From contig JAFTVI010000006.1 in NCBI GenBank assembly GCA_017465825.1, positions 1 to 64,000 on the forward strand: DNA of 64,000 nucleotides. Reading direction: 5' to 3'. Shown piece after piece: positions 1-64,000 of this stretch. The DNA comes from Clostridia bacterium. GTDB taxonomy: Bacteria > Bacillota > Clostridia > Oscillospirales > Acutalibacteraceae. Numbering within the stretch: the first letter of the stretch is position 1; each line of letters opens with the position of its first letter. The translations under genes were made by a program, and so were the position numbers. Below the pieces are notes generated by a model. That model ran no database searches and was not told where the DNA came from. It saw nothing but the letters and a program-made list of their open reading frames with translations.

Positions 1-32
1 CCGCAACGGATATAGTTCAGTTCCTGCATCAT
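1..32 (-). CDS. 5' end of a leftward gene leaving the window
   Basis: An ATG at 32-30 is preceded by a clean GGAGG with five bases between, and a second ATG follows at once. The first residues read MMQELNYIRCG. The rest lies outside the window, so the product cannot be named. The wording of the N-terminus loosely recalls short transposon-encoded TnpV-like proteins, but eleven residues are too few to support that. A hairpin followed by a T-run lies about 45 bases upstream, so the gene may be controlled by read-through. Confidence 0.55.
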   Translation of the reverse strand, partial: MMQELNYIRC

Positions 33-77
33 ATGTACCTCCAATAAGATTCAAACATTCTGTTAAAGATAGAAAAA

Positions 78-117
78 GGCGATACCTGGTTGTGAAAACC
101 AAGTATCGCCAATTTTT
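78..117 (-). terminator. Hairpin terminator between tRNA-Gln and the leftward edge gene
   Basis: The arms GGCGATAC and GTATCGCC at 78-110 are extended by inner TGGTT/AACCA pairing. A-runs on the left and T-runs on the right give a U-tract in both directions. On the minus strand it lies between tRNA-Gln and the edge gene. It may end the tRNA transcript, or act as an attenuator for the gene that starts at position 32. Confidence 0.7.
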
Positions 118-208
118 CTTGTCGCACTCCTGTACGGCAGCCACCCTATGCCAGCAATGTTCTCATACTGTCTTATTGGAAACTACCTTGTTGGGCGCCT
201 TATTTTTT

Positions 209-282
209 TGGCAGAGGAATAGGGATTCGAACCCCAACAAACAGAGTCAGAGTCTGTTGTGCTACCGTTACACCATTCCTCT
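209..282 (-). tRNA. tRNA-Gln (anticodon CUG), CCA encoded
   Basis: The reverse strand folds as a 74-nt cloverleaf. The acceptor AGAGGAA pairs with TTCCTCT, followed by G and an encoded CCA. The anticodon stem ACAGA/TCTGT encloses loop CTCTGAC, which places CTG at positions 34-36. The T-loop is TTCGAAT. The anticodon reads CAG glutamine codons. If this organism charges tRNA-Gln indirectly, this tRNA would be a substrate of the GatCAB system encoded at 43-48 kb. Confidence 0.93.
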
Positions 283-294
283 AGGACGAGAGTT

Positions 295-323
295 ATTATA
301 TACCAACAACTCTCATTTGTCAA
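295..323 (-). promoter_or_regulatory. Promoter of tRNA-Gln
   Basis: On the minus strand a perfect -35 TTGACA (318-323) is followed after 17 bases by TATAAT (295-300), about 12 bases before the tRNA 5' end. A GAGAGTT/AACTCTC inverted repeat overlaps the -10 region. Its role is unknown. Confidence 0.85.
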
Positions 324-363
324 GTGTTTTTTTAATATTTTTGTATTTATTTTTATATTTTAT

Positions 364-1119
364 TTATAAGAGTTTTTCAACAATGGTTCTTTTATATTCA
401 AGAAACTCTTCTGACAGATTAAAATTATCCGGACGCGGCTTTTTACGGTTGATAACAATTTCCGCTGTAATCTCGCCCGGCTTGCCTGTCATAATATAAA
501 TTCTGTCCGATAAAAGGATTGCTTCATCAATATCGTGGGTGATAAAAACTGTTGCAAGGTCAATTTTAGCCATAATGTCAAGATACCACTTATGCATTGC
601 AGATTTTGTAAGTGTATCAAGGGCAGAAAAAGGTTCGTCAAGAAGTGCAATTCCGTCAGAGGACAAATATGTTCTTAAAAGCGCCGCACGCTGACGCATA
701 CCGCCTGAAAGCTGTGCAGGATATTTCTTTTCACAGCCCTCGAGTCCGAACTGAGCAAACAGCGCTGATGCCTTTGCTCTTGCATCCTTTTTCTTCATAC
801 CTTTTATGATAAGCGGCAGAGCAGTATTATCAAGCACCGTTTTATAAGGCAGAAGCAGATCCTTTTGCAGCATATAGCTGATTTTACCCGGCTTGCCTGT
901 AATATCCTCACCTTTGAGATACACCTTTCCGCTGTCGGGCAGATAAATACCCGACAGTATATTGAAAAGCGTTGACTTGCCTACTCCGCTCTGACCTAAC
1001 AAAGATACAATTTCTCTGTTTTTCAGATGGATATTGATATTGTCAATTATTAAATTATTATCGAACGACTTGCTGACATTTTCAGCAACGAGAATATTAT
1101 TTTCAGTTGAGATACTCAT
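364..1119 (-). CDS. thiZ: ABC transporter ATP-binding protein, thiamine-precursor type (ThiZ)
   Basis: This is the ATPase of an importer for a thiamine pyrimidine precursor. It carries Walker A (GQSGVGKST), the LSGGMRQR signature and Walker B (IALLDEPFSALD), then a D-loop and switch His (VFITHDIDEA). I place the start at ATG 1119 (MSISTEN). The longer open frame would add 30 residues inside the upstream binding-protein gene, and family members start near this point. The two genes overlap by 17 bases, so they are translationally coupled. Substrate assignment rests on the neighbours: an NMT1/THI5-like binding protein, a thiamine-binding small protein, a TPP riboswitch and thiamine pyrophosphokinase. 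Confidence 0.88.
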   Translation of the reverse strand: MSISTENNILVAENVSKSFDNNLIIDNINIHLKNREIVSLLGQSGVGKSTLFNILSGIYLPDSGKVYLKGEDITGKPGKISYMLQKDLLLPYKTVLDNTALPLIIKGMKKKDARAKASALFAQFGLEGCEKKYPAQLSGGMRQRAALLRTYLSSDGIALLDEPFSALDTLTKSAMHKWYLDIMAKIDLATVFITHDIDEAILLSDRIYIMTGKPGEITAEIVINRKKPRPDNFNLSEEFLEYKRTIVEKLL

Positions 1120-2137
1120 TTGTAAAGCCTGTTCCTTCAGGAATATCATTTTCAACAAGGTCATTTTCATTAAGCCAGTTATAGAAAGCATTCCAGCGGT
1201 CAGCATCAATTACGCCCCAGCTTTCAGCATCTGCAATATACTGGGTTGAAATCCACTTCTGGCTCTGCTTTACAAGCTCCTCTGAGCCTTTGAGAGAGCC
1301 TGTGTTATCGGCATCAATAAGAATCTGTGCAGATTCATCGGGATTCTGAGCCGCATATTCATAGCCTTTCTTAGCAGCGGCAAGAAATGCCTTTGTTGTT
1401 TCGGGATTTGCTTCCATATATTCGTTATTGCCTATGATAATGGGTGTATAATAATCAAAAACATCGTCAATATCCTTAAAGAAGAAGAAATCATACTCAA
1501 AATCCTGAACATCAGCATTGATACCGCCCCAGCCGTAGAATACCCATATTGCATCGGTCTGTTTTGCGGCAAGCGCGCCGGGCTCGTCAGTAACTGTATT
1601 GGGAATGAGCTTTACGTCATCAAAATTGCCGCCGTCTGTTTCAACCACAGATTCAAGCATTGCAAGCTCAACAGGAGAATCCCAGGTTGAATAGGTTTTG
1701 CCTGAAAGTCCCTTGGGAGAGTCTATTCCCTCGCCTTTTCTTGATATAATACCTGACGTATTGTGCTGAAGAATTGCAGCTACGGCTGTAATACCCAAAG
1801 GTGAATCACCCGTAAGAGCCGCCGCCATTGTGTCCTGTGCTTCAATGGCAAACTGTGCATTGCCTGTTGCACAGAGAGTTGTGGAACTGCTGTCAGCAAC
1901 ATAAACAATCTCCACATCAAGACCGGCATCCTCAAAATAACCTAATTCCTTTGCAACATAAAGACCTGTGTGATTTGTATTGGGTGTCCAGTCAAGAGCA
2001 AAAGTGATTTTTGTAAGGGATGCGGTGTTTCCTGCATCATCAGATGATGATTCTTCGTTATTGTTATTTATTTCGGAACAGCCTGCAAACGCCAAAAGCA
2101 TTATAACGGAAAGCATTAAAGCTATAAACTTTTTCAT
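1103..2137 (-). CDS. thiY: NMT1/THI5-like substrate-binding lipoprotein (ThiY)
   Basis: This is the extracytoplasmic receptor of the importer. It starts with a lipoprotein signal: a short basic start, a hydrophobic stretch and lipobox LAFAGC, with Cys as the likely lipid-modified residue. An acidic Asn/Ser/Asp linker follows. The mature part opens with ITFALDWTPNTNHTGLYVA, the pattern of NMT1/THI5-like binding proteins that recognise thiamine pyrimidines. The start is fixed by AAGGAG upstream of the ATG at 2137. The gene abuts the permease gene before it and overlaps the ATPase gene after it, so the three should be made together. Confidence 0.9.
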   Translation of the reverse strand: MKKFIALMLSVIMLLAFAGCSEINNNNEESSSDDAGNTASLTKITFALDWTPNTNHTGLYVAKELGYFEDAGLDVEIVYVADSSSTTLCATGNAQFAIEAQDTMAAALTGDSPLGITAVAAILQHNTSGIISRKGEGIDSPKGLSGKTYSTWDSPVELAMLESVVETDGGNFDDVKLIPNTVTDEPGALAAKQTDAIWVFYGWGGINADVQDFEYDFFFFKDIDDVFDYYTPIIIGNNEYMEANPETTKAFLAAAKKGYEYAAQNPDESAQILIDADNTGSLKGSEELVKQSQKWISTQYIADAESWGVIDADRWNAFYNWLNENDLVENDIPEGTGFTNEYLN

Positions 2138-2922
2138 TATTTTTTATCTCCTTTTCTTTCCCAGGGCATAACTGCTTTTCGTATAAGAGAAACAGCAACC
2201 ATAAGAAGTAAACTGATTATGATTATAAAAATTATCACAGCGAACATCTTGTCAAACTGATATGCCTTACGCACTCTTGTCATATATACACCAAGACCTT
2301 CAAAGCCGCCGAGCCATTCAGCAATAACACCGCCGACAACCGCATAGGATACGGAAATTTTAAGTCCTGCAAAAAACTGACTTAATGAAGACGGCAGTTT
2401 AACGGTGAAAAATATTCTGCTGTTTTTAGCACCCATACTTCTTAAAAGTGAAACCGCATCCTTATCTACACTTGCATAGCCGTCAAGCAAGCTTACGGTT
2501 ATGGGGAAGAATGTGGTTATTACAATAAGAGCAATTTTGGGCGCCATATCGTAGCCCATCCACATTATGAGGATAGGTGCAATTGCTACTGTGGGAATTG
2601 TCTGCGAAATAATAAGCAGAGGATAAAGTGCGGTATACAGCAACCTGAATCTGTCCATCAGGGATGCGGTAACAAAAGCAAGAATGATACCTATTCCCAA
2701 ACCTATACCTGCTTCCGCAAGAGTTGTTGCAGAATGCTCTAAAAGAAGAGGAAAATCCTCTATAAAAGCTTTTGCAACAGACTGCGGTGATGGCAGCATA
2801 TAAGACGGTACAACATCAAAACCGCACACAGCCGCCCATACAGCCACTATCAGCATAAGAGCCGCCGCAGGTGAAATTTTTTCAGTGATGCTTCGTAACC
2901 TTCTGGTCAATTGTAAGAACAC
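2137..2922 (-). CDS. thiX: ABC transporter permease (ThiX)
   Basis: This is the membrane subunit of the thiamine-precursor importer. About six hydrophobic segments are visible, and a BPD_transp_1-type EAA loop reads EAGIGLGIGIILA...MGAKNSRIFFTVKLPSSLSQFFAGLKIS. The start is uncertain. GTG at 2922 gives the longest frame and overlaps the upstream thiamine-binding gene by 41 bases. TTG at 2910 has GGCGGTG as a better-spaced ribosome site. The stop shares a base with the start of the binding-protein gene. Confidence 0.88.
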   Translation of the reverse strand: MFLQLTRRLRSITEKISPAAALMLIVAVWAAVCGFDVVPSYMLPSPQSVAKAFIEDFPLLLEHSATTLAEAGIGLGIGIILAFVTASLMDRFRLLYTALYPLLIISQTIPTVAIAPILIMWMGYDMAPKIALIVITTFFPITVSLLDGYASVDKDAVSLLRSMGAKNSRIFFTVKLPSSLSQFFAGLKISVSYAVVGGVIAEWLGGFEGLGVYMTRVRKAYQFDKMFAVIIFIIIISLLLMVAVSLIRKAVMPWERKGDKK

Positions 2923-3178
2923 CGCCTTCGGGTTTATATGAAACCTTAATGTACGCTGAAACAGCGGGACAGCCTGCTTTGATTGCTACGTGCTGACATT
3001 CCTTTACGATGTCCATAAGCTGATCGTAGCTGTCACCCTCAATGGTTGTTTCAAAAGGACCTACATAATAGTTAAGTCCCGTACTCTTGATGTAGTCGAT
3101 AACTTCATCAACTATTCTGACTACCTCGTTTGTGTCCTGCGTTGCCGGCAGAACCTGAATTGCTACACTTGCCTGCAT
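2882..3178 (-). CDS. Thiamine-binding small protein, MTH1187/YkoF type
   Basis: This 98-residue protein belongs to the MTH1187 family, formerly DUF77, whose members bind thiamine or related pyrimidines. The family pattern is visible: an N-terminal beta strand (ASVAIQVLPAT), EVIDYIKSTGLNYYVGPFETTIEGD in the middle, and a closing VSYKPEGG strand. It is the first gene after the TPP riboswitch and its terminator. A perfect AGGAGG precedes the ATG at 3178. In related operons the protein travels with ThiXYZ and may sequester or present ligand, although its exact role is not settled. Confidence 0.88.
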   Translation of the reverse strand: MQASVAIQVLPATQDTNEVVRIVDEVIDYIKSTGLNYYVGPFETTIEGDSYDQLMDIVKECQHVAIKAGCPAVSAYIKVSYKPEGGVLTIDQKVTKHH

Positions 3179-3205
3179 TTTAAAATGCCTCCTGAAAATA
3201 TATTA

Positions 3206-3241
3206 GAAAAAAGAAAACGCACCACATACCAATGCAGTGCG
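3206..3241 (-). terminator. Expression-platform terminator of the TPP riboswitch
   Basis: A ten-pair stem (CGCACTGCAT pairing ATGTGGTGCG, with G-U pairs) around TGGT occupies 3218-3241. On the minus strand TTTTCTTTTTT follows it. It sits between the aptamer and the thiamine-binding gene, where thiamine pyrophosphate would stop transcription of the transport genes. Confidence 0.85.
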
Positions 3242-3259
3242 TGAATTGACAAATCAATC

Positions 3260-3350
3260 TATCTGTATATTCCCTACGCCGGCATTATCCGTATCAGGTT
3301 AAAGGGTTCGCACTTGCGTGCATCTCAGCCTTTTAAAGCACCCCTATATG
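3260..3350 (-). promoter_or_regulatory. TPP riboswitch (THI element)
   Basis: The minus strand contains the diagnostic aptamer words in order: AGGGGTGC, GGCTGAGATG, AACCCTTTAACCTGATACGG, ATAATGCCGGCGTAGGGA. Thiamine pyrophosphate binding would favour the terminator at 3206-3241 and switch off the thiamine-binding and thiXYZ genes. The aptamer lies after the pyrophosphokinase gene, so that gene is not controlled by it unless through transcript stability. Confidence 0.96.
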
Positions 3351-3370
3351 GTGTGTATTCTGTTTTTCGT

Positions 3371-4033
3371 TTACAGTATATCACATTCGGAGAATTTGTC
3401 AATAGCTGTATCACAAATTTTTCCATTGAAATAAATAATGAGCGTACCCTTTCTGACGGCAACCGTACTCTCCTGTCCTGTGAATGAATTGCTGACGCCC
3501 ATTGGGTTACTGTTTTCAAGAACACCGTCATAAAGAGTGTATTTCAAGCCTTTTTCATAAACTCCGACAGCTTTTTCATCGAGCGAAAAAACGGAAATAT
3601 CCCCCTGTAATCCCTCTCTAAAAGTGATTTTTGCATCGGTGACGGCAGTTATTGAATAATCTCCGCAATCAAGATATGCTGTGCCGCCGTTTTTTGAAAC
3701 ATAGGCAAGCAGAGCAATATTTGCAAAGGTGTGGTCTGCTCTTTTACCGCCTGCACCGCCGAATATAACGAAACGCTCAAATCCCTTTTCCATTGCGTAT
3801 TTTACGGCAAATGCGGTGTCGGTATCGTCCTTTTCCACGGGAAGAACGAGTGTATTTTTGTCTGCAGGGATGTAGCCGAGAGAATCAAAATCACCGATTA
3901 CAAGGTCGGGAGCAATATCGTTGCGCTTGCAATGCTCAAGACCGCCGTCACAGGCAATTATGTAATCACCGTCGTTTTTGATTATTTCAATTTTATCCGC
4001 ATCTCCTGCGCTTATTATGTAACAGGTTTTCAT
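3371..4033 (-). CDS. thiN: Thiamine pyrophosphokinase
   Basis: This enzyme makes thiamine pyrophosphate from thiamine and ATP. Family signatures are clear: YIIACDGGL near residue 27, GDFDSLG near 50, PVEKDDTDTAFAVKYA near 70, and FGGAGGKRADHTFANI near 95. A C-terminal beta-sandwich follows. The length of about 220 residues is normal. ATG at 4033 is chosen over GTG at 4042 because MKTCYI matches the family start. Neither has a strong ribosome site. It lies directly upstream of the riboswitch-controlled transporter genes, giving a salvage set of uptake plus activation. Confidence 0.93.
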   Translation of the reverse strand: MKTCYIISAGDADKIEIIKNDGDYIIACDGGLEHCKRNDIAPDLVIGDFDSLGYIPADKNTLVLPVEKDDTDTAFAVKYAMEKGFERFVIFGGAGGKRADHTFANIALLAYVSKNGGTAYLDCGDYSITAVTDAKITFREGLQGDISVFSLDEKAVGVYEKGLKYTLYDGVLENSNPMGVSNSFTGQESTVAVRKGTLIIYFNGKICDTAIDKFSECDIL

Positions 4034-4052
4034 AGTTATCACTACACTTATA

Positions 4053-4084
4053 AGTAGCGGACGCCCAATGGGCGCCCCTACAAA
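4053..4084. repeat. Short GC-rich palindrome in an AT-rich gap
   Basis: The gap between the YfhO-type gene and thiN holds GCGGACGCCC AAT GGGCGCCCC, an imperfect inverted repeat of about nine pairs without a useful T-tract. It looks like one copy of an interspersed palindromic repeat rather than a terminator. No second copy was seen in this window. Confidence 0.4.
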
Positions 4085-4113
4085 ATCAATTTAAGTTTTA
4101 CAGTACAATTTTA

Positions 4114-7100
4114 TCAGTAATCCGTCGGAACCTTTAATTTCTGACCGATTGAAAGGCTTGCAGAAGTGGGAAGTCCGTTGAAATCACAGAATTTCTGGAC
4201 GTTCTCACGGGTATCCCTGATGCCGTATTCGCGGAGAATACTGTAGAAATTGTCACCGTACTTAACAGTATGAACGATATATTCCACATCATTACCTGCT
4301 GTTGTGCCTTCTGTTGTACCTGCCGTTGTTGCGGCAGTTGTTGACGCTGTTGTATTTTCGGTTGTCTGCTCAGTTGTAGAAGCGGTTGTGGCAACTGTGG
4401 TGCGTTCGTCTGAGGAATCCTCCTCGCTTACGGGTGCATTGACATCGTCGTCAGTCTGCTCAACAATAAGATTATCACCATTATCGGGTGTTTCGTTGTT
4501 GTTATCCGCCGCATAGAGCATAATCACAATACCTGCAACGATTGCAACGGCAATAACAGTTAAGAATATTACAAGACCGAGTCTTTTCTTTTTGGCTGAT
4601 TTTTTATCGTCTGCCGAAATTCTCGGTTTAACGGAAACAACATCGTCCGTAGCCTTTTCAAACTCCTCAAGAACATCCTCAATGGACACGTCCCCGTCGG
4701 ATATATCAACAAAGCCGTCATCATCAGTTGCTTCTGTTTCATCGGAATCATTTTCTTCCGGCTGTACTTCTTCGGCAGTTGCGACTTCGGGAGCGGATTC
4801 TTCCATAGACTTTTTAAAGAAGCTTTCTGCCTCAGCAAGAGCGGCAAACCAGGATTCGTCCGCCTCGGCGCTGAACATATCTTCGGTTTTGGCGGCTTCG
4901 AGCTGTTGCTCAAGCTGAGCCTGTTCAAGCTCTCTTGCAGCTGTGATTTCTGCCTCTGCGGCTTTATCTCTCCACATACCGAGTGTGAGAATATCCTTTT
5001 TAAAGCTCTCTGAGAATACGAATCTCTCTTTCTTTTTGAGAATGAGAATAATTATAAGAAGAGCAAAGCCTGCGAATGTAATAATAAGACCTGCAACAAG
5101 ACCGCCGGGAGTGTATTTGAACTCAACAGTATGCTCGCCGGATTCCATCTTAACGCCCATAAGAGCATCGCCGACTTTTACAATATTTTCGTCACTTACT
5201 TCAACGCCGTCAACGTAAACGTTCCAACCCTTGTCGTAAGGAATGGATGTATAAAGCATTGAACCCTTTGAAAGATTGACTGTACCCTTGATATAATCCT
5301 CTTCGTTTTCGGTGACGTCAAGTGTGCCGTTTGCAAGTATTGAGTTGTATGCCTCGTCCATTTTGGATTTTTTAAGTCCGTAAACATACTGCTCAATATT
5401 GGAGCTGACAGCATCCTCCTTGAGCTCGTATGAAATATAAACCTTTGAACCTGCCTCAACGTTACCGACGTTAAGCACATAAGGCTTGCCGCTTACTGAC
5501 TGATTATAGGTAAAGCCGTCTGTTGAAACAAGGATTGATTCAACATTGCTGTTACCTGAGAAAAATACATAAACATTCTGCGTTTCGGCAATATCGTAAA
5601 CATATGACATACCGTTTGATGATGCGGCAGTATCGGTTTTGTAAACGCTGAAAGAGCCTTCGCTGATTTCTTCATCGCTTACTGTATCAATATTTGTAAA
5701 CGTATCAATTGTGCCTGCAATGGGCTCAAGAAGATCTGAAACGCCTGATGCGAGATAGTAGAAATCATTCTGCACTGCAAAGGGATTACTGCTGTCATAA
5801 TCCCAATCGGTGTCAAGGTTTTCATCCACGCCGAATGCAACGGGAAGCCAGTAATTGTTGAGATATACGGTCATATCGTCGCCGTATTCGCCGACTTCGG
5901 TATAGAGGAAATCACCCTCAAAATTGGGTTTATAGTTATCTGTACCAACATAGCTTGCGTTATTTACAACATACTTGATTGAAACCATTGAGTTGTAAAG
6001 ACCCGTCTGCATATTGTAGGTATAGCTGTTGATTTTGTTGCCGTAAAGACCTAACTTATCCTGCAATGCGGCAACATCCTCGTATGCCATTGACGTAAAC
6101 GCCGATACACCGGGGTAATAGAACCAGGAGTTGTCCATTCTTGTAAGCAGAGTTACAAGCTCCATACGGTAGAAGGTATTTTCACCTTCTTTTTCTCTTA
6201 TAATATCAATTGCACCCTCGGTGTCCTCATAAGAGCTTGTGTATGCAGACTTTGTCTGAGTAACCTTGTAATTGGGTGTGTCAGCAATAAGAATCTCTGC
6301 GCATACGCTTGTAAGGAGCAGAAGAAGAATTGAAGATTTTACATATCTGGGATTCTTTATAAAAATAAGAACAACTGCATAAACAATTGCAAAAATAACG
6401 CTTGTCCATACGACCTTGAGGTCAACATTTGCTGAGCCGATTTCCTCAACAAGAACCGCGAAGCCTGCAACGGCAGAGGCGGATACCAATATGGATTTTG
6501 CAGGAATTTTGTCTATATTAGTAAATACTCTGTATGCAATATAAAGAAGGAAGAAGGAGTAAGCAAAGGAGAAGCGGTAGGGCAAATCATTGGGAAAATG
6601 GAAGCCGTGCCAGATAAAGTTAAGATAGTTTATATTAAAGCTGAGGAAGAACACTGCACCCACTGCCGCTGTTGCAATCTTCTCTCTGTGTGTAAAGCGG
6701 TTAGAAAACATAAACAGAGGCACAAGCACAAGAGTGATGATACCGCAGTAGATATTGGGATATACCGTGTCACCGCTGCTTCTGATTGTGGGTGTAACGC
6801 CTGCCAGGTGGTTTGCGAAGAAATCAAAAATTGAAAAATATGATGCAAATGAGCTTGGGAAGTTTGAAGACGTAGCTGAAGAATTCTGTAAAACGAAGAA
6901 TACGGGAAGCAGGGCAAAAGCCGCAAGCATAGCCGCAAGAACCGAGGATGCGGCAAAATTCGCACCGCGCATTAAAAACGTTGAATTGAGCACTCTCGTT
7001 TTTAATGACTTCTGATACTTCTCTTTAAGGATGATATCCTTATTGAGCTTATCACCCAGAGTTCTTGTTGAAAAATAGAAATAGATAAAGAATATTACAG

Positions 7101-7737
7101 AAAGAATACAGGTCATATATGCCATATAGTAGTTTGTCATCATTATAAAGGCAAGAGAAAGCACATAGGTAAGGCTTCTGCCGTCATTGATGATATACCA
7201 TATACCAAGCATAACTATGGGGAACATAACCATTGCATCAAGCCACATTATATTCCAGTAATAAGCCACAAAGTAGCCACAGAAGGCATAAAGCAAACCG
7301 AAAGCAGTGGTTGAAAGGTCAGACTTCTTTGTGATTTTGGAGAGGAAATATGTGAAGGTATATGCTGATGCAGCAGCCTTTACGAGCACTACGCCTGCAA
7401 CGGCTTCGGGAATATTGAAATGCCCGAAAATCATAATTATCAGTGCGGTGGGGCTTGAAAGGTAGTTGAAATAGTTACCTAAAAAGCCGCTGCCCAGTCC
7501 CGATGTAAATGAATACAGCAAGGAGTCACCGCCGAAAATTCGCTCGTAAAGCTCGGCAAGAAGCGGAGCATACTGATGATATAGGTCCATTCGGAGAATG
7601 ATATTTTCGCCTACGGGGAAAAACTCCCACACGATATAGGCAAAAATCATAATAACAGCGGCAATTATTGATGCTGCAAAGCAATTTATATTGCGGCTGA
7701 ATATGTTTCCCTTTTTTTCTGTAAGTTTAGTCTTCAA
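4114..7737 (-). CDS. YfhO-family polytopic membrane protein with C-terminal LysM-like domain
   Basis: This 1207-residue protein starts at TTG 7737, where AAAGGG and a good promoter precede it. Residues 1-500 hold about 12-14 membrane segments in the YfhO pattern (RMDLYHQYAPLLAELYERI near 50). A large extracellular part follows to about 880, with a membrane segment GLIITFAGFALLIIILIL. YfhO proteins of Firmicutes act in glycosylation of cell-surface polymers such as lipoteichoic acid. The tail is unusual: an acidic region of about 150 residues, another membrane segment (LGLVIFLTVIAVAIVAG), a Thr-rich spacer and a LysM-like end (YIVHTVKYGDNFYSILREYG ... LSIGQKLKVP). The LysM part should bind peptidoglycan outside the cell. 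The enzymatic role is inferred only. Confidence 0.8.
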   Translation of the reverse strand: MKTKLTEKKGNIFSRNINCFAASIIAAVIMIFAYIVWEFFPVGENIILRMDLYHQYAPLLAELYERIFGGDSLLYSFTSGLGSGFLGNYFNYLSSPTALIIMIFGHFNIPEAVAGVVLVKAAASAYTFTYFLSKITKKSDLSTTAFGLLYAFCGYFVAYYWNIMWLDAMVMFPIVMLGIWYIINDGRSLTYVLSLAFIMMTNYYMAYMTCILSVIFFIYFYFSTRTLGDKLNKDIILKEKYQKSLKTRVLNSTFLMRGANFAASSVLAAMLAAFALLPVFFVLQNSSATSSNFPSSFASYFSIFDFFANHLAGVTPTIRSSGDTVYPNIYCGIITLVLVPLFMFSNRFTHREKIATAAVGAVFFLSFNINYLNFIWHGFHFPNDLPYRFSFAYSFFLLYIAYRVFTNIDKIPAKSILVSASAVAGFAVLVEEIGSANVDLKVVWTSVIFAIVYAVVLIFIKNPRYVKSSILLLLLTSVCAEILIADTPNYKVTQTKSAYTSSYEDTEGAIDIIREKEGENTFYRMELVTLLTRMDNSWFYYPGVSAFTSMAYEDVAALQDKLGLYGNKINSYTYNMQTGLYNSMVSIKYVVNNASYVGTDNYKPNFEGDFLYTEVGEYGDDMTVYLNNYWLPVAFGVDENLDTDWDYDSSNPFAVQNDFYYLASGVSDLLEPIAGTIDTFTNIDTVSDEEISEGSFSVYKTDTAASSNGMSYVYDIAETQNVYVFFSGNSNVESILVSTDGFTYNQSVSGKPYVLNVGNVEAGSKVYISYELKEDAVSSNIEQYVYGLKKSKMDEAYNSILANGTLDVTENEEDYIKGTVNLSKGSMLYTSIPYDKGWNVYVDGVEVSDENIVKVGDALMGVKMESGEHTVEFKYTPGGLVAGLIITFAGFALLIIILILKKKERFVFSESFKKDILTLGMWRDKAAEAEITAARELEQAQLEQQLEAAKTEDMFSAEADESWFAALAEAESFFKKSMEESAPEVATAEEVQPEENDSDETEATDDDGFVDISDGDVSIEDVLEEFEKATDDVVSVKPRISADDKKSAKKKRLGLVIFLTVIAVAIVAGIVIMLYAADNNNETPDNGDNLIVEQTDDDVNAPVSEEDSSDERTTVATTASTTEQTTENTTASTTAATTAGTTEGTTAGNDVEYIVHTVKYGDNFYSILREYGIRDTRENVQKFCDFNGLPTSASLSIGQKLKVPTDY

Positions 7738-7775
7738 AAATTATCGCCCTTTCCTATATATACATAATCCATAAC

Positions 7776-7804
7776 ATTCTACCATAAAAACAATTGATAT
7801 TCAA
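7776..7804 (-). promoter_or_regulatory. Promoter of the YfhO-LysM gene
   Basis: On the minus strand TTGAAT (7799-7804), 17 bases and TAGAAT (7776-7781) lie about 40 bases upstream of the TTG start. This supports 7737 as the true start and a single-gene transcript. Confidence 0.6.
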
Positions 7805-7947
7805 GTGAATAAAGTTTTTTTAAGTCGAATTTTTATAATTTTTTTGCTATTTGGGCACATCTAAAAAATAATTTCTCAAATTGTTGATTTTTAGTTTATG
7901 TTATGTTAAATTATTGTTAAATTCAAATACTTCGGAGGCTTGACAAA

Positions 7948-9189
7948 ATGAATTTAAAAAATATCATTGACAAAAAAGATGATGCCGCAAAGTATATGCA
8001 GAAAGAAATTGAGTACATCATCAAAAACTTTGAAAAGCGCGACCCCGGCTCTGTAGGTGAAAAGCAGTCCTGTGACTATATGGCAAAGGTGCTTAAGGAT
8101 GACTGCGGCTGTGAAACGGTATTTACCGAGTCCTTCAAGGAAAATCCCGGTTCCTTCTTCGGCTGGATATTCTTCACTATTTCATTTGCACTCATTTCAA
8201 TTCCTCTGTATTTTGTATTCCCCGTTGCATCGGTTATTCTCGTTGCAATCGGCTTTGCGATTATGTTTTTCCAGTTCGGTCTTTACAAAAAGGTTGTTGA
8301 CCGCTTCTTCCCAGAAAAAACGGGGCACAATGTAACTGCAATCAAAAGCTGTAAGGGCGAGGTCAAACGCCGTATTTTCTTCAACGGACATCCCGACGCC
8401 TGCTGGGAATGGCCTGTAAACTACGCACTCGGCGGTATCGGCTTTGATTTACATATAGGTCTTGCAATAATCGGTGCACTTTACTATATGGTGCTTGCAA
8501 TAATCAACGTATGCGTAAACGGAATTAAAATCGGTTTACTCGATACATCCTCGGGGCTTTTCGTTGCCGGACTTGTGGGACTTATCTTTGTGCCGTTCCT
8601 TGTGGGAATGTACTGGATGTGGAACAGAAAGCGCATCGTTGACGGTGCAAACGACAATCTCTCCGGCTGTTATATGGGCATAGCCATACTCAAAGCACTC
8701 AAGGATGAAGGCATTGAACTTGAAAACACAGAGGTAGGCGTTATTATTTCGGGCTCGGAAGAAGCAGGTCTGCGCGGTTCAATGGCGTGGTGCGAGGCTC
8801 ATAAGGACGATTACAATGATGTACCTACCTTCATTTACTCATACGATACAATTCACGACCCTAAATATCTTATGACGAACTACCGCGATTTAAACGGTAC
8901 TGTTGAGGTTGACAAGGATGTTTCCGACCTGTTTATGGAATGTGCCGCTGAGCTTGGTATTCCCTGTCAGAAAGGTATGGTTCCTCCTCTTGGCGGTGCA
9001 ACGGATTCAGCCGCATTTGCAAAGGCAGGCTTCAGAGCAACGGGTATAACAGGTCTTAACCACGTGCTTGAAAGCTACTACCACACAAGGCGTGACACAT
9101 ACGACAATATGAACCTTGAAGGCCTTGCAAACTGCTATGCGGTAAGCGTGAAGGTGCTTGAGAAGTTTGACGAAGGAGCAAAACAATAA
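7948..9189 (+). CDS. M28-family metallopeptidase with internal membrane segments
   Basis: This is a putative zinc aminopeptidase. The M28 ligand set is present in order: His148 in NGHPDACWEW, Asp in DGANDNLSG near 233, the Glu pair in SGSEEAGLRG near 270, Asp in YSYDTIHD near 295 and His in YYHTRRDTYDN near 378. Unusually, hydrophobic segments lie before the first ligand (about 73-110) and between the first and second ligands (about 165-225). The catalytic domain is therefore split around membrane helices. A GGAGG lies 10 bases before the ATG. The downstream hairpin at 9191-9212 lacks a T-run. Substrate unknown. Confidence 0.85.
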   Translation: MNLKNIIDKKDDAAKYMQKEIEYIIKNFEKRDPGSVGEKQSCDYMAKVLKDDCGCETVFTESFKENPGSFFGWIFFTISFALISIPLYFVFPVASVILVAIGFAIMFFQFGLYKKVVDRFFPEKTGHNVTAIKSCKGEVKRRIFFNGHPDACWEWPVNYALGGIGFDLHIGLAIIGALYYMVLAIINVCVNGIKIGLLDTSSGLFVAGLVGLIFVPFLVGMYWMWNRKRIVDGANDNLSGCYMGIAILKALKDEGIELENTEVGVIISGSEEAGLRGSMAWCEAHKDDYNDVPTFIYSYDTIHDPKYLMTNYRDLNGTVEVDKDVSDLFMECAAELGIPCQKGMVPPLGGATDSAAFAKAGFRATGITGLNHVLESYYHTRRDTYDNMNLEGLANCYAVSVKVLEKFDEGAKQ

Positions 9190-9190
9190 T

Positions 9191-9360
9191 TTATCGGCAA
9201 GCCGATAAATTGAGTAAGTAGCAATTAGCAATGAGTAATGGTGGAAAGGGCATTGCCCTTTGACCCATTTTATATAAATCAAGCCTGTAAGGCTTCCTCA
9301 ATTGCTCATTTCTCACTGCTCATTGCTCATTAAATAATAATTTGCTACGCTAAATTATTA
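9191..9360. repeat. Interspersed short-word repeat element
   Basis: The stretch after the peptidase gene holds a TTTATCGGC/GCCGATAAA hairpin, a GGGCATTGCCC palindrome, tandem words of the type GCTCATTGCTCATT and mirrored GCAATTAGCAATGAG, and a closing AATAATTT...AAATTATT pair. It has no credible coding frame. Related material occurs at 12580-12630 and 18265-18430, which suggests a degenerate non-coding repeat family. Confidence 0.5.
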
Positions 9361-9388
9361 TCTATTTTGCTTAACATCCATACAATGC

Positions 9389-9418
9389 AAAAAAACGGAC
9401 ACCGATTGGTGTCCGTTT
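9389..9418 (-). terminator. Terminator after the 37-residue microprotein gene
   Basis: On the minus strand CGGACACC, loop AATC and GGTGTCCG are followed by a run of seven T. It lies ten bases past the microprotein stop. Confidence 0.88.
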
Positions 9419-9427
9419 CGCATTTTA

Positions 9428-9541
9428 TTAACCGAAAAGCTTGTAAGCAAGGTCGGAAAGTGTTTCCCAAAGTCCTACGCTCTTGAGGAATGACTGGAAG
9501 AATTCGATGAATTTGTCAATGAGTTTATTAATGATATCCAT
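9428..9541 (-). CDS. 37-residue amphipathic microprotein
   Basis: The frame starts at ATG 9541 with AAAGGAG eight bases upstream and stops at TAA 9430-9428. It is followed at once by a strong terminator. Read in order it gives MDIINKLIDKFIEFFQ, SFLKSVGLWETLSD and LAYKLFG. This is a helix-prone, amphipathic peptide with no signal peptide and no Cys. The ribosome site, stop and terminator together argue for a real gene. Its function is unknown. It might be a membrane-active or toxin-like peptide, or a small regulatory subunit. It lies 72 bases downstream of the decarboxylase gene in the same direction. Confidence 0.72.
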   Translation of the reverse strand: MDIINKLIDKFIEFFQSFLKSVGLWETLSDLAYKLFG

Positions 9542-9613
9542 TCGTTTTACTCCTTTCATACTTTTATTTTTCTTTGATTTTATTAAACCATTTAAACATT
9601 GCAGTGCTGTGTA

Positions 9614-10918
9614 TCAATTGTGAATAAATTGTGAATTTTCTATTAAAACAGCACATTTTTTTATACCGTAGTACCTGAATATCTCAACAGCCTGTGATGA
9701 AATCACCTCACCGCTTACAACAACAGGCACGGCAGGGGGACAACCTACTGCAGGAGAAGCGCAAATTCTGCCAACGGCATTATACACGTCAATACATTCA
9801 TAATCCGCAAAAATCGCCTGTCGGACCGACATTTTCTTTTGCGGAACAGGCATTTTCAGCTCATTCGGAAGATGCTTGACTGTATTCTGAGCAAAAAAGC
9901 GTTTTACCGCATCAAAATCCGATTCCGGATTACAGGGAGTAAACATCATAACAGTAAAATCGGGGTCCTGATATTCACACTCGATGCCGTATTTACGCAT
10001 TTTTTCAGCATAACTCCCCTTTACCGTAAGCTTGAGCGGGTCTGTTTTTATTGCACTTGTAACTGAGCTTTTGAGCTGATTGAGCTTGGCAACACATAAA
10101 TTTAGCAGTTCGGGATAATCCTCACTGAGCAATTTGTTTGCATAATCCAACGACTGCAGAATAAGGTAAGACGGACTTGTTGATGCAAACACAGCCATCA
10201 TACTTTTTGCTTTTTCGCAATACTTTACGTTATTTATGTGCAGATATGCTCCGCCCGTCAGCACGGGAAGTGTTTTGTGAGCGGAATCACAGCACATATC
10301 GGCGCCAAGATCCATCGGATGGAGTTTTTCACCGAGAAAATGCAGATAAGCACCGTGGGCATTATCCACAAGCAATGGCACACCGAATTTATGAGCAACA
10401 TCGGCAAGCGCCTTAATGTCGAGCATATTTCCGAGATAATCGGGACTTGTAACATAAACTGCACAGGGCAATTCCTCATATGCCGAGAGCCTTTTTTCAA
10501 GAATTTCGGGAGAAATCTCACATCTGCACAGAGAGAACGTGTCATTCTCATCAAAAAGCCAGTCAATGTCAATATCGAGCTGAGCACAGCCGTAAATCAA
10601 AGCTTTATGGCTGTTACGTGATGCAAGAATCCTGTTGCTGACACCGTTTTTACGCACAAGTGCGAGCATTGTTTTGATGCAGAGAGTTGAGCCCTCGGTG
10701 GAATAAAGTGTTTTCTTTGTTCCGAAAAGCCGTGATGCGTTGTTTTCGCTTTCGGCTATGATGCCGTCTGCCTCAAACAGGCTGTCAGCGCCCTTTATCT
10801 CCGTTATATCGTACATTTCACAGCCGAGAACATTCTGTCCCTTATGACCGGGCATATGTAGTCTTACTGTATTGCTGTGTGCGTATTTTTTTACAAAATC
10901 TACTATGGGTGTGTTCAT
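9614..10918 (-). CDS. Orn/Lys/Arg decarboxylase-family PLP enzyme
   Basis: This is a fold-type I PLP enzyme of the group that includes lysine, ornithine and arginine decarboxylases. N-terminal HMPGHKGQN and ITEIKGADSLFEADGIIAE are typical, as is the PLP-binding SAHKTLPVLTGGAYLH with the Schiff-base Lys near residue 225. At about 434 residues it is a short YaaO/SpeA-like form. The actual substrate cannot be read from sequence. Its start overlaps the stop of the SCIFF maturase gene (TAATG), so the two are co-translated. A metabolic link to SCIFF is not established. Confidence 0.88.
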   Translation of the reverse strand: MNTPIVDFVKKYAHSNTVRLHMPGHKGQNVLGCEMYDITEIKGADSLFEADGIIAESENNASRLFGTKKTLYSTEGSTLCIKTMLALVRKNGVSNRILASRNSHKALIYGCAQLDIDIDWLFDENDTFSLCRCEISPEILEKRLSAYEELPCAVYVTSPDYLGNMLDIKALADVAHKFGVPLLVDNAHGAYLHFLGEKLHPMDLGADMCCDSAHKTLPVLTGGAYLHINNVKYCEKAKSMMAVFASTSPSYLILQSLDYANKLLSEDYPELLNLCVAKLNQLKSSVTSAIKTDPLKLTVKGSYAEKMRKYGIECEYQDPDFTVMMFTPCNPESDFDAVKRFFAQNTVKHLPNELKMPVPQKKMSVRQAIFADYECIDVYNAVGRICASPAVGCPPAVPVVVSGEVISSQAVEIFRYYGIKKCAVLIENSQFIHN

Positions 10919-12291
10919 TATGCTTTTTCAAGATCCTTTGCGACCTGTATCATTATTGCACATTCCATTCTCTTGCGGAAAAGCTCACAGCCGTACTCAT
11001 AAACACCTCTTATTGAGCCTGTGGCGTGATACGCATTGGCGGCACATCCGCCTGAGCAGTAGAGCTTTGCCCAGCAATCCTTACATTCCTCTCTTGCGTA
11101 CACGTTACAGCTTCTGAACTCCTCACGGACACCGTTGTTTGTGACGCCGTCAAAAACATTGCCGAGTCTGAATTTCTCCTCACCCACAAACTGATGACAG
11201 GGGTACAGATCACCCCAGGGAGTAACGGCCATATATTCCGTACCCGAGCCACAACCCGATATACGTTTATAGATGCAGGGACCGCCTTTAAGGTCAATCA
11301 TATAATGATAGAAGGTATACCCTTTTCCCTCTTTTTCACGCCTGAGCATATCCTCTGCAAGCTTTTCATATTCGCGCAGAACAATGGGTAGATCTTCCTG
11401 TGTAAGTGCCGCCGCATCATCGGGAGAGCAGACTACAGGCTCCATACTCAGCTGGTCAAAGCCTAAATCGAGCATTGTGTTGATATCTTTTGTGAAATCG
11501 GGGTTTGCGTGGGTGAAAGTACCCCGCATATAGTAGCCTTTGCCGTTTCTTGACTGAACGAATTTCTGAAATTTGGGTACGATTTTATCCCAACTTCCCT
11601 TTCCGTTATAATCAACGCGGACAGCATCGTGAATCTCTTTTCTGCCGTCAAGGCTTAAAACAACGTTATGCATTTCACGATTTGCGAATTCAATAACGTC
11701 ATCATCAACAAGCACGCCGTTGGTGGTGAGTGTAAAGCGGAAATTCTTATTTGCCTGCTTTTCGATTGAACGGGCGTACATAACGAGGTCTTTTACCACC
11801 TGCCAGTTCATAAGAGGCTCGCCGCCGAAGAAGTCGACCTCAAGATTGGTTCTGTTGCCCGAATTTTCCACAAGGAAATCAATCGCACGCTTACCCACTT
11901 CAAAGGACATAATTGCTCTGTCGCCGTGATATTTGCCCTGACTTGCAAAGCAGTAACCGCAGTTAAGATTACAGGTATGGGCAACGTGAAGGCACAGCGC
12001 CTTGATGATATTGCCGCTCTTTGCCTTGAATCTGTCCGCATCTGGCGCAAACGTATCGGGCGTGAACAGCTTGCCCGCCTTTTCCAGCGCAGAAATGTCC
12101 TCAATACAGTCAAGCACGTCCTGCTGAGTTACATCCTCATACTTTGCGAGAATTTCGCTGACGATTTCGTCTGAATTTTTATCTTTATACATAGCGATAA
12201 TATCGTAAGCAACCTCATCCACCGCGTGAACAGAGCCCGAGCAGCTGTCAAGCACGATATTATAGCCGTTGAGTTTATACTGATGTATCAT
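10918..12291 (-). CDS. scfB: SCIFF peptide radical-SAM maturase
   Basis: This enzyme forms thioether cross-links in the SCIFF ribosomal peptide. The N-terminal peptide-binding part opens MIHQYKLNGYNIVLDSCSGS. The radical-SAM cluster motif CNLNCGYC lies near residue 107. The C-terminal SPASM-like region supplies further Cys ligands (CGSGTEYMAVTPWGDLYPC, CKDCWAKLYCSGGC, CELF). Length and layout match the SCIFF maturase family, which is nearly universal in Clostridia. It is preceded by the precursor gene and a terminator hairpin that should keep enzyme levels below peptide levels. Confidence 0.96.
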   Translation of the reverse strand: MIHQYKLNGYNIVLDSCSGSVHAVDEVAYDIIAMYKDKNSDEIVSEILAKYEDVTQQDVLDCIEDISALEKAGKLFTPDTFAPDADRFKAKSGNIIKALCLHVAHTCNLNCGYCFASQGKYHGDRAIMSFEVGKRAIDFLVENSGNRTNLEVDFFGGEPLMNWQVVKDLVMYARSIEKQANKNFRFTLTTNGVLVDDDVIEFANREMHNVVLSLDGRKEIHDAVRVDYNGKGSWDKIVPKFQKFVQSRNGKGYYMRGTFTHANPDFTKDINTMLDLGFDQLSMEPVVCSPDDAAALTQEDLPIVLREYEKLAEDMLRREKEGKGYTFYHYMIDLKGGPCIYKRISGCGSGTEYMAVTPWGDLYPCHQFVGEEKFRLGNVFDGVTNNGVREEFRSCNVYAREECKDCWAKLYCSGGCAANAYHATGSIRGVYEYGCELFRKRMECAIMIQVAKDLEKA

Positions 12292-12308
12292 AAATTTCTC
12301 CTGTTAAA

Positions 12309-12334
12309 GAAAAAATGCCGCCGTAACAGCGGCA
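12309..12334 (-). terminator. Hairpin between SCIFF precursor and maturase
   Basis: On the minus strand TGCCGC, loop TGTTAC and GGCGGCA are followed by TTTTTT, just before the maturase gene. It probably acts as a leaky terminator setting the peptide-to-enzyme ratio. Confidence 0.8.
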
Positions 12335-12348
12335 ATTATTTCTGAGAA

Positions 12349-12498
12349 TTAGTCATTGCTCTTATTTTCGCACTGCTGATTTGCGATGCCGCAGCTTGTT
12401 TTGCAAGCGGACTGACAGGATGTCTGGCATTCGCCGCAGCCGCCGTTCTTTGCGCTGTCGCAAAGGCTGCGAGTGTCAAGAGTTTTGATTCTTTCCAT
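12349..12498 (-). CDS. scfA: SCIFF ribosomal peptide precursor (Cys-rich)
   Basis: A 49-residue frame begins MERIKTLDTRSLCDSAKNGG. It continues CGECQTSCQSACKTSC, then GIANQQCENKSND. This is the classic SCIFF pattern of Cys-rich core and NQQCEN end. It has seven Cys, because there is an extra one at position 13 beside the usual six. ATG 12498 has GGAG nine bases upstream. An alternative ATG at 12507 is in the wrong frame and encodes nothing recognisable. The product is modified by the adjacent radical-SAM enzyme. Its biological role is still unclear in the family. Confidence 0.95.
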   Translation of the reverse strand: MERIKTLDTRSLCDSAKNGGCGECQTSCQSACKTSCGIANQQCENKSND

Positions 12499-12534
12499 AA
12501 TTCATATCTCCAATTCATAAAAAATTACAAGCAA

Positions 12535-12563
12535 AGTATACCACATAGGCAACCGCTTGTCAA
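12535..12563 (-). promoter_or_regulatory. Promoter of the SCIFF operon
   Basis: On the minus strand TTGACA (12558-12563), a 17-base spacer and TATACT (12535-12540) lie about 35 bases before the SCIFF start codon. Confidence 0.85.
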
Positions 12564-12579
12564 GACAAATCGGACGGAT

Positions 12580-12635
12580 AATTTATCGAATTAACAATGT
12601 ACAATGTACAATGTACAATTTACAATGAAAGACGA
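12580..12635. repeat. Short-word tandem repeat (ACAATGT type)
   Basis: Three to four tandem ACAATGT/ACAATTT words lie within TTATCGAATTAAC...GAATAATTTATA. The element resembles the left part of the repeat at 18265-18430. No coding frame. Confidence 0.45.
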
Positions 12636-12720
12636 ATAATTTATAGTTCTGCAAGAAATCGGCTTGATTTTGTATTTGGAGAGATGAAATGGGAACGGTT
12701 TTTAGCCATTCCCTGAAATT

Positions 12721-14604
12721 TTAATAATGAGCTTTACCGCATTCACATACGGGATTTAAACCGAAAATTCTGTTGAAGAAATTTATAATCTTCCAGAAGA
12801 AGCCAACAAATCCGCTCTTATGACAATTACAATTACATTCTTTTAGATATATTCCGCAATCATCGCAGAAGTCGTCACCGTTTTCGTCTGTGTGTGCAGC
12901 AGGATCTGCATCAACATAATTATCTACATAACTGTCACCGCAAGCGCAGGTATATGTTGTGTAGCCTTGTTCTGTGCAAGTAGGCAATGTGATTGAGGAT
13001 GTGTAGCTGTGACATTTTGCATCAACATAATCAGAAACATAGCTGTCACCGCAAGCACAGGTGTATGTTGTGTAGCCTTGTTCTGTACAGGTGGGGGCTG
13101 TGATTGAGGATGTGTAGCTGTGACATTTTGCATCAACATAATCAGAAACATAGCTGTCACCGCAAGCACAGGTGTATGTTGTGTAGCCTTGTTCTGTACA
13201 GGTGGGGGCTGTTACAACTTTTTTATATGTATGCTTTTCAAGTTTTTCAATTGTTTCTGTGTAATAATCACCGCACAAAGTGCAGGTGTATTTTCTGATA
13301 CCTGTTTGTGTATGTGAAGGGTATTTTGTGACTGAAGATGAATATGAATGTGTGAGTTTTTCAGTATAATCGGATGAATATGAATATCCGCATTCACAGG
13401 TATATGTTGTATACCCCTGTTCTTTACAGGTAGGTTCAGTTACTTCAGAAGTGAAACTGTGTTCAGAATATGCATTTAAAGAACAACAATTATAATGAAT
13501 TGTTGCATTATTGAGAATTTCATTTCCACTCCCTATTTCAATAAGTGCCCATTCTTCTTCAGTACCGGCATAGTAAACATCAGAAAGAGATATACACTCT
13601 TCAAAAGCAGAATGTCTAATTTCACTTACCGACCCGGGAATATAAAAAGTTGAAACTTTATCAAATCCGTCAAAACCATAAAGATATGTTATACCATTTT
13701 TAACAACGATTTTTGTTACCATGTTATGGTATTTATACAATAGGCTCCAAGTACCAAAACCGGTAACCTTACCTATTCCTGATATAGTCAAAACACCATT
13801 TTTTGTAAGAAGAACTTCTATATCAGAACTGTTATCATATTCAAATTCATCACCGCGAAACAAAACATAAAAATCTGTTTCATCAATCGGAACAAAAGGA
13901 CGAGATGCATCTGCTGCATATTTTGCTGTAGTTGAACCTGATTTGCAATAAAAGATTATGTCGTCAGCGAAATCAGAGTAATCGTCCGAGATTACACAAT
14001 CATCACTCAAAATAGTTATACTTTCAAGCGGCATAGTAGGAATTGCATCAAATGCTCCCAAATGAATTTCTGAAGCACCTTCTATATATAAACTTTCAAG
14101 AGAATTACAGTAGTTGAAAGCTCCGTCAGATATGACTATATCACCATCACCGATATGTATGCTTTTGATATTTTCACAATCACCAAATGCTCTGTCCTCA
14201 AGCAATTTAACATTCGCAGGGATATAAACAGATTCAAGTGCTGTACAATCATAAAAGGCATACCTTGAAATTGTTTCAACATCATCACCAAATGTTACAT
14301 TTTCAAGGGAAGTGAAAGCAAAAAATGCGTATTCACCGATACTTGTAACGCCTGAATTAATTTTAACGTTTGTAACAATAGCTCTGTACTCATGCCATAC
14401 ATCCGTAGAAGTTCCGGTATAATCATACATTTCACCCGTGCCTGAAACGGTAAGTGTACCCTCACTGTCAAGCGTCCAGGTGAGATTATCTCCGCAAGTG
14501 CCGCTTGCAACTGTTGTTTCCGAAAATGCTGTTAACGGCATAACAGTACACAGCATAATCAATGAAAGAATGATTGATACTGTTTTTGTAAATTGTTTTT
14601 TCAT
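12721..14604 (-). CDS. Secreted BspA-type leucine-rich-repeat protein with 37-residue Cys repeats
   Basis: This 627-residue protein has a signal peptide (MKKQFTKTVSIILSLIMLCT ... LTAFS). A short beta domain (GTCGDNLTWTLDSEGTLTVSG) follows. LRR_5 repeats of the IGEYAFFAFTSLENVTF type run to about residue 390. After that come about five repeats around PTCTEQGYTTYTCACGDSYV, two of them almost identical in DNA. The end is a Cys-aromatic helix-Cys tail (CNCHKSGF, FFWKIINFFNRIFGL, CECGKAHY). The tail has the same layout as the end of the giant protein at 50840-55795. The protein probably acts at the cell surface in adhesion. It is divergent from an XRE regulator. Confidence 0.85.
   Translation of the reverse strand: MKKQFTKTVSIILSLIMLCTVMPLTAFSETTVASGTCGDNLTWTLDSEGTLTVSGTGEMYDYTGTSTDVWHEYRAIVTNVKINSGVTSIGEYAFFAFTSLENVTFGDDVETISRYAFYDCTALESVYIPANVKLLEDRAFGDCENIKSIHIGDGDIVISDGAFNYCNSLESLYIEGASEIHLGAFDAIPTMPLESITILSDDCVISDDYSDFADDIIFYCKSGSTTAKYAADASRPFVPIDETDFYVLFRGDEFEYDNSSDIEVLLTKNGVLTISGIGKVTGFGTWSLLYKYHNMVTKIVVKNGITYLYGFDGFDKVSTFYIPGSVSEIRHSAFEECISLSDVYYAGTEEEWALIEIGSGNEILNNATIHYNCCSLNAYSEHSFTSEVTEPTCKEQGYTTYTCECGYSYSSDYTEKLTHSYSSSVTKYPSHTQTGIRKYTCTLCGDYYTETIEKLEKHTYKKVVTAPTCTEQGYTTYTCACGDSYVSDYVDAKCHSYTSSITAPTCTEQGYTTYTCACGDSYVSDYVDAKCHSYTSSITLPTCTEQGYTTYTCACGDSYVDNYVDADPAAHTDENGDDFCDDCGIYLKECNCNCHKSGFVGFFWKIINFFNRIFGLNPVCECGKAHY
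12905..13230 (-). repeat. Tandem 111-bp coding repeats
   Basis: Copies of a 37-codon unit lie head to tail inside the LRR gene. The word TGACATTTTGCATCAACATA recurs at 13010 and 13121, exactly 111 bases apart, with nearly no differences between. This is a recent duplication prone to copy-number change. Confidence 0.85.
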
Positions 14605-14707
14605 TTTTTCACCTTTCTTTTTTTGTTAGTGAAAACAGTATAACACACAATATCAACAAATGTAAGATGTTTTTTATCCAGTATTAGTTGATGTTATTTT
14701 TTTGTAA

Positions 14708-14715
14708 TACTAGTA
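14708..14715. promoter_or_regulatory. Candidate XRE operator palindrome
   Basis: TACTAGTA, extended as AATACTAGTAAT, lies in the gap between the LRR gene and the divergent XRE gene, 24 bases before the XRE start. Position and symmetry suit an operator. Nothing else supports it. Confidence 0.3.
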
Positions 14716-14739
14716 ATATTGTATGTAGAGGTGATAGTA

Positions 14740-15042
14740 TTGCATTTAAGAATTAGAAACGCCCGTGAAGAAATGGGATATACAAGAGAGCAGTTTGCAG
14801 AGAAATTGGATGTCAGCGTCTCATACCTTGCTGAGCTTGAAAGAGGACGAACAGGAATATCCGTAAAATTGCTTACAAAAGTATGCAGTGTACTTGGACT
14901 TTCCTCTGATTATGTCCTTTTCGGTGAAGAACGGACAAAAGACAAAATGCGACTTGATGCCATAAACAGAATTGCACCGGAATATCTGCCGTTGCTTGAC
15001 AAAATTATCACCGAACTGCTGGCATTAAGCGTAAATAAGTAA
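14740..15042 (+). CDS. XRE-family helix-turn-helix regulator
   Basis: This is a small DNA-binding protein of about 100 residues. The HTH region reads RIRNAREEMGYTREQFAEKL and SVSYLAELERGRTGISVKLL, a standard XRE fold. A helical tail (MRLDAINRIAPEYLPLLDKI) may serve dimerisation. I choose TTG 14740 because GAGGTG lies six bases before it. The longer frame from TTG 14719 has no such site. It is transcribed away from the LRR surface-protein gene and may control it. A terminator follows. Confidence 0.85.
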   Translation: MHLRIRNAREEMGYTREQFAEKLDVSVSYLAELERGRTGISVKLLTKVCSVLGLSSDYVLFGEERTKDKMRLDAINRIAPEYLPLLDKIITELLALSVNK

Positions 15043-15049
15043 AAGCACA

Positions 15050-15086
15050 AAAAAATCCCATTCGCTGACACGAACGGGATTTTTAT
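15050..15086 (+). terminator. Terminator after the XRE gene
   Basis: ATCCCATTCG pairs with CGAACGGGAT around CTGACA, followed by TTTTTA. The A-run on the left also gives weak function in reverse. Confidence 0.85.
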
Positions 15087-15116
15087 GTTCTGTGACTGAT
15101 TTGGCTGAAAAAAAAC

Positions 15117-15305
15117 GAATCAAGGCGTAGCCTTGTATGTAATCCGTCGTAAGACGGAATGTAATCAACACGAAGTGTTGTATGTAATTCTTTCGCAGAA
15201 AGGTATATAATCAATCCGAAGAAGAAATGCACCAAGGTGATGCCATACGCCTGCGGCGATTACATACACGCTATGCGTGATTACATACCAATCCTTCGGA
15301 TTGGA
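15117..15305. repeat. Array of small hairpins joined by a constant TGTAAT linker
   Basis: Seven or eight short inverted repeats with different but self-complementary arms follow one another. They include CAAGGC-GTA-GCCTTG, CCGTC-GTAA-GACGG, CAACA-CGAAG-TGTTG, CTTTC-GCA-GAAAG, CGCC-TGC-GGCG, CACGC-TAT-GCGTG and CCAATCC-TTC-GGATTGG. In the left half they are joined by TATGTAAT. In the right half they are joined by its complement ATTACATA, so the whole block is itself an inverted repeat. It has no coding frame and no fixed repeat/spacer pattern of a CRISPR. Confidence 0.8.
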
Positions 15306-15306
15306 T

Positions 15307-15340
15307 AAAAAAATTCCAAGTCAAAAGACTTGGAATTTTT
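15307..15340. terminator. Bidirectional terminator before tRNA-Thr
   Basis: AATTCCAAGTC, loop AAAA and GACTTGGAATT are flanked by an A-run on the left and a T-run on the right. On the minus strand it ends the tRNA-Thr transcript. Confidence 0.88.
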
Positions 15341-15416
15341 TGGAGCTGCTAACCGGATTTGAACCGGTGACCTCATCCTTACCAAGGATGCACTCTACCT
15401 ACTGAGCTATAGCAGC
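15341..15416 (-). tRNA. tRNA-Thr (anticodon GGU), CCA encoded
   Basis: This is a 76-nt cloverleaf on the minus strand. Acceptor GCTGCTA pairs with TAGCAGC, then T and CCA. The anticodon stem CATCC/GGATG encloses TTGGTAA, placing GGT at 34-36. The T-arm is CCGGTTCAAATCCGG. It reads threonine ACC and ACU codons. Confidence 0.94.
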
Positions 15417-15432
15417 ATTTACAACGAAATAT

Positions 15433-15461
15433 ATTATACACATACCGACGCTGTTTGTCAA
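15433..15461 (-). promoter_or_regulatory. Promoter of tRNA-Thr
   Basis: On the minus strand perfect TTGACA (15456-15461), 17 bases and TATAAT (15433-15438) lie about 17 bases before the tRNA. Confidence 0.88.
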
Positions 15462-15513
15462 GAGAAAAGAATAAAATAATTTACAATGCCGTCTATCATT
15501 AACCCTACACAAA

Positions 15514-15547
15514 TACAGGGGATGTCATTGCGGCATCCCCTGATGTA
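15514..15547 (-). terminator. Hairpin after valS
   Basis: On the minus strand TACATCAGGGGATG pairs with CATCCCCTGTA around CCGCAATGA, followed by the weak T-tract TTTGTGT. It is the likely valS terminator. Confidence 0.6.
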
Positions 15548-15560
15548 TCATTCTGTTAGA

Positions 15561-18257
15561 TTATCCCAGTTTCTCAATACTTGATTTAAGAAGTGCGATT
15601 TTTTCCTGCAGCTTTGCGCCGTCCTCTTTCTGCTGTGCAACTACCTTTTCGGGTGCTTTTGCAAGGAAGCCGGGGTTATTGAGTTTATTCTCGATAAAGC
15701 CCAATTTCTTCTCGGCGTCTGCAAGCTCTTTTTCAAGACGTTTCTTCTCTGCGGCGAAGTCAACAAGCTCTGCAAGAGGAAGATAGATTGTTGCGTCCGC
15801 TGTAACAACGCTTACACTGCCCTCAATATCAAAGCTGTCATTCACCTCAACATCGGATGCTGATGCAAGGCGCTTGAAGAACTCTGTTCCCATTGAGAAT
15901 GTATCTTTATATGATGTAGCAACATAAACCTTTGCTTTCTTTGAGGGGGCAACATTCATCTCTGCGCGGCGGTTACGGATTGCCTTGATAGCGTTCATAA
16001 TACGCTCCATCTCTGCCTCGTCCTTGTCAAACACGAGTGCATCGGAGAATACGGGCCAATCTGAAATCATAATGCTCTCGCCTGCGTGAGGAAGTGTCTG
16101 CCATATTTCCTCTGTGATAAAGGGCATAAAGGGATGCAAGAGCTTTAATGTATTTGACATTACATATACAAGCACGCCCTTGCAGGTTGCCTTTGCCTCG
16201 GAATCTTCACCGTTAAGACGGATTTTGCAAAGCTCGATGTACCAGTCGCAGAGGATATCCCAGATGAAGTCGTAGAGTTTCTGAACTGCAAGACCCAATT
16301 CAAACTTATCAAGTGAGGATGTAACATCACTTACAAGAGTGTTGAACTTGGAAAGTACCCATTTATCCTCGATTGCGAGCTTTTCGGGTACGTAGGGTGC
16401 AGGCTCGTTTTCATCAAGGTTCATAAGCACAAATCTTGCCGCATTCCAGAGCTTATTTGCGAAGTTACGGCTTGCTTCAACCTTTTCATCGGAGAAACGC
16501 ATATCGTTTCCGGGGCTGTTGCCTGTTGCAAGAGTGAATCTCAATGCGTCTGCACCGTATTGGTCGATAATCTCAAGGGGATCAATACCGTTGCCGAGAG
16601 ATTTGGACATTTTTCTGCCCTGTGCATCACGTACAAGTCCGTGAATGAGAACTGTATCAAAAGGAACCTTGCCCGTATATTCGAGCGCAGAGAATATCAT
16701 ACGTGATACCCAGAAGCCGATGATATCATAGCCTGTTACGAGGGTATTTGTGGGATAATAATGCTTAAGATCAGCTGTTTCTTCGGGCCAGCCGAGAGTT
16801 GAGAAGGGCCACAATGCTGATGAGAACCAGGTGTCAAGTGTATCTTCATCCTGAACGAGATGCGTACTGCCGCACTTGGGACATACTGTTACATCTGTCT
16901 TTGAAACAACTGTTTCGCCGCAATCCTGACAGTACCAGGCGGGAATTCTGTGTCCCCACCAGAGCTGGCGGGAAATACACCAGTCGCGTGTGCCGTTCAT
17001 CCAGTTGAGATAGTTCTTTGTAAATCTTTCGGGAACGAACTTTGTTTCGCCCTTTTCAACAGCCTCAATTGCAGGCTTTGCAAGAGGAGCCATACGTACA
17101 AACCACTGCTTTGAAACCATAGGCTCAATTGTATTGTGACAACGGTAGCAAGTGCCGACTTCGTGCTTGCGTGGCTCAACCTCTTTAAGATAGCCGCCTG
17201 CTTTGAGGTCCTCGAGAATTGCTTTTCTTGCCTCAAGAGTTGTCATACCTGCATACTTGCCGCAGTCGAGAACCTCGGGCTCATTCTCCGTTGCTCTGCC
17301 GCTTGTGATAAGCTCGTCGGCGATTCTCTTATCCTCTGCGCCTGTCAAATGACCGTCATAAGTGAATGTGCGGACAATGGGAAGATTGTTTCTCTGACCT
17401 ACCTCAAAGTCGTTGGGGTCGTGAGCGGGAGTGATTTTAACAACACCCGTGCCCTTTGTCATATCTGCATGTTCGTCACATACAATGGGGATTTCCTTAT
17501 TAAGCAAAGGAAGGATAACGTGACAGCCGTGAAGATGCTTATATCTTTCGTCATCTGCATTGATAGCAACTGCAGTATCACCCAGCATTGTTTCGGGACG
17601 TGTGGTTGCAAGCTCGAGCTGTTCGCCTGTTTCTTTAACTGTATAAAGAAGATGCCAGAAGCTGCCGTCTTTCTCTTCGTACTCAACCTCAGCGTCGGAA
17701 ATTGACGTATTACAGCAGGGGCACCAGTTAACCATACGGTTACCTCTGTAAATCAGGTCCTTTTCATAAAGACGGACAAAAACCTCGTTAACAGCATTGT
17801 TACAGCCTTCGTCAAGAGTGAAACGCTCTCTGTCCCAGTCGCAGGAAGAACCCATTTTTTTGAGCTGTTCAACGATTCTGCCACCGTACTGTTCTTTCCA
17901 CTTCCAGGCTCTTTCAAGGAATTTTTCTCTGCCCAGATCCTCTTTGGTAAGACCTTCTTTTTTCATAGCCTCAACGATTTTTGCCTCTGTTGCGATTGAA
18001 GCGTGGTCTGTGCCGGGGAGCCAGAGTGTATCGTAGCCCTGCATTCTTCTGAAACGGATAAGAATATCCTGCAGAGTGTTATCAAGAGCGTGACCCATAT
18101 GGAGCTGACCGGTAATGTTGGGTGGGGGGATAACGATAGTGTATGTCTGTTTGCTTTCATCACGCTCAGCGTGGAAATATTTGCCGTCGAGCCAGGATTT
18201 ATAAATTCTGTCTTCAACGTTTTTAGGATTATACTGTTTTTCAAGTTCCTTACTCAT
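15561..18257 (-). CDS. valS: Valyl-tRNA synthetase
   Basis: This enzyme charges tRNA-Val. The class Ia motifs are PPPNITGQLHMGHAL (HIGH) near residue 43 and GRKMSKSLGNGIDP (KMSKS) near 525. A CP1 editing domain has TTRPETMLGDTAVAIN. Zn-type Cys pairs (CPCC, CQDC/CPKC) and the C-terminal coiled coil (AAEKKRLEKELADAEKKLGFI) typical of ValRS are present. The usual length of about 898 residues is reached from ATG 18257, which has GGAGG five bases upstream. Four extra upstream codons are ignored. It is controlled by the T-box leader at 18434-18680. Confidence 0.98.
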   Translation of the reverse strand: MSKELEKQYNPKNVEDRIYKSWLDGKYFHAERDESKQTYTIVIPPPNITGQLHMGHALDNTLQDILIRFRRMQGYDTLWLPGTDHASIATEAKIVEAMKKEGLTKEDLGREKFLERAWKWKEQYGGRIVEQLKKMGSSCDWDRERFTLDEGCNNAVNEVFVRLYEKDLIYRGNRMVNWCPCCNTSISDAEVEYEEKDGSFWHLLYTVKETGEQLELATTRPETMLGDTAVAINADDERYKHLHGCHVILPLLNKEIPIVCDEHADMTKGTGVVKITPAHDPNDFEVGQRNNLPIVRTFTYDGHLTGAEDKRIADELITSGRATENEPEVLDCGKYAGMTTLEARKAILEDLKAGGYLKEVEPRKHEVGTCYRCHNTIEPMVSKQWFVRMAPLAKPAIEAVEKGETKFVPERFTKNYLNWMNGTRDWCISRQLWWGHRIPAWYCQDCGETVVSKTDVTVCPKCGSTHLVQDEDTLDTWFSSALWPFSTLGWPEETADLKHYYPTNTLVTGYDIIGFWVSRMIFSALEYTGKVPFDTVLIHGLVRDAQGRKMSKSLGNGIDPLEIIDQYGADALRFTLATGNSPGNDMRFSDEKVEASRNFANKLWNAARFVLMNLDENEPAPYVPEKLAIEDKWVLSKFNTLVSDVTSSLDKFELGLAVQKLYDFIWDILCDWYIELCKIRLNGEDSEAKATCKGVLVYVMSNTLKLLHPFMPFITEEIWQTLPHAGESIMISDWPVFSDALVFDKDEAEMERIMNAIKAIRNRRAEMNVAPSKKAKVYVATSYKDTFSMGTEFFKRLASASDVEVNDSFDIEGSVSVVTADATIYLPLAELVDFAAEKKRLEKELADAEKKLGFIENKLNNPGFLAKAPEKVVAQQKEDGAKLQEKIALLKSSIEKLG

Positions 18258-18264
18258 ATTAACC

Positions 18265-18430
18265 TCCAATTAACAATTTACAATTTACAATGAAATTCAT
18301 TTGTAAAAATTCTCAATTCACAATGCCCAATGCTCAATTGTTGAAGGGCTTCGCCATTACCCATTATATAATGGTTCAAAAGGCAAAAGCCTTTTCCGCA
18401 AATTACGAATTGCGCATTACGTATTGCGAA
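18265..18430. repeat. Short-word repeat element between T-box and valS
   Basis: The region holds tandem ACAATTT/ACAATG words, a mirrored block of AATTCACAATGCCCAATGC type, a TATATA-centred ATGG/CCAT palindrome, an AAAGGC/GCCTTT hairpin, and AATTACG/CGAATT words. It is similar in style to 9191-9360 and lies inside the untranslated leader of valS. It may have inserted after the T-box evolved. Confidence 0.5.
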
Positions 18431-18433
18431 TTA

Positions 18434-18466
18434 ATAAAAAAAACTCCGTCCTGAAAAATCAGGACG
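18434..18466 (-). terminator. T-box terminator of valS
   Basis: On the minus strand CGTCCTGA, loop TTTT and TCAGGACG are followed by GGAGTTTTTTTT. It is the OFF state of the valS leader. Confidence 0.9.
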
Positions 18467-18680
18467 AAGATAATCTCCGTGGTACCACCTGAATTCGGTA
18501 AAATTACCGCACTCAAAACCTTTAACGCAGAAATACGCCGGAGTCTACTTGGACAAAACCGTTCTTTCCGGAGCTTATGGGCGACATTCGCAAAAATCAT
18601 CTCAAAGGCTCGCACCGACCGCCTTCTCTCTGAGAGAATCAAGAAGCTACTCTTCCCAATCACAGCAATTTATGATATTG
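18434..18680 (-). promoter_or_regulatory. T-box leader of valS
   Basis: The minus strand has the T-box core GGTGGTACCACGG (complement of 18478-18490) just before a terminator. Further upstream are the Stem I words GAAGAGTAG, CAGAGAGAAGG, GGTGCGAGCC and GCGAATGTCGCCCATAAGCTCC. The GTC in the last word is a fitting valine specifier, but register is not certain. Uncharged tRNA-Val would favour read-through into valS. Confidence 0.92.
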
Positions 18681-18685
18681 GATTC

Positions 18686-18714
18686 ATTTTAGCATAAGAA
18701 AAATCAATTGTCAA
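18686..18714 (-). promoter_or_regulatory. Promoter of the valS T-box transcript
   Basis: On the minus strand TTGACA (18709-18714), 17 bases and TAAAAT (18686-18691) place the transcript start near 18680, at the 5' end of the T-box. Confidence 0.82.
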
Positions 18715-18724
18715 CAGAAAATTA

Positions 18725-18753
18725 TTGATTAGCACGACAATATACGTTATAAT
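18725..18753 (+). promoter_or_regulatory. Promoter of the ComF-like gene
   Basis: TTGATT (18725-18730), 17 bases and TATAAT (18748-18753) lie about 30 bases before the start codon at 18783, divergent from the valS promoter. Confidence 0.75.
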
Positions 18754-18782
18754 AATACATATTTTTTATAGGCGGTGAGATA

Positions 18783-19508
18783 ATGCTCAAGGATGAATTA
18801 TTGCTTGAAATTGACAAATTCAGAGCTGAAATTTATCCCGACAGATGCTGTTTCTGCTTTACTCCAATTGATTATAAAACGGAAATTTGCCCGTCCTGCC
18901 GCAAAACAGTTAAGATAATTTCAGGTATCCGGTGTATGTCCTGCGGTATGAGCAAAAATGACTGCGACTGCAAAGGCAAATCCAACTTTTACAGCGGAAT
19001 TACTGCGCCTTACATATACGACGGTGTTGTACGTGACGGAATAATAAGGTGGAAATACCGTGAGAATATTCACGCACTCCCCTTCTTTGCAAAAGAAACC
19101 GCAAAATGCATACACGAAAGCTTTTCATCCGTAAAATTTGATGCAGTTACGTTTATTCCGCAGACAGCCGCAGAAGAAAAGGAAAAAGGCATAAATCAAA
19201 GTGAAATTCTTGCTCAAGAGGTGGGAAAATATTTAAAAATTCCCACCGTAAAGCTGATTGAAAAGATTTTTGAAACCTCACGCCAGCACAATTTGCCTAT
19301 GCATATGCGAAGCGGCAATGTATTCGGTGCGTTCGGATGCCCTGCTTATGAATCGGTTAAAGGAAAAACTATTCTTCTGATTGATGATATCAAAACCTCG
19401 GGCAACACGTTGAACGAATGTGCAAAGGTGCTTCAGCTCAATGATGCGTCAGAAGTATACTGTGCAGTTATTGCAATAGCAAGAAGTAACAAACGTAAAA
19501 AGAAATAA
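18783..19508 (+). CDS. ComF-family phosphoribosyltransferase-like protein
   Basis: This 241-residue protein has an N-terminal Zn-ribbon of Cys pairs (CCFC, CPSC, CMSCG, CDC) within the first 60 residues. A PRTase domain follows with the PRPP-binding signature ILLIDDIKTSGNTLNE near residue 200. This is the layout of ComF proteins, which act in DNA uptake in competent species and are widespread as uncharacterised genes elsewhere. The ribosome site GGCGGTGAG precedes the ATG. It ends one base before the convergent amidase gene, with no room for a separate terminator. Confidence 0.9.
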   Translation: MLKDELLLEIDKFRAEIYPDRCCFCFTPIDYKTEICPSCRKTVKIISGIRCMSCGMSKNDCDCKGKSNFYSGITAPYIYDGVVRDGIIRWKYRENIHALPFFAKETAKCIHESFSSVKFDAVTFIPQTAAEEKEKGINQSEILAQEVGKYLKIPTVKLIEKIFETSRQHNLPMHMRSGNVFGAFGCPAYESVKGKTILLIDDIKTSGNTLNECAKVLQLNDASEVYCAVIAIARSNKRKKK

Positions 19509-19509
19509 G

Positions 19510-19992
19510 CTACCACGCTCTTACGCCGTCTATATGGATATAACGTATTGTTTCATAAACGTATGAATCAAGCCGTCTGTTCAGTGAATCGTATGTATGA
19601 GCTGATATGCGAATGTGCGGAGCTGTCTGTGTCACGACAAGGGAATGATAAAAGCTGCCGTCATTCCTGCCAAGCTGAATTATATCTCCTGTCCGGATTT
19701 CATTTTCAGCAACCGTATGAGCAAAAGGTCCTGCGCCTTTATTGTTTACAAGAAACTTATACAGATACTCAACACCTGTCCACGCGGCGCTGCGGTCATT
19801 GACTGAACGGTAATACCAGCCTGTATCGGGAGTGAAATTCATAATTTTTGCGCCTGCATATATACATTGCGATGCAAAATTAGTGCAGTCACCGCCGATT
19901 GAGTCAAAATTATAATATTCATCATTTCTTGACAATGCCCACTTTTTTGCATACTCTGCGGCGGCGTATCGGTTATATATAATCTCTCTCAT
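19510..19992 (-). CDS. Amidase-domain protein (Amidase_6-like)
   Basis: This 160-residue protein starts at ATG 19992 (MREIIYNRYAAAEYAKKWAL). A longer open frame runs into the neighbouring gene and lacks family similarity. It contains GGDCTNFASQCIYAGG-like sequence with a likely nucleophile Cys near residue 35, a His in TQTAPHIRISAHTYD, and a closing IRYIHIDG strand. This fits the putative amidase domain (PF12671-type), related to NlpC/P60-like enzymes. No signal peptide is visible, so a cytoplasmic role or exit by another route is possible. A terminator of the upstream gene lies just before it. Confidence 0.8.
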   Translation of the reverse strand: MREIIYNRYAAAEYAKKWALSRNDEYYNFDSIGGDCTNFASQCIYAGAKIMNFTPDTGWYYRSVNDRSAAWTGVEYLYKFLVNNKGAGPFAHTVAENEIRTGDIIQLGRNDGSFYHSLVVTQTAPHIRISAHTYDSLNRRLDSYVYETIRYIHIDGVRAW

Positions 19993-20018
19993 AAAATAAT
20001 CACCCGTATATAATATGT

Positions 20019-20045
20019 AAAACGCACCCTGATTATCAGAGTGCG
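20019..20045 (-). terminator. Terminator after the GH106-like gene
   Basis: On the minus strand CGCACTCTGA pairs with TCAGGGTGCG around TAA, followed by TTTTAC. It separates the glycosidase operon from the amidase gene. Confidence 0.78.
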
Positions 20046-20054
20046 TTATTTTAA

Positions 20055-23000
20055 TTATACCTTGATTTCGGGTTTTGAGATTATGCCTACAGTTTTGAGT
20101 CTGTACTCGTATGTCCACTGTTCCCATCTTGTTCGCCAGGCGTCGGGGCCGTGCCACGAACGGCGATCATCCGCACAGTGAACAGCACCGAAAGAATTGA
20201 ATCTGTGGGTGTACAGTTTGATATCCACTTTATGACTTTCCTTTGAAAGTCCTTTAACAAGAAGCGTATTGGGAGAATATACGATATTGCCCTTGTCCTC
20301 GCCGTCAATATAAACCTTGACGAGTGCGCCTCTGTACTGGGGAATCATTATCTGCATCTCACCGTTCGGAGCTTCAACATCGCCGATATGATATGTGATA
20401 TTACCGCCGTAGAAAGGAAGTCCCTGATTTACGATATCACCGAAAACAATCCTGTCTGCCTTAGCTGTGATAACGGACTGACAGCCGGCTGTTCTTACGC
20501 CGAAGTCACCCAGCAAATAGCACCATTCGGTGTTAGTATGATTGCCGAGCGGCAATTTAACAGTAATGACATTTGCTCCCTTTCTGATTGCGGGAAGTGC
20601 AACTGTTTTAATTGATTTATCAACATACCAGCCTGTAACGGTATTATCAACCGCTTCGCCGTTGAGAGTGATTTCTGCTGTTTCGGCATCTTCAAGGGCA
20701 AGCGATGTGCCGTCAACATCAATTTCCGACTCAATTGTAAATTTAAGAGTGATTGAATGTTCGGGAATTTCGGGCGGAATAACCCAGGGCTGTGCAACGG
20801 AGCCGCCGCGTTCGGGCAGACCGACAATCTCTCTTGCAATGTTATCTGCGCGGAGAATTTCTTCTTTCGGAAGATACTCGCCGTCATCAGCCTTGAATTC
20901 GCACATATCAAGAAGCACGACATTCTGCTCGTCAAGAGTGTAAGAAACACTGCTATTGAAATCGACTTTATTTTCAGGCTCTTCATCACAGCCACAGGCA
21001 ACACATTCATTTTTGCCGTCCTCGATTTTAAGAAGAAGACTGTCGTAATCAAACATTTTCTTTTTGACTATTGTGCTTCCGCCTGCATAATCCACATCAG
21101 CAGGATAAGTTTCGCCTGTTATCGTATCGTAAACCGTAACCTTATTTTCGCCTTTGAGTGTAATTCTTAAATTCTTACTCTGGAATATATCTTTATTATA
21201 AGGCTCGCAGGTATGAGCAATAAACAGCCATTTGCAGTCGTTATCCTGACGCATCTGATACATATATCCGTCAGTAAGACTGCCGTTAGCAAAACGGAGA
21301 GTTACCGTTCTGTTATCCTCAAGTGCAGTAAGAAGTCTTGCTCTGTCAAAGGTTATAACGGTGCTGTCATTATAGAGCTTTCTGCCCCTATCGGACGGAA
21401 TTGCATTTTCGTAAGCAGGAGCATCACCCATAAAGATAAGCTTGCCGCCGTCTTTGCGGAACTGTTCAAGTCTTTCAAGAGTGGATGAACGGAGAGTTTC
21501 GCAGTCGGGAACGACAATTGCATCGTACTCCATAACGCCGACCTTAAGCGGATTTGAGCCCTTTTCACACTGAATGGGCAGAAGTGATTCGCTTATGAAG
21601 TTAAAGTCGATACTGCCGTTAAGAAGCCAGTCAGTCACATTGCTGAATTTTTCATCCATAGTTTCACGGATAAGATTGGATTTATCGTTTGGTCCCCAAT
21701 GAAGCCAATAGCTCTCAACAGGATGAATAACGCCGACCTTTACAACAGGCTTACCTCTTGTCATAGCGGTGTTGACTCTTGCAAAATGGTTCTCTATGTA
21801 TGAATATTCACCGTACCAGGGCGACTGATAATGTATTGATGCGGGATAGTCACGCTTTGCCTCGCCTGCCATTGAAACCCAGGAAAGGTGCGGAACTCTG
21901 ACCGTTACGCCGAGAGCCGCCTGCCAGTCGCCGTGAAGCTTATGACCTCTGAAATCGAAATCCCAGCCCGTTACGCCGTAAAGCTCGGAAAGAACACCTT
22001 CGCAGCCGAACTGATGACAGGCTGACTGTGCCTGTTTTGCGGTTGTAAATTCGTGGCTGTTGCAGAGCATATCAATACCGGGCAGGTCAAAGCCTCTGTA
22101 GGAGCGCATAGCTTCGCCGAGAGCCGCTGTCTGACTTCTCAGAGACGGTTCTTCCATCATATGACCTGTGAGCGCAAGTCCGTTCTCTCTGCACCAGTTG
22201 CCGCAGGTATCTGCAAAAGCTTCGGCGAAACGCTCTGCAATATGGTCGTGATAATGATAACGGTGAACGCTGACCTTACCGTCGGGAAGATCCCAGAAAA
22301 GCTCGGGAATATGCTCTAAAATATCGTCACCGTACATAGCCTTGTATGTTTCGGGGATATCGTCTGTCCAAGGAAGTGTTACATCATCGGTATCGGTGGA
22401 ATTTTTGAACGTCTGTTTGTGTGAGAACTGAGGCTCATCGGTAAAAATTGCAGGCACAGCATCACCGAAATCATCACTGACGACCTCTTTATAACGCTCG
22501 TGAGTAACTTCAATAAACTTTTCGATTGCCTTTTTGTTGAGAGTGTCTGCATATGCCTGATTGTTGTACCAGCTCGAATCGGAATTAATCTCCATATAGG
22601 CATACCACTTATTGCCCTCGGCAACGGTATCTTTGCCGATTTTTTTGTATGATTTGAGATATCCGTTTTCATCGAGCACAACGTCATACACGGCAAGAAG
22701 AGTGCCTTCGCCGTTTCTGCCGCCGTGTGATGCTGAATCACCGTCTACTTTTATTTCATTGCTTTCCTCATAGGATTTATTTGTAAAAAGCAGATATCTT
22801 GCCCTGTATTCGGGATTTTTTGTAACGTAGCCGCCTGCCGCACCTGAGGGCCATCTGTCCTCATCGTAAAGCCAGGCAAGCATATTTTCTTTTTTGGCTT
22901 TTTCTACGCAGCATTTTACAATATCCATGTACTCATCGGACAGGTATTCCGTTGCCATACCTGTTCTTACGTGCATATGGAAGCCGCCAAGTCCCATTTC

Positions 23001-23144
23001 CTTGAAAACGTCGATCTGTCGGCAAAGCTCGTCTTTTTCGAGCTTGCAGTTCCACGCCCAGAAAGGTGTACCTCTGTATTCACTTGTGGGATTTCTGAAA
23101 AGCTCCTTTGCAAGAACTTTTTCACTGTTCTTTTTGTAAAGCAT
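20055..23144 (-). CDS. GH106-like glycoside hydrolase (alpha-L-rhamnosidase type)
   Basis: This 1029-residue protein has a TIM-barrel N-terminal half with the recognisable opening NPTSEYRGTPFWAWN, MGLGGFHMHVRTG and AWLYDEDRWPSGAAGG. These are shared with GH106/PF17132 proteins. Acidic residues in DEDRWPSG and TDEPQFSH are catalytic candidates. C-terminal beta-sandwich parts follow (near 800-1000). No signal peptide is seen, so it likely acts on imported oligosaccharides. It is translated from ATG 23144 with GGAGA upstream, 14 bases after the oxidoreductase gene. Substrate specificity is inferred from family only. Confidence 0.78.
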   Translation of the reverse strand: MLYKKNSEKVLAKELFRNPTSEYRGTPFWAWNCKLEKDELCRQIDVFKEMGLGGFHMHVRTGMATEYLSDEYMDIVKCCVEKAKKENMLAWLYDEDRWPSGAAGGYVTKNPEYRARYLLFTNKSYEESNEIKVDGDSASHGGRNGEGTLLAVYDVVLDENGYLKSYKKIGKDTVAEGNKWYAYMEINSDSSWYNNQAYADTLNKKAIEKFIEVTHERYKEVVSDDFGDAVPAIFTDEPQFSHKQTFKNSTDTDDVTLPWTDDIPETYKAMYGDDILEHIPELFWDLPDGKVSVHRYHYHDHIAERFAEAFADTCGNWCRENGLALTGHMMEEPSLRSQTAALGEAMRSYRGFDLPGIDMLCNSHEFTTAKQAQSACHQFGCEGVLSELYGVTGWDFDFRGHKLHGDWQAALGVTVRVPHLSWVSMAGEAKRDYPASIHYQSPWYGEYSYIENHFARVNTAMTRGKPVVKVGVIHPVESYWLHWGPNDKSNLIRETMDEKFSNVTDWLLNGSIDFNFISESLLPIQCEKGSNPLKVGVMEYDAIVVPDCETLRSSTLERLEQFRKDGGKLIFMGDAPAYENAIPSDRGRKLYNDSTVITFDRARLLTALEDNRTVTLRFANGSLTDGYMYQMRQDNDCKWLFIAHTCEPYNKDIFQSKNLRITLKGENKVTVYDTITGETYPADVDYAGGSTIVKKKMFDYDSLLLKIEDGKNECVACGCDEEPENKVDFNSSVSYTLDEQNVVLLDMCEFKADDGEYLPKEEILRADNIAREIVGLPERGGSVAQPWVIPPEIPEHSITLKFTIESEIDVDGTSLALEDAETAEITLNGEAVDNTVTGWYVDKSIKTVALPAIRKGANVITVKLPLGNHTNTEWCYLLGDFGVRTAGCQSVITAKADRIVFGDIVNQGLPFYGGNITYHIGDVEAPNGEMQIMIPQYRGALVKVYIDGEDKGNIVYSPNTLLVKGLSKESHKVDIKLYTHRFNSFGAVHCADDRRSWHGPDAWRTRWEQWTYEYRLKTVGIISKPEIKV

Positions 23145-23158
23145 AAACGAATTCTCCT

Positions 23159-24130
23159 TTAAAATCCGAATTTATTTTCTTTTCTGATATTTTCCATAAT
23201 ATTGCAGACATCCAATGAGATTTTTCTGCAATAATCAAGGTACGATGTGTTTTCACCTTTTGTAAAGTTCACAAAGGCTTCGATTTCCTTTGACATAACA
23301 AGATTTTCGTCAACCGTGGGATAAAGCTCAGTAACCGTGCCGTCGTTATAATATCTGTTTACACCTGTAAGCTTTGACACGGATTTTACAGTAACTGCGC
23401 CCTCTTCTCCCAGAATTTTGCTCGGAACAAAGCCGTTTGCAACCTTTGAATATGTAACGGTTACTGTTTTATCGGGATAAACAAAAATCAGCGTACCCGA
23501 ATAATCCGCCCCCGAAGCGAGAAAATCGGAATGAGATATGACTTTTTCGGGATTGCCGAACAGTTCGAGAGCAAAATACACGCAATATACTCCAAGATCC
23601 ATCAGTGCGCCCGTGCACAGTTCGGGATTGAATATATTGGGATTCTCTCCTCTTTTGTAAGCGGGATATTTTGATGAAAGCTGTGAGAAATCAATATGTG
23701 CGGTCCTGATATCTCCGAGTTTTTTAATTTCCTCACGGATTATTGCAAGTCCGTCGGAATGCATTGATTTCATAGCCTCAAGAAACACTATATTTTTACT
23801 GTCGGCAAGTGCATATAGCTCTGCAAGCTGAGCAGATGTGACAACTGCAGGCTTTTCGCAAAGCACGTGTTTGCCCGATTCAAGACACTTTTTTGCCTGC
23901 TCAAAATGAGCGTAATTCGGGCTTGCTATGTATACTGCGTCAATGTCCTTATTGCAAAGCATTTCATCAAGTGAACTGTAATACAGCTCCACATTATGCT
24001 CAGATGCAAACTTCTGAGCGTTGACAATGTCTCTTGAATATACAGCGTAAATTTCCGCATCGGGAACATACTCAGCTGATTTTATAAAGCTGTCGGTAAT
24101 CCAGGAAGTACCTACGGTTGCAATTTTCAT
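23159..24130 (-). CDS. Gfo/Idh/MocA-family oxidoreductase
   Basis: This is an NAD(P)-dependent sugar or polyol dehydrogenase-like enzyme. The Rossmann start is KIATVGTSWITDSF, slightly altered from GxGxxG. SPNYAHFEQAKKCLESGKHVLCEKP carries the family EKP catalytic Lys near residue 95. The start is ATG 24130, because GAGGAAG lies just before it. Fifteen more upstream codons are not supported. It forms a two-gene operon with the GH106-like glycosidase, which suggests processing of the released sugar or of a glycoside before cleavage. Confidence 0.88.
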   Translation of the reverse strand: MKIATVGTSWITDSFIKSAEYVPDAEIYAVYSRDIVNAQKFASEHNVELYYSSLDEMLCNKDIDAVYIASPNYAHFEQAKKCLESGKHVLCEKPAVVTSAQLAELYALADSKNIVFLEAMKSMHSDGLAIIREEIKKLGDIRTAHIDFSQLSSKYPAYKRGENPNIFNPELCTGALMDLGVYCVYFALELFGNPEKVISHSDFLASGADYSGTLIFVYPDKTVTVTYSKVANGFVPSKILGEEGAVTVKSVSKLTGVNRYYNDGTVTELYPTVDENLVMSKEIEAFVNFTKGENTSYLDYCRKISLDVCNIMENIRKENKFGF

Positions 24131-24221
24131 TTTCTTCCTCTTTTCATTTGGTTGTTCAGTCAAACTATAACACATTACGCTGAAATTTAAAATACTTTTT
24201 TAATAAAAAGTAAAAAAAGAG

Positions 24222-24250
24222 TAGACATTTACTGTTATTTTTTGTATACT
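24222..24250 (+). promoter_or_regulatory. Promoter of the acetyltransferase/membrane-protein/HAD set
   Basis: TAGACA (24222-24227), 17 bases and TATACT (24245-24250) lie about 25 bases before the start at 24276. Confidence 0.6.
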
Positions 24251-24275
24251 TTATGTTGAAATGATGTGATATAAA

Positions 24276-24827
24276 ATGAACGTAAGACCTTACAAAAGCA
24301 CAGACAGAGCGGATTTTATCAACATATGCCTTAAAACAGCCGGTGAAATCAATTATAAAAAGAATGAAGATAAGTTCATCACCGCACTTTACTGTGAATA
24401 TTACATTGAAAACGAACCTGAAAACTGTTTTGCACTCACAGACGATGAAGATAATGCGGTGGGATATATAATCTGCAGTATCAATTACGGTCATTACAGA
24501 AAAAACATAAATAAGCAACTTAAATATATACATTCATTGGGAATCAGACATTATCTGTTTGCGCTGGGTGAGGTTATCGGTCACGGATTATACAAAAAGA
24601 AATTCCCTGCACATCTGCACATTGATATTCTGCCCGATTATCAGCACTCGGGCGGCGGCACAATGCTTATGAACGAGTTGAAAAAGCATCTTAAATCAAA
24701 CGGGATAAATTCAGTACATCTTATGGTCAATTCCGGAAACAAAAACGCCGTAAAATTTTATAAAAAGAACGGTTTTTGCATACATTCCGATTTTAAAAAA
24801 TTTTATGTTATGGCTTGTGATTTTTGA
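24276..24827 (+). CDS. GNAT-family N-acetyltransferase
   Basis: This 183-residue acyl-CoA-dependent acetyltransferase opens NVRPYKSTDRADFINICL. It contains HIDILPDYQHSGGGTMLMNEL, the acetyl-CoA pyrophosphate-binding loop of motif A, near residue 120. VNSGNKNAVKFYKKNGF follows near 150. Substrate unknown. The next gene starts nine bases after its stop, so they are probably one transcript. Confidence 0.9.
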   Translation: MNVRPYKSTDRADFINICLKTAGEINYKKNEDKFITALYCEYYIENEPENCFALTDDEDNAVGYIICSINYGHYRKNINKQLKYIHSLGIRHYLFALGEVIGHGLYKKKFPAHLHIDILPDYQHSGGGTMLMNELKKHLKSNGINSVHLMVNSGNKNAVKFYKKNGFCIHSDFKKFYVMACDF

Positions 24828-24835
24828 GGTGTAAT

Positions 24836-26296
24836 ATGGAAATTCTGAAATTGATTTTATTTTTTGTATTCATTACTGTCGGAGCGTCCTACTGCTGGGG
24901 AATGAGAGGCACGATAATCGGCGGCGAAAAGGGTGCAATGCTGCCGGGTGCATTTCTCGGATTATTGCTTGCTCTGTTTTCGGGCAGTGAATTTTTGCAG
25001 CAGAATCCCCATCTGCTTGCAGGTATAGGTGCTGTGTCAATGTACTGCGGCGGCAATATGACCTACGGCGAAACACTGAGCCTTTCAATGGCTTCATCAC
25101 CGCCCCCGAATATGAAAAAGGGACTGCTTGCTTTGTTTATCAAGGGCGGTATATGGTTCGGTCTTTTCGGCGGTTACTCTTCCCTTTACATATCCGTACT
25201 CAGCGGTTATTATTCGCTTTTGTCGGTTATAATTTTCTTTGTGCTTCTGCCTGTTTCGGCAACAGTATTTTTCCTTATTTTCAACAAGCCTTACAAACCG
25301 CAGGAAAACAGATTTCCGAAAATCTATTTTTCAATAACGCGCAGGGAGACCTGGGGCGGATTATTGGGAATGCTTATTGAGATTATAATCTTTGCGCTGA
25401 TTTTCAAGGATTGGTCAACACTATCTATGATTCTCGGCACATTCCTTTCGGGCGGTATCGGTTGGGTTATCGGTCAGATTTTTCAGATATATTCAAAATT
25501 CCCCACAAAAAAAGGGCATATTCTTTTCGGAGAAACAAACACCAACGGTCTTATTGATGCCTGGAAGGTTATGGAATGTGTGCTTGGTGCAATCGGCGGA
25601 TTGGGTACGGGACTTACGTTTATGCTCTCGGAAAATCTGTTTGCAGATAAATTTCTGACACTTGACACCAACGGTGCAAGCTCGTTTATTTCTGCAGGTG
25701 TATCGAGGGCGTTGCTTGCAGTGTATGCAATTATTCTGCTTGCAGACTGCGCGCAGTATTTTGTATATCCCTCGGTAAACAGAAAATATTATAAAAAACT
25801 GCTCAGAATGAAGCTTATTACAAAAGAGGGATATGAACTGGCAATTAAAAACGAAAAACCGCACAACACCGAAAGCGTAGAGCGATACAAAAAATTCTGC
25901 GAAAAAGCAGAGTTTGCGATTTACTCGGTCATTCCGATGATGCTGTGCTTTTTCGGTTCAACAGATTCGGCAATTGCGCTGTCGTTTACCGTTATAATAC
26001 TTGTACTGTGTCAGGAAGTGATTGAAAAGCTGTTTAAAAACAACCGCAACGCTTACATCTGGAAGATTATGTTCTTACTGCCTGCTTTTGTACTTACTGC
26101 AGTACAGTTTGCAACAAGCAAGCCTTTCAATTTAAGGCTTACAATGTTCGTATACTCTTTCTTTTACGAAGCAGTTTTCTTCATTTTAAAATTTGCAGAG
26201 CCTGAAAAGACTCTTGCAAAAGCCACATACAAAACCGTACACGGATATTTTCTTATCTGCTGTCTGGTTATGAATATTTCAATACTTGCTGTTTAG
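24836..26296 (+). CDS. Polytopic membrane protein of unknown function
   Basis: I do not recognise this protein of about 486 residues. About 10-12 hydrophobic segments are visible. The conserved-looking start SYCWGMRGTIIGGEKGAMLPG is rich in Gly and charged at membrane edges. Later motifs are GGYSSLYISVLSG, TRRETWGGLLGM and GETNTNGLIDAWKVMECVLG. The last could be a substrate or cofactor loop, since it is polar and Gly-rich inside a membrane protein. ATG 24836 is preceded by GAGGTG. It lies between an acetyltransferase and a HAD phosphatase. A carrier or membrane-embedded transferase is possible. Confidence 0.75.
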   Translation: MEILKLILFFVFITVGASYCWGMRGTIIGGEKGAMLPGAFLGLLLALFSGSEFLQQNPHLLAGIGAVSMYCGGNMTYGETLSLSMASSPPPNMKKGLLALFIKGGIWFGLFGGYSSLYISVLSGYYSLLSVIIFFVLLPVSATVFFLIFNKPYKPQENRFPKIYFSITRRETWGGLLGMLIEIIIFALIFKDWSTLSMILGTFLSGGIGWVIGQIFQIYSKFPTKKGHILFGETNTNGLIDAWKVMECVLGAIGGLGTGLTFMLSENLFADKFLTLDTNGASSFISAGVSRALLAVYAIILLADCAQYFVYPSVNRKYYKKLLRMKLITKEGYELAIKNEKPHNTESVERYKKFCEKAEFAIYSVIPMMLCFFGSTDSAIALSFTVIILVLCQEVIEKLFKNNRNAYIWKIMFLLPAFVLTAVQFATSKPFNLRLTMFVYSFFYEAVFFILKFAEPEKTLAKATYKTVHGYFLICCLVMNISILAV

Positions 26297-26307
26297 GAGT
26301 GTAAAAA

Positions 26308-27084
26308 ATGCTTAAGAATGTTAAATATTTTATTATTGATATGGACGGTACGTTTTATCTCGGAGATAAGATGATTGACGGAGCATCCGATTTTACTGAC
26401 TGTTTAAAGGACAAGGGAAAGGATTTCTTCTTCTTTACCAACAACTCGTCCCACGATGCTGAGGAATGTCTTACAAAGCTTAAAAAAATCGGTTATCCCG
26501 TACCCGACAACAAGGTTATCATATCCTCTCACGTTGCTATTGATTTTATAAAAAGACACCGCGACGGCAAGAGAATTTATCTGCTTGCAAATGAGAATTT
26601 CACAAGAGATTGCGTAAAAGCTGGACTTAATCTTGTCAACGAAAATCCCGACATTGTACTTTTAGGTTTTGACACCACACTGACCTACGAAAAAATAACA
26701 AAAGCCGCAAACTTCATTGCAAACGGCGCGGAATACATTGCAACACATCCGGACAAAAACTGTCCGCTTGCAGAAGGCTTTATGACAGACACCGGCTCTA
26801 TGATTGAGATGTTCTACGCTTCGGCAGGCAGATATCCCGATATTATCGTCGGCAAGCCTTATGAATACACGGTTGATTATGTGACTCATATGCTCAATTG
26901 TACAAGGGATGAAATCTGCTTTGTAGGTGACAGGCTTGAAACGGATATTGCCATAGGAATGAAAAACGGCACTTCAAGCGTACTTGTCTATTCCGGCGTT
27001 ACAACTCCCGAAATGTATGAAAAATCCGACATCAAAGCGACTTTAGCTGTCAAAGACCTTAAAGCGCTGAGCGATTATATTTAA
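26308..27084 (+). CDS. HAD-IIA phosphatase (NagD-like)
   Basis: This 258-residue enzyme has motif I DMDGTFYLGD near residue 10, motif II TNNSS near 46, a C2A cap, motif III Lys in IVGKPYEY near 183 and motif IV FVGDRLETDIAIG near 205. NagD-like enzymes dephosphorylate sugar or glycerol phosphates. The actual substrate is unknown. AGGAG precedes the ATG. It is the last gene of the set and is followed by a strong terminator. Confidence 0.92.
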   Translation: MLKNVKYFIIDMDGTFYLGDKMIDGASDFTDCLKDKGKDFFFFTNNSSHDAEECLTKLKKIGYPVPDNKVIISSHVAIDFIKRHRDGKRIYLLANENFTRDCVKAGLNLVNENPDIVLLGFDTTLTYEKITKAANFIANGAEYIATHPDKNCPLAEGFMTDTGSMIEMFYASAGRYPDIIVGKPYEYTVDYVTHMLNCTRDEICFVGDRLETDIAIGMKNGTSSVLVYSGVTTPEMYEKSDIKATLAVKDLKALSDYI

Positions 27085-27103
27085 TTTGCACAATAAACCA
27101 CAG

Positions 27104-27145
27104 GGCAATTTGTAGAGTTCTTATACTTTACAAATTGCCTTTTTA
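27104..27145 (+). terminator. Terminator after the HAD gene
   Basis: GGCAATTTGTA pairs with TACAAATTGCC around a 13-base loop, followed by TTTTTAATG. Confidence 0.9.
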
Positions 27146-27214
27146 ATGTTAAAATATATTATGTATATATTTACCATAAAATATAGCAAATATTGCAATG
27201 AAAGGACGATTATT

Positions 27215-28897
27215 ATGTCTGCAAACATTACAAGAAACTGGTACAAAGAGATGGCTGTTTATCAGGTATGGCCCCGCAGCTTCTGCGACGGCAACGGTGA
27301 CGGCATAGGTGACATCAAGGGTATTATGTCCAAGCTCGATTACATAAAGAGCCTTGGTGTTGATGCTATATGGTTCTCACCTCTTTATGTATCTCCCTTT
27401 AAAGATCACGGGTACGATATTGCCGATTACAGAGATATCTCTCCCGATTTCGGTACTCTTGACGAGTTCAAGGAGCTCCTTGATGAGGCTCACAAGAGAG
27501 ATCTCAAGGTTATTATGGACCTTGTTATAAACCACACATCCGACCAGCACAAGTGGTTTATTGAAAGTAAAAAGCCCGACAGTCCTTACAGAGATTATTA
27601 TTTCTGGAGAAAGGGCCGTGCAAACAACAAAAAGCCTCCCAACGACTGGAAATCAAACTTTGCAGGCGATGCCTGGACTTACGATGCTGAAGCTGACGCC
27701 TGGTATCTTCACCTGTTTGCAGTAGAACAGCCTGACCTTAATATGGATAACCCCAAGGTCCGTGAAGAAGTCAAGGACATTATGCGTTTCTGGCTCGATA
27801 TGGGTGTTGATGGCTTCCGTGAGGACGTTATTACATACATTTCAAAGAGAAAAGGTCTGCCCAACGGTTTCCCCCTGCCCATCGCCGCAGGTATGGAGCA
27901 TTATATGGACGGTCCCAATCTTAAGCAGTATCTTATGGAGTTCCGCAAGGATGTTTACAATCACTACGACTGTATGACCGTAGGTGAAGCTCCTATGATG
28001 ACACCTAAGAAGGCTCTCAAGCACATTGAGGAAGGCCCCAATCAGTCACTTAATATGATGTTCAACTTCCAGCATATGGAAGCTGACTGTATGTTCTTAA
28101 GCTGGATAAAAATGCCCTTTAACCTTAAAAAGCTCAAAAAAGTCTACAACAACTGGCAGACACAGCTTTACGGCAAGGCATGGAACGCAAACTATCTTGA
28201 GAACCACGATCAGCCCCGTGTTATCAACAGATACGGCAGCCTTAAATACAGAGTTGAAAGCGCAAAAATGCTTGCTACAATGTACATCTGTCAGAGCGGT
28301 ACTCCCTTTATCTATCAGGGTCAGGAAATCGGTATGACAAACATTCCTCTTTCCTCACTCAATGACTATGATGACGTTTCAACATACAACAACTGTGATC
28401 TCTTCCGTAAGTTCGGTATGAAAGAGGATAAGATCCTTGAAATTGCAAACTACGCATCAAGAGATAACGCAAGAACTCCCGTTCAGTGGTCAGCAGAAAA
28501 GAATGCAGGCTTCACAACAGCAGACAAAGCCTGGTTCCACATCAACCCCAATTACACCGAGATCAACGTTGAGGCTGCAGAAGCAGATCCCGATTCAATT
28601 CTTCACTATTACAGAAAGCTCCTCAAATTCCGTAAGGAGCACGATATTGTTATCTACGGTCAGTACAAGGAGCACTATCACGAGCGTGAGGATCTGTTTG
28701 TATATTCAAGACATTATGAGGATCAGCGTATGCTTGTTGTCTGCTCATTCTCAGACAAGGATATGATCTTCAAGGCTCCCGAAGGCTTTAACCTTGCTGA
28801 CGGCGAAGTTGTACTCAACAACTACAAGGATATAAAGACAGACAACAATATGTGCGTTCTCAAGCCCTACGAAACAAGAGTTTACTATTTTAAATAA
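27215..28897 (+). CDS. GH13 alpha-glucosidase / oligo-1,6-glucosidase
   Basis: This alpha-amylase-superfamily enzyme of about 560 residues acts on short alpha-glucans. It begins NWYKEMAVYQVWPRSFCDGN, typical of GH13 subfamily 31. Region I is DLVINHTS. The nucleophile Asp is in GFREDVI near residue 200, the acid Glu in TVGEAP near 255, and the stabilising Asp in ENHDQPR near 330. No signal peptide is seen, so it is cytoplasmic. The start is ATG 27215 after AAAGGAC. An upstream extension is AT-rich and not conserved in style. It heads a rightward block of carbohydrate genes. Confidence 0.93.
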   Translation: MSANITRNWYKEMAVYQVWPRSFCDGNGDGIGDIKGIMSKLDYIKSLGVDAIWFSPLYVSPFKDHGYDIADYRDISPDFGTLDEFKELLDEAHKRDLKVIMDLVINHTSDQHKWFIESKKPDSPYRDYYFWRKGRANNKKPPNDWKSNFAGDAWTYDAEADAWYLHLFAVEQPDLNMDNPKVREEVKDIMRFWLDMGVDGFREDVITYISKRKGLPNGFPLPIAAGMEHYMDGPNLKQYLMEFRKDVYNHYDCMTVGEAPMMTPKKALKHIEEGPNQSLNMMFNFQHMEADCMFLSWIKMPFNLKKLKKVYNNWQTQLYGKAWNANYLENHDQPRVINRYGSLKYRVESAKMLATMYICQSGTPFIYQGQEIGMTNIPLSSLNDYDDVSTYNNCDLFRKFGMKEDKILEIANYASRDNARTPVQWSAEKNAGFTTADKAWFHINPNYTEINVEAAEADPDSILHYYRKLLKFRKEHDIVIYGQYKEHYHEREDLFVYSRHYEDQRMLVVCSFSDKDMIFKAPEGFNLADGEVVLNNYKDIKTDNNMCVLKPYETRVYYFK

Positions 28898-28909
28898 GAG
28901 GTTAATTAA

Positions 28910-29857
28910 ATGGCGACAGTCAAAACAGAGGCGTATTATCATTCAACCGACGGTAAGTCGATGATACACACGCTCATATGGCGCGATGACGAAACCGAAC
29001 CAACGGCAGTTCTGCAGATAGCTCACGGCTTTGTTGAATACGCAGACAGATATGACCGCTTTGCCCGTTTTATGGCAAAAAACGGCTTCATTGTCTGCGG
29101 AAATGACCATATCGGTCACGGCAAGTCCGTAAAAAGCGAAGCAGAGCTCGGCAATTTCGGCGAGCCTGATACCGACATAAGAATGGTTGACGATATGCAT
29201 TTGCTCCATAACATTATGAGCAAAAAATACCCTGCTCTGCCCTATTATCTTCTCGGTCAGAATTTAGGTTCTTTTCTTGCAAGAATTTATGCGGCAAACT
29301 TCGGTGAAGAGCTTTCGGGACTTATCCTTTCGGGTACGTCCTATGTAGGCAACAGATTATCCGTATTGCAAGATTATTTCTATCCTCTCGGCGATATGCT
29401 CGGTAAGGATAAATGTAATTCAACGGTAAGCGATATTTTCGGAAATATCACAGCAAAGCTTTTAAAAGAGGACGACACTTCTGCATGGCTGACTCTGAGC
29501 CGTGAAAACAGAGAAGAGTCCGACGCTGACCCGTACTTTGATTTTCCGATAACCAATGCAAGTGCGATGATAATTGAAAAAGCGCTGTTCAGAGCATCCT
29601 CGGAAGAATGTCTCGGCTCAATTCCTCAGGGACTTCCCGTTATGCTCATTTCCGGCGCAAAGGATATTGTAGGTCTGTTCGGCAGATGCGTAACGGAGCT
29701 TGCAGATAAGCTTGATATGTTGGGCATCAATACTGAGGTCAGGCTTTATCCCGGACTTCGCCACGAAATTCTCCGCGAGGACGACAATGAGCATATCTAT
29801 AACGATATTCTCAGATGGACACAGCAAAATACAACACAATGGAGTGAATACATATGA
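28910..29857 (+). CDS. Alpha/beta hydrolase-like protein lacking the catalytic Ser
   Basis: This 315-residue protein resembles monoacylglycerol-lipase-type hydrolases (Hydrolase_4). AHGFVEYADRYDRFARFMAKNG supplies the oxyanion His-Gly, and NDHIGHGKS follows. At the nucleophile elbow, where GHSMGS is usual, the sequence is GQNLGS, with Asn at residue 118. The acid (SGAKDIVG) and His (YPGLRHEIL) sites are kept. It may be a non-catalytic binding protein, or use another residue. GAGG lies before the ATG. The last four bases overlap the next gene (ATGA). Confidence 0.85.
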   Translation: MATVKTEAYYHSTDGKSMIHTLIWRDDETEPTAVLQIAHGFVEYADRYDRFARFMAKNGFIVCGNDHIGHGKSVKSEAELGNFGEPDTDIRMVDDMHLLHNIMSKKYPALPYYLLGQNLGSFLARIYAANFGEELSGLILSGTSYVGNRLSVLQDYFYPLGDMLGKDKCNSTVSDIFGNITAKLLKEDDTSAWLTLSRENREESDADPYFDFPITNASAMIIEKALFRASSEECLGSIPQGLPVMLISGAKDIVGLFGRCVTELADKLDMLGINTEVRLYPGLRHEILREDDNEHIYNDILRWTQQNTTQWSEYI

Positions 29858-32031
29858 AAAAACCTGCGCTTTACTTCGGTGAGTTCAGACAGTACGATAA
29901 AAAATTCATAACAAACGAAAACGGCATTGACGCAGAAAACGTGCTTTCCGTTGCATTCTGCGACGAAACACTTTACATCGCTCAGCCTGATTGCCTTATA
30001 GAATACAACGACGGCAAAATCAAAAAGACAACTGCAAACGTTTCAAAGCTCTTTTCAAAAGAAGGCAGACTCTATGCCGCAGTCGGCAACGCTCTTGCAG
30101 AAATTAAAAAGGGCAAATTAGCTGTTATTGCAGAATTTGACTCCCCCGTTATTGATATTTCAATCGCTAAGGACAAATCATTCTGGCTTGCAACAGAAAA
30201 AAATCTATATCTTCTTGAAAACGATGAATTCGTTCAGATTTGCGGAAATCCCGAAGACGTTGTCTGCCTTGCGGCTCTTGATAACAAGGCTAAATACGCA
30301 GAAACAGTTTACGTAGGCACATCAACAGCAGGTCTTATGTCAATGAAGGGTAAGCGCCGCCACTGGTCAGAGCTTCTTCCCGAAATTTCAGGTGCATTGA
30401 GCAGAAAAATCAACTGCGCTGCAATTGATGCTCTCGGTCATCTCTGGGTAGGCTCCGATGAAGGTCTTAACATCTACGACGGCAGAAGCTATTGGTTCAA
30501 CGGCAACGATTTCTATTCAGTACCCGAAGGTTCATTCAACGATATGTTCTTTGCCGCTGACGGAAAAAAATATTTTGCTACCAATACAGGCATCATCACA
30601 CTTATCGACGGTAAAATTTCTTATCTCTCATACGGTGTATGGCTAATGCATCCCGTTGTTACAAAAATCACCGTTTCCAATAACGGCACTATCGCCGCAG
30701 TAACCCCCAGAGGTATCAGCATAATCACATCAAAGGTTATGACTCTTGAAGAAAAAGCAAACCACTTTGATGAGCTTGCTGACAAATACTATGTACGCAA
30801 CGAAGGCTATCACGTATCAAGAAAACTTACAAAGTACGGCGATATGGACTCCGGTTGGCTTCCCAATTCAGACAATGACGGTCTTTTCACAGGTCTTTAC
30901 TGTGCAAGCCAGTGCTTCCGTTATGCTGTTACAGGTGATGAAAAAGCTAAATCAAATGCAAAACGTGCTGTTGAGGCAATGATAAAGCTTACTGAAGTAA
31001 CAGGCAGACCCGGTTTCACGGCAAGAGCAACAAGATATGCAAACGAGCCCAATTACGGCACAGGCGTAAGAGAAGAATGGCACGCCTGCAAAGATATCCC
31101 CGACTGCGAATGGCTTGGTGAAACATCAAGTGACGAAATGACAGGTCACTACTATGCATACGGCATCTACTTTGACCTTGTTGCTGATGCAGAAGAAAAG
31201 AAAAAAATTGCACAGGTTGTTAAAACAATTACTGACCATATTATTGAGCACAACTTCCATCTTACGGATGTTGACGGCATCCCCACCACCTGGGCAAACT
31301 GGGAGCCTGACCTTCTTAACAACGATGACCGCTGGTACTATGAGAGAGGCACAAACTCCCTTGAAATCCTCTCTTTCCTCAAAACCACATACCACGTAAC
31401 AGGTGATGAAAAGTACAATCAGGTATTTGATATGCTTATCAAAAAGCATCACTACGCTATGAACTGTATGCAGTACAAGTGTGAAGACGGTCACGTTGCA
31501 CACATTGACGACCAGCTTGACTTTACAAACATCTATCCCCTTCTCGTTTACACAGAAGACGAAGCACAGAAGGAAATTTTCAAAATGGGTCTTACTCATC
31601 ATTGGGAATATGAAAGAGTTGAGCGTTCACCCTGGTTCAATATCACATACGGTGCGCTGACCAACAACAGCTGTGACATTGAAAACGCGGCAAAATCCCT
31701 TGCAGAGATGAATCTTAATCTTATCAGATTCCCCATTTACAACAGCCACAGAAAAGGTCTTGTATGGGATACGGAGCAGGAGCCTATGGGTATTCCCGCA
31801 CAGCTTAAATATCCTCTTGAATATTCCGCAAGAGTACCCGTTCATTATGACGGCAATCAGTTTATCTGCGATTCAGGTTGTGAAGAGTTTGTTGAGGTCA
31901 ACTCAAAGGTCGTAAACCGCACAGCAACACTTCCCGGCACACACGGTGCAAACGGAATGTCTGCATCAATGCCTTATATTTATCTTCTTCCCTACTGGAT
32001 GGGCAGATATTACGGACTGCTTGCAGACTGA
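29854..32031 (+). CDS. Two-part protein: N-terminal beta-propeller and C-terminal alpha/alpha-barrel-like domain
   Basis: This 725-residue protein is not assigned to a known enzyme. Residues 1 to about 300 show repeated strand words of the two-component-regulator-propeller type (LGHLWVGSDEGLNIYDG, KYFATNTGIITLIDG). Residues 320-725 are helical with aromatic and acidic repeats (MDSGWLPNSDNDGLFTGLYC, EWLGETSSDEMTGHYYAYGI, TWANWEPDLLNNDDRWYYE). This looks like a six-hairpin glycosidase or lyase toroid. No signal peptide is seen. It starts inside the stop of the hydrolase-like gene with GGAGTG upstream. A cytoplasmic glycan-processing role is inferred from neighbours. Confidence 0.75.
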   Translation: MKKPALYFGEFRQYDKKFITNENGIDAENVLSVAFCDETLYIAQPDCLIEYNDGKIKKTTANVSKLFSKEGRLYAAVGNALAEIKKGKLAVIAEFDSPVIDISIAKDKSFWLATEKNLYLLENDEFVQICGNPEDVVCLAALDNKAKYAETVYVGTSTAGLMSMKGKRRHWSELLPEISGALSRKINCAAIDALGHLWVGSDEGLNIYDGRSYWFNGNDFYSVPEGSFNDMFFAADGKKYFATNTGIITLIDGKISYLSYGVWLMHPVVTKITVSNNGTIAAVTPRGISIITSKVMTLEEKANHFDELADKYYVRNEGYHVSRKLTKYGDMDSGWLPNSDNDGLFTGLYCASQCFRYAVTGDEKAKSNAKRAVEAMIKLTEVTGRPGFTARATRYANEPNYGTGVREEWHACKDIPDCEWLGETSSDEMTGHYYAYGIYFDLVADAEEKKKIAQVVKTITDHIIEHNFHLTDVDGIPTTWANWEPDLLNNDDRWYYERGTNSLEILSFLKTTYHVTGDEKYNQVFDMLIKKHHYAMNCMQYKCEDGHVAHIDDQLDFTNIYPLLVYTEDEAQKEIFKMGLTHHWEYERVERSPWFNITYGALTNNSCDIENAAKSLAEMNLNLIRFPIYNSHRKGLVWDTEQEPMGIPAQLKYPLEYSARVPVHYDGNQFICDSGCEEFVEVNSKVVNRTATLPGTHGANGMSASMPYIYLLPYWMGRYYGLLAD

Positions 32032-32049
32032 TAAAAGGAGCGTCAAATT

Positions 32050-32904
32050 ATGCTTGGAACAATAGTTTCATTTTTAAGACCTTATCTTGTAACTCTCACA
32101 GCTGCAATAACAAGCATTACTATGCTTATCTGCCCCACGCTTGCTGATACGGATTCAGCAGAAATCGTTAACGAAAACTGCTATTCCCTTGTTGATGCAT
32201 TCATTATGGGACAGGGACTTGACACTTACGACGGTTACTACTACACATCAGGTTCAATTGCGGCAGTGCAGATCTGCTCACTTGCAATTGTTGATATAAA
32301 TAGCGGTGAAATAGTTACAGATGTACTCGATGCTCTTCCTCAGGAGTTCAAGGATAAGGATTATGACCACATCGGTGATATCTCGGTACAGAACGGCATT
32401 ATTTATGCTCCCGTTGAGGACAAAGCGGAGGAACAGCCTCTTGTTCTTCTCTATGATGCTGAAACTCTTGAATACAAAAATGTTTATTACGAGCTTGATG
32501 CAACATACCTCACAGACGGTATTCCCTGGTGTGCGACTGATGAAAACTACCTTTACACATCGGAATTCAACAATCCCGAAAGAATCGTTGTATACAACAT
32601 TGACGATATGAGCCCTTCACACACAGTTGAACTTGCAGAGCCTCTTGCAAGAGTTCAGTCCGGTGATGTGCTTGACGGTACGCTCTATCTCAACTGCGAC
32701 CCCGAAGAGGGCAACAAAAATGTATATTCAGTTGACCTGACAACAGGTGATGTGACACTTGTTTTTGACCGCAACACAACAGGTTTTGAAACAGAAACAG
32801 AGGGTCTTTGCGCTGAAACTGATAAAAACGGCGAACTGATTTTCCATATTTCAGATTACAACAAGCTTGTTTCAACATTTATAAGAACATACAAATTAAA
32901 ATAA
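32050..32904 (+). CDS. Secreted protein of unknown function, propeller-like
   Basis: This 284-residue protein has a hydrophobic N-terminus (TIVSFLRPYLVTLTAAITSI) that can serve as signal or anchor. A beta-rich domain follows with repeated turn words (YDGYYYTSGSIAA, YLYTSEFNNPERIVVYNID, GTLYLNCDPEEGNKNVYSVD, TEGLCAETDKNG). The pattern suggests a six-bladed propeller, as in carbohydrate-binding or quinoprotein-like folds. No catalytic motif is visible. It lies 18 bases after the previous gene and 19 before the GH16 gene, with AAAAGGAG upstream. It may bind glucan at the surface. Confidence 0.75.
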   Translation: MLGTIVSFLRPYLVTLTAAITSITMLICPTLADTDSAEIVNENCYSLVDAFIMGQGLDTYDGYYYTSGSIAAVQICSLAIVDINSGEIVTDVLDALPQEFKDKDYDHIGDISVQNGIIYAPVEDKAEEQPLVLLYDAETLEYKNVYYELDATYLTDGIPWCATDENYLYTSEFNNPERIVVYNIDDMSPSHTVELAEPLARVQSGDVLDGTLYLNCDPEEGNKNVYSVDLTTGDVTLVFDRNTTGFETETEGLCAETDKNGELIFHISDYNKLVSTFIRTYKLK

Positions 32905-32923
32905 TTAAAAAGAGGTAATTTTT

Positions 32924-33853
32924 ATGATGAATTGGCTTAGTTCAACTTTAGGCCTTGCATTGCGAGAAGCGTGGGCAATTGAACAGATTTTTACAGTCCT
33001 TGGTCAAATCGGCAAAAGAGGCTTTGCGGCAACACTTGCTATTATTACGGAATTATTTTCATTCCTTATGACAGGAACTCCCATAACTCCCTACGGTGAC
33101 GAGCTCGACCTCACAGGTTACAGCATTGTTTTTGAAGATGAATTTGACGGCAATGAGGTGGATTGGAACATCTGGGAGGCTCGTTCTGTAGGGCAACAGA
33201 AATATTTCAATGCTTCAGCTGATCAGCTTTCTGTAAAGGACGGAAATCTCTATCTCACTGCAGAATACAAAGACGGCGAATACGGCGAAGGCTGGTACAC
33301 AGGTGCTATGAGGCTCAAAGAGAGGTACACATACGGTTATTATGAAGTAAGAGCAATCTGCAACGATGACTCTGCATTTAATGCGGCATTTTGGTTACAA
33401 AGTGAACACAGCTATGATCCCGAGTATTCATTAGGTGGTCCCGGCGGTGCGGAAATTGATATTCTCGAAAATCTTAATCATCAGTACGGTTACAGCGCAA
33501 GCAAGAACACAATACACGTTGCAGGTATTGACGGTGCAGATGATGAGGGCATCGACTCGTATCATATGCCTTCATTCTACACTCAGAATGATATGTACTC
33601 TGAATACAACACCTACGGAGTTCTCTGGACTGAAGATGAATACATTTTCTATCTCAACGGCGTGGAAACAGTGAGAACATCATTCGGAAACGGTGTTTGC
33701 GAAGAACCCGTGGAGGTTATTCTTTCTCATTGGGGACCCGGTCATGATAATTCGTGGCAGCTCAATGATTACAATAGCCTTGATAAGAATTACAAATCTG
33801 TATTCACTGTAGATTACGTAAGAATTTATCAGCTTACTCCTACAGCAGAATAA
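32924..33853 (+). CDS. GH16 endo-beta-glucanase (laminarinase/lichenase type)
   Basis: This 309-residue enzyme cleaves beta-1,3 or mixed-linkage glucans. The GH16 domain starts near residue 60 (FEDEFDGNEVDWNIWEA). The catalytic motif E-I-D-I-L-E lies near residues 177-182, with nucleophile and acid Glu both present. A closing VDYVRIYQL strand ends the domain. The first 55 residues contain a hydrophobic stretch (FAATLAIITELFSFLM) without a clean cleavage site, so the protein may stay membrane-attached. It is the last gene of the glucan block before a convergent terminator. Confidence 0.93.
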   Translation: MMNWLSSTLGLALREAWAIEQIFTVLGQIGKRGFAATLAIITELFSFLMTGTPITPYGDELDLTGYSIVFEDEFDGNEVDWNIWEARSVGQQKYFNASADQLSVKDGNLYLTAEYKDGEYGEGWYTGAMRLKERYTYGYYEVRAICNDDSAFNAAFWLQSEHSYDPEYSLGGPGGAEIDILENLNHQYGYSASKNTIHVAGIDGADDEGIDSYHMPSFYTQNDMYSEYNTYGVLWTEDEYIFYLNGVETVRTSFGNGVCEEPVEVILSHWGPGHDNSWQLNDYNSLDKNYKSVFTVDYVRIYQLTPTAE

Positions 33854-33865
33854 TAGAACACAGCA

Positions 33866-33893
33866 ACAGGCGACGGAATATTCCGTCGCCTGT
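33866..33893. terminator. Bidirectional terminator between GH16 and hydrolase genes
   Basis: This is a perfect palindrome, ACAGGCGACGGAAT pairing its complement, with ATTATTTT on the right. It lies between convergent genes. Confidence 0.85.
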
Positions 33894-33903
33894 ATTATTT
33901 TAG

Positions 33904-34866
33904 TTATTTATCCAGAACTTCAAATATTTCGTTCCACACGGATTCATCCTGTTCGGTAATGGCGTTCCAGTCAAATGATGCAACAAAAGATTTTTTCTGC
34001 TCGTCAGTTTCGAGCAGTTTTTTTCTTGTTTTTTTCTGCACATCAGCATAATATTTTCCGAAATATTCTACCGCATCGTAAGTATAATTAGGATTGTGAC
34101 CTTTGTTATATTCAAGAATAAATTTTATATTCTCTTTGCCCTCAAGAGCGGATTTGAGCATATCATACTGGGACTTTTTAACCGTTTTATCGTTATCGGA
34201 ATAGACAAGCAGAACTTTTGCATCCGTTTTTGAAAGAGATTCAACCGCATTATACTTTACAAATTCGGGATTTGATTTTCTTTCAAGAGCCATAACGGCT
34301 TTTCTGTAACCTTTGAGCACACCGCTGAAAAACGTGTTGACTATCTCCTCAACCGACACAAATCCGGAAAGCACAACGATATGCGAAATATCGGGATGAA
34401 GTGCCGCAATGTTAAGGCAGGAAAAACCACCCCAGCTGTGCCCCATTACGGAGAAATCAAGGTCTCTGAATTGTTCGTCAGATTTAAGCGCATTGATACA
34501 ATCGTTAAGGTCACAAAGTGACTGCGCCATTCCGTTGGGTGATTCACCGCCTGACTCCATACATCCTGTATGGTCATAGGCGAATACTCTGTAGCCGTGG
34601 CGGCAGAGCATTTCAATCTCTTTCATATAGGAACGGTGACCGCCGCCGAAGCCGTGATCAAAAATCACAAGTCTGTGGGGATTATAATTATCGTAAAAGT
34701 AAATATTGCCGCAGAGCTTATGACCAAGTGATGAATTGAATTCATAATCATCCCTGTGAAGTCCGTCAAAATCCGCCGCCGAGAAGTAATGAGCAGTGCC
34801 TTTGTCATCGCATCTTGTGTAGGCAATTGAACGGTAAAAGTCAAGAATCTGTTTTTCAAAAATCAT
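33904..34866 (-). CDS. Alpha/beta hydrolase (acyl-protein/peptidase type)
   Basis: This protein of about 320 residues has the oxyanion region DHGFGGGHRSYMKE, a complete nucleophile elbow GHSWGG with Ser near residue 148, acid VYSDNDKTV and His NKGHNPNYT. It resembles S9/S33-type serine hydrolases or esterases. The start is ATG 34866, preceded by AGGTGAT. It is the last gene of a three-gene operon with a beta-helix protein and an esterase, suggesting removal of acyl or peptide groups from a glycan. Substrate unknown. Confidence 0.85.
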   Translation of the reverse strand: MIFEKQILDFYRSIAYTRCDDKGTAHYFSAADFDGLHRDDYEFNSSLGHKLCGNIYFYDNYNPHRLVIFDHGFGGGHRSYMKEIEMLCRHGYRVFAYDHTGCMESGGESPNGMAQSLCDLNDCINALKSDEQFRDLDFSVMGHSWGGFSCLNIAALHPDISHIVVLSGFVSVEEIVNTFFSGVLKGYRKAVMALERKSNPEFVKYNAVESLSKTDAKVLLVYSDNDKTVKKSQYDMLKSALEGKENIKFILEYNKGHNPNYTYDAVEYFGKYYADVQKKTRKKLLETDEQKKSFVASFDWNAITEQDESVWNEIFEVLDK

Positions 34867-34883
34867 AAGATTATCACCTGATT

Positions 34884-36506
34884 TTATTTGTTGTTTTTGT
34901 CGGTAACATTTCCTACACATCTTGTGTGGATTGCATACGGTGCATCAAATACATTATCGGTAATTTCGGCGTCTTTTAAATATTCCAGCCATATTGAATG
35001 AGTCCCGTCATAGGAGTTTTCAAAGGTGTTGCCTGTGAGAGTCAGTTTTCCGTGAACATACGCCTTTGATTTTTCATTCATAACCTTAGGCGTATACCGT
35101 ATAACCGATGACGTTTCCCAGGTTGCGCCGTAATCACAGCCGATAACACGGTTGTTACGGAATACGATTTCATTGGTATAACCCGATTCAAACCAGAAGT
35201 TGCAGTCATCCTCAATGAGCAGCGCTGGCCCCCAGAGATTGCGGAATGTGTTATTTTCGATTATGACCTCTCCCCTTGTGGTGCAAAGGATTCCTCTGCC
35301 TGCGGTAGGTCCGAAATCACAGTTTTTCACATACAGATTCGGTGTCCAGCTTGCATTTTCAACGACATCCTTATCAATTATAATATCGGGCAGAGGTCTG
35401 TCGAGCCAAAGCCTTATATCCGTATCATTGAGTTTTTTGAAATCGGTAACTTTTGTACTGCTGTAGGGAATAAGCGTATCCCACCTGATAAATTCAAGCT
35501 CATCACCTTTTTCAAAAGCCTGAAATCCCCAGCTTTCGTTATGCATAAAGCGGACAACAATGCTGTTTTCGGCATCATCCTTTTCAACAATTCGCAGATG
35601 CGTGCCGTGAACATTCACATAGTCATCCTGTGCGCCGCGAGCATTACAGCTTTCAATTGTAAGATTGCCTTTACAACCCGAAAACTGAAAGAAATCTGCC
35701 GTACTTGCAATGGTTCTGCCCTCAGCGGGGGTAAAATCACAGTTTTTGTAGGTAACGTTTTCACAGAACTGCGAAACCATACCCAAGCCATGCATAAATT
35801 TAATTCGCAGATTTTCAAAATGCAGATTTTTGCATCGCTGAAACAGACTGCCCGTCTGGTCACGGACTATATTGCGCGTCTGGAATGTACAACCCTCTTT
35901 AAAATCAACTGATTTATTTTTGAGATACACACGTAAAGTAGTTTCATCAAGCTGTTCAATTTTTTCAAACGGCAGATCTTCACGGCGGAAATCACTGCAG
36001 GTTTCAGTTTTGGGGTCAAAAACCTTTATAAGTCGGCGGTTGCCTATATAGCTGTCCTCCCAATAGGGATTGCCGTCAGAACCTGTTTCACCCTGCCATA
36101 TCAGATCGTTGCCTTCAACGCGGAAAAGACATTCGGGATTGATTTTTATAACATATGCACCGTTATCGTTTGAAATAACGGTAAATTCAGCCATTGTGGG
36201 GCAGGCATAATCAACAGTAAGATTTTTCACCGTAATATTACTGCACCTGTCAAAGAGAATTGGCGTCATTTTGCCGTGAACGAGCACGGTTGCACCGTTG
36301 CCGTTAATGGTGATGTTACTTTTATCTTTAAGATAAATGGCTGTTCTGCGCAAGCCGTCGGGATTTTCGTGTTTCTTTGCCGTATTCGAGCAGAAATAGC
36401 CTGTCAGCTCAAAGGAATCGTCCTGTCTGACGTGATATGTTTTATTTTCGAGGGTGATATTGTCACCGTCATTAACTTTCAGAAATAATTTACTCAGTTC
36501 GTTCAT
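34884..36506 (-). CDS. Right-handed beta-helix protein, GH110-like
   Basis: This protein of about 540 residues is built of parallel beta-helix repeats (NITINGNGATVLVHGKMTPI, NITVKNLTVDYACPTMAEF, NLHFENLRIKFMHGLGMVSQ, GEVIIENNTFRNLWGPALLI). The motif CNARGAQDDYVNVHGTHLRI, with two Asp, resembles the active-site region of GH110 alpha-1,3-galactosidases. The fit is moderate. There is no signal peptide. ATG 36506 follows the esterase stop by five bases without a clear ribosome site, so translation is probably coupled. The reaction is inferred, not shown. Confidence 0.72.
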   Translation of the reverse strand: MNELSKLFLKVNDGDNITLENKTYHVRQDDSFELTGYFCSNTAKKHENPDGLRRTAIYLKDKSNITINGNGATVLVHGKMTPILFDRCSNITVKNLTVDYACPTMAEFTVISNDNGAYVIKINPECLFRVEGNDLIWQGETGSDGNPYWEDSYIGNRRLIKVFDPKTETCSDFRREDLPFEKIEQLDETTLRVYLKNKSVDFKEGCTFQTRNIVRDQTGSLFQRCKNLHFENLRIKFMHGLGMVSQFCENVTYKNCDFTPAEGRTIASTADFFQFSGCKGNLTIESCNARGAQDDYVNVHGTHLRIVEKDDAENSIVVRFMHNESWGFQAFEKGDELEFIRWDTLIPYSSTKVTDFKKLNDTDIRLWLDRPLPDIIIDKDVVENASWTPNLYVKNCDFGPTAGRGILCTTRGEVIIENNTFRNLWGPALLIEDDCNFWFESGYTNEIVFRNNRVIGCDYGATWETSSVIRYTPKVMNEKSKAYVHGKLTLTGNTFENSYDGTHSIWLEYLKDAEITDNVFDAPYAIHTRCVGNVTDKNNK

Positions 36507-36510
36507 AATT

Positions 36511-37344
36511 TTACAGTTCAAAAGTCAGTTTAAGCCAGCGCTTCAGGCTGTCAAGCCATACGCTGTTATAGTCGATTACAGGTGTTACATCATCAACGGT
36601 ATGTTTATCACAGGTTGACAAGCCGTGACCGCCGTAAGGATAAATATGTAGTTCAACAGGCACATTATGTTCAACAAGTGCATTCGCATACAAAAGGCTG
36701 TTTACAACAGGTACTGCGCCGTCCTCTGCGGTATGCCATAAAAATGCCGGGGGCGTGTTGCCGTCAACCTGTTTATTACAGGAGAAATAGTCCTCTTCTT
36801 TGTTTTCGGGTGCGTGACCTAAGAGATTGAGAAAGCTGCCCTGATGGGTACAGCTGAAATCCGAAGTAATAACGGGATAGCAAAGCACGGATGCATTGAC
36901 CGCCTTGCTGTCGGGGAAAATCTCTCTTACTTCCTTGCAATCAAACATTGTTGAGTAATGTGCCGCAAGGTGTCCGCCTGCGGAAAAACCCATAATTGCA
37001 ATTTTTGACGTATCACAATTCCATTCATCGGCGTATTTGTAAATAAGCTCCATTACAGCGGCAACCTCACGTAGCTGTGTGGGAAAACGGTGTGGCGCAC
37101 AGGAATATTTAAGCACAAAGCAGTTAAAGCCTTCGGGCAGAAAATGCAGAGCAACAGGCTCCCATTCACGCTCGGAGCATCCGCCGTATCCGCCGCCGGG
37201 ACAAATCAGCATACAGGGTCTTTTCTGATTCTGTCGGTTCATTTCAACCATATTATAAGGCAGATATATATCAAGGGTCGGGTTCGCAGCGTTTTTGCCT
37301 AAAAATTCAAAATAGTTTTTTAATTCAAGTCTTTCGTGCCGCAT
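36511..37344 (-). CDS. Alpha/beta-hydrolase esterase (carbohydrate-esterase-like)
   Basis: This protein of about 277 residues has the oxyanion motif CPGGGYGGCSEREWEP, nucleophile GFSAGGH with Ser near 120, acid in WHTAEDGAVP and His in YPYGGHGLS. This is the pattern of acetyl-xylan-esterase-like and BD-FAE-like enzymes. The start is ATG 37344, with GAGGTG six bases upstream. It heads the leftward operon. Deacylation of a plant or mucin glycan before cleavage by the beta-helix enzyme is a plausible role. Confidence 0.87.
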   Translation of the reverse strand: MRHERLELKNYFEFLGKNAANPTLDIYLPYNMVEMNRQNQKRPCMLICPGGGYGGCSEREWEPVALHFLPEGFNCFVLKYSCAPHRFPTQLREVAAVMELIYKYADEWNCDTSKIAIMGFSAGGHLAAHYSTMFDCKEVREIFPDSKAVNASVLCYPVITSDFSCTHQGSFLNLLGHAPENKEEDYFSCNKQVDGNTPPAFLWHTAEDGAVPVVNSLLYANALVEHNVPVELHIYPYGGHGLSTCDKHTVDDVTPVIDYNSVWLDSLKRWLKLTFEL

Positions 37345-37376
37345 AAAGCACACCTCTTTCTCAAAAGAATAATAAT

Positions 37377-37405
37377 ATTATAGCTTAATGCAGATACAAA
37401 ATCAA
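37377..37405 (-). promoter_or_regulatory. Promoter of the esterase/beta-helix operon
   Basis: On the minus strand TTGATT (37400-37405), 17 bases and TATAAT (37377-37382). Confidence 0.72.
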
Positions 37406-37413
37406 GCAAATCA

Positions 37414-37442
37414 TTGACAGCATTTGCCGATAATGATAAAAT
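37414..37442 (+). promoter_or_regulatory. Promoter of the PHP-domain gene
   Basis: TTGACA (37414-37419), 17 bases and TAAAAT (37437-37442) lie back to back with the leftward promoter, nine bases between their -35 boxes. Confidence 0.8.
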
Positions 37443-37468
37443 ATCATCATAGACAAGGAGGTACACTA

Positions 37469-38815
37469 ATGATTAAACTTGAGCTTACAAATTATGATAT
37501 TTTTCCGAAGGTTTTTCCTTGCGATGAGGAGATTAAAGTTACAATAAAACCGCTGGGCGCGCACGTTGAATTCAGCGGTGAATATGCTATAAACGTCCGT
37601 GCACTGAATGAGGGCAATGCCGCAAGATACCCGGAAAGGAACAATCTTGCAGAATATATTGTCACACCCGATGCTGACGGATGTTTAAGATTCAGCCATA
37701 CATACAAGGATGAACAGGAGCATTATGTGGACATTCTCAAAGACGGCAAAAAGCTTGTCAGATTGTCTGTTTATTCACTTCTGCCCGACCTCGTGGGCAG
37801 ATATCCTTTCAGAGGTGATCTTCATATGCACACCTGCCGTTCCGACGGCAGACAGGCACCTGCAATAGTTGCCGCAGAATACAGAAAAAACGGCTACGAC
37901 TTCCTTGCAATAACCGACCACGACGTATATTATGCATCGCTTGAAGCTATAAACGCGTTCAAGGATGTGCCCATTGAATACAACCTTGTGACAGGTGAAG
38001 AGGTGCATCTTGAAGGCAACGATATTCACATTGTAAACTTCGGCGGCAAATACAGCGTAAATGCACTTATGCCGGGTGATCATCACATTGATGTGGGCCC
38101 CGACAAACGTTACCGTTCACTTGACGGCGAATGTCCTGAAATTATAAGCGTTGAAGAATACAAAAGACAGGTAAACGAGCTTGCCGAAGCTCTTGACATT
38201 CCCGACGGAATTGAAAAATTCACATATGCCGCCTGTGTATGGATCTTCAATCATATCAAAAAAGCGGACGGTCTGGGTATTTTCTGCCATCCATATTGGC
38301 TGCAGAATGTATTTCACGTGCCGGAAACTCTTGTTGAGCACATTATGGAAACTCAGCCCTTTGACGCCTTTGAAGTGCTAGGCGGTGAGGATTATTTTGA
38401 GCAGAACGGCTATCAGTCCGTCAGATATTATGAGGACAGAATCAAGGGCAGACACTACCCTATTGTGGGCAGTACGGACAGTCATTCCTGCGTGCACAAT
38501 GATTGCGGTTTTGTGGCATCGACTATTGTTTTTGCGCCCGAAAACACACGCGAGGGACTTATATCTTCAATCAAGGACTTCTACTCCGTTGCAGTCGATT
38601 CAATCAGCAAGGAATTGCGCCTTGTAGGTGAGCTGAGATTCGTTCGCTACGGCTGTTTCCTGCTTCGCGAGTTCTTCCCCCTGCACGACGAGCTGACCTT
38701 TGAGGAAGGCAGACTGATGAAGGACTATGTGTGCGGAGATAAGGATGCTGAAAGGCTTTTAAGAGCAATCAACGGCAGAATGAAAAAGCAGAGAGAGAAA
38801 TATTTTGCATTTTAA
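37469..38815 (+). CDS. PHP-domain metal-dependent phosphoesterase-like protein
   Basis: This protein of about 448 residues has an N-terminal beta domain (1-110) followed by a PHP domain. Metal-ligand motifs are GDLHMHTCRSDGR near 117, AITDHDVYYA near 150, Glu in TGEEVHLEG, His in FCHPYW near 275 and STDSHSC near 335. PHP enzymes hydrolyse phosphate esters, and substrates vary. AAGGAGG precedes ATG 37469. It is divergent from the glycan operon and may be co-regulated. The C-terminal 80 residues are helical and unassigned. Confidence 0.87.
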   Translation: MIKLELTNYDIFPKVFPCDEEIKVTIKPLGAHVEFSGEYAINVRALNEGNAARYPERNNLAEYIVTPDADGCLRFSHTYKDEQEHYVDILKDGKKLVRLSVYSLLPDLVGRYPFRGDLHMHTCRSDGRQAPAIVAAEYRKNGYDFLAITDHDVYYASLEAINAFKDVPIEYNLVTGEEVHLEGNDIHIVNFGGKYSVNALMPGDHHIDVGPDKRYRSLDGECPEIISVEEYKRQVNELAEALDIPDGIEKFTYAACVWIFNHIKKADGLGIFCHPYWLQNVFHVPETLVEHIMETQPFDAFEVLGGEDYFEQNGYQSVRYYEDRIKGRHYPIVGSTDSHSCVHNDCGFVASTIVFAPENTREGLISSIKDFYSVAVDSISKELRLVGELRFVRYGCFLLREFFPLHDELTFEEGRLMKDYVCGDKDAERLLRAINGRMKKQREKYFAF

Positions 38816-38824
38816 TAAAGAGCA

Positions 38825-38855
38825 AACACAGGGATTGAGTTTCCCTGTGTTTTTT
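38825..38855 (+). terminator. Terminator after the PHP gene
   Basis: ACACAGGGA and TCCCTGTGT form a stem around TTGAGTT, followed by TTTTTT. Confidence 0.9.
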
Positions 38856-38856
38856 A

Positions 38857-39594
38857 CTATAACTCTTTTTCTATAAGCTCTGTTATGCCTTTTATTTCGT
38901 AATCGGCAATGTCCTTTATTGACTGCACACCGTTCTCCATTGCATAAGAACGAAACTCTGCAATCATATGTGTATCATTGATATTATCGCCGACAGTTAT
39001 CATATCGTCATAAGACGCTCCCACGAATTCAAGCAGCTTATACAAACCTTGTGCTTTATTCATATCTGCAGCAACGATATCAATGCATCTGCCGTTCTGC
39101 AAGGGATTGAGATATTTACCGAATTTTTCTTTTATCGCCGCCGTTACTCTTGCCGATTCGTCATCATCCGGTAAAATTGTGCTTATCTGGTTAAAATAAG
39201 GTATTTCGGGAATTGTTTCAAGCGTAAATTCATCACTGAGCCGTTCATTGTCATCCTCATCAATAACGCAATCAAATGCAGTCTGTACATTTGCCCACGT
39301 ACAGCCAAGTTCCTCAATATATTTCAAAAGAGGTTTTGCCAATGCTCCGTCGCATCGTGATTCATACAAAACTGTTCCGTCAGAATTTATTATAACTGCA
39401 CCGTTGCAGCCGATGAGGAAATCACATTCAAAATTCTGCTCTTTTTGAATTCTTATAACGTCTTTTGCGCCTCTGCCGCTGACAAGTCCGAACAAATTAC
39501 CCGATTTTCTCCACCTTTTAATTGCTTCACGCTTTTTATCACCTATACCGCCGTGATTGAGCGTACCGTCATAATCACTTGCAATTATTTTCAT
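38857..39594 (-). CDS. HAD-IIB (Cof-type) sugar phosphatase
   Basis: This 245-residue enzyme has motif I DYDGTLNHGG at residue 7, motif II SGRG, cap-domain sequence up to about 185 and motif IV VGDNINDTHMI near 210. Cof-type HADs dephosphorylate sugar phosphates. It overlaps the kinase gene by 20 bases and is last in the epimerase-kinase-phosphatase operon. Together with those genes it may balance sugar-phosphate levels. AAAGGAA precedes the ATG. Confidence 0.9.
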   Translation of the reverse strand: MKIIASDYDGTLNHGGIGDKKREAIKRWRKSGNLFGLVSGRGAKDVIRIQKEQNFECDFLIGCNGAVIINSDGTVLYESRCDGALAKPLLKYIEELGCTWANVQTAFDCVIDEDDNERLSDEFTLETIPEIPYFNQISTILPDDDESARVTAAIKEKFGKYLNPLQNGRCIDIVAADMNKAQGLYKLLEFVGASYDDMITVGDNINDTHMIAEFRSYAMENGVQSIKDIADYEIKGITELIEKEL

Positions 39595-40570
39595 AACTAT
39601 TTCCTTTCAGTATTTTCATTACGTCCTCAGGTTCGGGAATACCCGATATACCGCCCTGTTTTGCTACGGACAGACCTGCGTTCACACTTGCAAACCGCGC
39701 AATATCATCAAGCTCAGCATTGCTGAGTGCTTCGGGAGCTTTACCGTACTGCAATAATTTATAAACAACACTGCCTGCAAACACATCGCCTGCACCTGTG
39801 GTATCAACAACTGTTACTGCATTAAAACTCTGTGAATATCCGCTTGCAAGAGCATTGCGGTAATAACAGCCGTTTTCGCCGCAGGTTACAAACACAAGCT
39901 TTGTATTGTAATTCGACATTATGTATTCTGCACCTGCCGAGGGCTCAAGACCGAACAGAAATTCCACCTCATCGTCGCTGATTTTAACAACGTCAGCAAG
40001 TGAAAGTCCCCACAGTATCTGCTTTTTTGCTTCGTCAAGGTCATTCCACAGCGGTTTTCTGAGATTGGGGTCATAGGATATGATTTTACCCTGTTTTTTT
40101 GCATATTCAACCGCTTTATACGTTGCGGAACGTGCAGGCTCGTCAGTTAATGACAAAGAACCGAAATGAAAAACCTTTGCATCATCAATTATTGATGTAT
40201 CAATTTCATCAAAGCTGATACAGGTGTCTGCGCCCGGTTTCCTTGCAAAAGAAAAGTCGCGGTCACCTTTGCTGTCAAGCGTGACGAAGGCAAGGGTTGT
40301 AAATACCGATTTATCGTGAATAAGTCCGCTTGTATCAATGCCGTGTTTAATGAGAGTATCGGCAAGCACAGAACCGAATTTATCATCACCGACCTTGCCC
40401 AGCATAGCGGTTTTGACACCGAGCTTTGAAAGTGTGGCGAGGAAATTTGCCGGTGCACCGCCCGGATGCGCCGCCAGAGTGGGGTAACCGTCTGCATCCG
40501 CATCAACCATAGTGAAATCTATAAGTAATTCGCCGAGAGCCGCAACTTCAATTTTATTTTTACCGTTCAT
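39575..40570 (-). CDS. PfkB-family fructokinase-like sugar kinase
   Basis: This kinase of about 331 residues opens EVAALGELLIDFTMVDADAD and contains HPGGAPANFLATLSKLG near 35. The catalytic GAGDVFAGSVVYKL is near 258, where Asp is the base. The layout fits bacterial fructokinases. ATG 40570 is seven bases from GAGG. The adjacent ATG at 40573 is also possible. It lies 12 bases after the allulose-type epimerase, so the likely path is allulose to fructose to fructose 6-phosphate. Confidence 0.9.
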   Translation of the reverse strand: MNGKNKIEVAALGELLIDFTMVDADADGYPTLAAHPGGAPANFLATLSKLGVKTAMLGKVGDDKFGSVLADTLIKHGIDTSGLIHDKSVFTTLAFVTLDSKGDRDFSFARKPGADTCISFDEIDTSIIDDAKVFHFGSLSLTDEPARSATYKAVEYAKKQGKIISYDPNLRKPLWNDLDEAKKQILWGLSLADVVKISDDEVEFLFGLEPSAGAEYIMSNYNTKLVFVTCGENGCYYRNALASGYSQSFNAVTVVDTTGAGDVFAGSVVYKLLQYGKAPEALSNAELDDIARFASVNAGLSVAKQGGISGIPEPEDVMKILKGNSYENNCK

Positions 40571-40585
40571 CATAATGCCTCTTTT

Positions 40586-41455
40586 TCACATTTTGCCGTC
40601 AAACATATATCTCTGGAATGCAACTGCATCTGCCGCATCTTTATCGAGTGTTTCTGCATCAATATCGGGGATAAGCTCACGCCAGATTTTAATATCACTG
40701 CCGACCTGACCGCCCGTATTGACAAAGGGCTCCATAACGACTGTTTTATCATAGCCTATTTCACGCAAGGCTGCACCGATTTCTCTCCACGGAATTCTGC
40801 CCTTGCCGGGTACCATTCTGTTACACTCACCTGTATGGAAATGCCCGAGCAGATTGCCCGCTGTTCTTATAGCATCGGAAATATCTGTTTCTTCAATATT
40901 CATATGGAATGTATCAAGCATTACCCACACATTGGGACAATTTACCTCTTTTACAAAATCAACACATTCCTGTGCGGTATTGATAAGATAACCCTCAAAA
41001 CGGTTAAGACTTTCCATATTGAGCTGTATACCGTAAGGCATAGCAAGCTCTGACAGAATACGCATACCCTCAACGGCATATTTCCAATCCTCCGCCTTAT
41101 TGACAGGCTGACTGTAATCTATGGGCCAATGAGAATACAATGCACCGCCGATTTTCTTACTGTCTATCTGTGCCATACCGTAGAACATTTTTTTATACCA
41201 TTCAACCGCCCCGCCACGTGTATCGGGATTGCCCACATCGTGTGCAGGTGCAGGACCGTAACCTGTCGTAATTTCAATACCGTTTGCATCTGCCGCATTT
41301 TTAAGCTCTTTAAGTTGTGTATCGGTCATTGAGGGCAATGCCGCACCGCCGATTTCCAATATATCAAAGCCGAGCTTTGCAACCTTTACAACATAAGGAA
41401 TATAATCAGCCGCCCATTCCTTTTCCCAATATGCATAATAGATTCCGTGTTTCAT
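40586..41455 (-). CDS. D-psicose (D-allulose) 3-epimerase
   Basis: This 289-residue sugar epimerase interconverts D-allulose and D-fructose. It begins MKHGIYYAYWEKEW and has KLGFDILEI, ALYSHWPIDYS, NRFEGYLINTAQECVDFVK, MLDTFHMNIEE, GHFHTGECNR and VVMEPFV. These words coincide closely with the characterised Clostridium cellulolyticum allulose epimerase as I recall it. The metal ligands Glu, Asp, His and Glu lie in ESLNRF, MLDTFH, HTGECN and MEPF. GGAGG precedes the ATG. Related tagatose 3-epimerases are the alternative. Confidence 0.9.
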   Translation of the reverse strand: MKHGIYYAYWEKEWAADYIPYVVKVAKLGFDILEIGGAALPSMTDTQLKELKNAADANGIEITTGYGPAPAHDVGNPDTRGGAVEWYKKMFYGMAQIDSKKIGGALYSHWPIDYSQPVNKAEDWKYAVEGMRILSELAMPYGIQLNMESLNRFEGYLINTAQECVDFVKEVNCPNVWVMLDTFHMNIEETDISDAIRTAGNLLGHFHTGECNRMVPGKGRIPWREIGAALREIGYDKTVVMEPFVNTGGQVGSDIKIWRELIPDIDAETLDKDAADAVAFQRYMFDGKM

Positions 41456-41488
41456 AATTCTGCCTCCGCGCGAATTTTCTGCAACTTA

Positions 41489-41517
41489 ATTATAAATGAT
41501 ATAACGGGATAATTCAA
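41489..41517 (-). promoter_or_regulatory. Promoter of the epimerase operon
   Basis: On the minus strand TTGAAT (41512-41517), 17 bases and TATAAT (41489-41494). Confidence 0.75.
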
Positions 41518-41544
41518 GATAAACATAAAAACATCCGACAGTTA

Positions 41545-41574
41545 TTGACAATATTGAAAATTGTATGTTATTAT
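41545..41574 (+). promoter_or_regulatory. Promoter of the orphan membrane-protein gene
   Basis: TTGACA (41545-41550), 18 bases and TATTAT (41569-41574) lie about 30 bases before the start at 41607. Confidence 0.65.
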
Positions 41575-41606
41575 AGAAAAAAGACTTTACAAGAGTGGGT
41601 AAAATT

Positions 41607-42203
41607 ATGGCAAAGATTAATGTATATGATAATCAGCCAAAGCGGTTGAAAAAGAAGGATTTATTAATGATGTGTGGCTTTGAATGTATGCTTCTGTTTT
41701 TTTGTGCATCCTTAAATATTTATCAAACCATTCCAGTTATAATAGCATTAACATCAGCTGCATTTATAATAATATTTTATTTTGCAAAAACTACAAAAAA
41801 AGTTCTTACAGAAAACAGTATCAGACTGAATATCGGAATTGTAGGTCTGTTTGGTTCTGTTATGTGTAATCTGTTGATTGCCTTTTTCAAAGAAACTGCA
41901 ACATTAAAAATTATAACAACATTTGTAATACTGACCGTTGTAGATTTGATAATTTCAGCATTATTTGCTTTGCTTATTAATAAGCTTTCAAAGAAGAAGA
42001 AAAACAAAAATATAGATGCAACGCCTTTCGCTTTTTCAGGTGCACTTTTTGGAATTGCTTTAAACAGATATTGTGAATCAAAGGGTATACAGCTACCTAT
42101 TGATATTATAATTTACGTACTGAACTTAATTTTCACATTTATGACTTTTATCCATCTTCTAACTTTGATACAATCAGAAAAAAAATCTGATACTGACAAC
42201 TGA
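41607..42203 (+). CDS. Orphan membrane protein, four to six segments
   Basis: I do not recognise this protein of about 198 residues. After a basic start (KINVYDNQPKRLKKKDLL) hydrophobic segments follow near 20-45, 45-65, 80-105, 110-135 and 165-190. The polar loop has KLSKKKKNKNIDATPFAFSG. ATG 41607 is preferred over GTG 41595, which is part of the likely ribosome-site region. The DNA is clearly more AT-rich than flanking metabolic genes. The two genes after it are also orphans of the same composition. Confidence 0.7.
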   Translation: MAKINVYDNQPKRLKKKDLLMMCGFECMLLFFCASLNIYQTIPVIIALTSAAFIIIFYFAKTTKKVLTENSIRLNIGIVGLFGSVMCNLLIAFFKETATLKIITTFVILTVVDLIISALFALLINKLSKKKKNKNIDATPFAFSGALFGIALNRYCESKGIQLPIDIIIYVLNLIFTFMTFIHLLTLIQSEKKSDTDN

Positions 42204-42313
42204 GCAGAATCAAGGGAAGCGGAGTGCTACCCTATTCTTGCAATATTATTGATTAACTTTTTACAGTTATGATATTATATAATAAAAAATCGTATATGAT
42301 TATGGTGAGGGCA

Positions 42314-42814
42314 ATGAATAAAAATATAAATAATAAATACTTCATAATCATAGTTTTATTGGTTTGTATACTGTTTTTGTTTACAGCCTGTACAAATGAA
42401 ACAGACACGCAACAGTCAGCTACATCCGAAGAGCTTGCAAGTGTGCTTGCAGACACTGACATAAGCAACAGTGATAAAGCAGATAAAATTTGCAATTTAG
42501 CAAATGCTGAATTGGCGCGTGCAAATGATTATAAAGATAAAATCAAAAGTGCATACAAGGAAACAGTTGATAGTTTTTCTGACGGTTACCAAGGCATCGG
42601 TTTTTCAATTGATTCTGCGTATCAGTCAATTGATGATTACTGTGAATATCTTGAAAATGAGTTCTCTGCCAATATTGAATTTTTTGAGAATTTAACGGCA
42701 ATAAAATACCATTCAGGTTCTGCAGGAGCAATTTTTCTTGCAGAAAAAGAATATGAATGTGCAAAAAGTTATGCAGACAAACTGGAAGATCTCTATAATG
42801 ATTTGATAAATTAA
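42314..42814 (+). CDS. Small orphan lipoprotein
   Basis: This protein of about 166 residues has a lipoprotein signal (NNKYFIIIVLLVCILFLFTAC) with Cys in lipobox LFTAC, then an acidic Ser/Thr linker. The mature part is helical (SNSDKADKICNLANAELARA, SYADKLEDLYNDLI), perhaps a coiled bundle. No known family. ATG 42314 follows GGTGAGGG. The upstream frame is AT-rich and not supported. Confidence 0.75.
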   Translation: MNKNINNKYFIIIVLLVCILFLFTACTNETDTQQSATSEELASVLADTDISNSDKADKICNLANAELARANDYKDKIKSAYKETVDSFSDGYQGIGFSIDSAYQSIDDYCEYLENEFSANIEFFENLTAIKYHSGSAGAIFLAEKEYECAKSYADKLEDLYNDLIN

Positions 42815-42923
42815 TGCCCCGATTTGCAGTTAAATTTCATTTCACGTTTATAACTTTTTTATCAACCTTCTATATTAAACAAAATCCTGCAATTTAAAGC
42901 TTTTATAAGGAGTTATAGTTTAT

Positions 42924-43406
42924 ATGTTATACAGCAGATATGAAGAAATTTATTCCTTTGATGCAGCAAAAGAAAATATTTCAGAAAATATCGTCCGGCA
43001 ATTATTAAACAAAGACTTTGATGGTGATTATACATTCTTCAAGGCAGATGGAACACAAGCAAAATATCCACCAAAAGATAACGATATTTTTCACAAAAAT
43101 TCCTTTATGCCAAAAGTTCACATTTACGAAATTAAAAATGAACACATAAATTCTGTAAAAATTGAAATAGCTCCGTTCAAATTATTGGAAGTTATAGTAT
43201 TGATATTAATGCTGATTTCTTTGTTATTTTTTATTGTATTTATTCTTCTTGCATATTATAAATTAACAAGTATAACATCTGCAATATCTATGCTTGCAAT
43301 CGCTATATGTTCATATTTTATGCCGTATATTTTCTATACTATGAGCGCAAAAAAGATTTTAAAGAATTTTGATAAAATTGCAGGTCAATTAAGTGACGGA
43401 TCATAA
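42924..43406 (+). CDS. Orphan membrane protein with N-terminal soluble domain
   Basis: This is a 160-residue protein without recognised family. Residues 1-85 are soluble and charged (EEIYSFDAAKENISENIVRQ, GDYTFFKADGTQAKYPPKDN). Two hydrophobic segments follow near 88-112 and 115-140. The N-terminus is presumably cytoplasmic. AAGGAGTT lies before ATG 42924. It is the third gene of the AT-rich set. Confidence 0.72.
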   Translation: MLYSRYEEIYSFDAAKENISENIVRQLLNKDFDGDYTFFKADGTQAKYPPKDNDIFHKNSFMPKVHIYEIKNEHINSVKIEIAPFKLLEVIVLILMLISLLFFIVFILLAYYKLTSITSAISMLAIAICSYFMPYIFYTMSAKKILKNFDKIAGQLSDGS

Positions 43407-43428
43407 TTAAAAAATATTATATAAAACA

Positions 43429-43460
43429 GCCCAAGTATCGTAATGACACTTGGGCGATTG
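43429..43460. terminator. Bidirectional terminator between orphan gene and gatB
   Basis: GCCCAAGT and ACTTGGGC form a stem around an 11-base loop. On the plus strand GATTGTTTTT follows, and on the minus strand TGTTTTAT. Confidence 0.82.
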
Positions 43461-43463
43461 TTT

Positions 43464-44888
43464 TTATTTAAGCTTTGATTCAAGAAGATTTTTGATAACG
43501 GTGGGGGCGCCTGCGCCTTTGAGTTCTTTCATACAGGCACCGAACAATGCCTGCAGAGCTTTGACCTTGCCGTTTTTATAATCCTCAACAGCCTGTGCAT
43601 TTGCGGCGATAACGCTATCAACAATGCCTTCAACTGCGGAAGAATCTACCTGTTTGTCAAGACCGTTAGCCTTGCAGTATTCAACGGGGTCTGCGCCGTC
43701 CTCAATCATTGCAATAAGTACCTTTTTACCGGCATTTCTGTTGATCTTGCCATCGTTAACCATTCTGATAACTGCGGTGAGGTTTTCAGCCGTAACATCA
43801 AGCTCGTTGGGTGCTTTACCTGCTTTACGGAGAATACCCATACAGTCTGTAAGAATCCAGCCTGCGGCATCCTTTGCGTTACAGCCGAGTGCCACGGTAT
43901 CGTCAAGGAGTGTGGTTATCTTGTGGTTTGCAAGAATCATATCAATTTCCTTATCGGAAATGCCTGCTTCACGGTACTGCTCCGCCTTTTCATCAACAGC
44001 GGCAGGCTTTGCAGCCTTAATCTGTTCAAGCCACTCGTCGTCAATGATAATAGGCATAAGGTTTGCATCGGGGAAATAGCGGTAATCAGCCTCTGTTTCC
44101 TTATTACGCATAGCAAAAGTCTTGCCGCTAACGTCGTCGAAACGTCTTGTTTCCTGTACAAGCTCCTCCGTTTCAAACTCAATAGCATCAATATGACGCT
44201 GTGATTCATAACGGATTGCGCGCTCGATAGCTTCAAAGGAGCTCATATTCTTGATTTCGGTACGGACACCGAACTCCTCACTGCCTTCAGGACGCACGGA
44301 AATGTTTACATCGCAACGCATTGCACCCTCTTCACATTCGGAGATGCCGCCCGAGCGGAACATATTTTTGAGCTTATTAAGGTATGTTATAACTTCCTCT
44401 GCACTACGGAAATCAGGCTGAGTAACAATCTCAATAAGGGGTACGCTTGTACGGTTGAAATCAACATATGATGAATTACCGCCGTGAACGAGCTTACCTG
44501 CGTCCTCCTCCATATGAATCTGCTTGATGCGGATATCACGGGCACCTGAGGAAGTCTTTAATGTAACGCAACCGTCTGTGCAGATGGGATGATTGAGCTG
44601 TGTAATCTGATATGCACAGGGCAGGTCGGGATAATAATAGTTTTTCTTATCGAATGTAGTGTAGCGGTTGATGTTGCAGTTGAGCATAAGACCTGCGGTA
44701 ACGGCAAGCTCAACTACCCTCTTATTCATTACGGGGAGCATACCGGGCATACCGCAACAGGCAGGACATACGCAGTCGTTGGGCTCTTTTGCGGCTGAAT
44801 GACCGCCGCAGGAGCAGAATATTTTTGATTCGGTGCTGAGCTCTACGTGAGTTTCAAGGCCGATGACAAGTTCGTAATTCATATTCAT
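43464..44888 (-). CDS. gatB: Asp/Glu-tRNA amidotransferase subunit B
   Basis: This 474-residue protein is the tRNA-binding, ATP-using subunit that converts Asp-tRNA-Asn or Glu-tRNA-Gln to the amide form. It opens NYELVIGLETHVELSTESKI, with CSCGG and CVCPACCGMPGMLP. The kinase domain contains HMEEDAGKLVHGG and DFNRTSVPLIEIVT. A C-terminal helical YqeY-like tail follows. Length is normal. The start overlaps the gatA stop (ATGA). All core motifs look intact, unlike gatA. Confidence 0.97.
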   Translation of the reverse strand: MNMNYELVIGLETHVELSTESKIFCSCGGHSAAKEPNDCVCPACCGMPGMLPVMNKRVVELAVTAGLMLNCNINRYTTFDKKNYYYPDLPCAYQITQLNHPICTDGCVTLKTSSGARDIRIKQIHMEEDAGKLVHGGNSSYVDFNRTSVPLIEIVTQPDFRSAEEVITYLNKLKNMFRSGGISECEEGAMRCDVNISVRPEGSEEFGVRTEIKNMSSFEAIERAIRYESQRHIDAIEFETEELVQETRRFDDVSGKTFAMRNKETEADYRYFPDANLMPIIIDDEWLEQIKAAKPAAVDEKAEQYREAGISDKEIDMILANHKITTLLDDTVALGCNAKDAAGWILTDCMGILRKAGKAPNELDVTAENLTAVIRMVNDGKINRNAGKKVLIAMIEDGADPVEYCKANGLDKQVDSSAVEGIVDSVIAANAQAVEDYKNGKVKALQALFGACMKELKGAGAPTVIKNLLESKLK

Positions 44889-46069
44889 TCACCTTTCCTT
44901 TCAACGCTGTGTGCAAGGCTGAGAAGTGTGCTTTCATCAAAGCTCTTGCCCATAAGCTGAACACCGCCGCTTACAAGTGCGGGAATACCGATAAGATTAG
45001 CAACCGCTGTGAATTCGCTCTCAGCAAACACCTTGCCGAAAGCCTCGTGAATGTCGTATGCATCGTAAGAAACGGCACTGCATACTGGTGTGAGGATTGC
45101 ATCGAAAGACTCAAAAATCTTTGCAATACCCTCAGCAACCACACGGCGGACACGAAGTGATTTATCGTAGCAATCTTTATATCTGTTTTTGGAAAGAACA
45201 TCCGAGCCGTAGAGAATTACCGCCTTGGTAAGGAAATTGAAGCCTTCTGTTCTTGAATTGACGTATAATTCGTCGATATTTCTGTATGTTGATGAACGGT
45301 GACCGAACTTAACGCCGTCATAACGGGAAACATTGTTGCAGGTTTCGGCTGACATAAGAATCTGCCAGGCTGTGTTTGCAATTTCAAACAAATCACAGGA
45401 TATTTCATCGACCGTTACGCCGATTGAACGGAGTGCATCTGCATAAGCATTGACTTTAGCTTTAGTTACATCGTCTGCTTTATCAAAAAGCTCTTTTACA
45501 ATACAGACTTTTTTGCCTTTCACATCGGCATCAACAGAATAATTATAGGTCGCATCGGGAAGGCTTGTGCCGTCCTTATCGTCGTGACCTGCAATAACGG
45601 ACATAATCTCTTTAATACCCTCAGCATCGGGAGCATATACGCCGATCTGCTCACCTGATGCGGCACAGGAAATCACGCCGTAACGGGAAACCGTGCCGTA
45701 GGTTGGCTTAAGGAAATCAACGTCAGAAAGAGCGGCGGCACGTCTGGGTGAGCCGTTCATATCAACGGCAAGAGCGGCTTTGACTTCCCCACTCTCAACA
45801 AGTGATGCGGCGGCGCCTTTAAGCTGACCTGCCTGCGGTGCATAATGAGAAAATTCGCCCACAAGGTCAAGACCGAACTCGCCGACATTGGTTTTGCCTG
45901 AGATTTTATAGCCTTTATCTTCAAGACGGACAACGGCTTCCGCACTGAAGAGGGATTTAAAGCCCTCAAGAATGCGTGAACCTGCTGTAGCCTGAACATC
46001 TTTTACAAGAATTGTATCGTCAACGGCAATTGTGCCGTTATCGCACATTTTTGTTACATAATTTTCCAT
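44885..46069 (-). CDS. gatA: Shortened, divergent Asp/Glu-tRNA amidotransferase subunit A
   Basis: GatA proteins release ammonia from glutamine. This one has about 394 residues against the usual 480-490. It lacks roughly the first 55 residues. The Lys of the amidase triad (LVKDVQATAGSRIL, Lys23) and the nucleophile region (DMNGSPRRAAA, Ser107) can be aligned. The conserved GGSSGGSAA loop with the cis-Ser is replaced by LKGAAASLVES. The rest (LKPTYGTVSRYG, RYDGVKFGHRS, YDKSLRVRR) is clearly GatA. GAGGTG precedes ATG 46069. It may have weak or no glutaminase activity. There is no frameshift or stop. Confidence 0.9.
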   Translation of the reverse strand: MENYVTKMCDNGTIAVDDTILVKDVQATAGSRILEGFKSLFSAEAVVRLEDKGYKISGKTNVGEFGLDLVGEFSHYAPQAGQLKGAAASLVESGEVKAALAVDMNGSPRRAAALSDVDFLKPTYGTVSRYGVISCAASGEQIGVYAPDAEGIKEIMSVIAGHDDKDGTSLPDATYNYSVDADVKGKKVCIVKELFDKADDVTKAKVNAYADALRSIGVTVDEISCDLFEIANTAWQILMSAETCNNVSRYDGVKFGHRSSTYRNIDELYVNSRTEGFNFLTKAVILYGSDVLSKNRYKDCYDKSLRVRRVVAEGIAKIFESFDAILTPVCSAVSYDAYDIHEAFGKVFAESEFTAVANLIGIPALVSGGVQLMGKSFDESTLLSLAHSVERKGE

Positions 46070-46079
46070 TCTGCACACC

Positions 46080-48158
46080 TCACTTTACAAGTCTGGGTAC
46101 CTGCCAGCTATCCTCACTACGCTCGGGAGCGCCCTCAAGAAGGCTCTCTCTTGTGAAAGGCTGACTGCGTACGTCTTCACGCAATACGTTGGTCATAGGC
46201 ATAACGTGTACCATTTCTTCAACATTTTCAGTATCGCAAGCCTTAAGCTTCTGTTCACTCTCGCTCATTTTTGCAAATATATCCTGCATAACAGCCTCTT
46301 CCTTATCTGTAAGAGAGAGCTGGTTGAGCTGCTGAGCGTTTGAGAAGGTGGAACGCTTACCCTGCGCCTGCTTGCCTGCGGATGCTGTTGCGGCTGAACG
46401 CTGAGCAAGAGCACTGCCGCTGCCGAGAAGATGTACGTCCTCAAGCTGCTGATTTGTAACCTCACTCGGTGCGCCGAGAAGAAGGTCCTGAGCATTACCG
46501 TTAAGGGGGAATGCAATAACGTCAAGGATCTTTTCTTCGTCTGTAAGGAGCATTACCATACGGTCAATACCGGGTGCCATACCTGCGTGAGGAGGAGCAC
46601 CGTACTGGAATGCTGTATACAACGCGTTGAAACGCTTTTTAAGCTCTGCCTCGTCATAACCTGCAATATCAAACGCCTTTTTCATAATGTCGATATCGTG
46701 GTTACGCACAGCACCCGATGCAAGCTCAATACCGTTACATACAAGGTCGTACTGATAAGCAAGAACCTCTGTGGGGTCTTTTGTCATAAGAGCGTCCATA
46801 CCGCCCTGAGGCATTGAGAAGGGGTTGTGAGTGAAGATAGTGTCGCCTGTTTCCTCGTCGATTTCATACATCGGGAAATCTACAACAAAGCAGAATTCGA
46901 ATGCATCGTCACGGATAAGGTCGAGCTGTTCCTTCTTTGCAAGCCAGGTACGGATAAGACCTGCTTTCTTTTCTGTATCGTTTTTCTTATCGTCGCAGAT
47001 AAAGAAGAGTGTTTCGCCCTCTTTTACGCCCGAAATTGCTGTAATTTCAGCCTTCTGCTCCTCGCTGAGGAACTTGGCGATAGGACCTGCGAAAACGCCG
47101 TCCTTAAGAGTGATATAACCGAGACCGCCGAGACCGACTTCTGCAGAAGTAGCGTATTTGAGAGAATCCTCAAAGAATTTCTTTGACTTACCCTTACAGT
47201 CAGCAACGATACCTCTTACGGGTCTGCCCTTGAATGCAGGGAAATCAACGCCTGCAAAGAAGGCTGTCAGATCGCAGATGATAAGAGGGTTACGAAGGTC
47301 GGGTTTATCGGAGCCGTAGGTCATCATAGCATCAGCATAAGTGATACGGCGGAAAGGCTTTTCGGTTACCTTTTTATCGGAGAAAGTTTTGAATGTGTCG
47401 TAGATAACATCTTCACACACGTCAAGAACCTCTTCCTGTGTTGCAAATGCCATTTCAAAGTCGAGCTGATAGAATTCACCGGGAGAACGGTCAGCACGGG
47501 CATCCTCATCACGGAAACAGGGTGCCACCTGGAAGTATCTGTCAAATCCCGATACCATAAGCAGCTGTTTGAACTGCTGAGGTGCCTGAGGCAGAGCGTA
47601 GAACTTGCCGGGATGCTTACGGCTGGGAACAAGGAAGTCGCGGGCACCTTCGGGTGATGATGCGGTAAGGATAGGTGTCTGCATATCAAGGAAGCCCTTA
47701 TCCTCCATCTTGTTTCTTAAATGACGGATAATCTTTGAACGCATAACAAGGTTGTTATGGTTTTTGGGGTTACGAAGGTCGAGGTAACGGTATTTAAGAC
47801 GAAGCTCATCCTTGCTCTGCCTTGAATTTCTTACGTCAAAGGGCAGCATATTGAGCGATTTGCCCAGAACCTGCAGGCTGTCTGCAACCAACTCAACATA
47901 ACCTGTATCTATTTTATTATTAACTGTTTCAGCATCTCTCTTTTCAACGATACCGCTGACGGAAATAACTGTTTCGCGGTTTACATTTTTAAGAAGCTCC
48001 TCATTGTGAATAACCACCTGAGTTACACCTGTATAATCACGAAGATCAACGAATATAACGCCGCCGTGATCTCGTACAACATCGACCCAGCCTGCAAGCT
48101 GTACAGTCTGACCGATATGCTCATCACGGATGTCATTACAAAGTAGTGTTCTGTACAT
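46080..48158 (-). CDS. aspS: Aspartyl-tRNA synthetase fused to GatC
   Basis: This is a 692-residue fusion. Residues 1 to about 590 are a complete bacterial AspRS: OB-fold (GQTVQLAGWVDVVRDHGGVI), motif 2 (FRDEDARADRSPGEFYQLD), the GAD domain, and motif 3 (GMAPGIDRMVMLL). The usual end (DLLLGAPSEVTNQQLEDVHL) is followed by a Ser/Ala/Gln linker. A GatC domain occupies about 615-692 (LTDKEEAVMQDIFAKM, MVHVMPMTNVLREDV, LLEGAPERSEDSWQVPRLV). No separate gatC is visible. With gatA and gatB next, the fusion would tether charging to amidation. Whether it charges tRNA-Asn is inferred. Confidence 0.95.
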   Translation of the reverse strand: MYRTLLCNDIRDEHIGQTVQLAGWVDVVRDHGGVIFVDLRDYTGVTQVVIHNEELLKNVNRETVISVSGIVEKRDAETVNNKIDTGYVELVADSLQVLGKSLNMLPFDVRNSRQSKDELRLKYRYLDLRNPKNHNNLVMRSKIIRHLRNKMEDKGFLDMQTPILTASSPEGARDFLVPSRKHPGKFYALPQAPQQFKQLLMVSGFDRYFQVAPCFRDEDARADRSPGEFYQLDFEMAFATQEEVLDVCEDVIYDTFKTFSDKKVTEKPFRRITYADAMMTYGSDKPDLRNPLIICDLTAFFAGVDFPAFKGRPVRGIVADCKGKSKKFFEDSLKYATSAEVGLGGLGYITLKDGVFAGPIAKFLSEEQKAEITAISGVKEGETLFFICDDKKNDTEKKAGLIRTWLAKKEQLDLIRDDAFEFCFVVDFPMYEIDEETGDTIFTHNPFSMPQGGMDALMTKDPTEVLAYQYDLVCNGIELASGAVRNHDIDIMKKAFDIAGYDEAELKKRFNALYTAFQYGAPPHAGMAPGIDRMVMLLTDEEKILDVIAFPLNGNAQDLLLGAPSEVTNQQLEDVHLLGSGSALAQRSAATASAGKQAQGKRSTFSNAQQLNQLSLTDKEEAVMQDIFAKMSESEQKLKACDTENVEEMVHVMPMTNVLREDVRSQPFTRESLLEGAPERSEDSWQVPRLVK

Positions 48159-48183
48159 AATTGTATACCTCCTGTATATTTTT

Positions 48184-48405
48184 CAAAAAAAAATAAGCCC
48201 CGGGGAATATTGAAAAATACTCCCGGGACGAGCAAACAAAATTACCCGCGGTGCCACCCGCATTGATGCGTAAAAAAAACACATCCTCTTTTAATATAAA
48301 ATTTTAAAACAAATCAGAGTGTTCCCAAGCTTACTACTCATCTCAAACGCGCTTTCAGTCGGTGACGCATTCTCCCTGACAGACTTTCCAAGAAAGCTGA
48401 GTCTC
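48184..48405 (-). promoter_or_regulatory. T-box leader of the aspS-gatC/gatA/gatB operon
   Basis: The minus strand carries GGGTGGCACCGCGGG (complement of 48245-48259), the T-box core. It is followed by the terminator CCCGGGAGTATT/AATATTCCCCGGGG and a T-run (48184-48230). Upstream, CAGAG/CTCTG closes a stem of about 87 bases that contains CTTTC/GAAAG pairings. I could not fix the specifier codon. Confidence 0.88.
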
Positions 48406-48413
48406 TGTAATAT

Positions 48414-48441
48414 ATTATAGCAAAAAAATTCGGTTTGTCAA
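48414..48441 (-). promoter_or_regulatory. Promoter of the aspS-gat operon
   Basis: On the minus strand TTGACA (48436-48441), 16 bases and TATAAT (48414-48419), just upstream of the T-box. Confidence 0.85.
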
Positions 48442-48498
48442 CAAATTTTTAATAAATTTTTTTGTTAAAATGAGGCTGCTTTACGCAACGGTTTTTTG

Positions 48499-48530
48499 CA
48501 CAAATTACACGTTTTGTGTCACGAATTACA
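48499..48530 (+). promoter_or_regulatory. Direct-repeat pair, candidate LytTR-regulator site
   Basis: CACAAATTACA (48499-48509) and CACGAATTACA (48520-48530) start exactly 21 bases apart, the spacing of AgrA-type double sites. They end 32 bases before the -35 of the response-regulator gene. The complement TGTAATTCGTG resembles TGCATTTCGTG at 50752. Confidence 0.6.
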
Positions 48531-48562
48531 TTGATTGTGGCATATAACCTTCGATACATCAA

Positions 48563-48591
48563 TTGACATTTATTAAAACAAAATGTATAAT
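48563..48591 (+). promoter_or_regulatory. Promoter of the two-component operon
   Basis: TTGACA (48563-48568), 17 bases and TATAAT (48586-48591), about 35 bases before the start at 48626. Confidence 0.88.
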
Positions 48592-48625
48592 AAAACAACA
48601 AATCCTGAAATTCCGAGGTGTAAAT

Positions 48626-49339
48626 ATGATACGGATTGCCATTTGCGACGATGAAAAACACTACATAGACTCTGCAGAGAAAATTATAAGTGCACATTTT
48701 CACGATAAAGAAATAAAAATATACAAATTCGATAACAAATGTGATTTTGATACAGTATTTGAATCTGCTACCGCATTGTTTGACATTATAATTATGGATG
48801 TAGAAATGCCGGATATCAACGGCATCGAATTTGCAGAATACATAAGGACAAAAAACAAGCAGACCCGCATTATATACTTTACAAACTATATTGAATATGC
48901 GACGGACGTGTACGATACAGAACACACTTTTTATGTACTGAAAAAAGATGCGGCAGAAAGACTTCCCGTGGCTCTTGACAAAGCAATGGCACAGCTGAAT
49001 GATATCAATGATGATTTTATTCTTGTTGATACAGGCAACTCGGAGCAGATTGTTATTCCGGTAAAGGATATAATTTATATGGAGCGTCTTCTGAGAGAAA
49101 CCGTTATAAAGACCGTTTCGGGCAAAGAAATCACCACTGAAAGACTTGATAAGCTTGAAAATAAGTTCAGAAAAAACGTAATGACCCGTGTTCACCGTTC
49201 TTATTTTATCAATATGCGTCATATCAAAAAATTAAGCGGTAATGATGTAATTATGTCCGACTCTTCAATTATACACATAACACGAAGCTACGCAAAAAAA
49301 TTCAAAGAAGATTTTATGAATTTTATAAAACACTGTTAG
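48626..49339 (+). CDS. LytTR-type response regulator (AgrA-like)
   Basis: This protein of about 237 residues has a receiver domain (IRIAICDDEKHYIDSAEKI) with phospho-acceptor Asp in IIIMDVEMPDINGIEF near 59. The switch region KKDAAERLP follows. A LytTR DNA-binding domain occupies about 130-237 (IIYMERLLRETVIKTVSGKE, TRVHRSYFINMRHIKKL). ATG 48626 follows GAGGTG. The kinase gene begins 11 bases after its stop. Phosphorylated regulators of this type bind paired 9-base repeats at 21-base period, and such pairs lie upstream of this gene and of the giant LRR gene. Confidence 0.94.
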   Translation: MIRIAICDDEKHYIDSAEKIISAHFHDKEIKIYKFDNKCDFDTVFESATALFDIIIMDVEMPDINGIEFAEYIRTKNKQTRIIYFTNYIEYATDVYDTEHTFYVLKKDAAERLPVALDKAMAQLNDINDDFILVDTGNSEQIVIPVKDIIYMERLLRETVIKTVSGKEITTERLDKLENKFRKNVMTRVHRSYFINMRHIKKLSGNDVIMSDSSIIHITRSYAKKFKEDFMNFIKHC

Positions 49340-49349
49340 GAGCAAAATT

Positions 49350-50690
49350 ATGGATTATTCAATTATATACACCGTTGCATATTCGGTTCTGATGTCATTG
49401 AGTGCGTGTGCAGTTCTTGTAATTTCCGGAATGAAAAGGCATTATTCTGCAATAAAAAGTTTTTTAATGTTGTGCATTCCAAAAACTGTTTTCTGTCTGA
49501 TACGTTTTTATTTTGAAAATTTTGAAAGCAATTATTTTCTGCTCGTCATTCTGCTTTTATCAATGATGATATTCGACGTAATGCTGCTGTTTACTGTTTT
49601 TGACTGTCCGATGATTCAGAAAGTGCTTTACATCGGAATGATGGATATGGCATTTATGCCGGTTCTTCTTGTTAAGCAGGCTATTGAAGCAAGATTTCTT
49701 ACAGCACAAAATACCCTTGAATTTGAAAGCTTTATTCAACTGATTGTGCCTTTGATCTGCTACGCCGTGATGTTTGCCTGTATGGTTGTGGCGGTGTATT
49801 TCCTCGGCAAGATTATCAATAAGATTAATTTTGAAAAACCGATTTTTGATATTTTCGGTATGCTTGCGCTGTTCGGCTATCTTATCATAGAGCTTATAGC
49901 CGCTGTTATGTTCTGGCAGAACCTTGTAGGCAGAGAAAACCAGTTTATTCAATATTTCAACTGTGCGTTGATTTATTGTTGCACAATGCTGATTATGTAT
50001 TTTATAAGCAACTACTTTACAAAAAAACGGCTTGAGCGTGAAATTGAAGTTCTCAACACCGAAAAAGAGCGTGAATTCAGATACTACAACCTGATGAGAA
50101 CACATAACGAAGAAATACGCAAAATCAAACACGATCTCAACGGACATTTCGGCGTTTTAAGCACACTCGTCAAAGACGGAAAATACGATAAAATGGCTGA
50201 GTATATTACAAGTCTTTCCGATAATTACAATCAGATAAAACGTGTAGTGTACACCTCTAATCTTATGGCTGACGCCGTTATAACCTCTGCCGTGCAGAAA
50301 TGCGAGCAGAAAGCAATCCGCTTTGACTGCGAAGGTATCCTGCCCGACGATTGTTTTATTGACGATGTTTCACTTACCTGCATATTCTCAAATATTCTTG
50401 ACAATGCAGTTGAAGCCTGTGAAAAAGCAGAGGGTGATAAATACATAAAGCTGTCCGTTTTCAATAAAAGTGACTGTTTGGTTATTACCTGCAAAAATTC
50501 AAAATCCGAAAATATCAAGCCGAAAGAAAATCTGTTCAAAACAACCAAAACGGAAAACGGTCACGGCTTCGGCATAAAGATCATAAAAGAAATCGTTGCA
50601 GGCTATGACGGCGTGGTTACTTTTGAAGATAACGGCGCGGAGTTTGAAATTAGTCTGCTCATTCCTTTGAATGTTGATGTAAAAAAATAA
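49350..50690 (+). CDS. GHKL sensor histidine kinase (AgrC-like)
   Basis: This 446-residue kinase has six or so membrane segments in residues 1-220, as in peptide-sensing AgrC kinases. The phospho-acceptor His is in RKIKHDLNGHFGVLS near 262. The N-box is FSNILDNAVEACEKAEG near 352, and the G-box is GHGFGIKIIKEIVAGYDG near 410. The signal is unknown. No agrB or agrD gene lies nearby, so the ligand, if a peptide, is made elsewhere. A terminator follows at 50698. Confidence 0.94.
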   Translation: MDYSIIYTVAYSVLMSLSACAVLVISGMKRHYSAIKSFLMLCIPKTVFCLIRFYFENFESNYFLLVILLLSMMIFDVMLLFTVFDCPMIQKVLYIGMMDMAFMPVLLVKQAIEARFLTAQNTLEFESFIQLIVPLICYAVMFACMVVAVYFLGKIINKINFEKPIFDIFGMLALFGYLIIELIAAVMFWQNLVGRENQFIQYFNCALIYCCTMLIMYFISNYFTKKRLEREIEVLNTEKEREFRYYNLMRTHNEEIRKIKHDLNGHFGVLSTLVKDGKYDKMAEYITSLSDNYNQIKRVVYTSNLMADAVITSAVQKCEQKAIRFDCEGILPDDCFIDDVSLTCIFSNILDNAVEACEKAEGDKYIKLSVFNKSDCLVITCKNSKSENIKPKENLFKTTKTENGHGFGIKIIKEIVAGYDGVVTFEDNGAEFEISLLIPLNVDVKK

Positions 50691-50697
50691 CATATAT

Positions 50698-50731
50698 CTG
50701 CTGTATTTTTGATGCAGCAGAATATTTTTTT
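50698..50731 (+). terminator. Terminator after the histidine kinase
   Basis: CTGCTG and CAGCAG enclose an 11-base loop, followed by AATATTTTTTT. Confidence 0.8.
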
Positions 50732-50762
50732 GCATTTCATTACAGAAAAACTGCATTTCGTG
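50731..50762 (+). promoter_or_regulatory. Direct-repeat pair upstream of the giant surface-protein gene
   Basis: TGCATTTCA (50731) and TGCATTTCG (50752) start exactly 21 bases apart and end ten bases before the -35 box. The second repeat read on gives TGCATTTCGTG, matching the complement of the repeat at 48520-48530 in nine of eleven positions. This fits shared control by the adjacent LytTR regulator. Confidence 0.6.
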
Positions 50763-50771
50763 TAAAAATTA

Positions 50772-50800
50772 TTGACTTAAATTAAAAAAATAAGTATTCT
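50772..50800 (+). promoter_or_regulatory. Promoter of the giant LRR/vWA gene
   Basis: TTGACT (50772-50777), 17 bases and TATTCT (50795-50800). The -10 is weak, as expected for an activator-dependent promoter. Confidence 0.7.
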
Positions 50801-50839
50801 CTCTTATGTATGATAAAATTACTGAAAGGAGAACTTTTA

Positions 50840-53800
50840 ATGAAAAAAACAGTAAAAAGAATCATTTCGCTTGTTCTCGTTTTGCTTATGCTGCCCGGCA
50901 TTGAGCTGATGGGGCTTGCCGACCTGTCCTCATTGTTTGAGGTATCGGCAGAGGCAAGCGACTACTACACAAGCGGCTATTGCGGCGAGGTGACCGAAAC
51001 AAACGACGGTACAAATCTGTCCTGGACACTCGATGAGGACGGAACTCTCACCGTTACAGGTACAGGCAGAATGGCGCCGGAAGCGTTCAACATTGATTTG
51101 AGAATCAAATCTGTTGTTATCGGCGAAGGCGTAGAAAACATCGGTGAAAAAGCTTTTTATCAGTGTACAAATATCACATCTGTAACATTTCCTACAACAC
51201 TTACAGTAATTGAAAAACAAGGTTTTTATGAGTGTAAAAAACTAGTTGATGTTGAATTTTCAAACGGATTGATAGCTATAAACAATGAGGCATTTAAAGA
51301 TTGTGACAATTTAAAATCTATTGTTTTGCCTGCTTCATTGGAAACACTTGGTTATGCTGCATTTATTTATTGTGACAAACTTGAAAGTGTTGTTTTTCCG
51401 GATAGTTTAAAAAAAATTTATGAGTATGCTTTTCAAAGCTGCAATATACAAACAATAGATTTACCCGATTCACTAGAGATAATCGGTGATTATGCTTTCA
51501 GGCACTGCGAACTTAATGGTGATATTGTTATTCCTGAAAATGTAAATGAAATCAGAAGCTATGCTTTTGCAAACAATCCTATCCGCAGCATTTCTATTGG
51601 TGCAAATGTATCTCATATCGGAAATAATGTATTTTACGGGTGTAATAAGCTTTCTGCCATTAATGTTTCGGCAGACAACGAAATTTATTCATCATACAGT
51701 GGTATTTTGTATAACAAAGCTGCTACGGAAATTATTACTGTACCGGTAATGGTTGCCGGTGAGATTATTATTCCTGCAACTGTTGAAGAATTTAAATCAA
51801 AAATATTTAATTCTTGTATATATATTACTGATTTTGCCGTTGAAGAAGGCAATAAATATTACACATCGGTTGACGGTATTCTGTATTCTGCCGATAAAAA
51901 AACATTAATCAGATGTCCCGAAGGCAGAGTTGAGCCGGTTGTTATAGCTGACGGAACAGAGCTTTTAGGCGAATATTCATTTACACATTGTGTAAATCTT
52001 GAATCTGTTACTTTTTCTGACACAATAATTACTATAGGTAAATATGCATTTTATTATTGTTCAAATTTAAAAGAAATTACATTATCTGACTCAGTTACTA
52101 CAATTGATGAATATGCTTTTTGGGATTGTAAAAATCTATCCGATATTACTTTTTCAAAATCATTACAGAGCATCGGTTCAGATGCTTTCTGGTGTTGTGA
52201 AAATCTGAAATCAATCAATCTGCCCGACGGGTTAAAGACAATTGGTGGTAATGCATTTTGGATGTGTGATCTGACAGGAAATGTTGTAATTCCTGATAGC
52301 GTTGAGATTATGGGAAGCGGTGTTTTCTGGGATAATGATAATCTGCAAAGTGTTTACATCGGCTCAGGTACAAAAAATCTTTCAAATACTTTTATTTATT
52401 GCAGTTTATATGCCGTTAATGTGTCACCGGACAATCAGAATTTTTCATCAGTTGACGGTATATTGTATAATAAAAACAAAACGGAACTTATTTTTATTCC
52501 GCAGATGATAGATGGTTCCATAACGATACCTGCTGTTACAACTAAAATTAATATAGAATCAATAAAAAATTGCTCGTACATAACTGATATTAATATTGAT
52601 GAATCAAATAATATTTTCACATCTATTGACGGTATTGTATACACTGCAGATAAAAAAGATTTAATTGTTTGTCCTAACGGAAAAATAGGTTCAGTTACTG
52701 TTAATTACGGAACTGAAACAATCAAAAATGCAGCTTTTAAGTATTGCAACAAAGCCGTAACGGAAATTTCACTTCCTGATACATTAAAAACAATTGAATC
52801 TGAAGCTTTTTCATATTGCGGTTTTAATAAAATTGACTTGCCTGATTCTGTTGAAACAATCAGCAAAATGGCTTTTTACAGTTCTTCAAAGTTAAATTAT
52901 ATTAATATACCTTCTAAAATAGAAGTTGTAAAAGATTCAATAATAGGTAATACAGGTTTAGTTGAACTAACATATCCTGAAACTGTACAGTCATTCGATC
53001 ATTTGACCTGTTCAAACCTTAAAATATTGACAATCGAGAATAAATACTGTGAATACACAAATATAAAGGCTCCCACAGTTGCAAAAGATTGCACCATCCG
53101 TGCATACTGCGGTTCGCCCGGTCACACTCTTGCAACAAAGAGATTACTCAACTTTGAATCCCTCGGTCATACATATCTTGACTGGTACACGGTAACTCCG
53201 GCAACGTATGAAGCCGACGGTATTGAGCGCCGTGACTGTGCATACTGCGACGGCTACGAAGAAAGAACAATTCCTATGCTGCAGAAGGATGTATTTACTG
53301 CAACATTCGTGGCTGACGGCAATGTTATTGCAACAATTGACTTCCCCAAGGGCGCAACGGAAATTGAAGAGCCTGCAGTTCCTTCAAAGGACAGATACTT
53401 AGGCGAGTGGGAAGAATACACTCTTTCGGACAGCAATATTACCGTAAATGCCGTTTACACTCTTATCAAGAGCAGTAATGCATCCGAAATTGAAGCTGAC
53501 TCAACTGTAATTCACTACACAGTCAAGGATGATGTGCTGTTCAGATTAAGTGCATCGGCTGATGCAAATGTTGTTAAATCAACCATTTCAAATGCCGTTC
53601 CCCTTGACATCGTTCTCGTTGTTGACCAGTCCGGCTCAATGGACGAAACTCTCGGCGGAAACACAAAGAAAGTTGATGCGCTCAAGGACACTGCACTTGA
53701 ATTTGTAAATTCTGTTTACGAAAATGCAAAAATGACAGAATGTGACCACAGAATCTCTCTTGTAGGCTTCGGTCTTTCCGGCAACTATAACGGTTATGAA

Positions 53801-55795
53801 AAGAATGAAAATACAGAGCTGCTCACGTCGGCAAACGGCATTGTAAACTATTCAAATATCACTCCTGCTGACTATGCAAGCTCGCTTGTAAGCGCAAATG
53901 TAAACGGCAGTGTGAATGCAGAGCTTATTAATGCTGTCAACAGCATCGGCGCAAGAGGCGCAACTGCCGCAGACCTTGGTTTTGAAATGGCAAAGGGTAT
54001 ATTTGCAAATACAGATTCCACCGGACGTCAGCGCGTAGTTGTATTTATGACAGACGGCGAGCCTACGTATTTAAGCGGCTTCCAGACTTCCGTTGCGAAC
54101 TCTGCCATTGCAAACGCATATACACTTAAAAATGCATACTCCGCATCAATCTACAGCGTCGGCGTTTTCTCTTCTTCACTGAGCAATAACAGCAACATTA
54201 CAAAGTTTATGAATGCAGTATCATCAGGCTATCCGAATGCAATGTCTATGAGCAGTATGGGTACAGGTAATGACGGCGAATTCTTCACCACAGTCAGCAA
54301 CACTGACGCTCTTTCTTCCGTATTCAAGTCAATTTCCACAGAATCCCTTTCCCACACAGCTCCATTTGATAACATAACTTTTGTAAAAACTCTTTCAGAG
54401 TATGTTACACTTACCTCACAGCAGGAGCAGACACTCCGCATCGACCTTATAAGACAGTACGGCGTCACAAATGATGATATTGTCATCACACGTAATTCTG
54501 ACGGCACAACAACAATAGAGATCAACGGACTTACACCCGAAAAGACTGTTGACGATGAAGGTAATGTAAAATATGTTGTTGCAGTTGAGTTCTTTGCATC
54601 TCTTAATGAAAATGCCGCAACTGCAGATGATTATTTTGTTGATACAGAAGACAGCGGTGTAATGCTTTCGCCCGATTCAAAAGGCTATGAGGTTACATTC
54701 GACACTTCTGCAATAACTCTTGAAGAGGAAAAGACAAGAGTTATTTTCACAATCAACGGTGAGGTTTACGAGATTTCGGAAAATATTGATTCAAACGGAT
54801 ACGCAGTCGCTCCCGAAATTGAAATTTCCGATGACTGGACATTTGTAAACTGGAAGACATCCGCTGAAAAAGCATCAAACGGTCTTGTTCTTGATGCAAC
54901 TCTTACAAAAGCAGAAAGAACTGTTACCTGGCATACTGATTCGGAAGACATCGTGCAGACATATGCAGAGGGTGATTTCATCACAGCTCCCGTTGTTGAA
55001 TACAACAAGGAAGGCTATGCATTCCTCAGCTGGGACAGAAGTGTTCCCACCACAATGCCCGATGATAATCTTGAATTTACGGCTGTTTACGGCGAACATA
55101 CACACAACTATACATCAACCGTTTCTGTGAATGTAACCTGTGAATCAGACGGAACAAGAACATACACCTGTAACTGCGGCGATACATACACCGAAACAAT
55201 TGCGGCTCTCGGACACAATTATGAGGCAATTACCCCCTCAATCGAAAAGGACGATTCAAAATGCACATTCGTATGCACAAACTGCGGTGACAAGTACGAT
55301 TATGCACTTGATTACGAGGTTGTTTCCGCATCAGGCAAGCGTACACAGGTGCTTTATGAATTCCAGCTTACCGATGAAAATCTTGATTACGGATTCCAGC
55401 CTGACGGTGAAATTCAGATAAGAATTCCCCTTTCCGATATTCACGGCAACACTAAAAATGTTAAGGTTATCCGAACAAACGACGACGGCAGTAAAACTCA
55501 GGTACCTGCTGTTATTGAAAACGGGTTCCTTATTATCACCTGTGACCACTTCACACCGTACGAGGTCAACTTCGAAATTGATTGCGCAGAGCATACCGAT
55601 GCTGATTCCGACGGATTATGCGATACTTGCGAAGCATCTGTTAACACCTCGAATAATACGGAAACAGAATGTGAGCATATCTGCCATTGTGACAACGAAT
55701 TCATAAAATTTATATGGAAGCTGATAACATTTATTTATAAAGCTTTCAGACTGACAGATAAACAGATTTGTGAATGCGGAGCAAGTCATTGGTGA
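50840..55795 (+). CDS. Giant secreted LRR_5 / von Willebrand A surface protein
   Basis: This protein of about 1651 residues starts at ATG 50840 after AAGGAG. A signal peptide (RIISLVLVLLMLPGIELMG) and the same WTLDEDGTLTVTGTGRM module as the other LRR protein come first. BspA-like LRR_5 repeats follow to about 740. A vWA domain occupies about 915-1190, with MIDAS motif DQSGSMDE, a Thr in RGATAAD and MTDGEP. InlB-like repeats (WHTDSEDIVQTYAEGDFITA) and Cys repeats (CNCGDTYTETIAALGHNY, CTNCGDKYDY) come next. The end is the Cys-aromatic helix-Cys tail (CHCDNEFI, FIWKLITFIYKAF, CECGASHW). It is a probable adhesin under the two-component system. Confidence 0.9.
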   Translation: MKKTVKRIISLVLVLLMLPGIELMGLADLSSLFEVSAEASDYYTSGYCGEVTETNDGTNLSWTLDEDGTLTVTGTGRMAPEAFNIDLRIKSVVIGEGVENIGEKAFYQCTNITSVTFPTTLTVIEKQGFYECKKLVDVEFSNGLIAINNEAFKDCDNLKSIVLPASLETLGYAAFIYCDKLESVVFPDSLKKIYEYAFQSCNIQTIDLPDSLEIIGDYAFRHCELNGDIVIPENVNEIRSYAFANNPIRSISIGANVSHIGNNVFYGCNKLSAINVSADNEIYSSYSGILYNKAATEIITVPVMVAGEIIIPATVEEFKSKIFNSCIYITDFAVEEGNKYYTSVDGILYSADKKTLIRCPEGRVEPVVIADGTELLGEYSFTHCVNLESVTFSDTIITIGKYAFYYCSNLKEITLSDSVTTIDEYAFWDCKNLSDITFSKSLQSIGSDAFWCCENLKSINLPDGLKTIGGNAFWMCDLTGNVVIPDSVEIMGSGVFWDNDNLQSVYIGSGTKNLSNTFIYCSLYAVNVSPDNQNFSSVDGILYNKNKTELIFIPQMIDGSITIPAVTTKINIESIKNCSYITDINIDESNNIFTSIDGIVYTADKKDLIVCPNGKIGSVTVNYGTETIKNAAFKYCNKAVTEISLPDTLKTIESEAFSYCGFNKIDLPDSVETISKMAFYSSSKLNYINIPSKIEVVKDSIIGNTGLVELTYPETVQSFDHLTCSNLKILTIENKYCEYTNIKAPTVAKDCTIRAYCGSPGHTLATKRLLNFESLGHTYLDWYTVTPATYEADGIERRDCAYCDGYEERTIPMLQKDVFTATFVADGNVIATIDFPKGATEIEEPAVPSKDRYLGEWEEYTLSDSNITVNAVYTLIKSSNASEIEADSTVIHYTVKDDVLFRLSASADANVVKSTISNAVPLDIVLVVDQSGSMDETLGGNTKKVDALKDTALEFVNSVYENAKMTECDHRISLVGFGLSGNYNGYEKNENTELLTSANGIVNYSNITPADYASSLVSANVNGSVNAELINAVNSIGARGATAADLGFEMAKGIFANTDSTGRQRVVVFMTDGEPTYLSGFQTSVANSAIANAYTLKNAYSASIYSVGVFSSSLSNNSNITKFMNAVSSGYPNAMSMSSMGTGNDGEFFTTVSNTDALSSVFKSISTESLSHTAPFDNITFVKTLSEYVTLTSQQEQTLRIDLIRQYGVTNDDIVITRNSDGTTTIEINGLTPEKTVDDEGNVKYVVAVEFFASLNENAATADDYFVDTEDSGVMLSPDSKGYEVTFDTSAITLEEEKTRVIFTINGEVYEISENIDSNGYAVAPEIEISDDWTFVNWKTSAEKASNGLVLDATLTKAERTVTWHTDSEDIVQTYAEGDFITAPVVEYNKEGYAFLSWDRSVPTTMPDDNLEFTAVYGEHTHNYTSTVSVNVTCESDGTRTYTCNCGDTYTETIAALGHNYEAITPSIEKDDSKCTFVCTNCGDKYDYALDYEVVSASGKRTQVLYEFQLTDENLDYGFQPDGEIQIRIPLSDIHGNTKNVKVIRTNDDGSKTQVPAVIENGFLIITCDHFTPYEVNFEIDCAEHTDADSDGLCDTCEASVNTSNNTETECEHICHCDNEFIKFIWKLITFIYKAFRLTDKQICECGASHW

Positions 55796-55829
55796 TATCA
55801 CACATCAATTTAATTAAATAATAATTAAC

Positions 55830-55864
55830 AGACCCTGATTGCACTATCTGCACAATCAGGGTCT
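55830..55864. terminator. Bidirectional terminator between LRR and malic-enzyme genes
   Basis: AGACCCTGATTG and CAATCAGGGTCT enclose a loop between convergent genes. A T-run lies to the right at 55873-55881. Confidence 0.8.
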
Positions 55865-55891
55865 GCTTAGTTATTTTTTTTATTCAATATC

Positions 55892-57067
55892 TTAAATCCG
55901 TGCCACGTTTGTTTTTCGGGCGGCTTCTGCGACTGCCTCGGCAACTGCTTTACCCACACGGGGGTCAAAAGCCTTGGGAATGATATAATCGGCTGACAGC
56001 TCATCCTCCGCAATGAGCCCAGCAATGGCATTTGCCGCCGCCATCTTCATTTCCTCGTTGATTTCACTTGCGCGCACATCAAAAGTACCGCGGAAAATTC
56101 CGGGAAATGCAAGCACGTTGTTGATCTGGTTAGGATAGTCGGAGCGCCCCGTTGAAATAACCTTTGCGCCGCCTGCTTTCGCATCCTCGGGAAAAATTTC
56201 GGGATTGGGATTTGCACAGGCAAATATAATCGCATCGCGGTTCATAGTTTTAACCATTTCAGAAGTAACTATATTCGGTGCGGAAAAGCCTAAAAACACA
56301 TCAGCACCTTTGAGAGCATCTTTGAGTGTACCCGTCTGTTTATCGCGATTCGTAAGCGTTGCAAGGTGTGCCATATGCTCGTGAGGGATATCGGGAGAAC
56401 CCTCGCACAAAATACCGAATTTGTCACACAGCGTGATATTTTCAAATCCTGCCGCAAGCAGAAGACGGCAAACGGATGAACCTGCGGCACCGATGCCGTT
56501 GATAACGACTTTCACCTCGGCGCGGTCTTTTTTTACAAGCTTCAATGCATTGGTAAGACCTGCAAGAACGATGACTGCCGTGCCGTGCTGATCGTCGTGA
56601 AATACGGGAATATCGCATTTTTCTTTGAGTTTTTGCTCAATCTCAAAGCATCTCGGCGCCGAAATATCCTCAAGATTTATACCTCCGAAGCTGCCTGAAA
56701 TGTTATATACAGTCTGAACGAATTCGTCCACATCTTTTGTTTTAACACACAAAGGAAAAGCATCAACTCCGCCGAATGACTTAAACAGAACGCATTTGCC
56801 CTCCATAACTGGCATACCTGATTCGGGGCCGATGTCGCCAAGTCCTAAAACAGCACTTCCGTCTGTTATGACGGCGCATAAATTGTGTCTTCGGGTGAGT
56901 TCATAGCTTTTATCAATATCATCCTTTATTGCAAGACAAGGCTGTGCAACACCGGGCGTATATGCAAGGGACAGATCGTCCTTTGTTTCAACCGGAACAG
57001 TTGCGACCACCTCAATTTTGCCTTTCCATTCGCCGTGAAGACGAAGAGATTCTTTTGCGTAATCCAT
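55892..57067 (-). CDS. Malic enzyme (malate dehydrogenase, decarboxylating)
   Basis: This 391-residue enzyme oxidises malate to pyruvate and carbon dioxide. It has SLAYTPGVAQPCLAI near residue 35, VITDGSAVLGLGDIGPESGMPVMEGK near 67 with the catalytic Lys, FHDDQHGTAVIVLAGL near 155, and the NAD-binding INGIGAAGSSVCRLL near 190. The short form without a phosphotransacetylase tail is usual in Firmicutes. Cofactor preference is not readable with confidence. AAGGAG precedes the ATG, 11 bases after fumC. Confidence 0.95.
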   Translation of the reverse strand: MDYAKESLRLHGEWKGKIEVVATVPVETKDDLSLAYTPGVAQPCLAIKDDIDKSYELTRRHNLCAVITDGSAVLGLGDIGPESGMPVMEGKCVLFKSFGGVDAFPLCVKTKDVDEFVQTVYNISGSFGGINLEDISAPRCFEIEQKLKEKCDIPVFHDDQHGTAVIVLAGLTNALKLVKKDRAEVKVVINGIGAAGSSVCRLLLAAGFENITLCDKFGILCEGSPDIPHEHMAHLATLTNRDKQTGTLKDALKGADVFLGFSAPNIVTSEMVKTMNRDAIIFACANPNPEIFPEDAKAGGAKVISTGRSDYPNQINNVLAFPGIFRGTFDVRASEINEEMKMAAANAIAGLIAEDELSADYIIPKAFDPRVGKAVAEAVAEAARKTNVARI

Positions 57068-57078
57068 AAATTTTCTCC

Positions 57079-58443
57079 TTAAACCATTTTTGCAGGGTTA
57101 ACTGCTTCGTCGTATTCTTCTTCACTCAATAATCCTTGACCGATAACGGCATCTTTCAGCGTCAGTCCGTTCTTGTGGGCAAATTTCGCAGCAGCGGCGG
57201 CTCTGTCATAACCGACTTTAGGTGTAAGACAGGTAACCAGCATCAGAGAGCGGTCAAGATAATCTTTCATTTTGTCGGCGTTAACGGTAATTCCGCATAC
57301 ACAGTTATCCGCAAACGAACGCATCGCATCCGCAAGCAATCTTACGGACTGCAAAAAATTGTATGCACACACAGGCATAAATACATTCAGCTCAAAATTG
57401 CCCTGTGATGCGGCAAGTCCCACAGCCGTATCGTTGCCCATTACCTGAACTGCTACCATTGTGACCGCTTCACACTGTGTGGGGTTGACCTTTCCCGGCA
57501 TAATGGAGCTGCCCGGTTCGTTTTCAGGTATATTCAGTTCACCGAGTCCGCAACGGGGACCTGCGGCAAGCCATCGGATATCATTTGCAATCTTCATAAG
57601 GTTTGCAGCAAATGCTTTCAATGCGCCGTGAGCAAATACGAATGCCTCTTTACCTGTCAGCGCACGGAACTTATTTTCATCAGGCACAAATTCAGTGCCG
57701 AGCAATGAAGTCAGCTTATCACAGACTGTTTTGTCAAATCCGACAGGGGCATTAAGTCCCGTTCCCACCGCAGTACCGCCGATTGCAAGCTTGCGAAGCG
57801 GTGCAAGTGAAGCAATGACCATATCTCTTGCGTTTTCAAGAAGTCCCCGCCAGCCGCTGACCTCCTGCGCGAACTTTATAGGAGTTGCATCCTGCAAATG
57901 TGTTCTGCCTATTTTGATTACATCGGGATTTGCATTTTCAAGCGCAGAAAATGCACTTATGAGCCTGTCAAGTGACGGCAGTAATTGCCCCTCAATGGCG
58001 CAGACTGCGGCAATATTCATCGCAGAGGGAAACGTATCATTAGAGCTTTGGGATGCATTGACATCATCATTGGGATGAAGCACTTTTTCTCCTGCAAGTG
58101 CGTTGCCGCGACAGGCAATAACCTCATTGACATTCATATTCGTCTGCGTTCCGCTGCCTGTCTGGAACACGGACAGAGGAAAATTATCGTAAAGCTGACC
58201 GCCGAGAATTTCATCTGCAACCTGTTCGATAAGTTCAGCTTTCTGAGCCGATATCCTGCCTGACTGTCCGTTTACACAGGCACAGGCTTTTTTTAGCGAT
58301 GCAAACGCAGAAATTATCTCCCTCGGCATCGTCACATCACCGATTTTGAAATTCATAAAGCTGCGCTGAGTCTGAGCACCCCATAATTTATCGGCAGGCA
58401 CCCTGACCTCACCCATTGTATCTTTTTCAATCCTGAAATCCAT
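57079..58443 (-). CDS. fumC: Class II fumarate hydratase
   Basis: This enzyme of about 454 residues hydrates fumarate to malate. The opening is FRIEKDTMGEVRVPADKLWGA. Other motifs are GSGTQTNMNVNEVIA near 100, SQSSNDTFPSAMNIAA near 135, GRTHLQDATPI near 185 and the signature GSSIMPGKVNPTQCE near 315. The start is ATG 58443 with GAGGTG upstream. Six longer codons lie before it. With malic enzyme it forms a fumarate-to-pyruvate operon. Confidence 0.96.
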   Translation of the reverse strand: MDFRIEKDTMGEVRVPADKLWGAQTQRSFMNFKIGDVTMPREIISAFASLKKACACVNGQSGRISAQKAELIEQVADEILGGQLYDNFPLSVFQTGSGTQTNMNVNEVIACRGNALAGEKVLHPNDDVNASQSSNDTFPSAMNIAAVCAIEGQLLPSLDRLISAFSALENANPDVIKIGRTHLQDATPIKFAQEVSGWRGLLENARDMVIASLAPLRKLAIGGTAVGTGLNAPVGFDKTVCDKLTSLLGTEFVPDENKFRALTGKEAFVFAHGALKAFAANLMKIANDIRWLAAGPRCGLGELNIPENEPGSSIMPGKVNPTQCEAVTMVAVQVMGNDTAVGLAASQGNFELNVFMPVCAYNFLQSVRLLADAMRSFADNCVCGITVNADKMKDYLDRSLMLVTCLTPKVGYDRAAAAAKFAHKNGLTLKDAVIGQGLLSEEEYDEAVNPAKMV

Positions 58444-58578
58444 TTCGTACACCTCATTCATATGCCGATATTATACATTATTCCGAAATGGTATTCAAGC
58501 ATAAATCACGAATATCTCAAACAAATTCTGTATTGTTCAGTGGTGCCGATACGGATATATTCGTTTTTTAGGTTACCA

Positions 58579-58613
58579 CAAAAAATACCGTCTGTACTCC
58601 TTTGTACAAACGG
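58579..58613 (-). terminator. Terminator of the corrinoid operon
   Basis: On the minus strand CCGTTTGTAC pairs with GTACAGACGG around AAAGGA, followed by TATTTTTTG. It lies about 30 bases past the last gene. Confidence 0.82.
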
Positions 58614-58644
58614 CTGTTTTTACATATTTAATTATTTCATCTTA

Positions 58645-59598
58645 TTAATATATTCCTTCTTCATACCATATTCTGTTCATAAGCTCATATCTTTCGAGCG
58701 GAAGTCCGGTATAGGCACAATTGGATGTGCTGAAAATGTATCCCCAGCCATTCATTCCGTCGCGAAGAGAACGGCGGACATCGGCAATGACTTCTTCCTG
58801 TGTACCCGTCTGCAACAGACCGCAGTTAACATTGCCGCACAGAGCAACTCTGTTACCGTAGAGGCGTTTTACCGTTGCAAGGTCTACCCCGCCCTGAGGG
58901 TCGAGAGAATGAAGTGCATCGGGATTGCATTCAACAATCTGGTCAATAATTGGCATAATATTGCCGTCGGTGTGTTTGATTGTATAAAATCCCATATCAC
59001 GGTATTCTTTTACGGTTTTCTGAAGATAGGGTGCAATAAATTCCGAAAACATATCGGGAGAAAAGAACGGATTTACATTAAAACAATAATCTGAACAAAG
59101 TGCAAAGCCGTCAAGCAAGCCATTATGCTTTGCAATTTTTTCGGCAAGGTCCAGCCAATTATCCAGCCGTTTTTGCGCTTCAGCCTTAAGTCCGTCCTCA
59201 TCCTCATACATTCTTTCGGTAAATTCCATCATATTTTCACCGTTCGGAATTTCAAACGTAGGGTCGCCGTGAATCATAAGAAAATATTTATCGCCGGATT
59301 TTTCGCGTATAGTATCAAGCAGTCTGACAATATTTTCATATCCCCAAGGGTTGGGATGAACAAAAATTGCGCTGTGCCGGTATTTCTCCGCAACCTCGAT
59401 ATGGCAATCTGCAATATAATCAATATGCAGCTTCTGTTCGGTTTTGCTCATCTGGTTCCATTGGTCAAAGCGTTGCTGTGAAGGATGAATTTTGCCTATC
59501 GCCTCGAGAGTGAGAAAGAAAACAAGCTCAAACGTGGGACAATGCCCGGTAATAGGCTCTCTTCTGAGAGCTTTTATAAATCGTTCACGTTCTGTCAT
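58645..59598 (-). CDS. Uroporphyrinogen-decarboxylase-fold methyltransferase-like protein
   Basis: This 317-residue URO-D superfamily protein opens TERERFIKALRREPITGHCP. GFYTIKHTDGNIMPIIDQIV has a His-Thr-Asp element, and NPDALHSLDPQGGVDLATVK and LCGNVNCGLLQTGTQEEV close the barrel. In corrinoid systems such proteins pass methyl groups between cobalamin and a thiol or other acceptor. Classical heme synthesis is unlikely, given its neighbours. GAGGTG precedes the ATG, three bases after the activator gene. The substrate is unknown. Confidence 0.85.
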   Translation of the reverse strand: MTERERFIKALRREPITGHCPTFELVFFLTLEAIGKIHPSQQRFDQWNQMSKTEQKLHIDYIADCHIEVAEKYRHSAIFVHPNPWGYENIVRLLDTIREKSGDKYFLMIHGDPTFEIPNGENMMEFTERMYEDEDGLKAEAQKRLDNWLDLAEKIAKHNGLLDGFALCSDYCFNVNPFFSPDMFSEFIAPYLQKTVKEYRDMGFYTIKHTDGNIMPIIDQIVECNPDALHSLDPQGGVDLATVKRLYGNRVALCGNVNCGLLQTGTQEEVIADVRRSLRDGMNGWGYIFSTSNCAYTGLPLERYELMNRIWYEEGIY

Positions 59599-59601
59599 TT
59601 A

Positions 59602-60993
59602 TTACACCTCAAACATCATATTTTCTATAAACAAATCCGCAAATGCAGAATTGCCGGACAAATCAACGTAATCCGCATTATCAGTATATACTGAAAGGTC
59701 ATTCCGACTGCATGCATATTCAAACGTACCGAGCAGACTGCTGTTATTGATCGGAACGCATTTTGAAGCAAGTTCTTTTGGCAACAAGCCTGTTTTTACG
59801 GCATTCCCGATTTTGATTTTTGCAGAGAATCCGCCCGAAATATACATTTTTTCAATATCGTCAAAAGAAATGTTCCTGATTTCAAGCAAGGTTATTATTG
59901 CGGAATATACTGCAGATTTTGCAAGCTGATACTGTCTGATATCTGCCTGATTCAGATAAACACCGTCTGCAATATCAAACTGCTCACATTCCATAAAGCC
60001 TGTTTCGTCAATTATTTCATCAAAAAGTAATTCTGCAATTATATCAACAAGTCCCGTACCGCAGATACCCTTTGCAGGCAGATCGCCTACAGTTTTTATT
60101 CCCGATTCCGTATAGGAGCAGACAGCGCCGTCAGTTGCACTCATACCGCAGGATACGTTTGCACCTTCAAAACAGGGACCTGCAGCCGCCGCAGTACAAA
60201 GAGCCGATTTTTCATCAAAAAGCACAATTTCTGCATTCGTACCAAGGTCAATGAGAAGATTATACCTGCCGTTTGCAGGCATACCGATATAATTCATTCC
60301 TGCAACGATATCCGCCCCGACAAATGCGGAAATTGACGGCAGAGCTTCAACATATTCAACTCCTGCCAGCCCAAGCTCTTTAGCATTTGCAATTCTGCCT
60401 TCAAGAAACACGGGGGTATACGGCGCAACGCCCATTGATGAACAGTCAATGCCGAAAAAGAGATGCAGCATAGTTGCATTGCCCGAAACACAGAGCTTTT
60501 CGATTTTATGCAGACCGAACGCTGATATCATTGAATTAATCTCTGCAATAACTGCTTTGTTGAGTGCGTCAGCTCCGTTTTTACGGCAATAATCAATCCT
60601 TGTCATAACATCAGCACCGTAAGCTCTTTGAGGATTGGTTCTTGTTAGGACTTTAATTATTTTATTTTCATCAAGTGAAACAAGTGCAAGAGCAAGAGTT
60701 GTTGTGCCGATATCCAGCGCAAAGCACAGTTTTTCGGTTATCACTCCCGTTTCAATTGCTCCTGTCACAGAAAGAATTTCACTGTTTTCTGAAAGTGAAA
60801 CAACTATATCCGATTTAATTTTGTATCGGCAGGATAATTCTTCTTTTCCGTTGACGGAAACAAGGCATTTTCTGCATATGCCTTTTCCGCCGCAGGGATG
60901 GTCAATCCCATTGCCCGATTTAATTAAAGCTTCGGATAAAAGTGTACCGTCAGCAACAAATTGAGGTACGCCGTTGATTATAACTTTATGCAT
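59602..60993 (-). CDS. Ferredoxin-ASKHA corrinoid activation protein (RACo/RamA-like)
   Basis: This 463-residue protein restores corrinoid proteins to the active Co(I) state. An N-terminal 2Fe-2S plant-ferredoxin-type domain has Cys in HPCGGKGICRKCLVS and SCRYKI (residues 33-56). After a linker the ASKHA ATPase domain starts near 88 (CFALDIGTTTLALALVSLD). It continues with LLIDLGTNAEIVLFD and CGTGLVDIIAELL, the DUF4445 pattern. The start overlaps the previous gene by eight bases. Its presence supports corrinoid-dependent methyl transfer for the whole operon. Confidence 0.93.
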   Translation of the reverse strand: MHKVIINGVPQFVADGTLLSEALIKSGNGIDHPCGGKGICRKCLVSVNGKEELSCRYKIKSDIVVSLSENSEILSVTGAIETGVITEKLCFALDIGTTTLALALVSLDENKIIKVLTRTNPQRAYGADVMTRIDYCRKNGADALNKAVIAEINSMISAFGLHKIEKLCVSGNATMLHLFFGIDCSSMGVAPYTPVFLEGRIANAKELGLAGVEYVEALPSISAFVGADIVAGMNYIGMPANGRYNLLIDLGTNAEIVLFDEKSALCTAAAAGPCFEGANVSCGMSATDGAVCSYTESGIKTVGDLPAKGICGTGLVDIIAELLFDEIIDETGFMECEQFDIADGVYLNQADIRQYQLAKSAVYSAIITLLEIRNISFDDIEKMYISGGFSAKIKIGNAVKTGLLPKELASKCVPINNSSLLGTFEYACSRNDLSVYTDNADYVDLSGNSAFADLFIENMMFEV

Positions 60994-61975
60994 AAAGCTC
61001 GTTTACCTTTTCAAAATATGCTTCAATATTCTTCCATTCCGATGCGGCAGGGACGTCACAACCCGTTGATATCATAAAATTTTCATAAGCCGAACATTCA
61101 TCAAACACACGCTGAACATCGGCTCTGATATCATCGGGCGTTCCCGTACGGAACAGAACAGGATCGACATTACCCATAACGATTTTATCTGTTGGCAATA
61201 CTTCGAGTGCTTTTTTAAGATTTATTGCATTGCCGAGATGAATAATATCAGCATTGAGCTCCGATATCATATCAAGCATATCCTCTGCAGCATTGCCGCA
61301 GTTATGATAGCAGATAATAAAACCGTCGCTGTTAACGGCATCAAATATCTGCTGAACAAAGGGCATTGAAAATTCTTCCGCAAGTGACGGTGATAGCAGA
61401 CCTGCCGCCGGTTCAGCCATAATAACACCGTCTGCACCTGCCGCTCTGAATGCATTTATGTACCCGATTATAAATTCCGTTGCCTTTGAGAGCAGAATTT
61501 TAACTTCGTCGGGACTGTCATAACATTCCATCATAAGCTCTGTCATATCAAACAGTCTGCCCGCAAGCGAATACGGCCCGATAACTCCGCAAAAAACAGG
61601 AATACCGGTAATTTGTTCTTTTGCTTTTTTTATGCCGTCAATGCAAAGTGCCGTTCTGCCTGCGCCGATTTGCGGAACAACAATATTTTCTGCCATAGAA
61701 ATATCATCTATTATCCCCTCTTCGACGGCGGGGATATCATTATCGTAAAAACGGACTTTTGCGCCGAAGGCTTCCGCTTCAACGGACAGATCCATCATAT
61801 TGAGCGACGCACCTACATTGCATTTTTCTGCAATCGTCTGCATTCCCTTAACCTGCATATCGGCAGATGAAATAAGCTCCTTGACACTTATCCCGAGAAT
61901 CTGTGTTGACGGAAATGACAGAATGGGTACTGTTTTATTTTTATGCTTCAATAACTCTTTTACTACAGTTTTCAT
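60986..61975 (-). CDS. MtaA/MtbA-like cobamide methyltransferase (URO-D family)
   Basis: This URO-D fold protein has about 329 residues. Motifs are PILSFPSTQILGISVKELI, MDLSVEAEAFGAKV, CGVIGPYSLAGRLFDMTELM, GVIMAEPAAGLLSPSLAEEF, CYHNCGNAAEDMLDMI and MGNVDPVLFRTGTPDDI. His and Cys in CYHNCG are plausible zinc ligands, as in MtaA/MtbA enzymes that use methyl-cobamide. AGGAG precedes ATG 61975, which overlaps the previous stop (ATGA). The methyl acceptor is unknown, since the organism is unlikely to make coenzyme M. Confidence 0.88.
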   Translation of the reverse strand: MKTVVKELLKHKNKTVPILSFPSTQILGISVKELISSADMQVKGMQTIAEKCNVGASLNMMDLSVEAEAFGAKVRFYDNDIPAVEEGIIDDISMAENIVVPQIGAGRTALCIDGIKKAKEQITGIPVFCGVIGPYSLAGRLFDMTELMMECYDSPDEVKILLSKATEFIIGYINAFRAAGADGVIMAEPAAGLLSPSLAEEFSMPFVQQIFDAVNSDGFIICYHNCGNAAEDMLDMISELNADIIHLGNAINLKKALEVLPTDKIVMGNVDPVLFRTGTPDDIRADVQRVFDECSAYENFMISTGCDVPAASEWKNIEAYFEKVNELYA

Positions 61976-62508
61976 ATTAACTCCTGATACAGAATGATAC
62001 AAAAATATGTTACGGTGTCTGCGCCGTTATTATAGTTTATTCCCGATTTTCTTGCAAGCTCAACGACGTTTATTCCGCAGGCTTCAACGGAAGGTACTGC
62101 CTTTTCGGGAAATCTGCAGGGTGCATCGGGATATGTACATTTTCCGCAAATTCCGCAACCCTCACAGCCGAGAGCCATAAATTTTACACCGTCGGCATTA
62201 AGTGAGTCAATAATACTTTGCAGAACCTGCTTTGTACATTTCTGCCCTTCAACCATACCTTCAAAATCAAAGCAATCCTCAAGGTCGTATTTACAGGTAA
62301 AAACACAGGCGTTTTTATAGCTTTTGATTTTACGTTCAAGCTCATCCATAGTGCCCACACCCGGCGGACAGGTCCAACAGGTGTCGTATTTTCCGCAACG
62401 GTTGGCTTTGCACATATCAACAACTGACTGAGAAAAAGGAATATTATATGCATCAATCAGTTTATACTGAAAAATTTCGGGATCTGTAAGATACTTTTCA
62501 ATATTCAT
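61972..62508 (-). CDS. DUF2284 metal-binding protein
   Basis: This Cys-rich protein of about 178 residues belongs to the DUF2284 family of predicted metal binders. Cys groups are in CKANRCGKYDTCWTCPPGVG near 32-48, CVFTCKYDLEDC, and CEGCGICGKCTYPDAPCRFP near 115-132. The last resembles a 4Fe-4S cluster loop. Such genes often accompany corrinoid methyltransferase operons. The start is ATG 62508, just after the stop of the corrinoid gene. A role in electron supply to the corrinoid activator is possible but unproven. Confidence 0.85.
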   Translation of the reverse strand: MNIEKYLTDPEIFQYKLIDAYNIPFSQSVVDMCKANRCGKYDTCWTCPPGVGTMDELERKIKSYKNACVFTCKYDLEDCFDFEGMVEGQKCTKQVLQSIIDSLNADGVKFMALGCEGCGICGKCTYPDAPCRFPEKAVPSVEACGINVVELARKSGINYNNGADTVTYFCIILYQELI

Positions 62509-62509
62509 A

Positions 62510-64000
62510 TCAGCTGCAAAGCTCAACGGCGGCATCTGCGGCGCTGGCGGCATCGGACGTATACTTATCAGCGCCTATCTGTTTGCAGAATTCCTCTGTA
62601 ACAGGCGCACCGCCAACCATAATTTTAACCTTATCTCTTATACCTGCCGCCTCTGCCTGTTTTACAACATCCGCCATAACCTCCATAGTTGTTGTAAGCA
62701 ATGCGGAACAGCATATGATCTGACAGTTTTGCTCTATTGCTGTATTTACAAAGGTTTCGGGTGCGACATCAGTACCAAGGTCGATTACTTCAAGTCCCTT
62801 GCCTTCCATCATAATTTTTACAAGGTTTTTGCCTATATCGTGCAGATCGCCCTGAACAGTGCCGATGCATACCTTACCCGTTGACTTAACGCCGTCCTCA
62901 ATAAGAAGAGGTTTGAGCACCTGCATACCCATATTCATTGCTCTTGCGGCAACAAGAACCTCGGGAACATAAACCTCGTTGGTTTTAAATTTTTCACCTA
63001 TTATATTCATTCCTGCAAGCAAGCCTTCATTAAGAATCTGTGCCGCAGGAAGTCCTTCATCAACAGCCTTCTGCACAAGCTCCTTAACAATTTTTGATTT
63101 TCCTCTCTGTAAATTTTCTGATATTTCAAGATAGATACTCATAACAGTTTCTCCTTCATATGTTTTCTGTGACATTCTGTATTGATACGGTGTCATTCCG
63201 ATATACATTTTAAAAATTTTATAAAAAGACGGAACATCCTTCAGTCCGCATCTGCCGACTATTTCTTCATTTGTAAGGCTCGTTGTTTTCAACAATTTAC
63301 ATGCAAGACTGATTCTTATGTTCCTTACATAATCCGCAAATGTTTCACCTGTAACTTTCTGAAAAATGCGGCTTAAATGAGATTTACTTACAAGCAGTGT
63401 TGACGCAATGGATTCAAGAGTCATATCTCCGTCACTGCAACGGTCAAGTATTTCTCTCATAGCAGCAGAAACAGTTATCCATTCCTTCGGATGCTCAGTT
63501 CTGACGGTATCAGCCATATCAATATACCGGCTGACAGCGACAAGCAATAAGGCAAGATGCGATTTAACAGATGCATCCCATTCCAGATTGCGACATTCCT
63601 GCTCGTATTCAATCAAATCATAAGTTTTTCTGAATAAGCTCATAATTTTTGCATTGAACATAGCGTATGAAACCGGAATTTTATCTCTGAATACGCCTGC
63701 GCAAAAATGAATACTTTCCGGATTTGACCATTCGCCGTCAAACAACTCTGAAGGATTAAAAGCAAGTGTACAAACCGTAGGTTTTTCGGTTTCACTTTTA
63801 GAAAAATAACCATGAGGTACACCGCTACCGAGAATGTACATATCACCGATATGACATTCATCGGCTTCGTTGAGAATCCTGTGAATACCGCTGCCGTCGA
63901 CAACAACACTTATCTCAACAAATTCATTCGTGCTCAAGTGAGATAATGTTAAATCGGGATTATAGATGGTTTCATATACCGATGTATTCTGAACTATTAA
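62510..64000 (-). CDS. AraC-type regulator fused in frame to a corrinoid-binding methyl carrier (5' end outside window)
   Basis: The frame is open to the right edge, so the true start lies beyond 64000. The TTG at 63937 is not convincing, since codons before it continue an AraC-like arm. The N-terminal part has a cupin arm (CHIGDMYILGSGVPHGYF) and two HTH motifs (TLESIASTLLVSKSHLSRIF, TSLTNEEIVGRCGLKDVPSF) ending MTPYQYRMS. A corrinoid protein follows with no stop: MSIYLEISENLQRG, helical cap, and the DLHDIG cobalamin-binding His. Exact AAGGAG precedes an ATG at 63142, so a separate 210-residue carrier may also be made. Confidence 0.92.
   Translation of the reverse strand, partial: LIVQNTSVYETIYNPDLTLSHLSTNEFVEISVVVDGSGIHRILNEADECHIGDMYILGSGVPHGYFSKSETEKPTVCTLAFNPSELFDGEWSNPESIHFCAGVFRDKIPVSYAMFNAKIMSLFRKTYDLIEYEQECRNLEWDASVKSHLALLLVAVSRYIDMADTVRTEHPKEWITVSAAMREILDRCSDGDMTLESIASTLLVSKSHLSRIFQKVTGETFADYVRNIRISLACKLLKTTSLTNEEIVGRCGLKDVPSFYKIFKMYIGMTPYQYRMSQKTYEGETVMSIYLEISENLQRGKSKIVKELVQKAVDEGLPAAQILNEGLLAGMNIIGEKFKTNEVYVPEVLVAARAMNMGMQVLKPLLIEDGVKSTGKVCIGTVQGDLHDIGKNLVKIMMEGKGLEVIDLGTDVAPETFVNTAIEQNCQIICCSALLTTTMEVMADVVKQAEAAGIRDKVKIMVGGAPVTEEFCKQIGADKYTSDAASAADAAVELCS
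63142..63157 (-). promoter_or_regulatory. Internal ribosome-binding site and start of the corrinoid protein
   Basis: Inside the fused frame the minus strand reads GAAGGAGAAACTGTT ATG. The spacing is ideal, and the ATG (63142-63140) opens exactly at the family's normal N-terminus (MSIYLEIS). It suggests independent translation of the 210-residue carrier in addition to the fusion. Confidence 0.75.

What the first reader, a model, noticed from the sequence alone, without database searches (positions are those of the whole stretch)
62510..64000. AraC regulator fused to a corrinoid methyl carrier with internal start site
The AraC C-terminus runs straight into the first residue of a complete corrinoid protein without a stop, and an ideal AAGGAG-ATG sits at the junction. 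One gene may give two products: a corrinoid-linked transcription factor that senses the methylation or redox state of its own cofactor, and a free carrier for catalysis. I know of no described system like this.
Basis: partly seen in the sequence, partly recalled or inferred. Interest (0 to 1): 0.75.

Follow-up and report, generated by a model that had tools for sequence, protein, structure and literature searches.

The report
Gene regulator fused to methyl-carrier protein
In a group of gut Clostridia known from assembled genomes, one gene joins a DNA-binding switch protein to the vitamin-B12 methyl carrier of the operon it appears to control, and an internal start very probably makes the carrier alone as well, so that enzyme part and sensor may be the same domain.

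Summary
The gene is 504 codons (its ATG lies 24 nt past the window edge): an AraC-type regulator joined in frame to a complete 210-residue corrinoid carrier, with AAGGAG-8 nt-ATG at the junction. I found 39 distinct fusions in 37 genomes, none with a stop at the junction. Internal ribosome-binding site plus start is kept in 31 and lost in 8. Of the 8, 7 have a separate carrier gene (one frameshifted in its assembly) and the eighth a second fusion with the start; of the 31, 2 have a separate carrier (Fisher 1.8e-5; 6e-4 under the strictest count; not corrected for kinship). B12-binding residues are kept in 38 of 38 complete fusions. A conserved operator (TATRTGGTTTTGTTTC, then inverted ACC(C/A)TATTTA over the -35, 17 nt, TATAAT) precedes most of these operons. 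Two relatives that lost the AraC part lost the operator but kept promoter, carrier and its start. Best reading: one gene makes a corrinoid-bearing activator of its own operon and a free carrier. What the corrinoid senses is inference. I found no published system of this kind; CarH and AerR are nearest.

The parts
62510..64000 (-). AraC-corrinoid fusion gene (504 aa; its ATG lies 24 nt beyond the window, contig C34 position 64024)
   Evidence: open frame and translation; Pfam domains; 38 other distinct fusions
63143..64000 (-). AraC part: N-terminal half, weakly cupin-like (about 63770-63967), and double-HTH DNA-binding domain (63176-63430)
   Evidence: Pfam HTH_18/HTH_AraC; profile hit to cupin plu4264 at profile positions 20-85, E 5.8e-4, weak
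63151..63156 (-). internal Shine-Dalgarno AAGGAG, 8 nt before the internal ATG
   Evidence: sequence; SD plus start kept in 31 of 39 fusions
63140..63142 (-). internal ATG, start of the free 210-aa carrier
   Evidence: sequence; ATG in 30 and GTG in 1 of 39 fusions, lost in 8
62510..63142 (-). corrinoid carrier: cap (62912-63124) and B12-binding fold (62552-62875) with DLHDIG, SALLT and GGA
   Evidence: Pfam; PDB 1y80 E 5e-52; motifs
61972..62553 (-). DUF2284 predicted metal-binding protein, frame overlapping the end of the fusion; operon member
   Evidence: Pfam E 1e-45; found in 23 of the 39 fusion stretches
60986..62002 (-). UroD-superfamily methyltransferase (UroD2; best NCBIfam match PRK06252, MtaA-like, below cut-off)
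   Evidence: Pfam and NCBIfam
59602..60993 (-). RACo/RACE-type corrinoid reductive activase
   Evidence: Pfam RACo_C_ter and Raco_middle; found in 26 of the 39 fusion stretches
58645..59598 (-). UroD-superfamily protein (UroD3)
   Evidence: Pfam. The first operon gene, UroD1 (C34 64056-65189), and the operator (C34 65266-65281) lie beyond the window

Best explanation
One gene, two products. Translation from the first start makes a 504-residue activator: a probably cupin-like half, an AraC DNA-binding domain and a C-terminal corrinoid carrier domain. Translation from the internal ribosome-binding site makes the 210-residue carrier alone, which serves the UroD-type methyltransferases and the RACo activase of the same operon. 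The long form binds a two-half-site operator whose inner half overlaps the -35 box and activates the operon. Its corrinoid domain is probably a substrate and reporter for the operon's own enzymes (loaded, methylated, demethylated or re-reduced by them), tying expression to carrier state. Shown by sequence comparison: the fusion and its spread, conservation of SD plus start, the link between start loss and a second carrier source, conserved B12 residues, the conserved operator and its loss together with the AraC part. Inferred: expression of both products, binding of the operator, activation rather than repression, corrinoid binding in the long form, the sensed signal.
For: Fusion: 30 of 35 AraC matches at E<=1e-60 in whole genomes are fused to the carrier; with the other sources 39 distinct fusions in 37 genomes, none with a stop at the junction. 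Internal start: SD plus ATG/GTG kept in 31 of 39; in six (L112, L118, L174, L176, L180, L182) the SD lies in another codon phase than in the other 25, so the peptide differs. Start lost in 8; the kept/lost label needs 6 changes on the tree, at least 5 by starred branches. Separate carrier gene in 7 of these 8 genomes against 2 of 31 (Fisher 1.8e-5); the eighth (L119) has the start-bearing fusion L118 in its genome. Natural deletions: in L051 the AraC part is a decayed remnant, in L052 it is gone; the carrier stays intact with SD and ATG, dN/dS 0.05 against the window; L052 has no other in-frame start; neither genome has another fusion. Corrinoid in the long form: DxHxxG, SALLT and GGA in 38 of 38 complete fusions, including the 8 without internal start; L107-L108 corrinoid pN 0.14 against pS 0.76. 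Operator: motif information 14.8 bits against 9.9-10.2 in five shuffled sets; inverted half-site with at most 2 of 10 mismatches in 27 of 30 loci, and TATAAT at 17 nt (mean 5.07 of 6 over 30 loci; 1.0-2.9 at the other spacings from 0 to 39); gone in L051 and L052 while TTTATT-17-TATAAT stays.
Against: No expression data. Fisher ignores kinship; the paired sign test on the tree has only 4-5 pairs, none against, p 0.125-0.5. The separate carrier of L113 is split over two frames in its assembly, and the genome of L117 has a second partial carrier piece at a contig end (L145) that I took as the other part of the same gene; counting both against gives Fisher 6e-4. The synonymous-codon test is not significant. 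L175 has both an internal start and a separate carrier. In L051 an in-frame ATG ten codons further up could serve instead of the junction ATG. L183, nested in the clade, is unfused. The operator was not found (score 14.5, 1.7 kb) in 9 of 39 loci, and 25 of the 30 sites found were in the training set of the matrix; the shuffled motif searches had 6 restarts against 12 for the real set. Many genomes are incomplete, so absences are soft.
Confidence: 0.78

Rival explanations
1. Two products, but the corrinoid tail of the long form is a passenger: a regulator gene and the carrier gene behind it lost the stop between them, and the tail has no sensing role.
For: AraC genes of a sister group are joined in the same way to a UroD gene, with an SD-like site plus ATG at the joint (L185, L186), so joining to the next gene recurs. 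L183 is unfused.
Against: Eight fusions have lost the internal start and have another carrier source, yet keep a complete corrinoid domain with B12 residues; L107-L108 show purifying selection on it. A mere passenger should be lost or decay.
Confidence: 0.22
2. The long protein alone is the product; it is both regulator and carrier (a trigger enzyme), and the internal SD-ATG is chance or peptide conservation.
For: Synonymous re-sampling finds no SD excess given the peptide; most first starts picked for the long form also have good SDs.
Against: SD kept in another codon phase with a changed peptide in six loci; SD and start are lost together, and all 8 losses are in genomes with another carrier source; L051 and L052 keep SD and ATG after losing the AraC part.
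Confidence: 0.08
3. The short product is made, but mainly from an internal promoter rather than by internal initiation on the operon mRNA.
For: AerR has both an internal start and an internal transcript (PMC6199135).
Against: The scan over L009 5400-8500 found 5 promoter-like sites against 7.9 expected by shuffling, none of them on the coding strand just before the junction; the conserved promoter lies before the operon. The scan covers sigma-70-like sites only. The short product would use the same SD either way.
Confidence: 0.1
4. Assembly or sequencing artefact removing a stop codon.
For: Draft assembly (37 contigs, 87% complete).
Against: 39 distinct fusions in 37 genomes, none with a junction stop; the 13 relatives share 49-71% identity with the window's protein.
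Confidence: 0.005

Closest known systems
AerR (Rhodobacter; cobalamin-binding photoreceptor with long and short isoforms; PMC6199135, abstract and one Results section read)
   Same: B12-binding regulatory protein; two isoforms from one gene through an internal start with an SD-like site; isoforms act differently
   Different: Isoforms differ by 41 aa; AerR acts on the transcription factor CrtJ (that it has no DNA-binding domain is recalled); neither isoform is a methyl carrier of an enzyme system (recalled)
CarH/LitR (MerR-type HTH with C-terminal B12-binding region; paper abstracts seen in the listing, domain architecture recalled)
   Same: DNA-binding domain followed by a C-terminal B12-binding region
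   Different: MerR not AraC HTH; light sensing through coenzyme B12, carotenoid genes; no free carrier from the same gene (recalled)
MtaC/MtgC/MtbC-type corrinoid carriers (NCBIfam; PDB 1y80)
   Same: Same cap plus B12-binding domain with DxHxxG; sits with UroD methyltransferases and a RACo/RACE activase
   Different: Normally a separate gene (recalled); below the equivalog cut-offs here; fused to a transcription factor
Type 1 mlp gene clusters (Kountz and Balskus, PMC10418091; abstract, whole Results section and find passages read)
   Same: Several UroD-superfamily proteins, corrinoid protein and Ram/RACE together; widespread in anaerobic Firmicutes
   Different: The paper's main text has no occurrence of 'AraC'; whether the window's UroDs are Mlp2/Mlp3 was not tested

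Membership tests
AraC/XylS regulators | double HTH DNA-binding domain | tested here: met
   HTH_18 E 2.5e-19 and two HTH_AraC stretches, above cut-off; solved AraC-type domains E down to 1e-22
AraC/XylS regulators | N-terminal cupin-type effector domain | tested here: inconclusive
AraC/XylS regulators | operator near the regulated promoter | tested here: inconclusive
   Conserved two-half-site motif overlapping -35, lost with the AraC part; binding itself not testable here
corrinoid methyl carrier (MtaC/MtgC class) | B12-binding_2 cap plus B12-binding fold with DxHxxG | tested here: met
corrinoid methyl carrier (MtaC/MtgC class) | equivalog-level score (MtgC, MtbC, MtaC) | tested here: not met
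   MtgC model 206.9 bits against cut-off 370; MtbC 171.1 against 350; MtaC 117.3 against 420
CarH/LitR | MerR-type HTH | tested here: not met
   The HTH is AraC-type; no MerR family among the 4 Pfam hits
AerR | two isoforms from an internal start | tested here: inconclusive
   SD plus start conserved in 31 of 39; the products themselves are not testable with these tools
AerR | no DNA-binding domain of its own (recalled) | tested here: not met
   An AraC HTH is present
Type 1 mlp gene cluster | several UroD proteins with corrinoid protein and Ram/RACE | tested here: met
Type 1 mlp gene cluster | an Mlp2 and an Mlp3 by sequence-network membership | not tested
   reference sequences were not at hand

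The most novel reading that the evidence does not exclude
The regulator senses metabolism by being an enzyme part: its corrinoid domain is methylated, demethylated and re-reduced by the same UroD methyltransferases and RACo activase that serve the free carrier, so the carrier's chemical state directly sets transcription of the operon, and internal initiation sets the ratio of sensor to carrier.
Probability: 0.5. Interest if true: 0.87.

Novelty: new variant of a known kind. Interest (0 to 1): 0.74.

Why it matters
Corrinoid methyltransferase operons are common in gut and acetogenic anaerobes, and how they sense their substrates is mostly unknown (recalled). Here the sensor candidate is the catalytic methyl carrier itself, joined to the activator, with a predicted operator and promoter that make the idea directly testable. 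It is also an evolutionary case of one gene making a regulator and an enzyme subunit through an internal start, with natural 'mutants': start lost where another carrier exists, and regulator lost together with the operator.

Tried and rejected
Artefact of a missing stop: rejected by 39 distinct fusions. Peptide K-G-E conserved for its own sake: not excluded by the synonymous test (p 0.41), but made unlikely by six loci with the SD in another codon phase. An internal sigma-70-like promoter on the coding strand just before the junction: none in the scan. RNA accessibility at the 31 kept junctions is higher than at 243 control places (0.62 against 0.42 unpaired, p 1e-11), but the linker's base composition may explain it, so I give it no weight. 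A wider regulon in the window's genome: the exact 15-mer occurs once (this promoter), and hits with up to 2 mismatches are no more frequent than in the reversed control (43 against 58). The claim that all AraC orthologues are fused fell: L183 is unfused and nested. The apparent carrier-UroD2 fusion in L145 runs through undetermined residues and was set aside. L117 ends at a contig edge and was left out of the B12-residue count. For the second paired test I dropped L126 (same genome as L059) and counted L119 as having a second source. Whole-genome profile searches scored at most 6 or 12 candidates in genomes with more, so some relatives may be missed. Paper searches without a described AraC-corrinoid fusion in their listings: no paper; 3 papers hold both terms; of one, PMC3306737, I saw passages.

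Full report
Observation. The frame 62510-64000 (-) holds an AraC DNA-binding domain followed by a complete corrinoid carrier without a stop. The window cuts the gene: on contig C34 it begins with an ATG at 64024, so the protein is 504 aa. The carrier begins at residue 295 with an ATG that has AAGGAG 8 nt upstream. Its best solved relative is 1y80, a predicted cobalamin-binding protein, over 204 residues. NCBIfam places it near MtgC and the pyl-corrinoid family, below the cut-offs. The N-terminal half resembles a cupin only weakly.

Setting. The operon reads UroD1, fusion, DUF2284, UroD2, RACo-type activase, UroD3. UroD2 matches MtaA-type methyltransferases best, below cut-off. The only other carrier-like protein that the searches found in the window's genome is in an 846-codon frame, the length of a methionine synthase. 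UroD1 starts at C34 65189, beyond the window.

The fusion is real and widespread. The window query brought 52 pattern stretches and 44 loci from named genomes; 12 of the 44 (L040-L050, L059) matched over nearly the whole length and are open across the junction. Profile searches with the AraC part in 398 family, 394 order and 391 class genomes, and 20 and 196 genomes of two further families (overlapping sets; at most 6 or 12 candidates scored in crowded genomes), gave 35 distinct matches at E<=1e-60. Thirty are carrier fusions. Of the other five, L183 is unfused, L185 and L186 are fused to a UroD gene instead, L184 runs to a contig end, and L187 is incomplete. After removing copies found twice (L105, L169, L170, L172), 39 distinct fusions in 37 genomes remain, including the window's. 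On the AraC tree L183 sits next to L178 inside the fused set, so unfusing can happen.

The internal start. At the junction, 31 of 39 keep a Shine-Dalgarno-like site and a start codon (30 ATG, 1 GTG in L181); 8 have lost both: L050, L059, L107, L108, L109, L113, L119, L171. Mean anti-SD energy is -8.2 in the kept set, -1.8 in the lost set and -2.3 at 593 other in-frame ATGs. With the amino acids held fixed, synonymous re-sampling shows no excess (combined p 0.41), so this comparison alone cannot separate an RNA site from a conserved peptide. The separation comes from L112, L118, L174, L176, L180 and L182, where the purine site sits in another codon phase than in the other 25 and the peptide differs.

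A second carrier source where the start is lost. I searched the 37 genomes of the 39 fusions with the carrier (thresholds 1e-25 and 1e-40). Of the 8 fusions without internal start, 7 have a separate carrier gene: four downstream of the fusion on the same strand (L050, L109 and L113 directly, L059 after about 1.3 kb) and three elsewhere in the genome (L107, L108, L171). The L113 copy is split over two frames in its assembly, by error or decay. The eighth, L119, shares its genome with L118, a fusion that keeps the start. Of the 31 with a start, 2 have a separate carrier: L175, and L126, which shares the genome of L059. The genome of L117 has a further partial carrier piece at a contig end (L145), which I took as the other part of the same gene. 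Fisher's exact p is 1.8e-5; with the L113 copy counted as broken and the L145 piece as separate it is 6e-4. Kinship weakens this: the kept/lost label needs 6 changes on the tree, at least 5 by starred branches, which cannot tell gain from loss; the independent-pairs tests have only 4-5 usable pairs, none against, p 0.125-0.5.

Natural deletions. L051 has UroD1, DUF2284, UroD2 and UroD3 at 82-92% identity and in the window's order, but its AraC part is a remnant broken by stops. L052 (79-94%) has no AraC part. Both keep the carrier intact (90% and 88% identical, dN/dS about 0.05) with the SD and ATG. Neither genome holds another fusion. In L052 no other in-frame start lies before the junction ATG, so the carrier must start there if it is made; in L051 one further in-frame ATG lies ten codons up. 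RACo is also reduced in both: only short remnants of 20 and 74 residues match, so the AraC part and the activase decayed in the same two clusters.

The corrinoid domain in the long form. All 38 complete fusions keep DxHxxG, SALLT and GGA at fixed spacing, including the 8 that lost the internal start (L117 is cut by a contig end). In the pair L107-L108, both without internal start, the carrier part shows pN 0.14 against pS 0.76 (synonymous sites are saturated). The domain is thus kept although a carrier can come from elsewhere, which argues for a role inside the regulator.

The operator. A motif search in the 250 nt before UroD1 (19 loci) or the fusion (20 loci) gave TATRTGGTTTTGTTTC at 14.8 bits against 9.9-10.2 in five shuffled sets, which had 6 restarts against 12. 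Thirty of 39 loci score 14.5 or more within 1.7 kb; 25 of these 30 were in the 26-site training set, five were not (L044, L048, L113, L117, L171). The other nine (L046, L047, L111, L114, L116, L174, L178, L180, L181) lack such a site in that range; L178 has one of 20.0 about 1.8 kb before UroD1. An inverted half-site ACC(C/A)TATTTA lies 40-44 nt downstream with at most 2 of 10 mismatches in 27 of 30 loci (10 exact). It overlaps the -35 box, and 17 nt further comes TATAAT: the mean match is 5.07 of 6 at 17 nt and 1.0-2.9 at the other spacings from 0 to 39. In the window's genome the site is C34 65266-65281, the proximal half ACCATATTTA, the boxes TTTATT-17-TATAAT, and the 15-mer is found without mismatch only here. 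A weak -35 under a proximal AraC half-site is the usual layout of an activator-dependent promoter (recalled). L051 and L052, which lost the AraC part, keep TTTATT-17-TATAAT but have no operator (best scores 5.7 and 4.0). Of the 8 start-less fusions, 7 have the main site 52-403 nt or so before the first frame (75-403 nt as listed), and L113 has a site pair 1.07 kb before UroD1. In 31 stretches without a fusion, one site reaches 15 or more (L052 11793, 17.2).

Mechanism. The most economical account is that one mRNA makes a corrinoid-bearing AraC activator and, from the internal start, the free carrier; the activator controls its own operon; and the carrier domain on the activator reports carrier state or loading. 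The first two points rest on comparison of sequences, the third is inference. A passenger tail remains the main rival (0.22). The AraC-UroD fusions L185 and L186, also with an SD-like site plus ATG at the joint, show that this AraC group joins more than one kind of operon protein.

Known systems. AerR makes two isoforms of a B12-binding regulator through an internal start (PMC6199135; abstract and section 7 read). CarH joins an HTH to a B12-binding region (listing abstracts; architecture recalled). The methyltransferase cluster resembles the mlp clusters of PMC10418091 (abstract and Results read), whose main text does not contain 'AraC'. The search for AraC with corrinoid protein found 3 papers in the held library; the other searches bearing on such a fusion listed none that describes it. 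Most subscription papers are not in that library, so this is only absence from the held library.

Verdict. The fusion and the internal start site are confirmed as sequence features, the two-product reading is well supported by comparison, the operator is a new result, and the sensor step is open but testable. New variant of a known kind (B12-based regulators), with a mix of regulator and enzyme subunit that I have not seen described.

Noticed in passing
L185 3604-5538 and L186 7782-9749: AraC regulators of a sister group are fused in frame to a UroD methyltransferase, again with an SD-like site and ATG at the joint.
   Followed up: partly
L119 6289-8979 (-): Triple fusion AraC-corrinoid-UroD of 897 codons, with an SD-like site and ATG before the UroD part but none before the corrinoid part.
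   Followed up: partly
L051 about 8000-8080: AraC part decayed to a remnant beside an intact carrier that is 90% identical to the window's.
   Followed up: yes
L051 10211-10270 and L052 10180-10401: In the two clusters that lost the AraC part, the RACo activase is also reduced to short remnants, as if regulator and activase became dispensable together.
   Followed up: partly
L009 8267-8282 (C34 65266-65281): Operator-promoter of the operon, conserved as TATRTGGTTTTGTTTC, inverted ACC(C/A)TATTTA, 17 nt, TATAAT.
   Followed up: yes
62510-64000 and kin, first start: In 9 of 39 fusions the first start picked for the long form by a simple score is TTG or GTG, whereas 30 of the 31 kept internal starts are ATG; this could favour the carrier over the regulator.
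   Followed up: partly
window 55892-58461: Directly downstream of UroD3 on the same strand lie genes that look like malic enzyme and class II fumarase (by eye; no family search).
   Followed up: no
L052 11793-11808: An operator-like site (score 17.2) away from the methyltransferase promoter in a genome without the fusion; purpose unknown.
   Followed up: no
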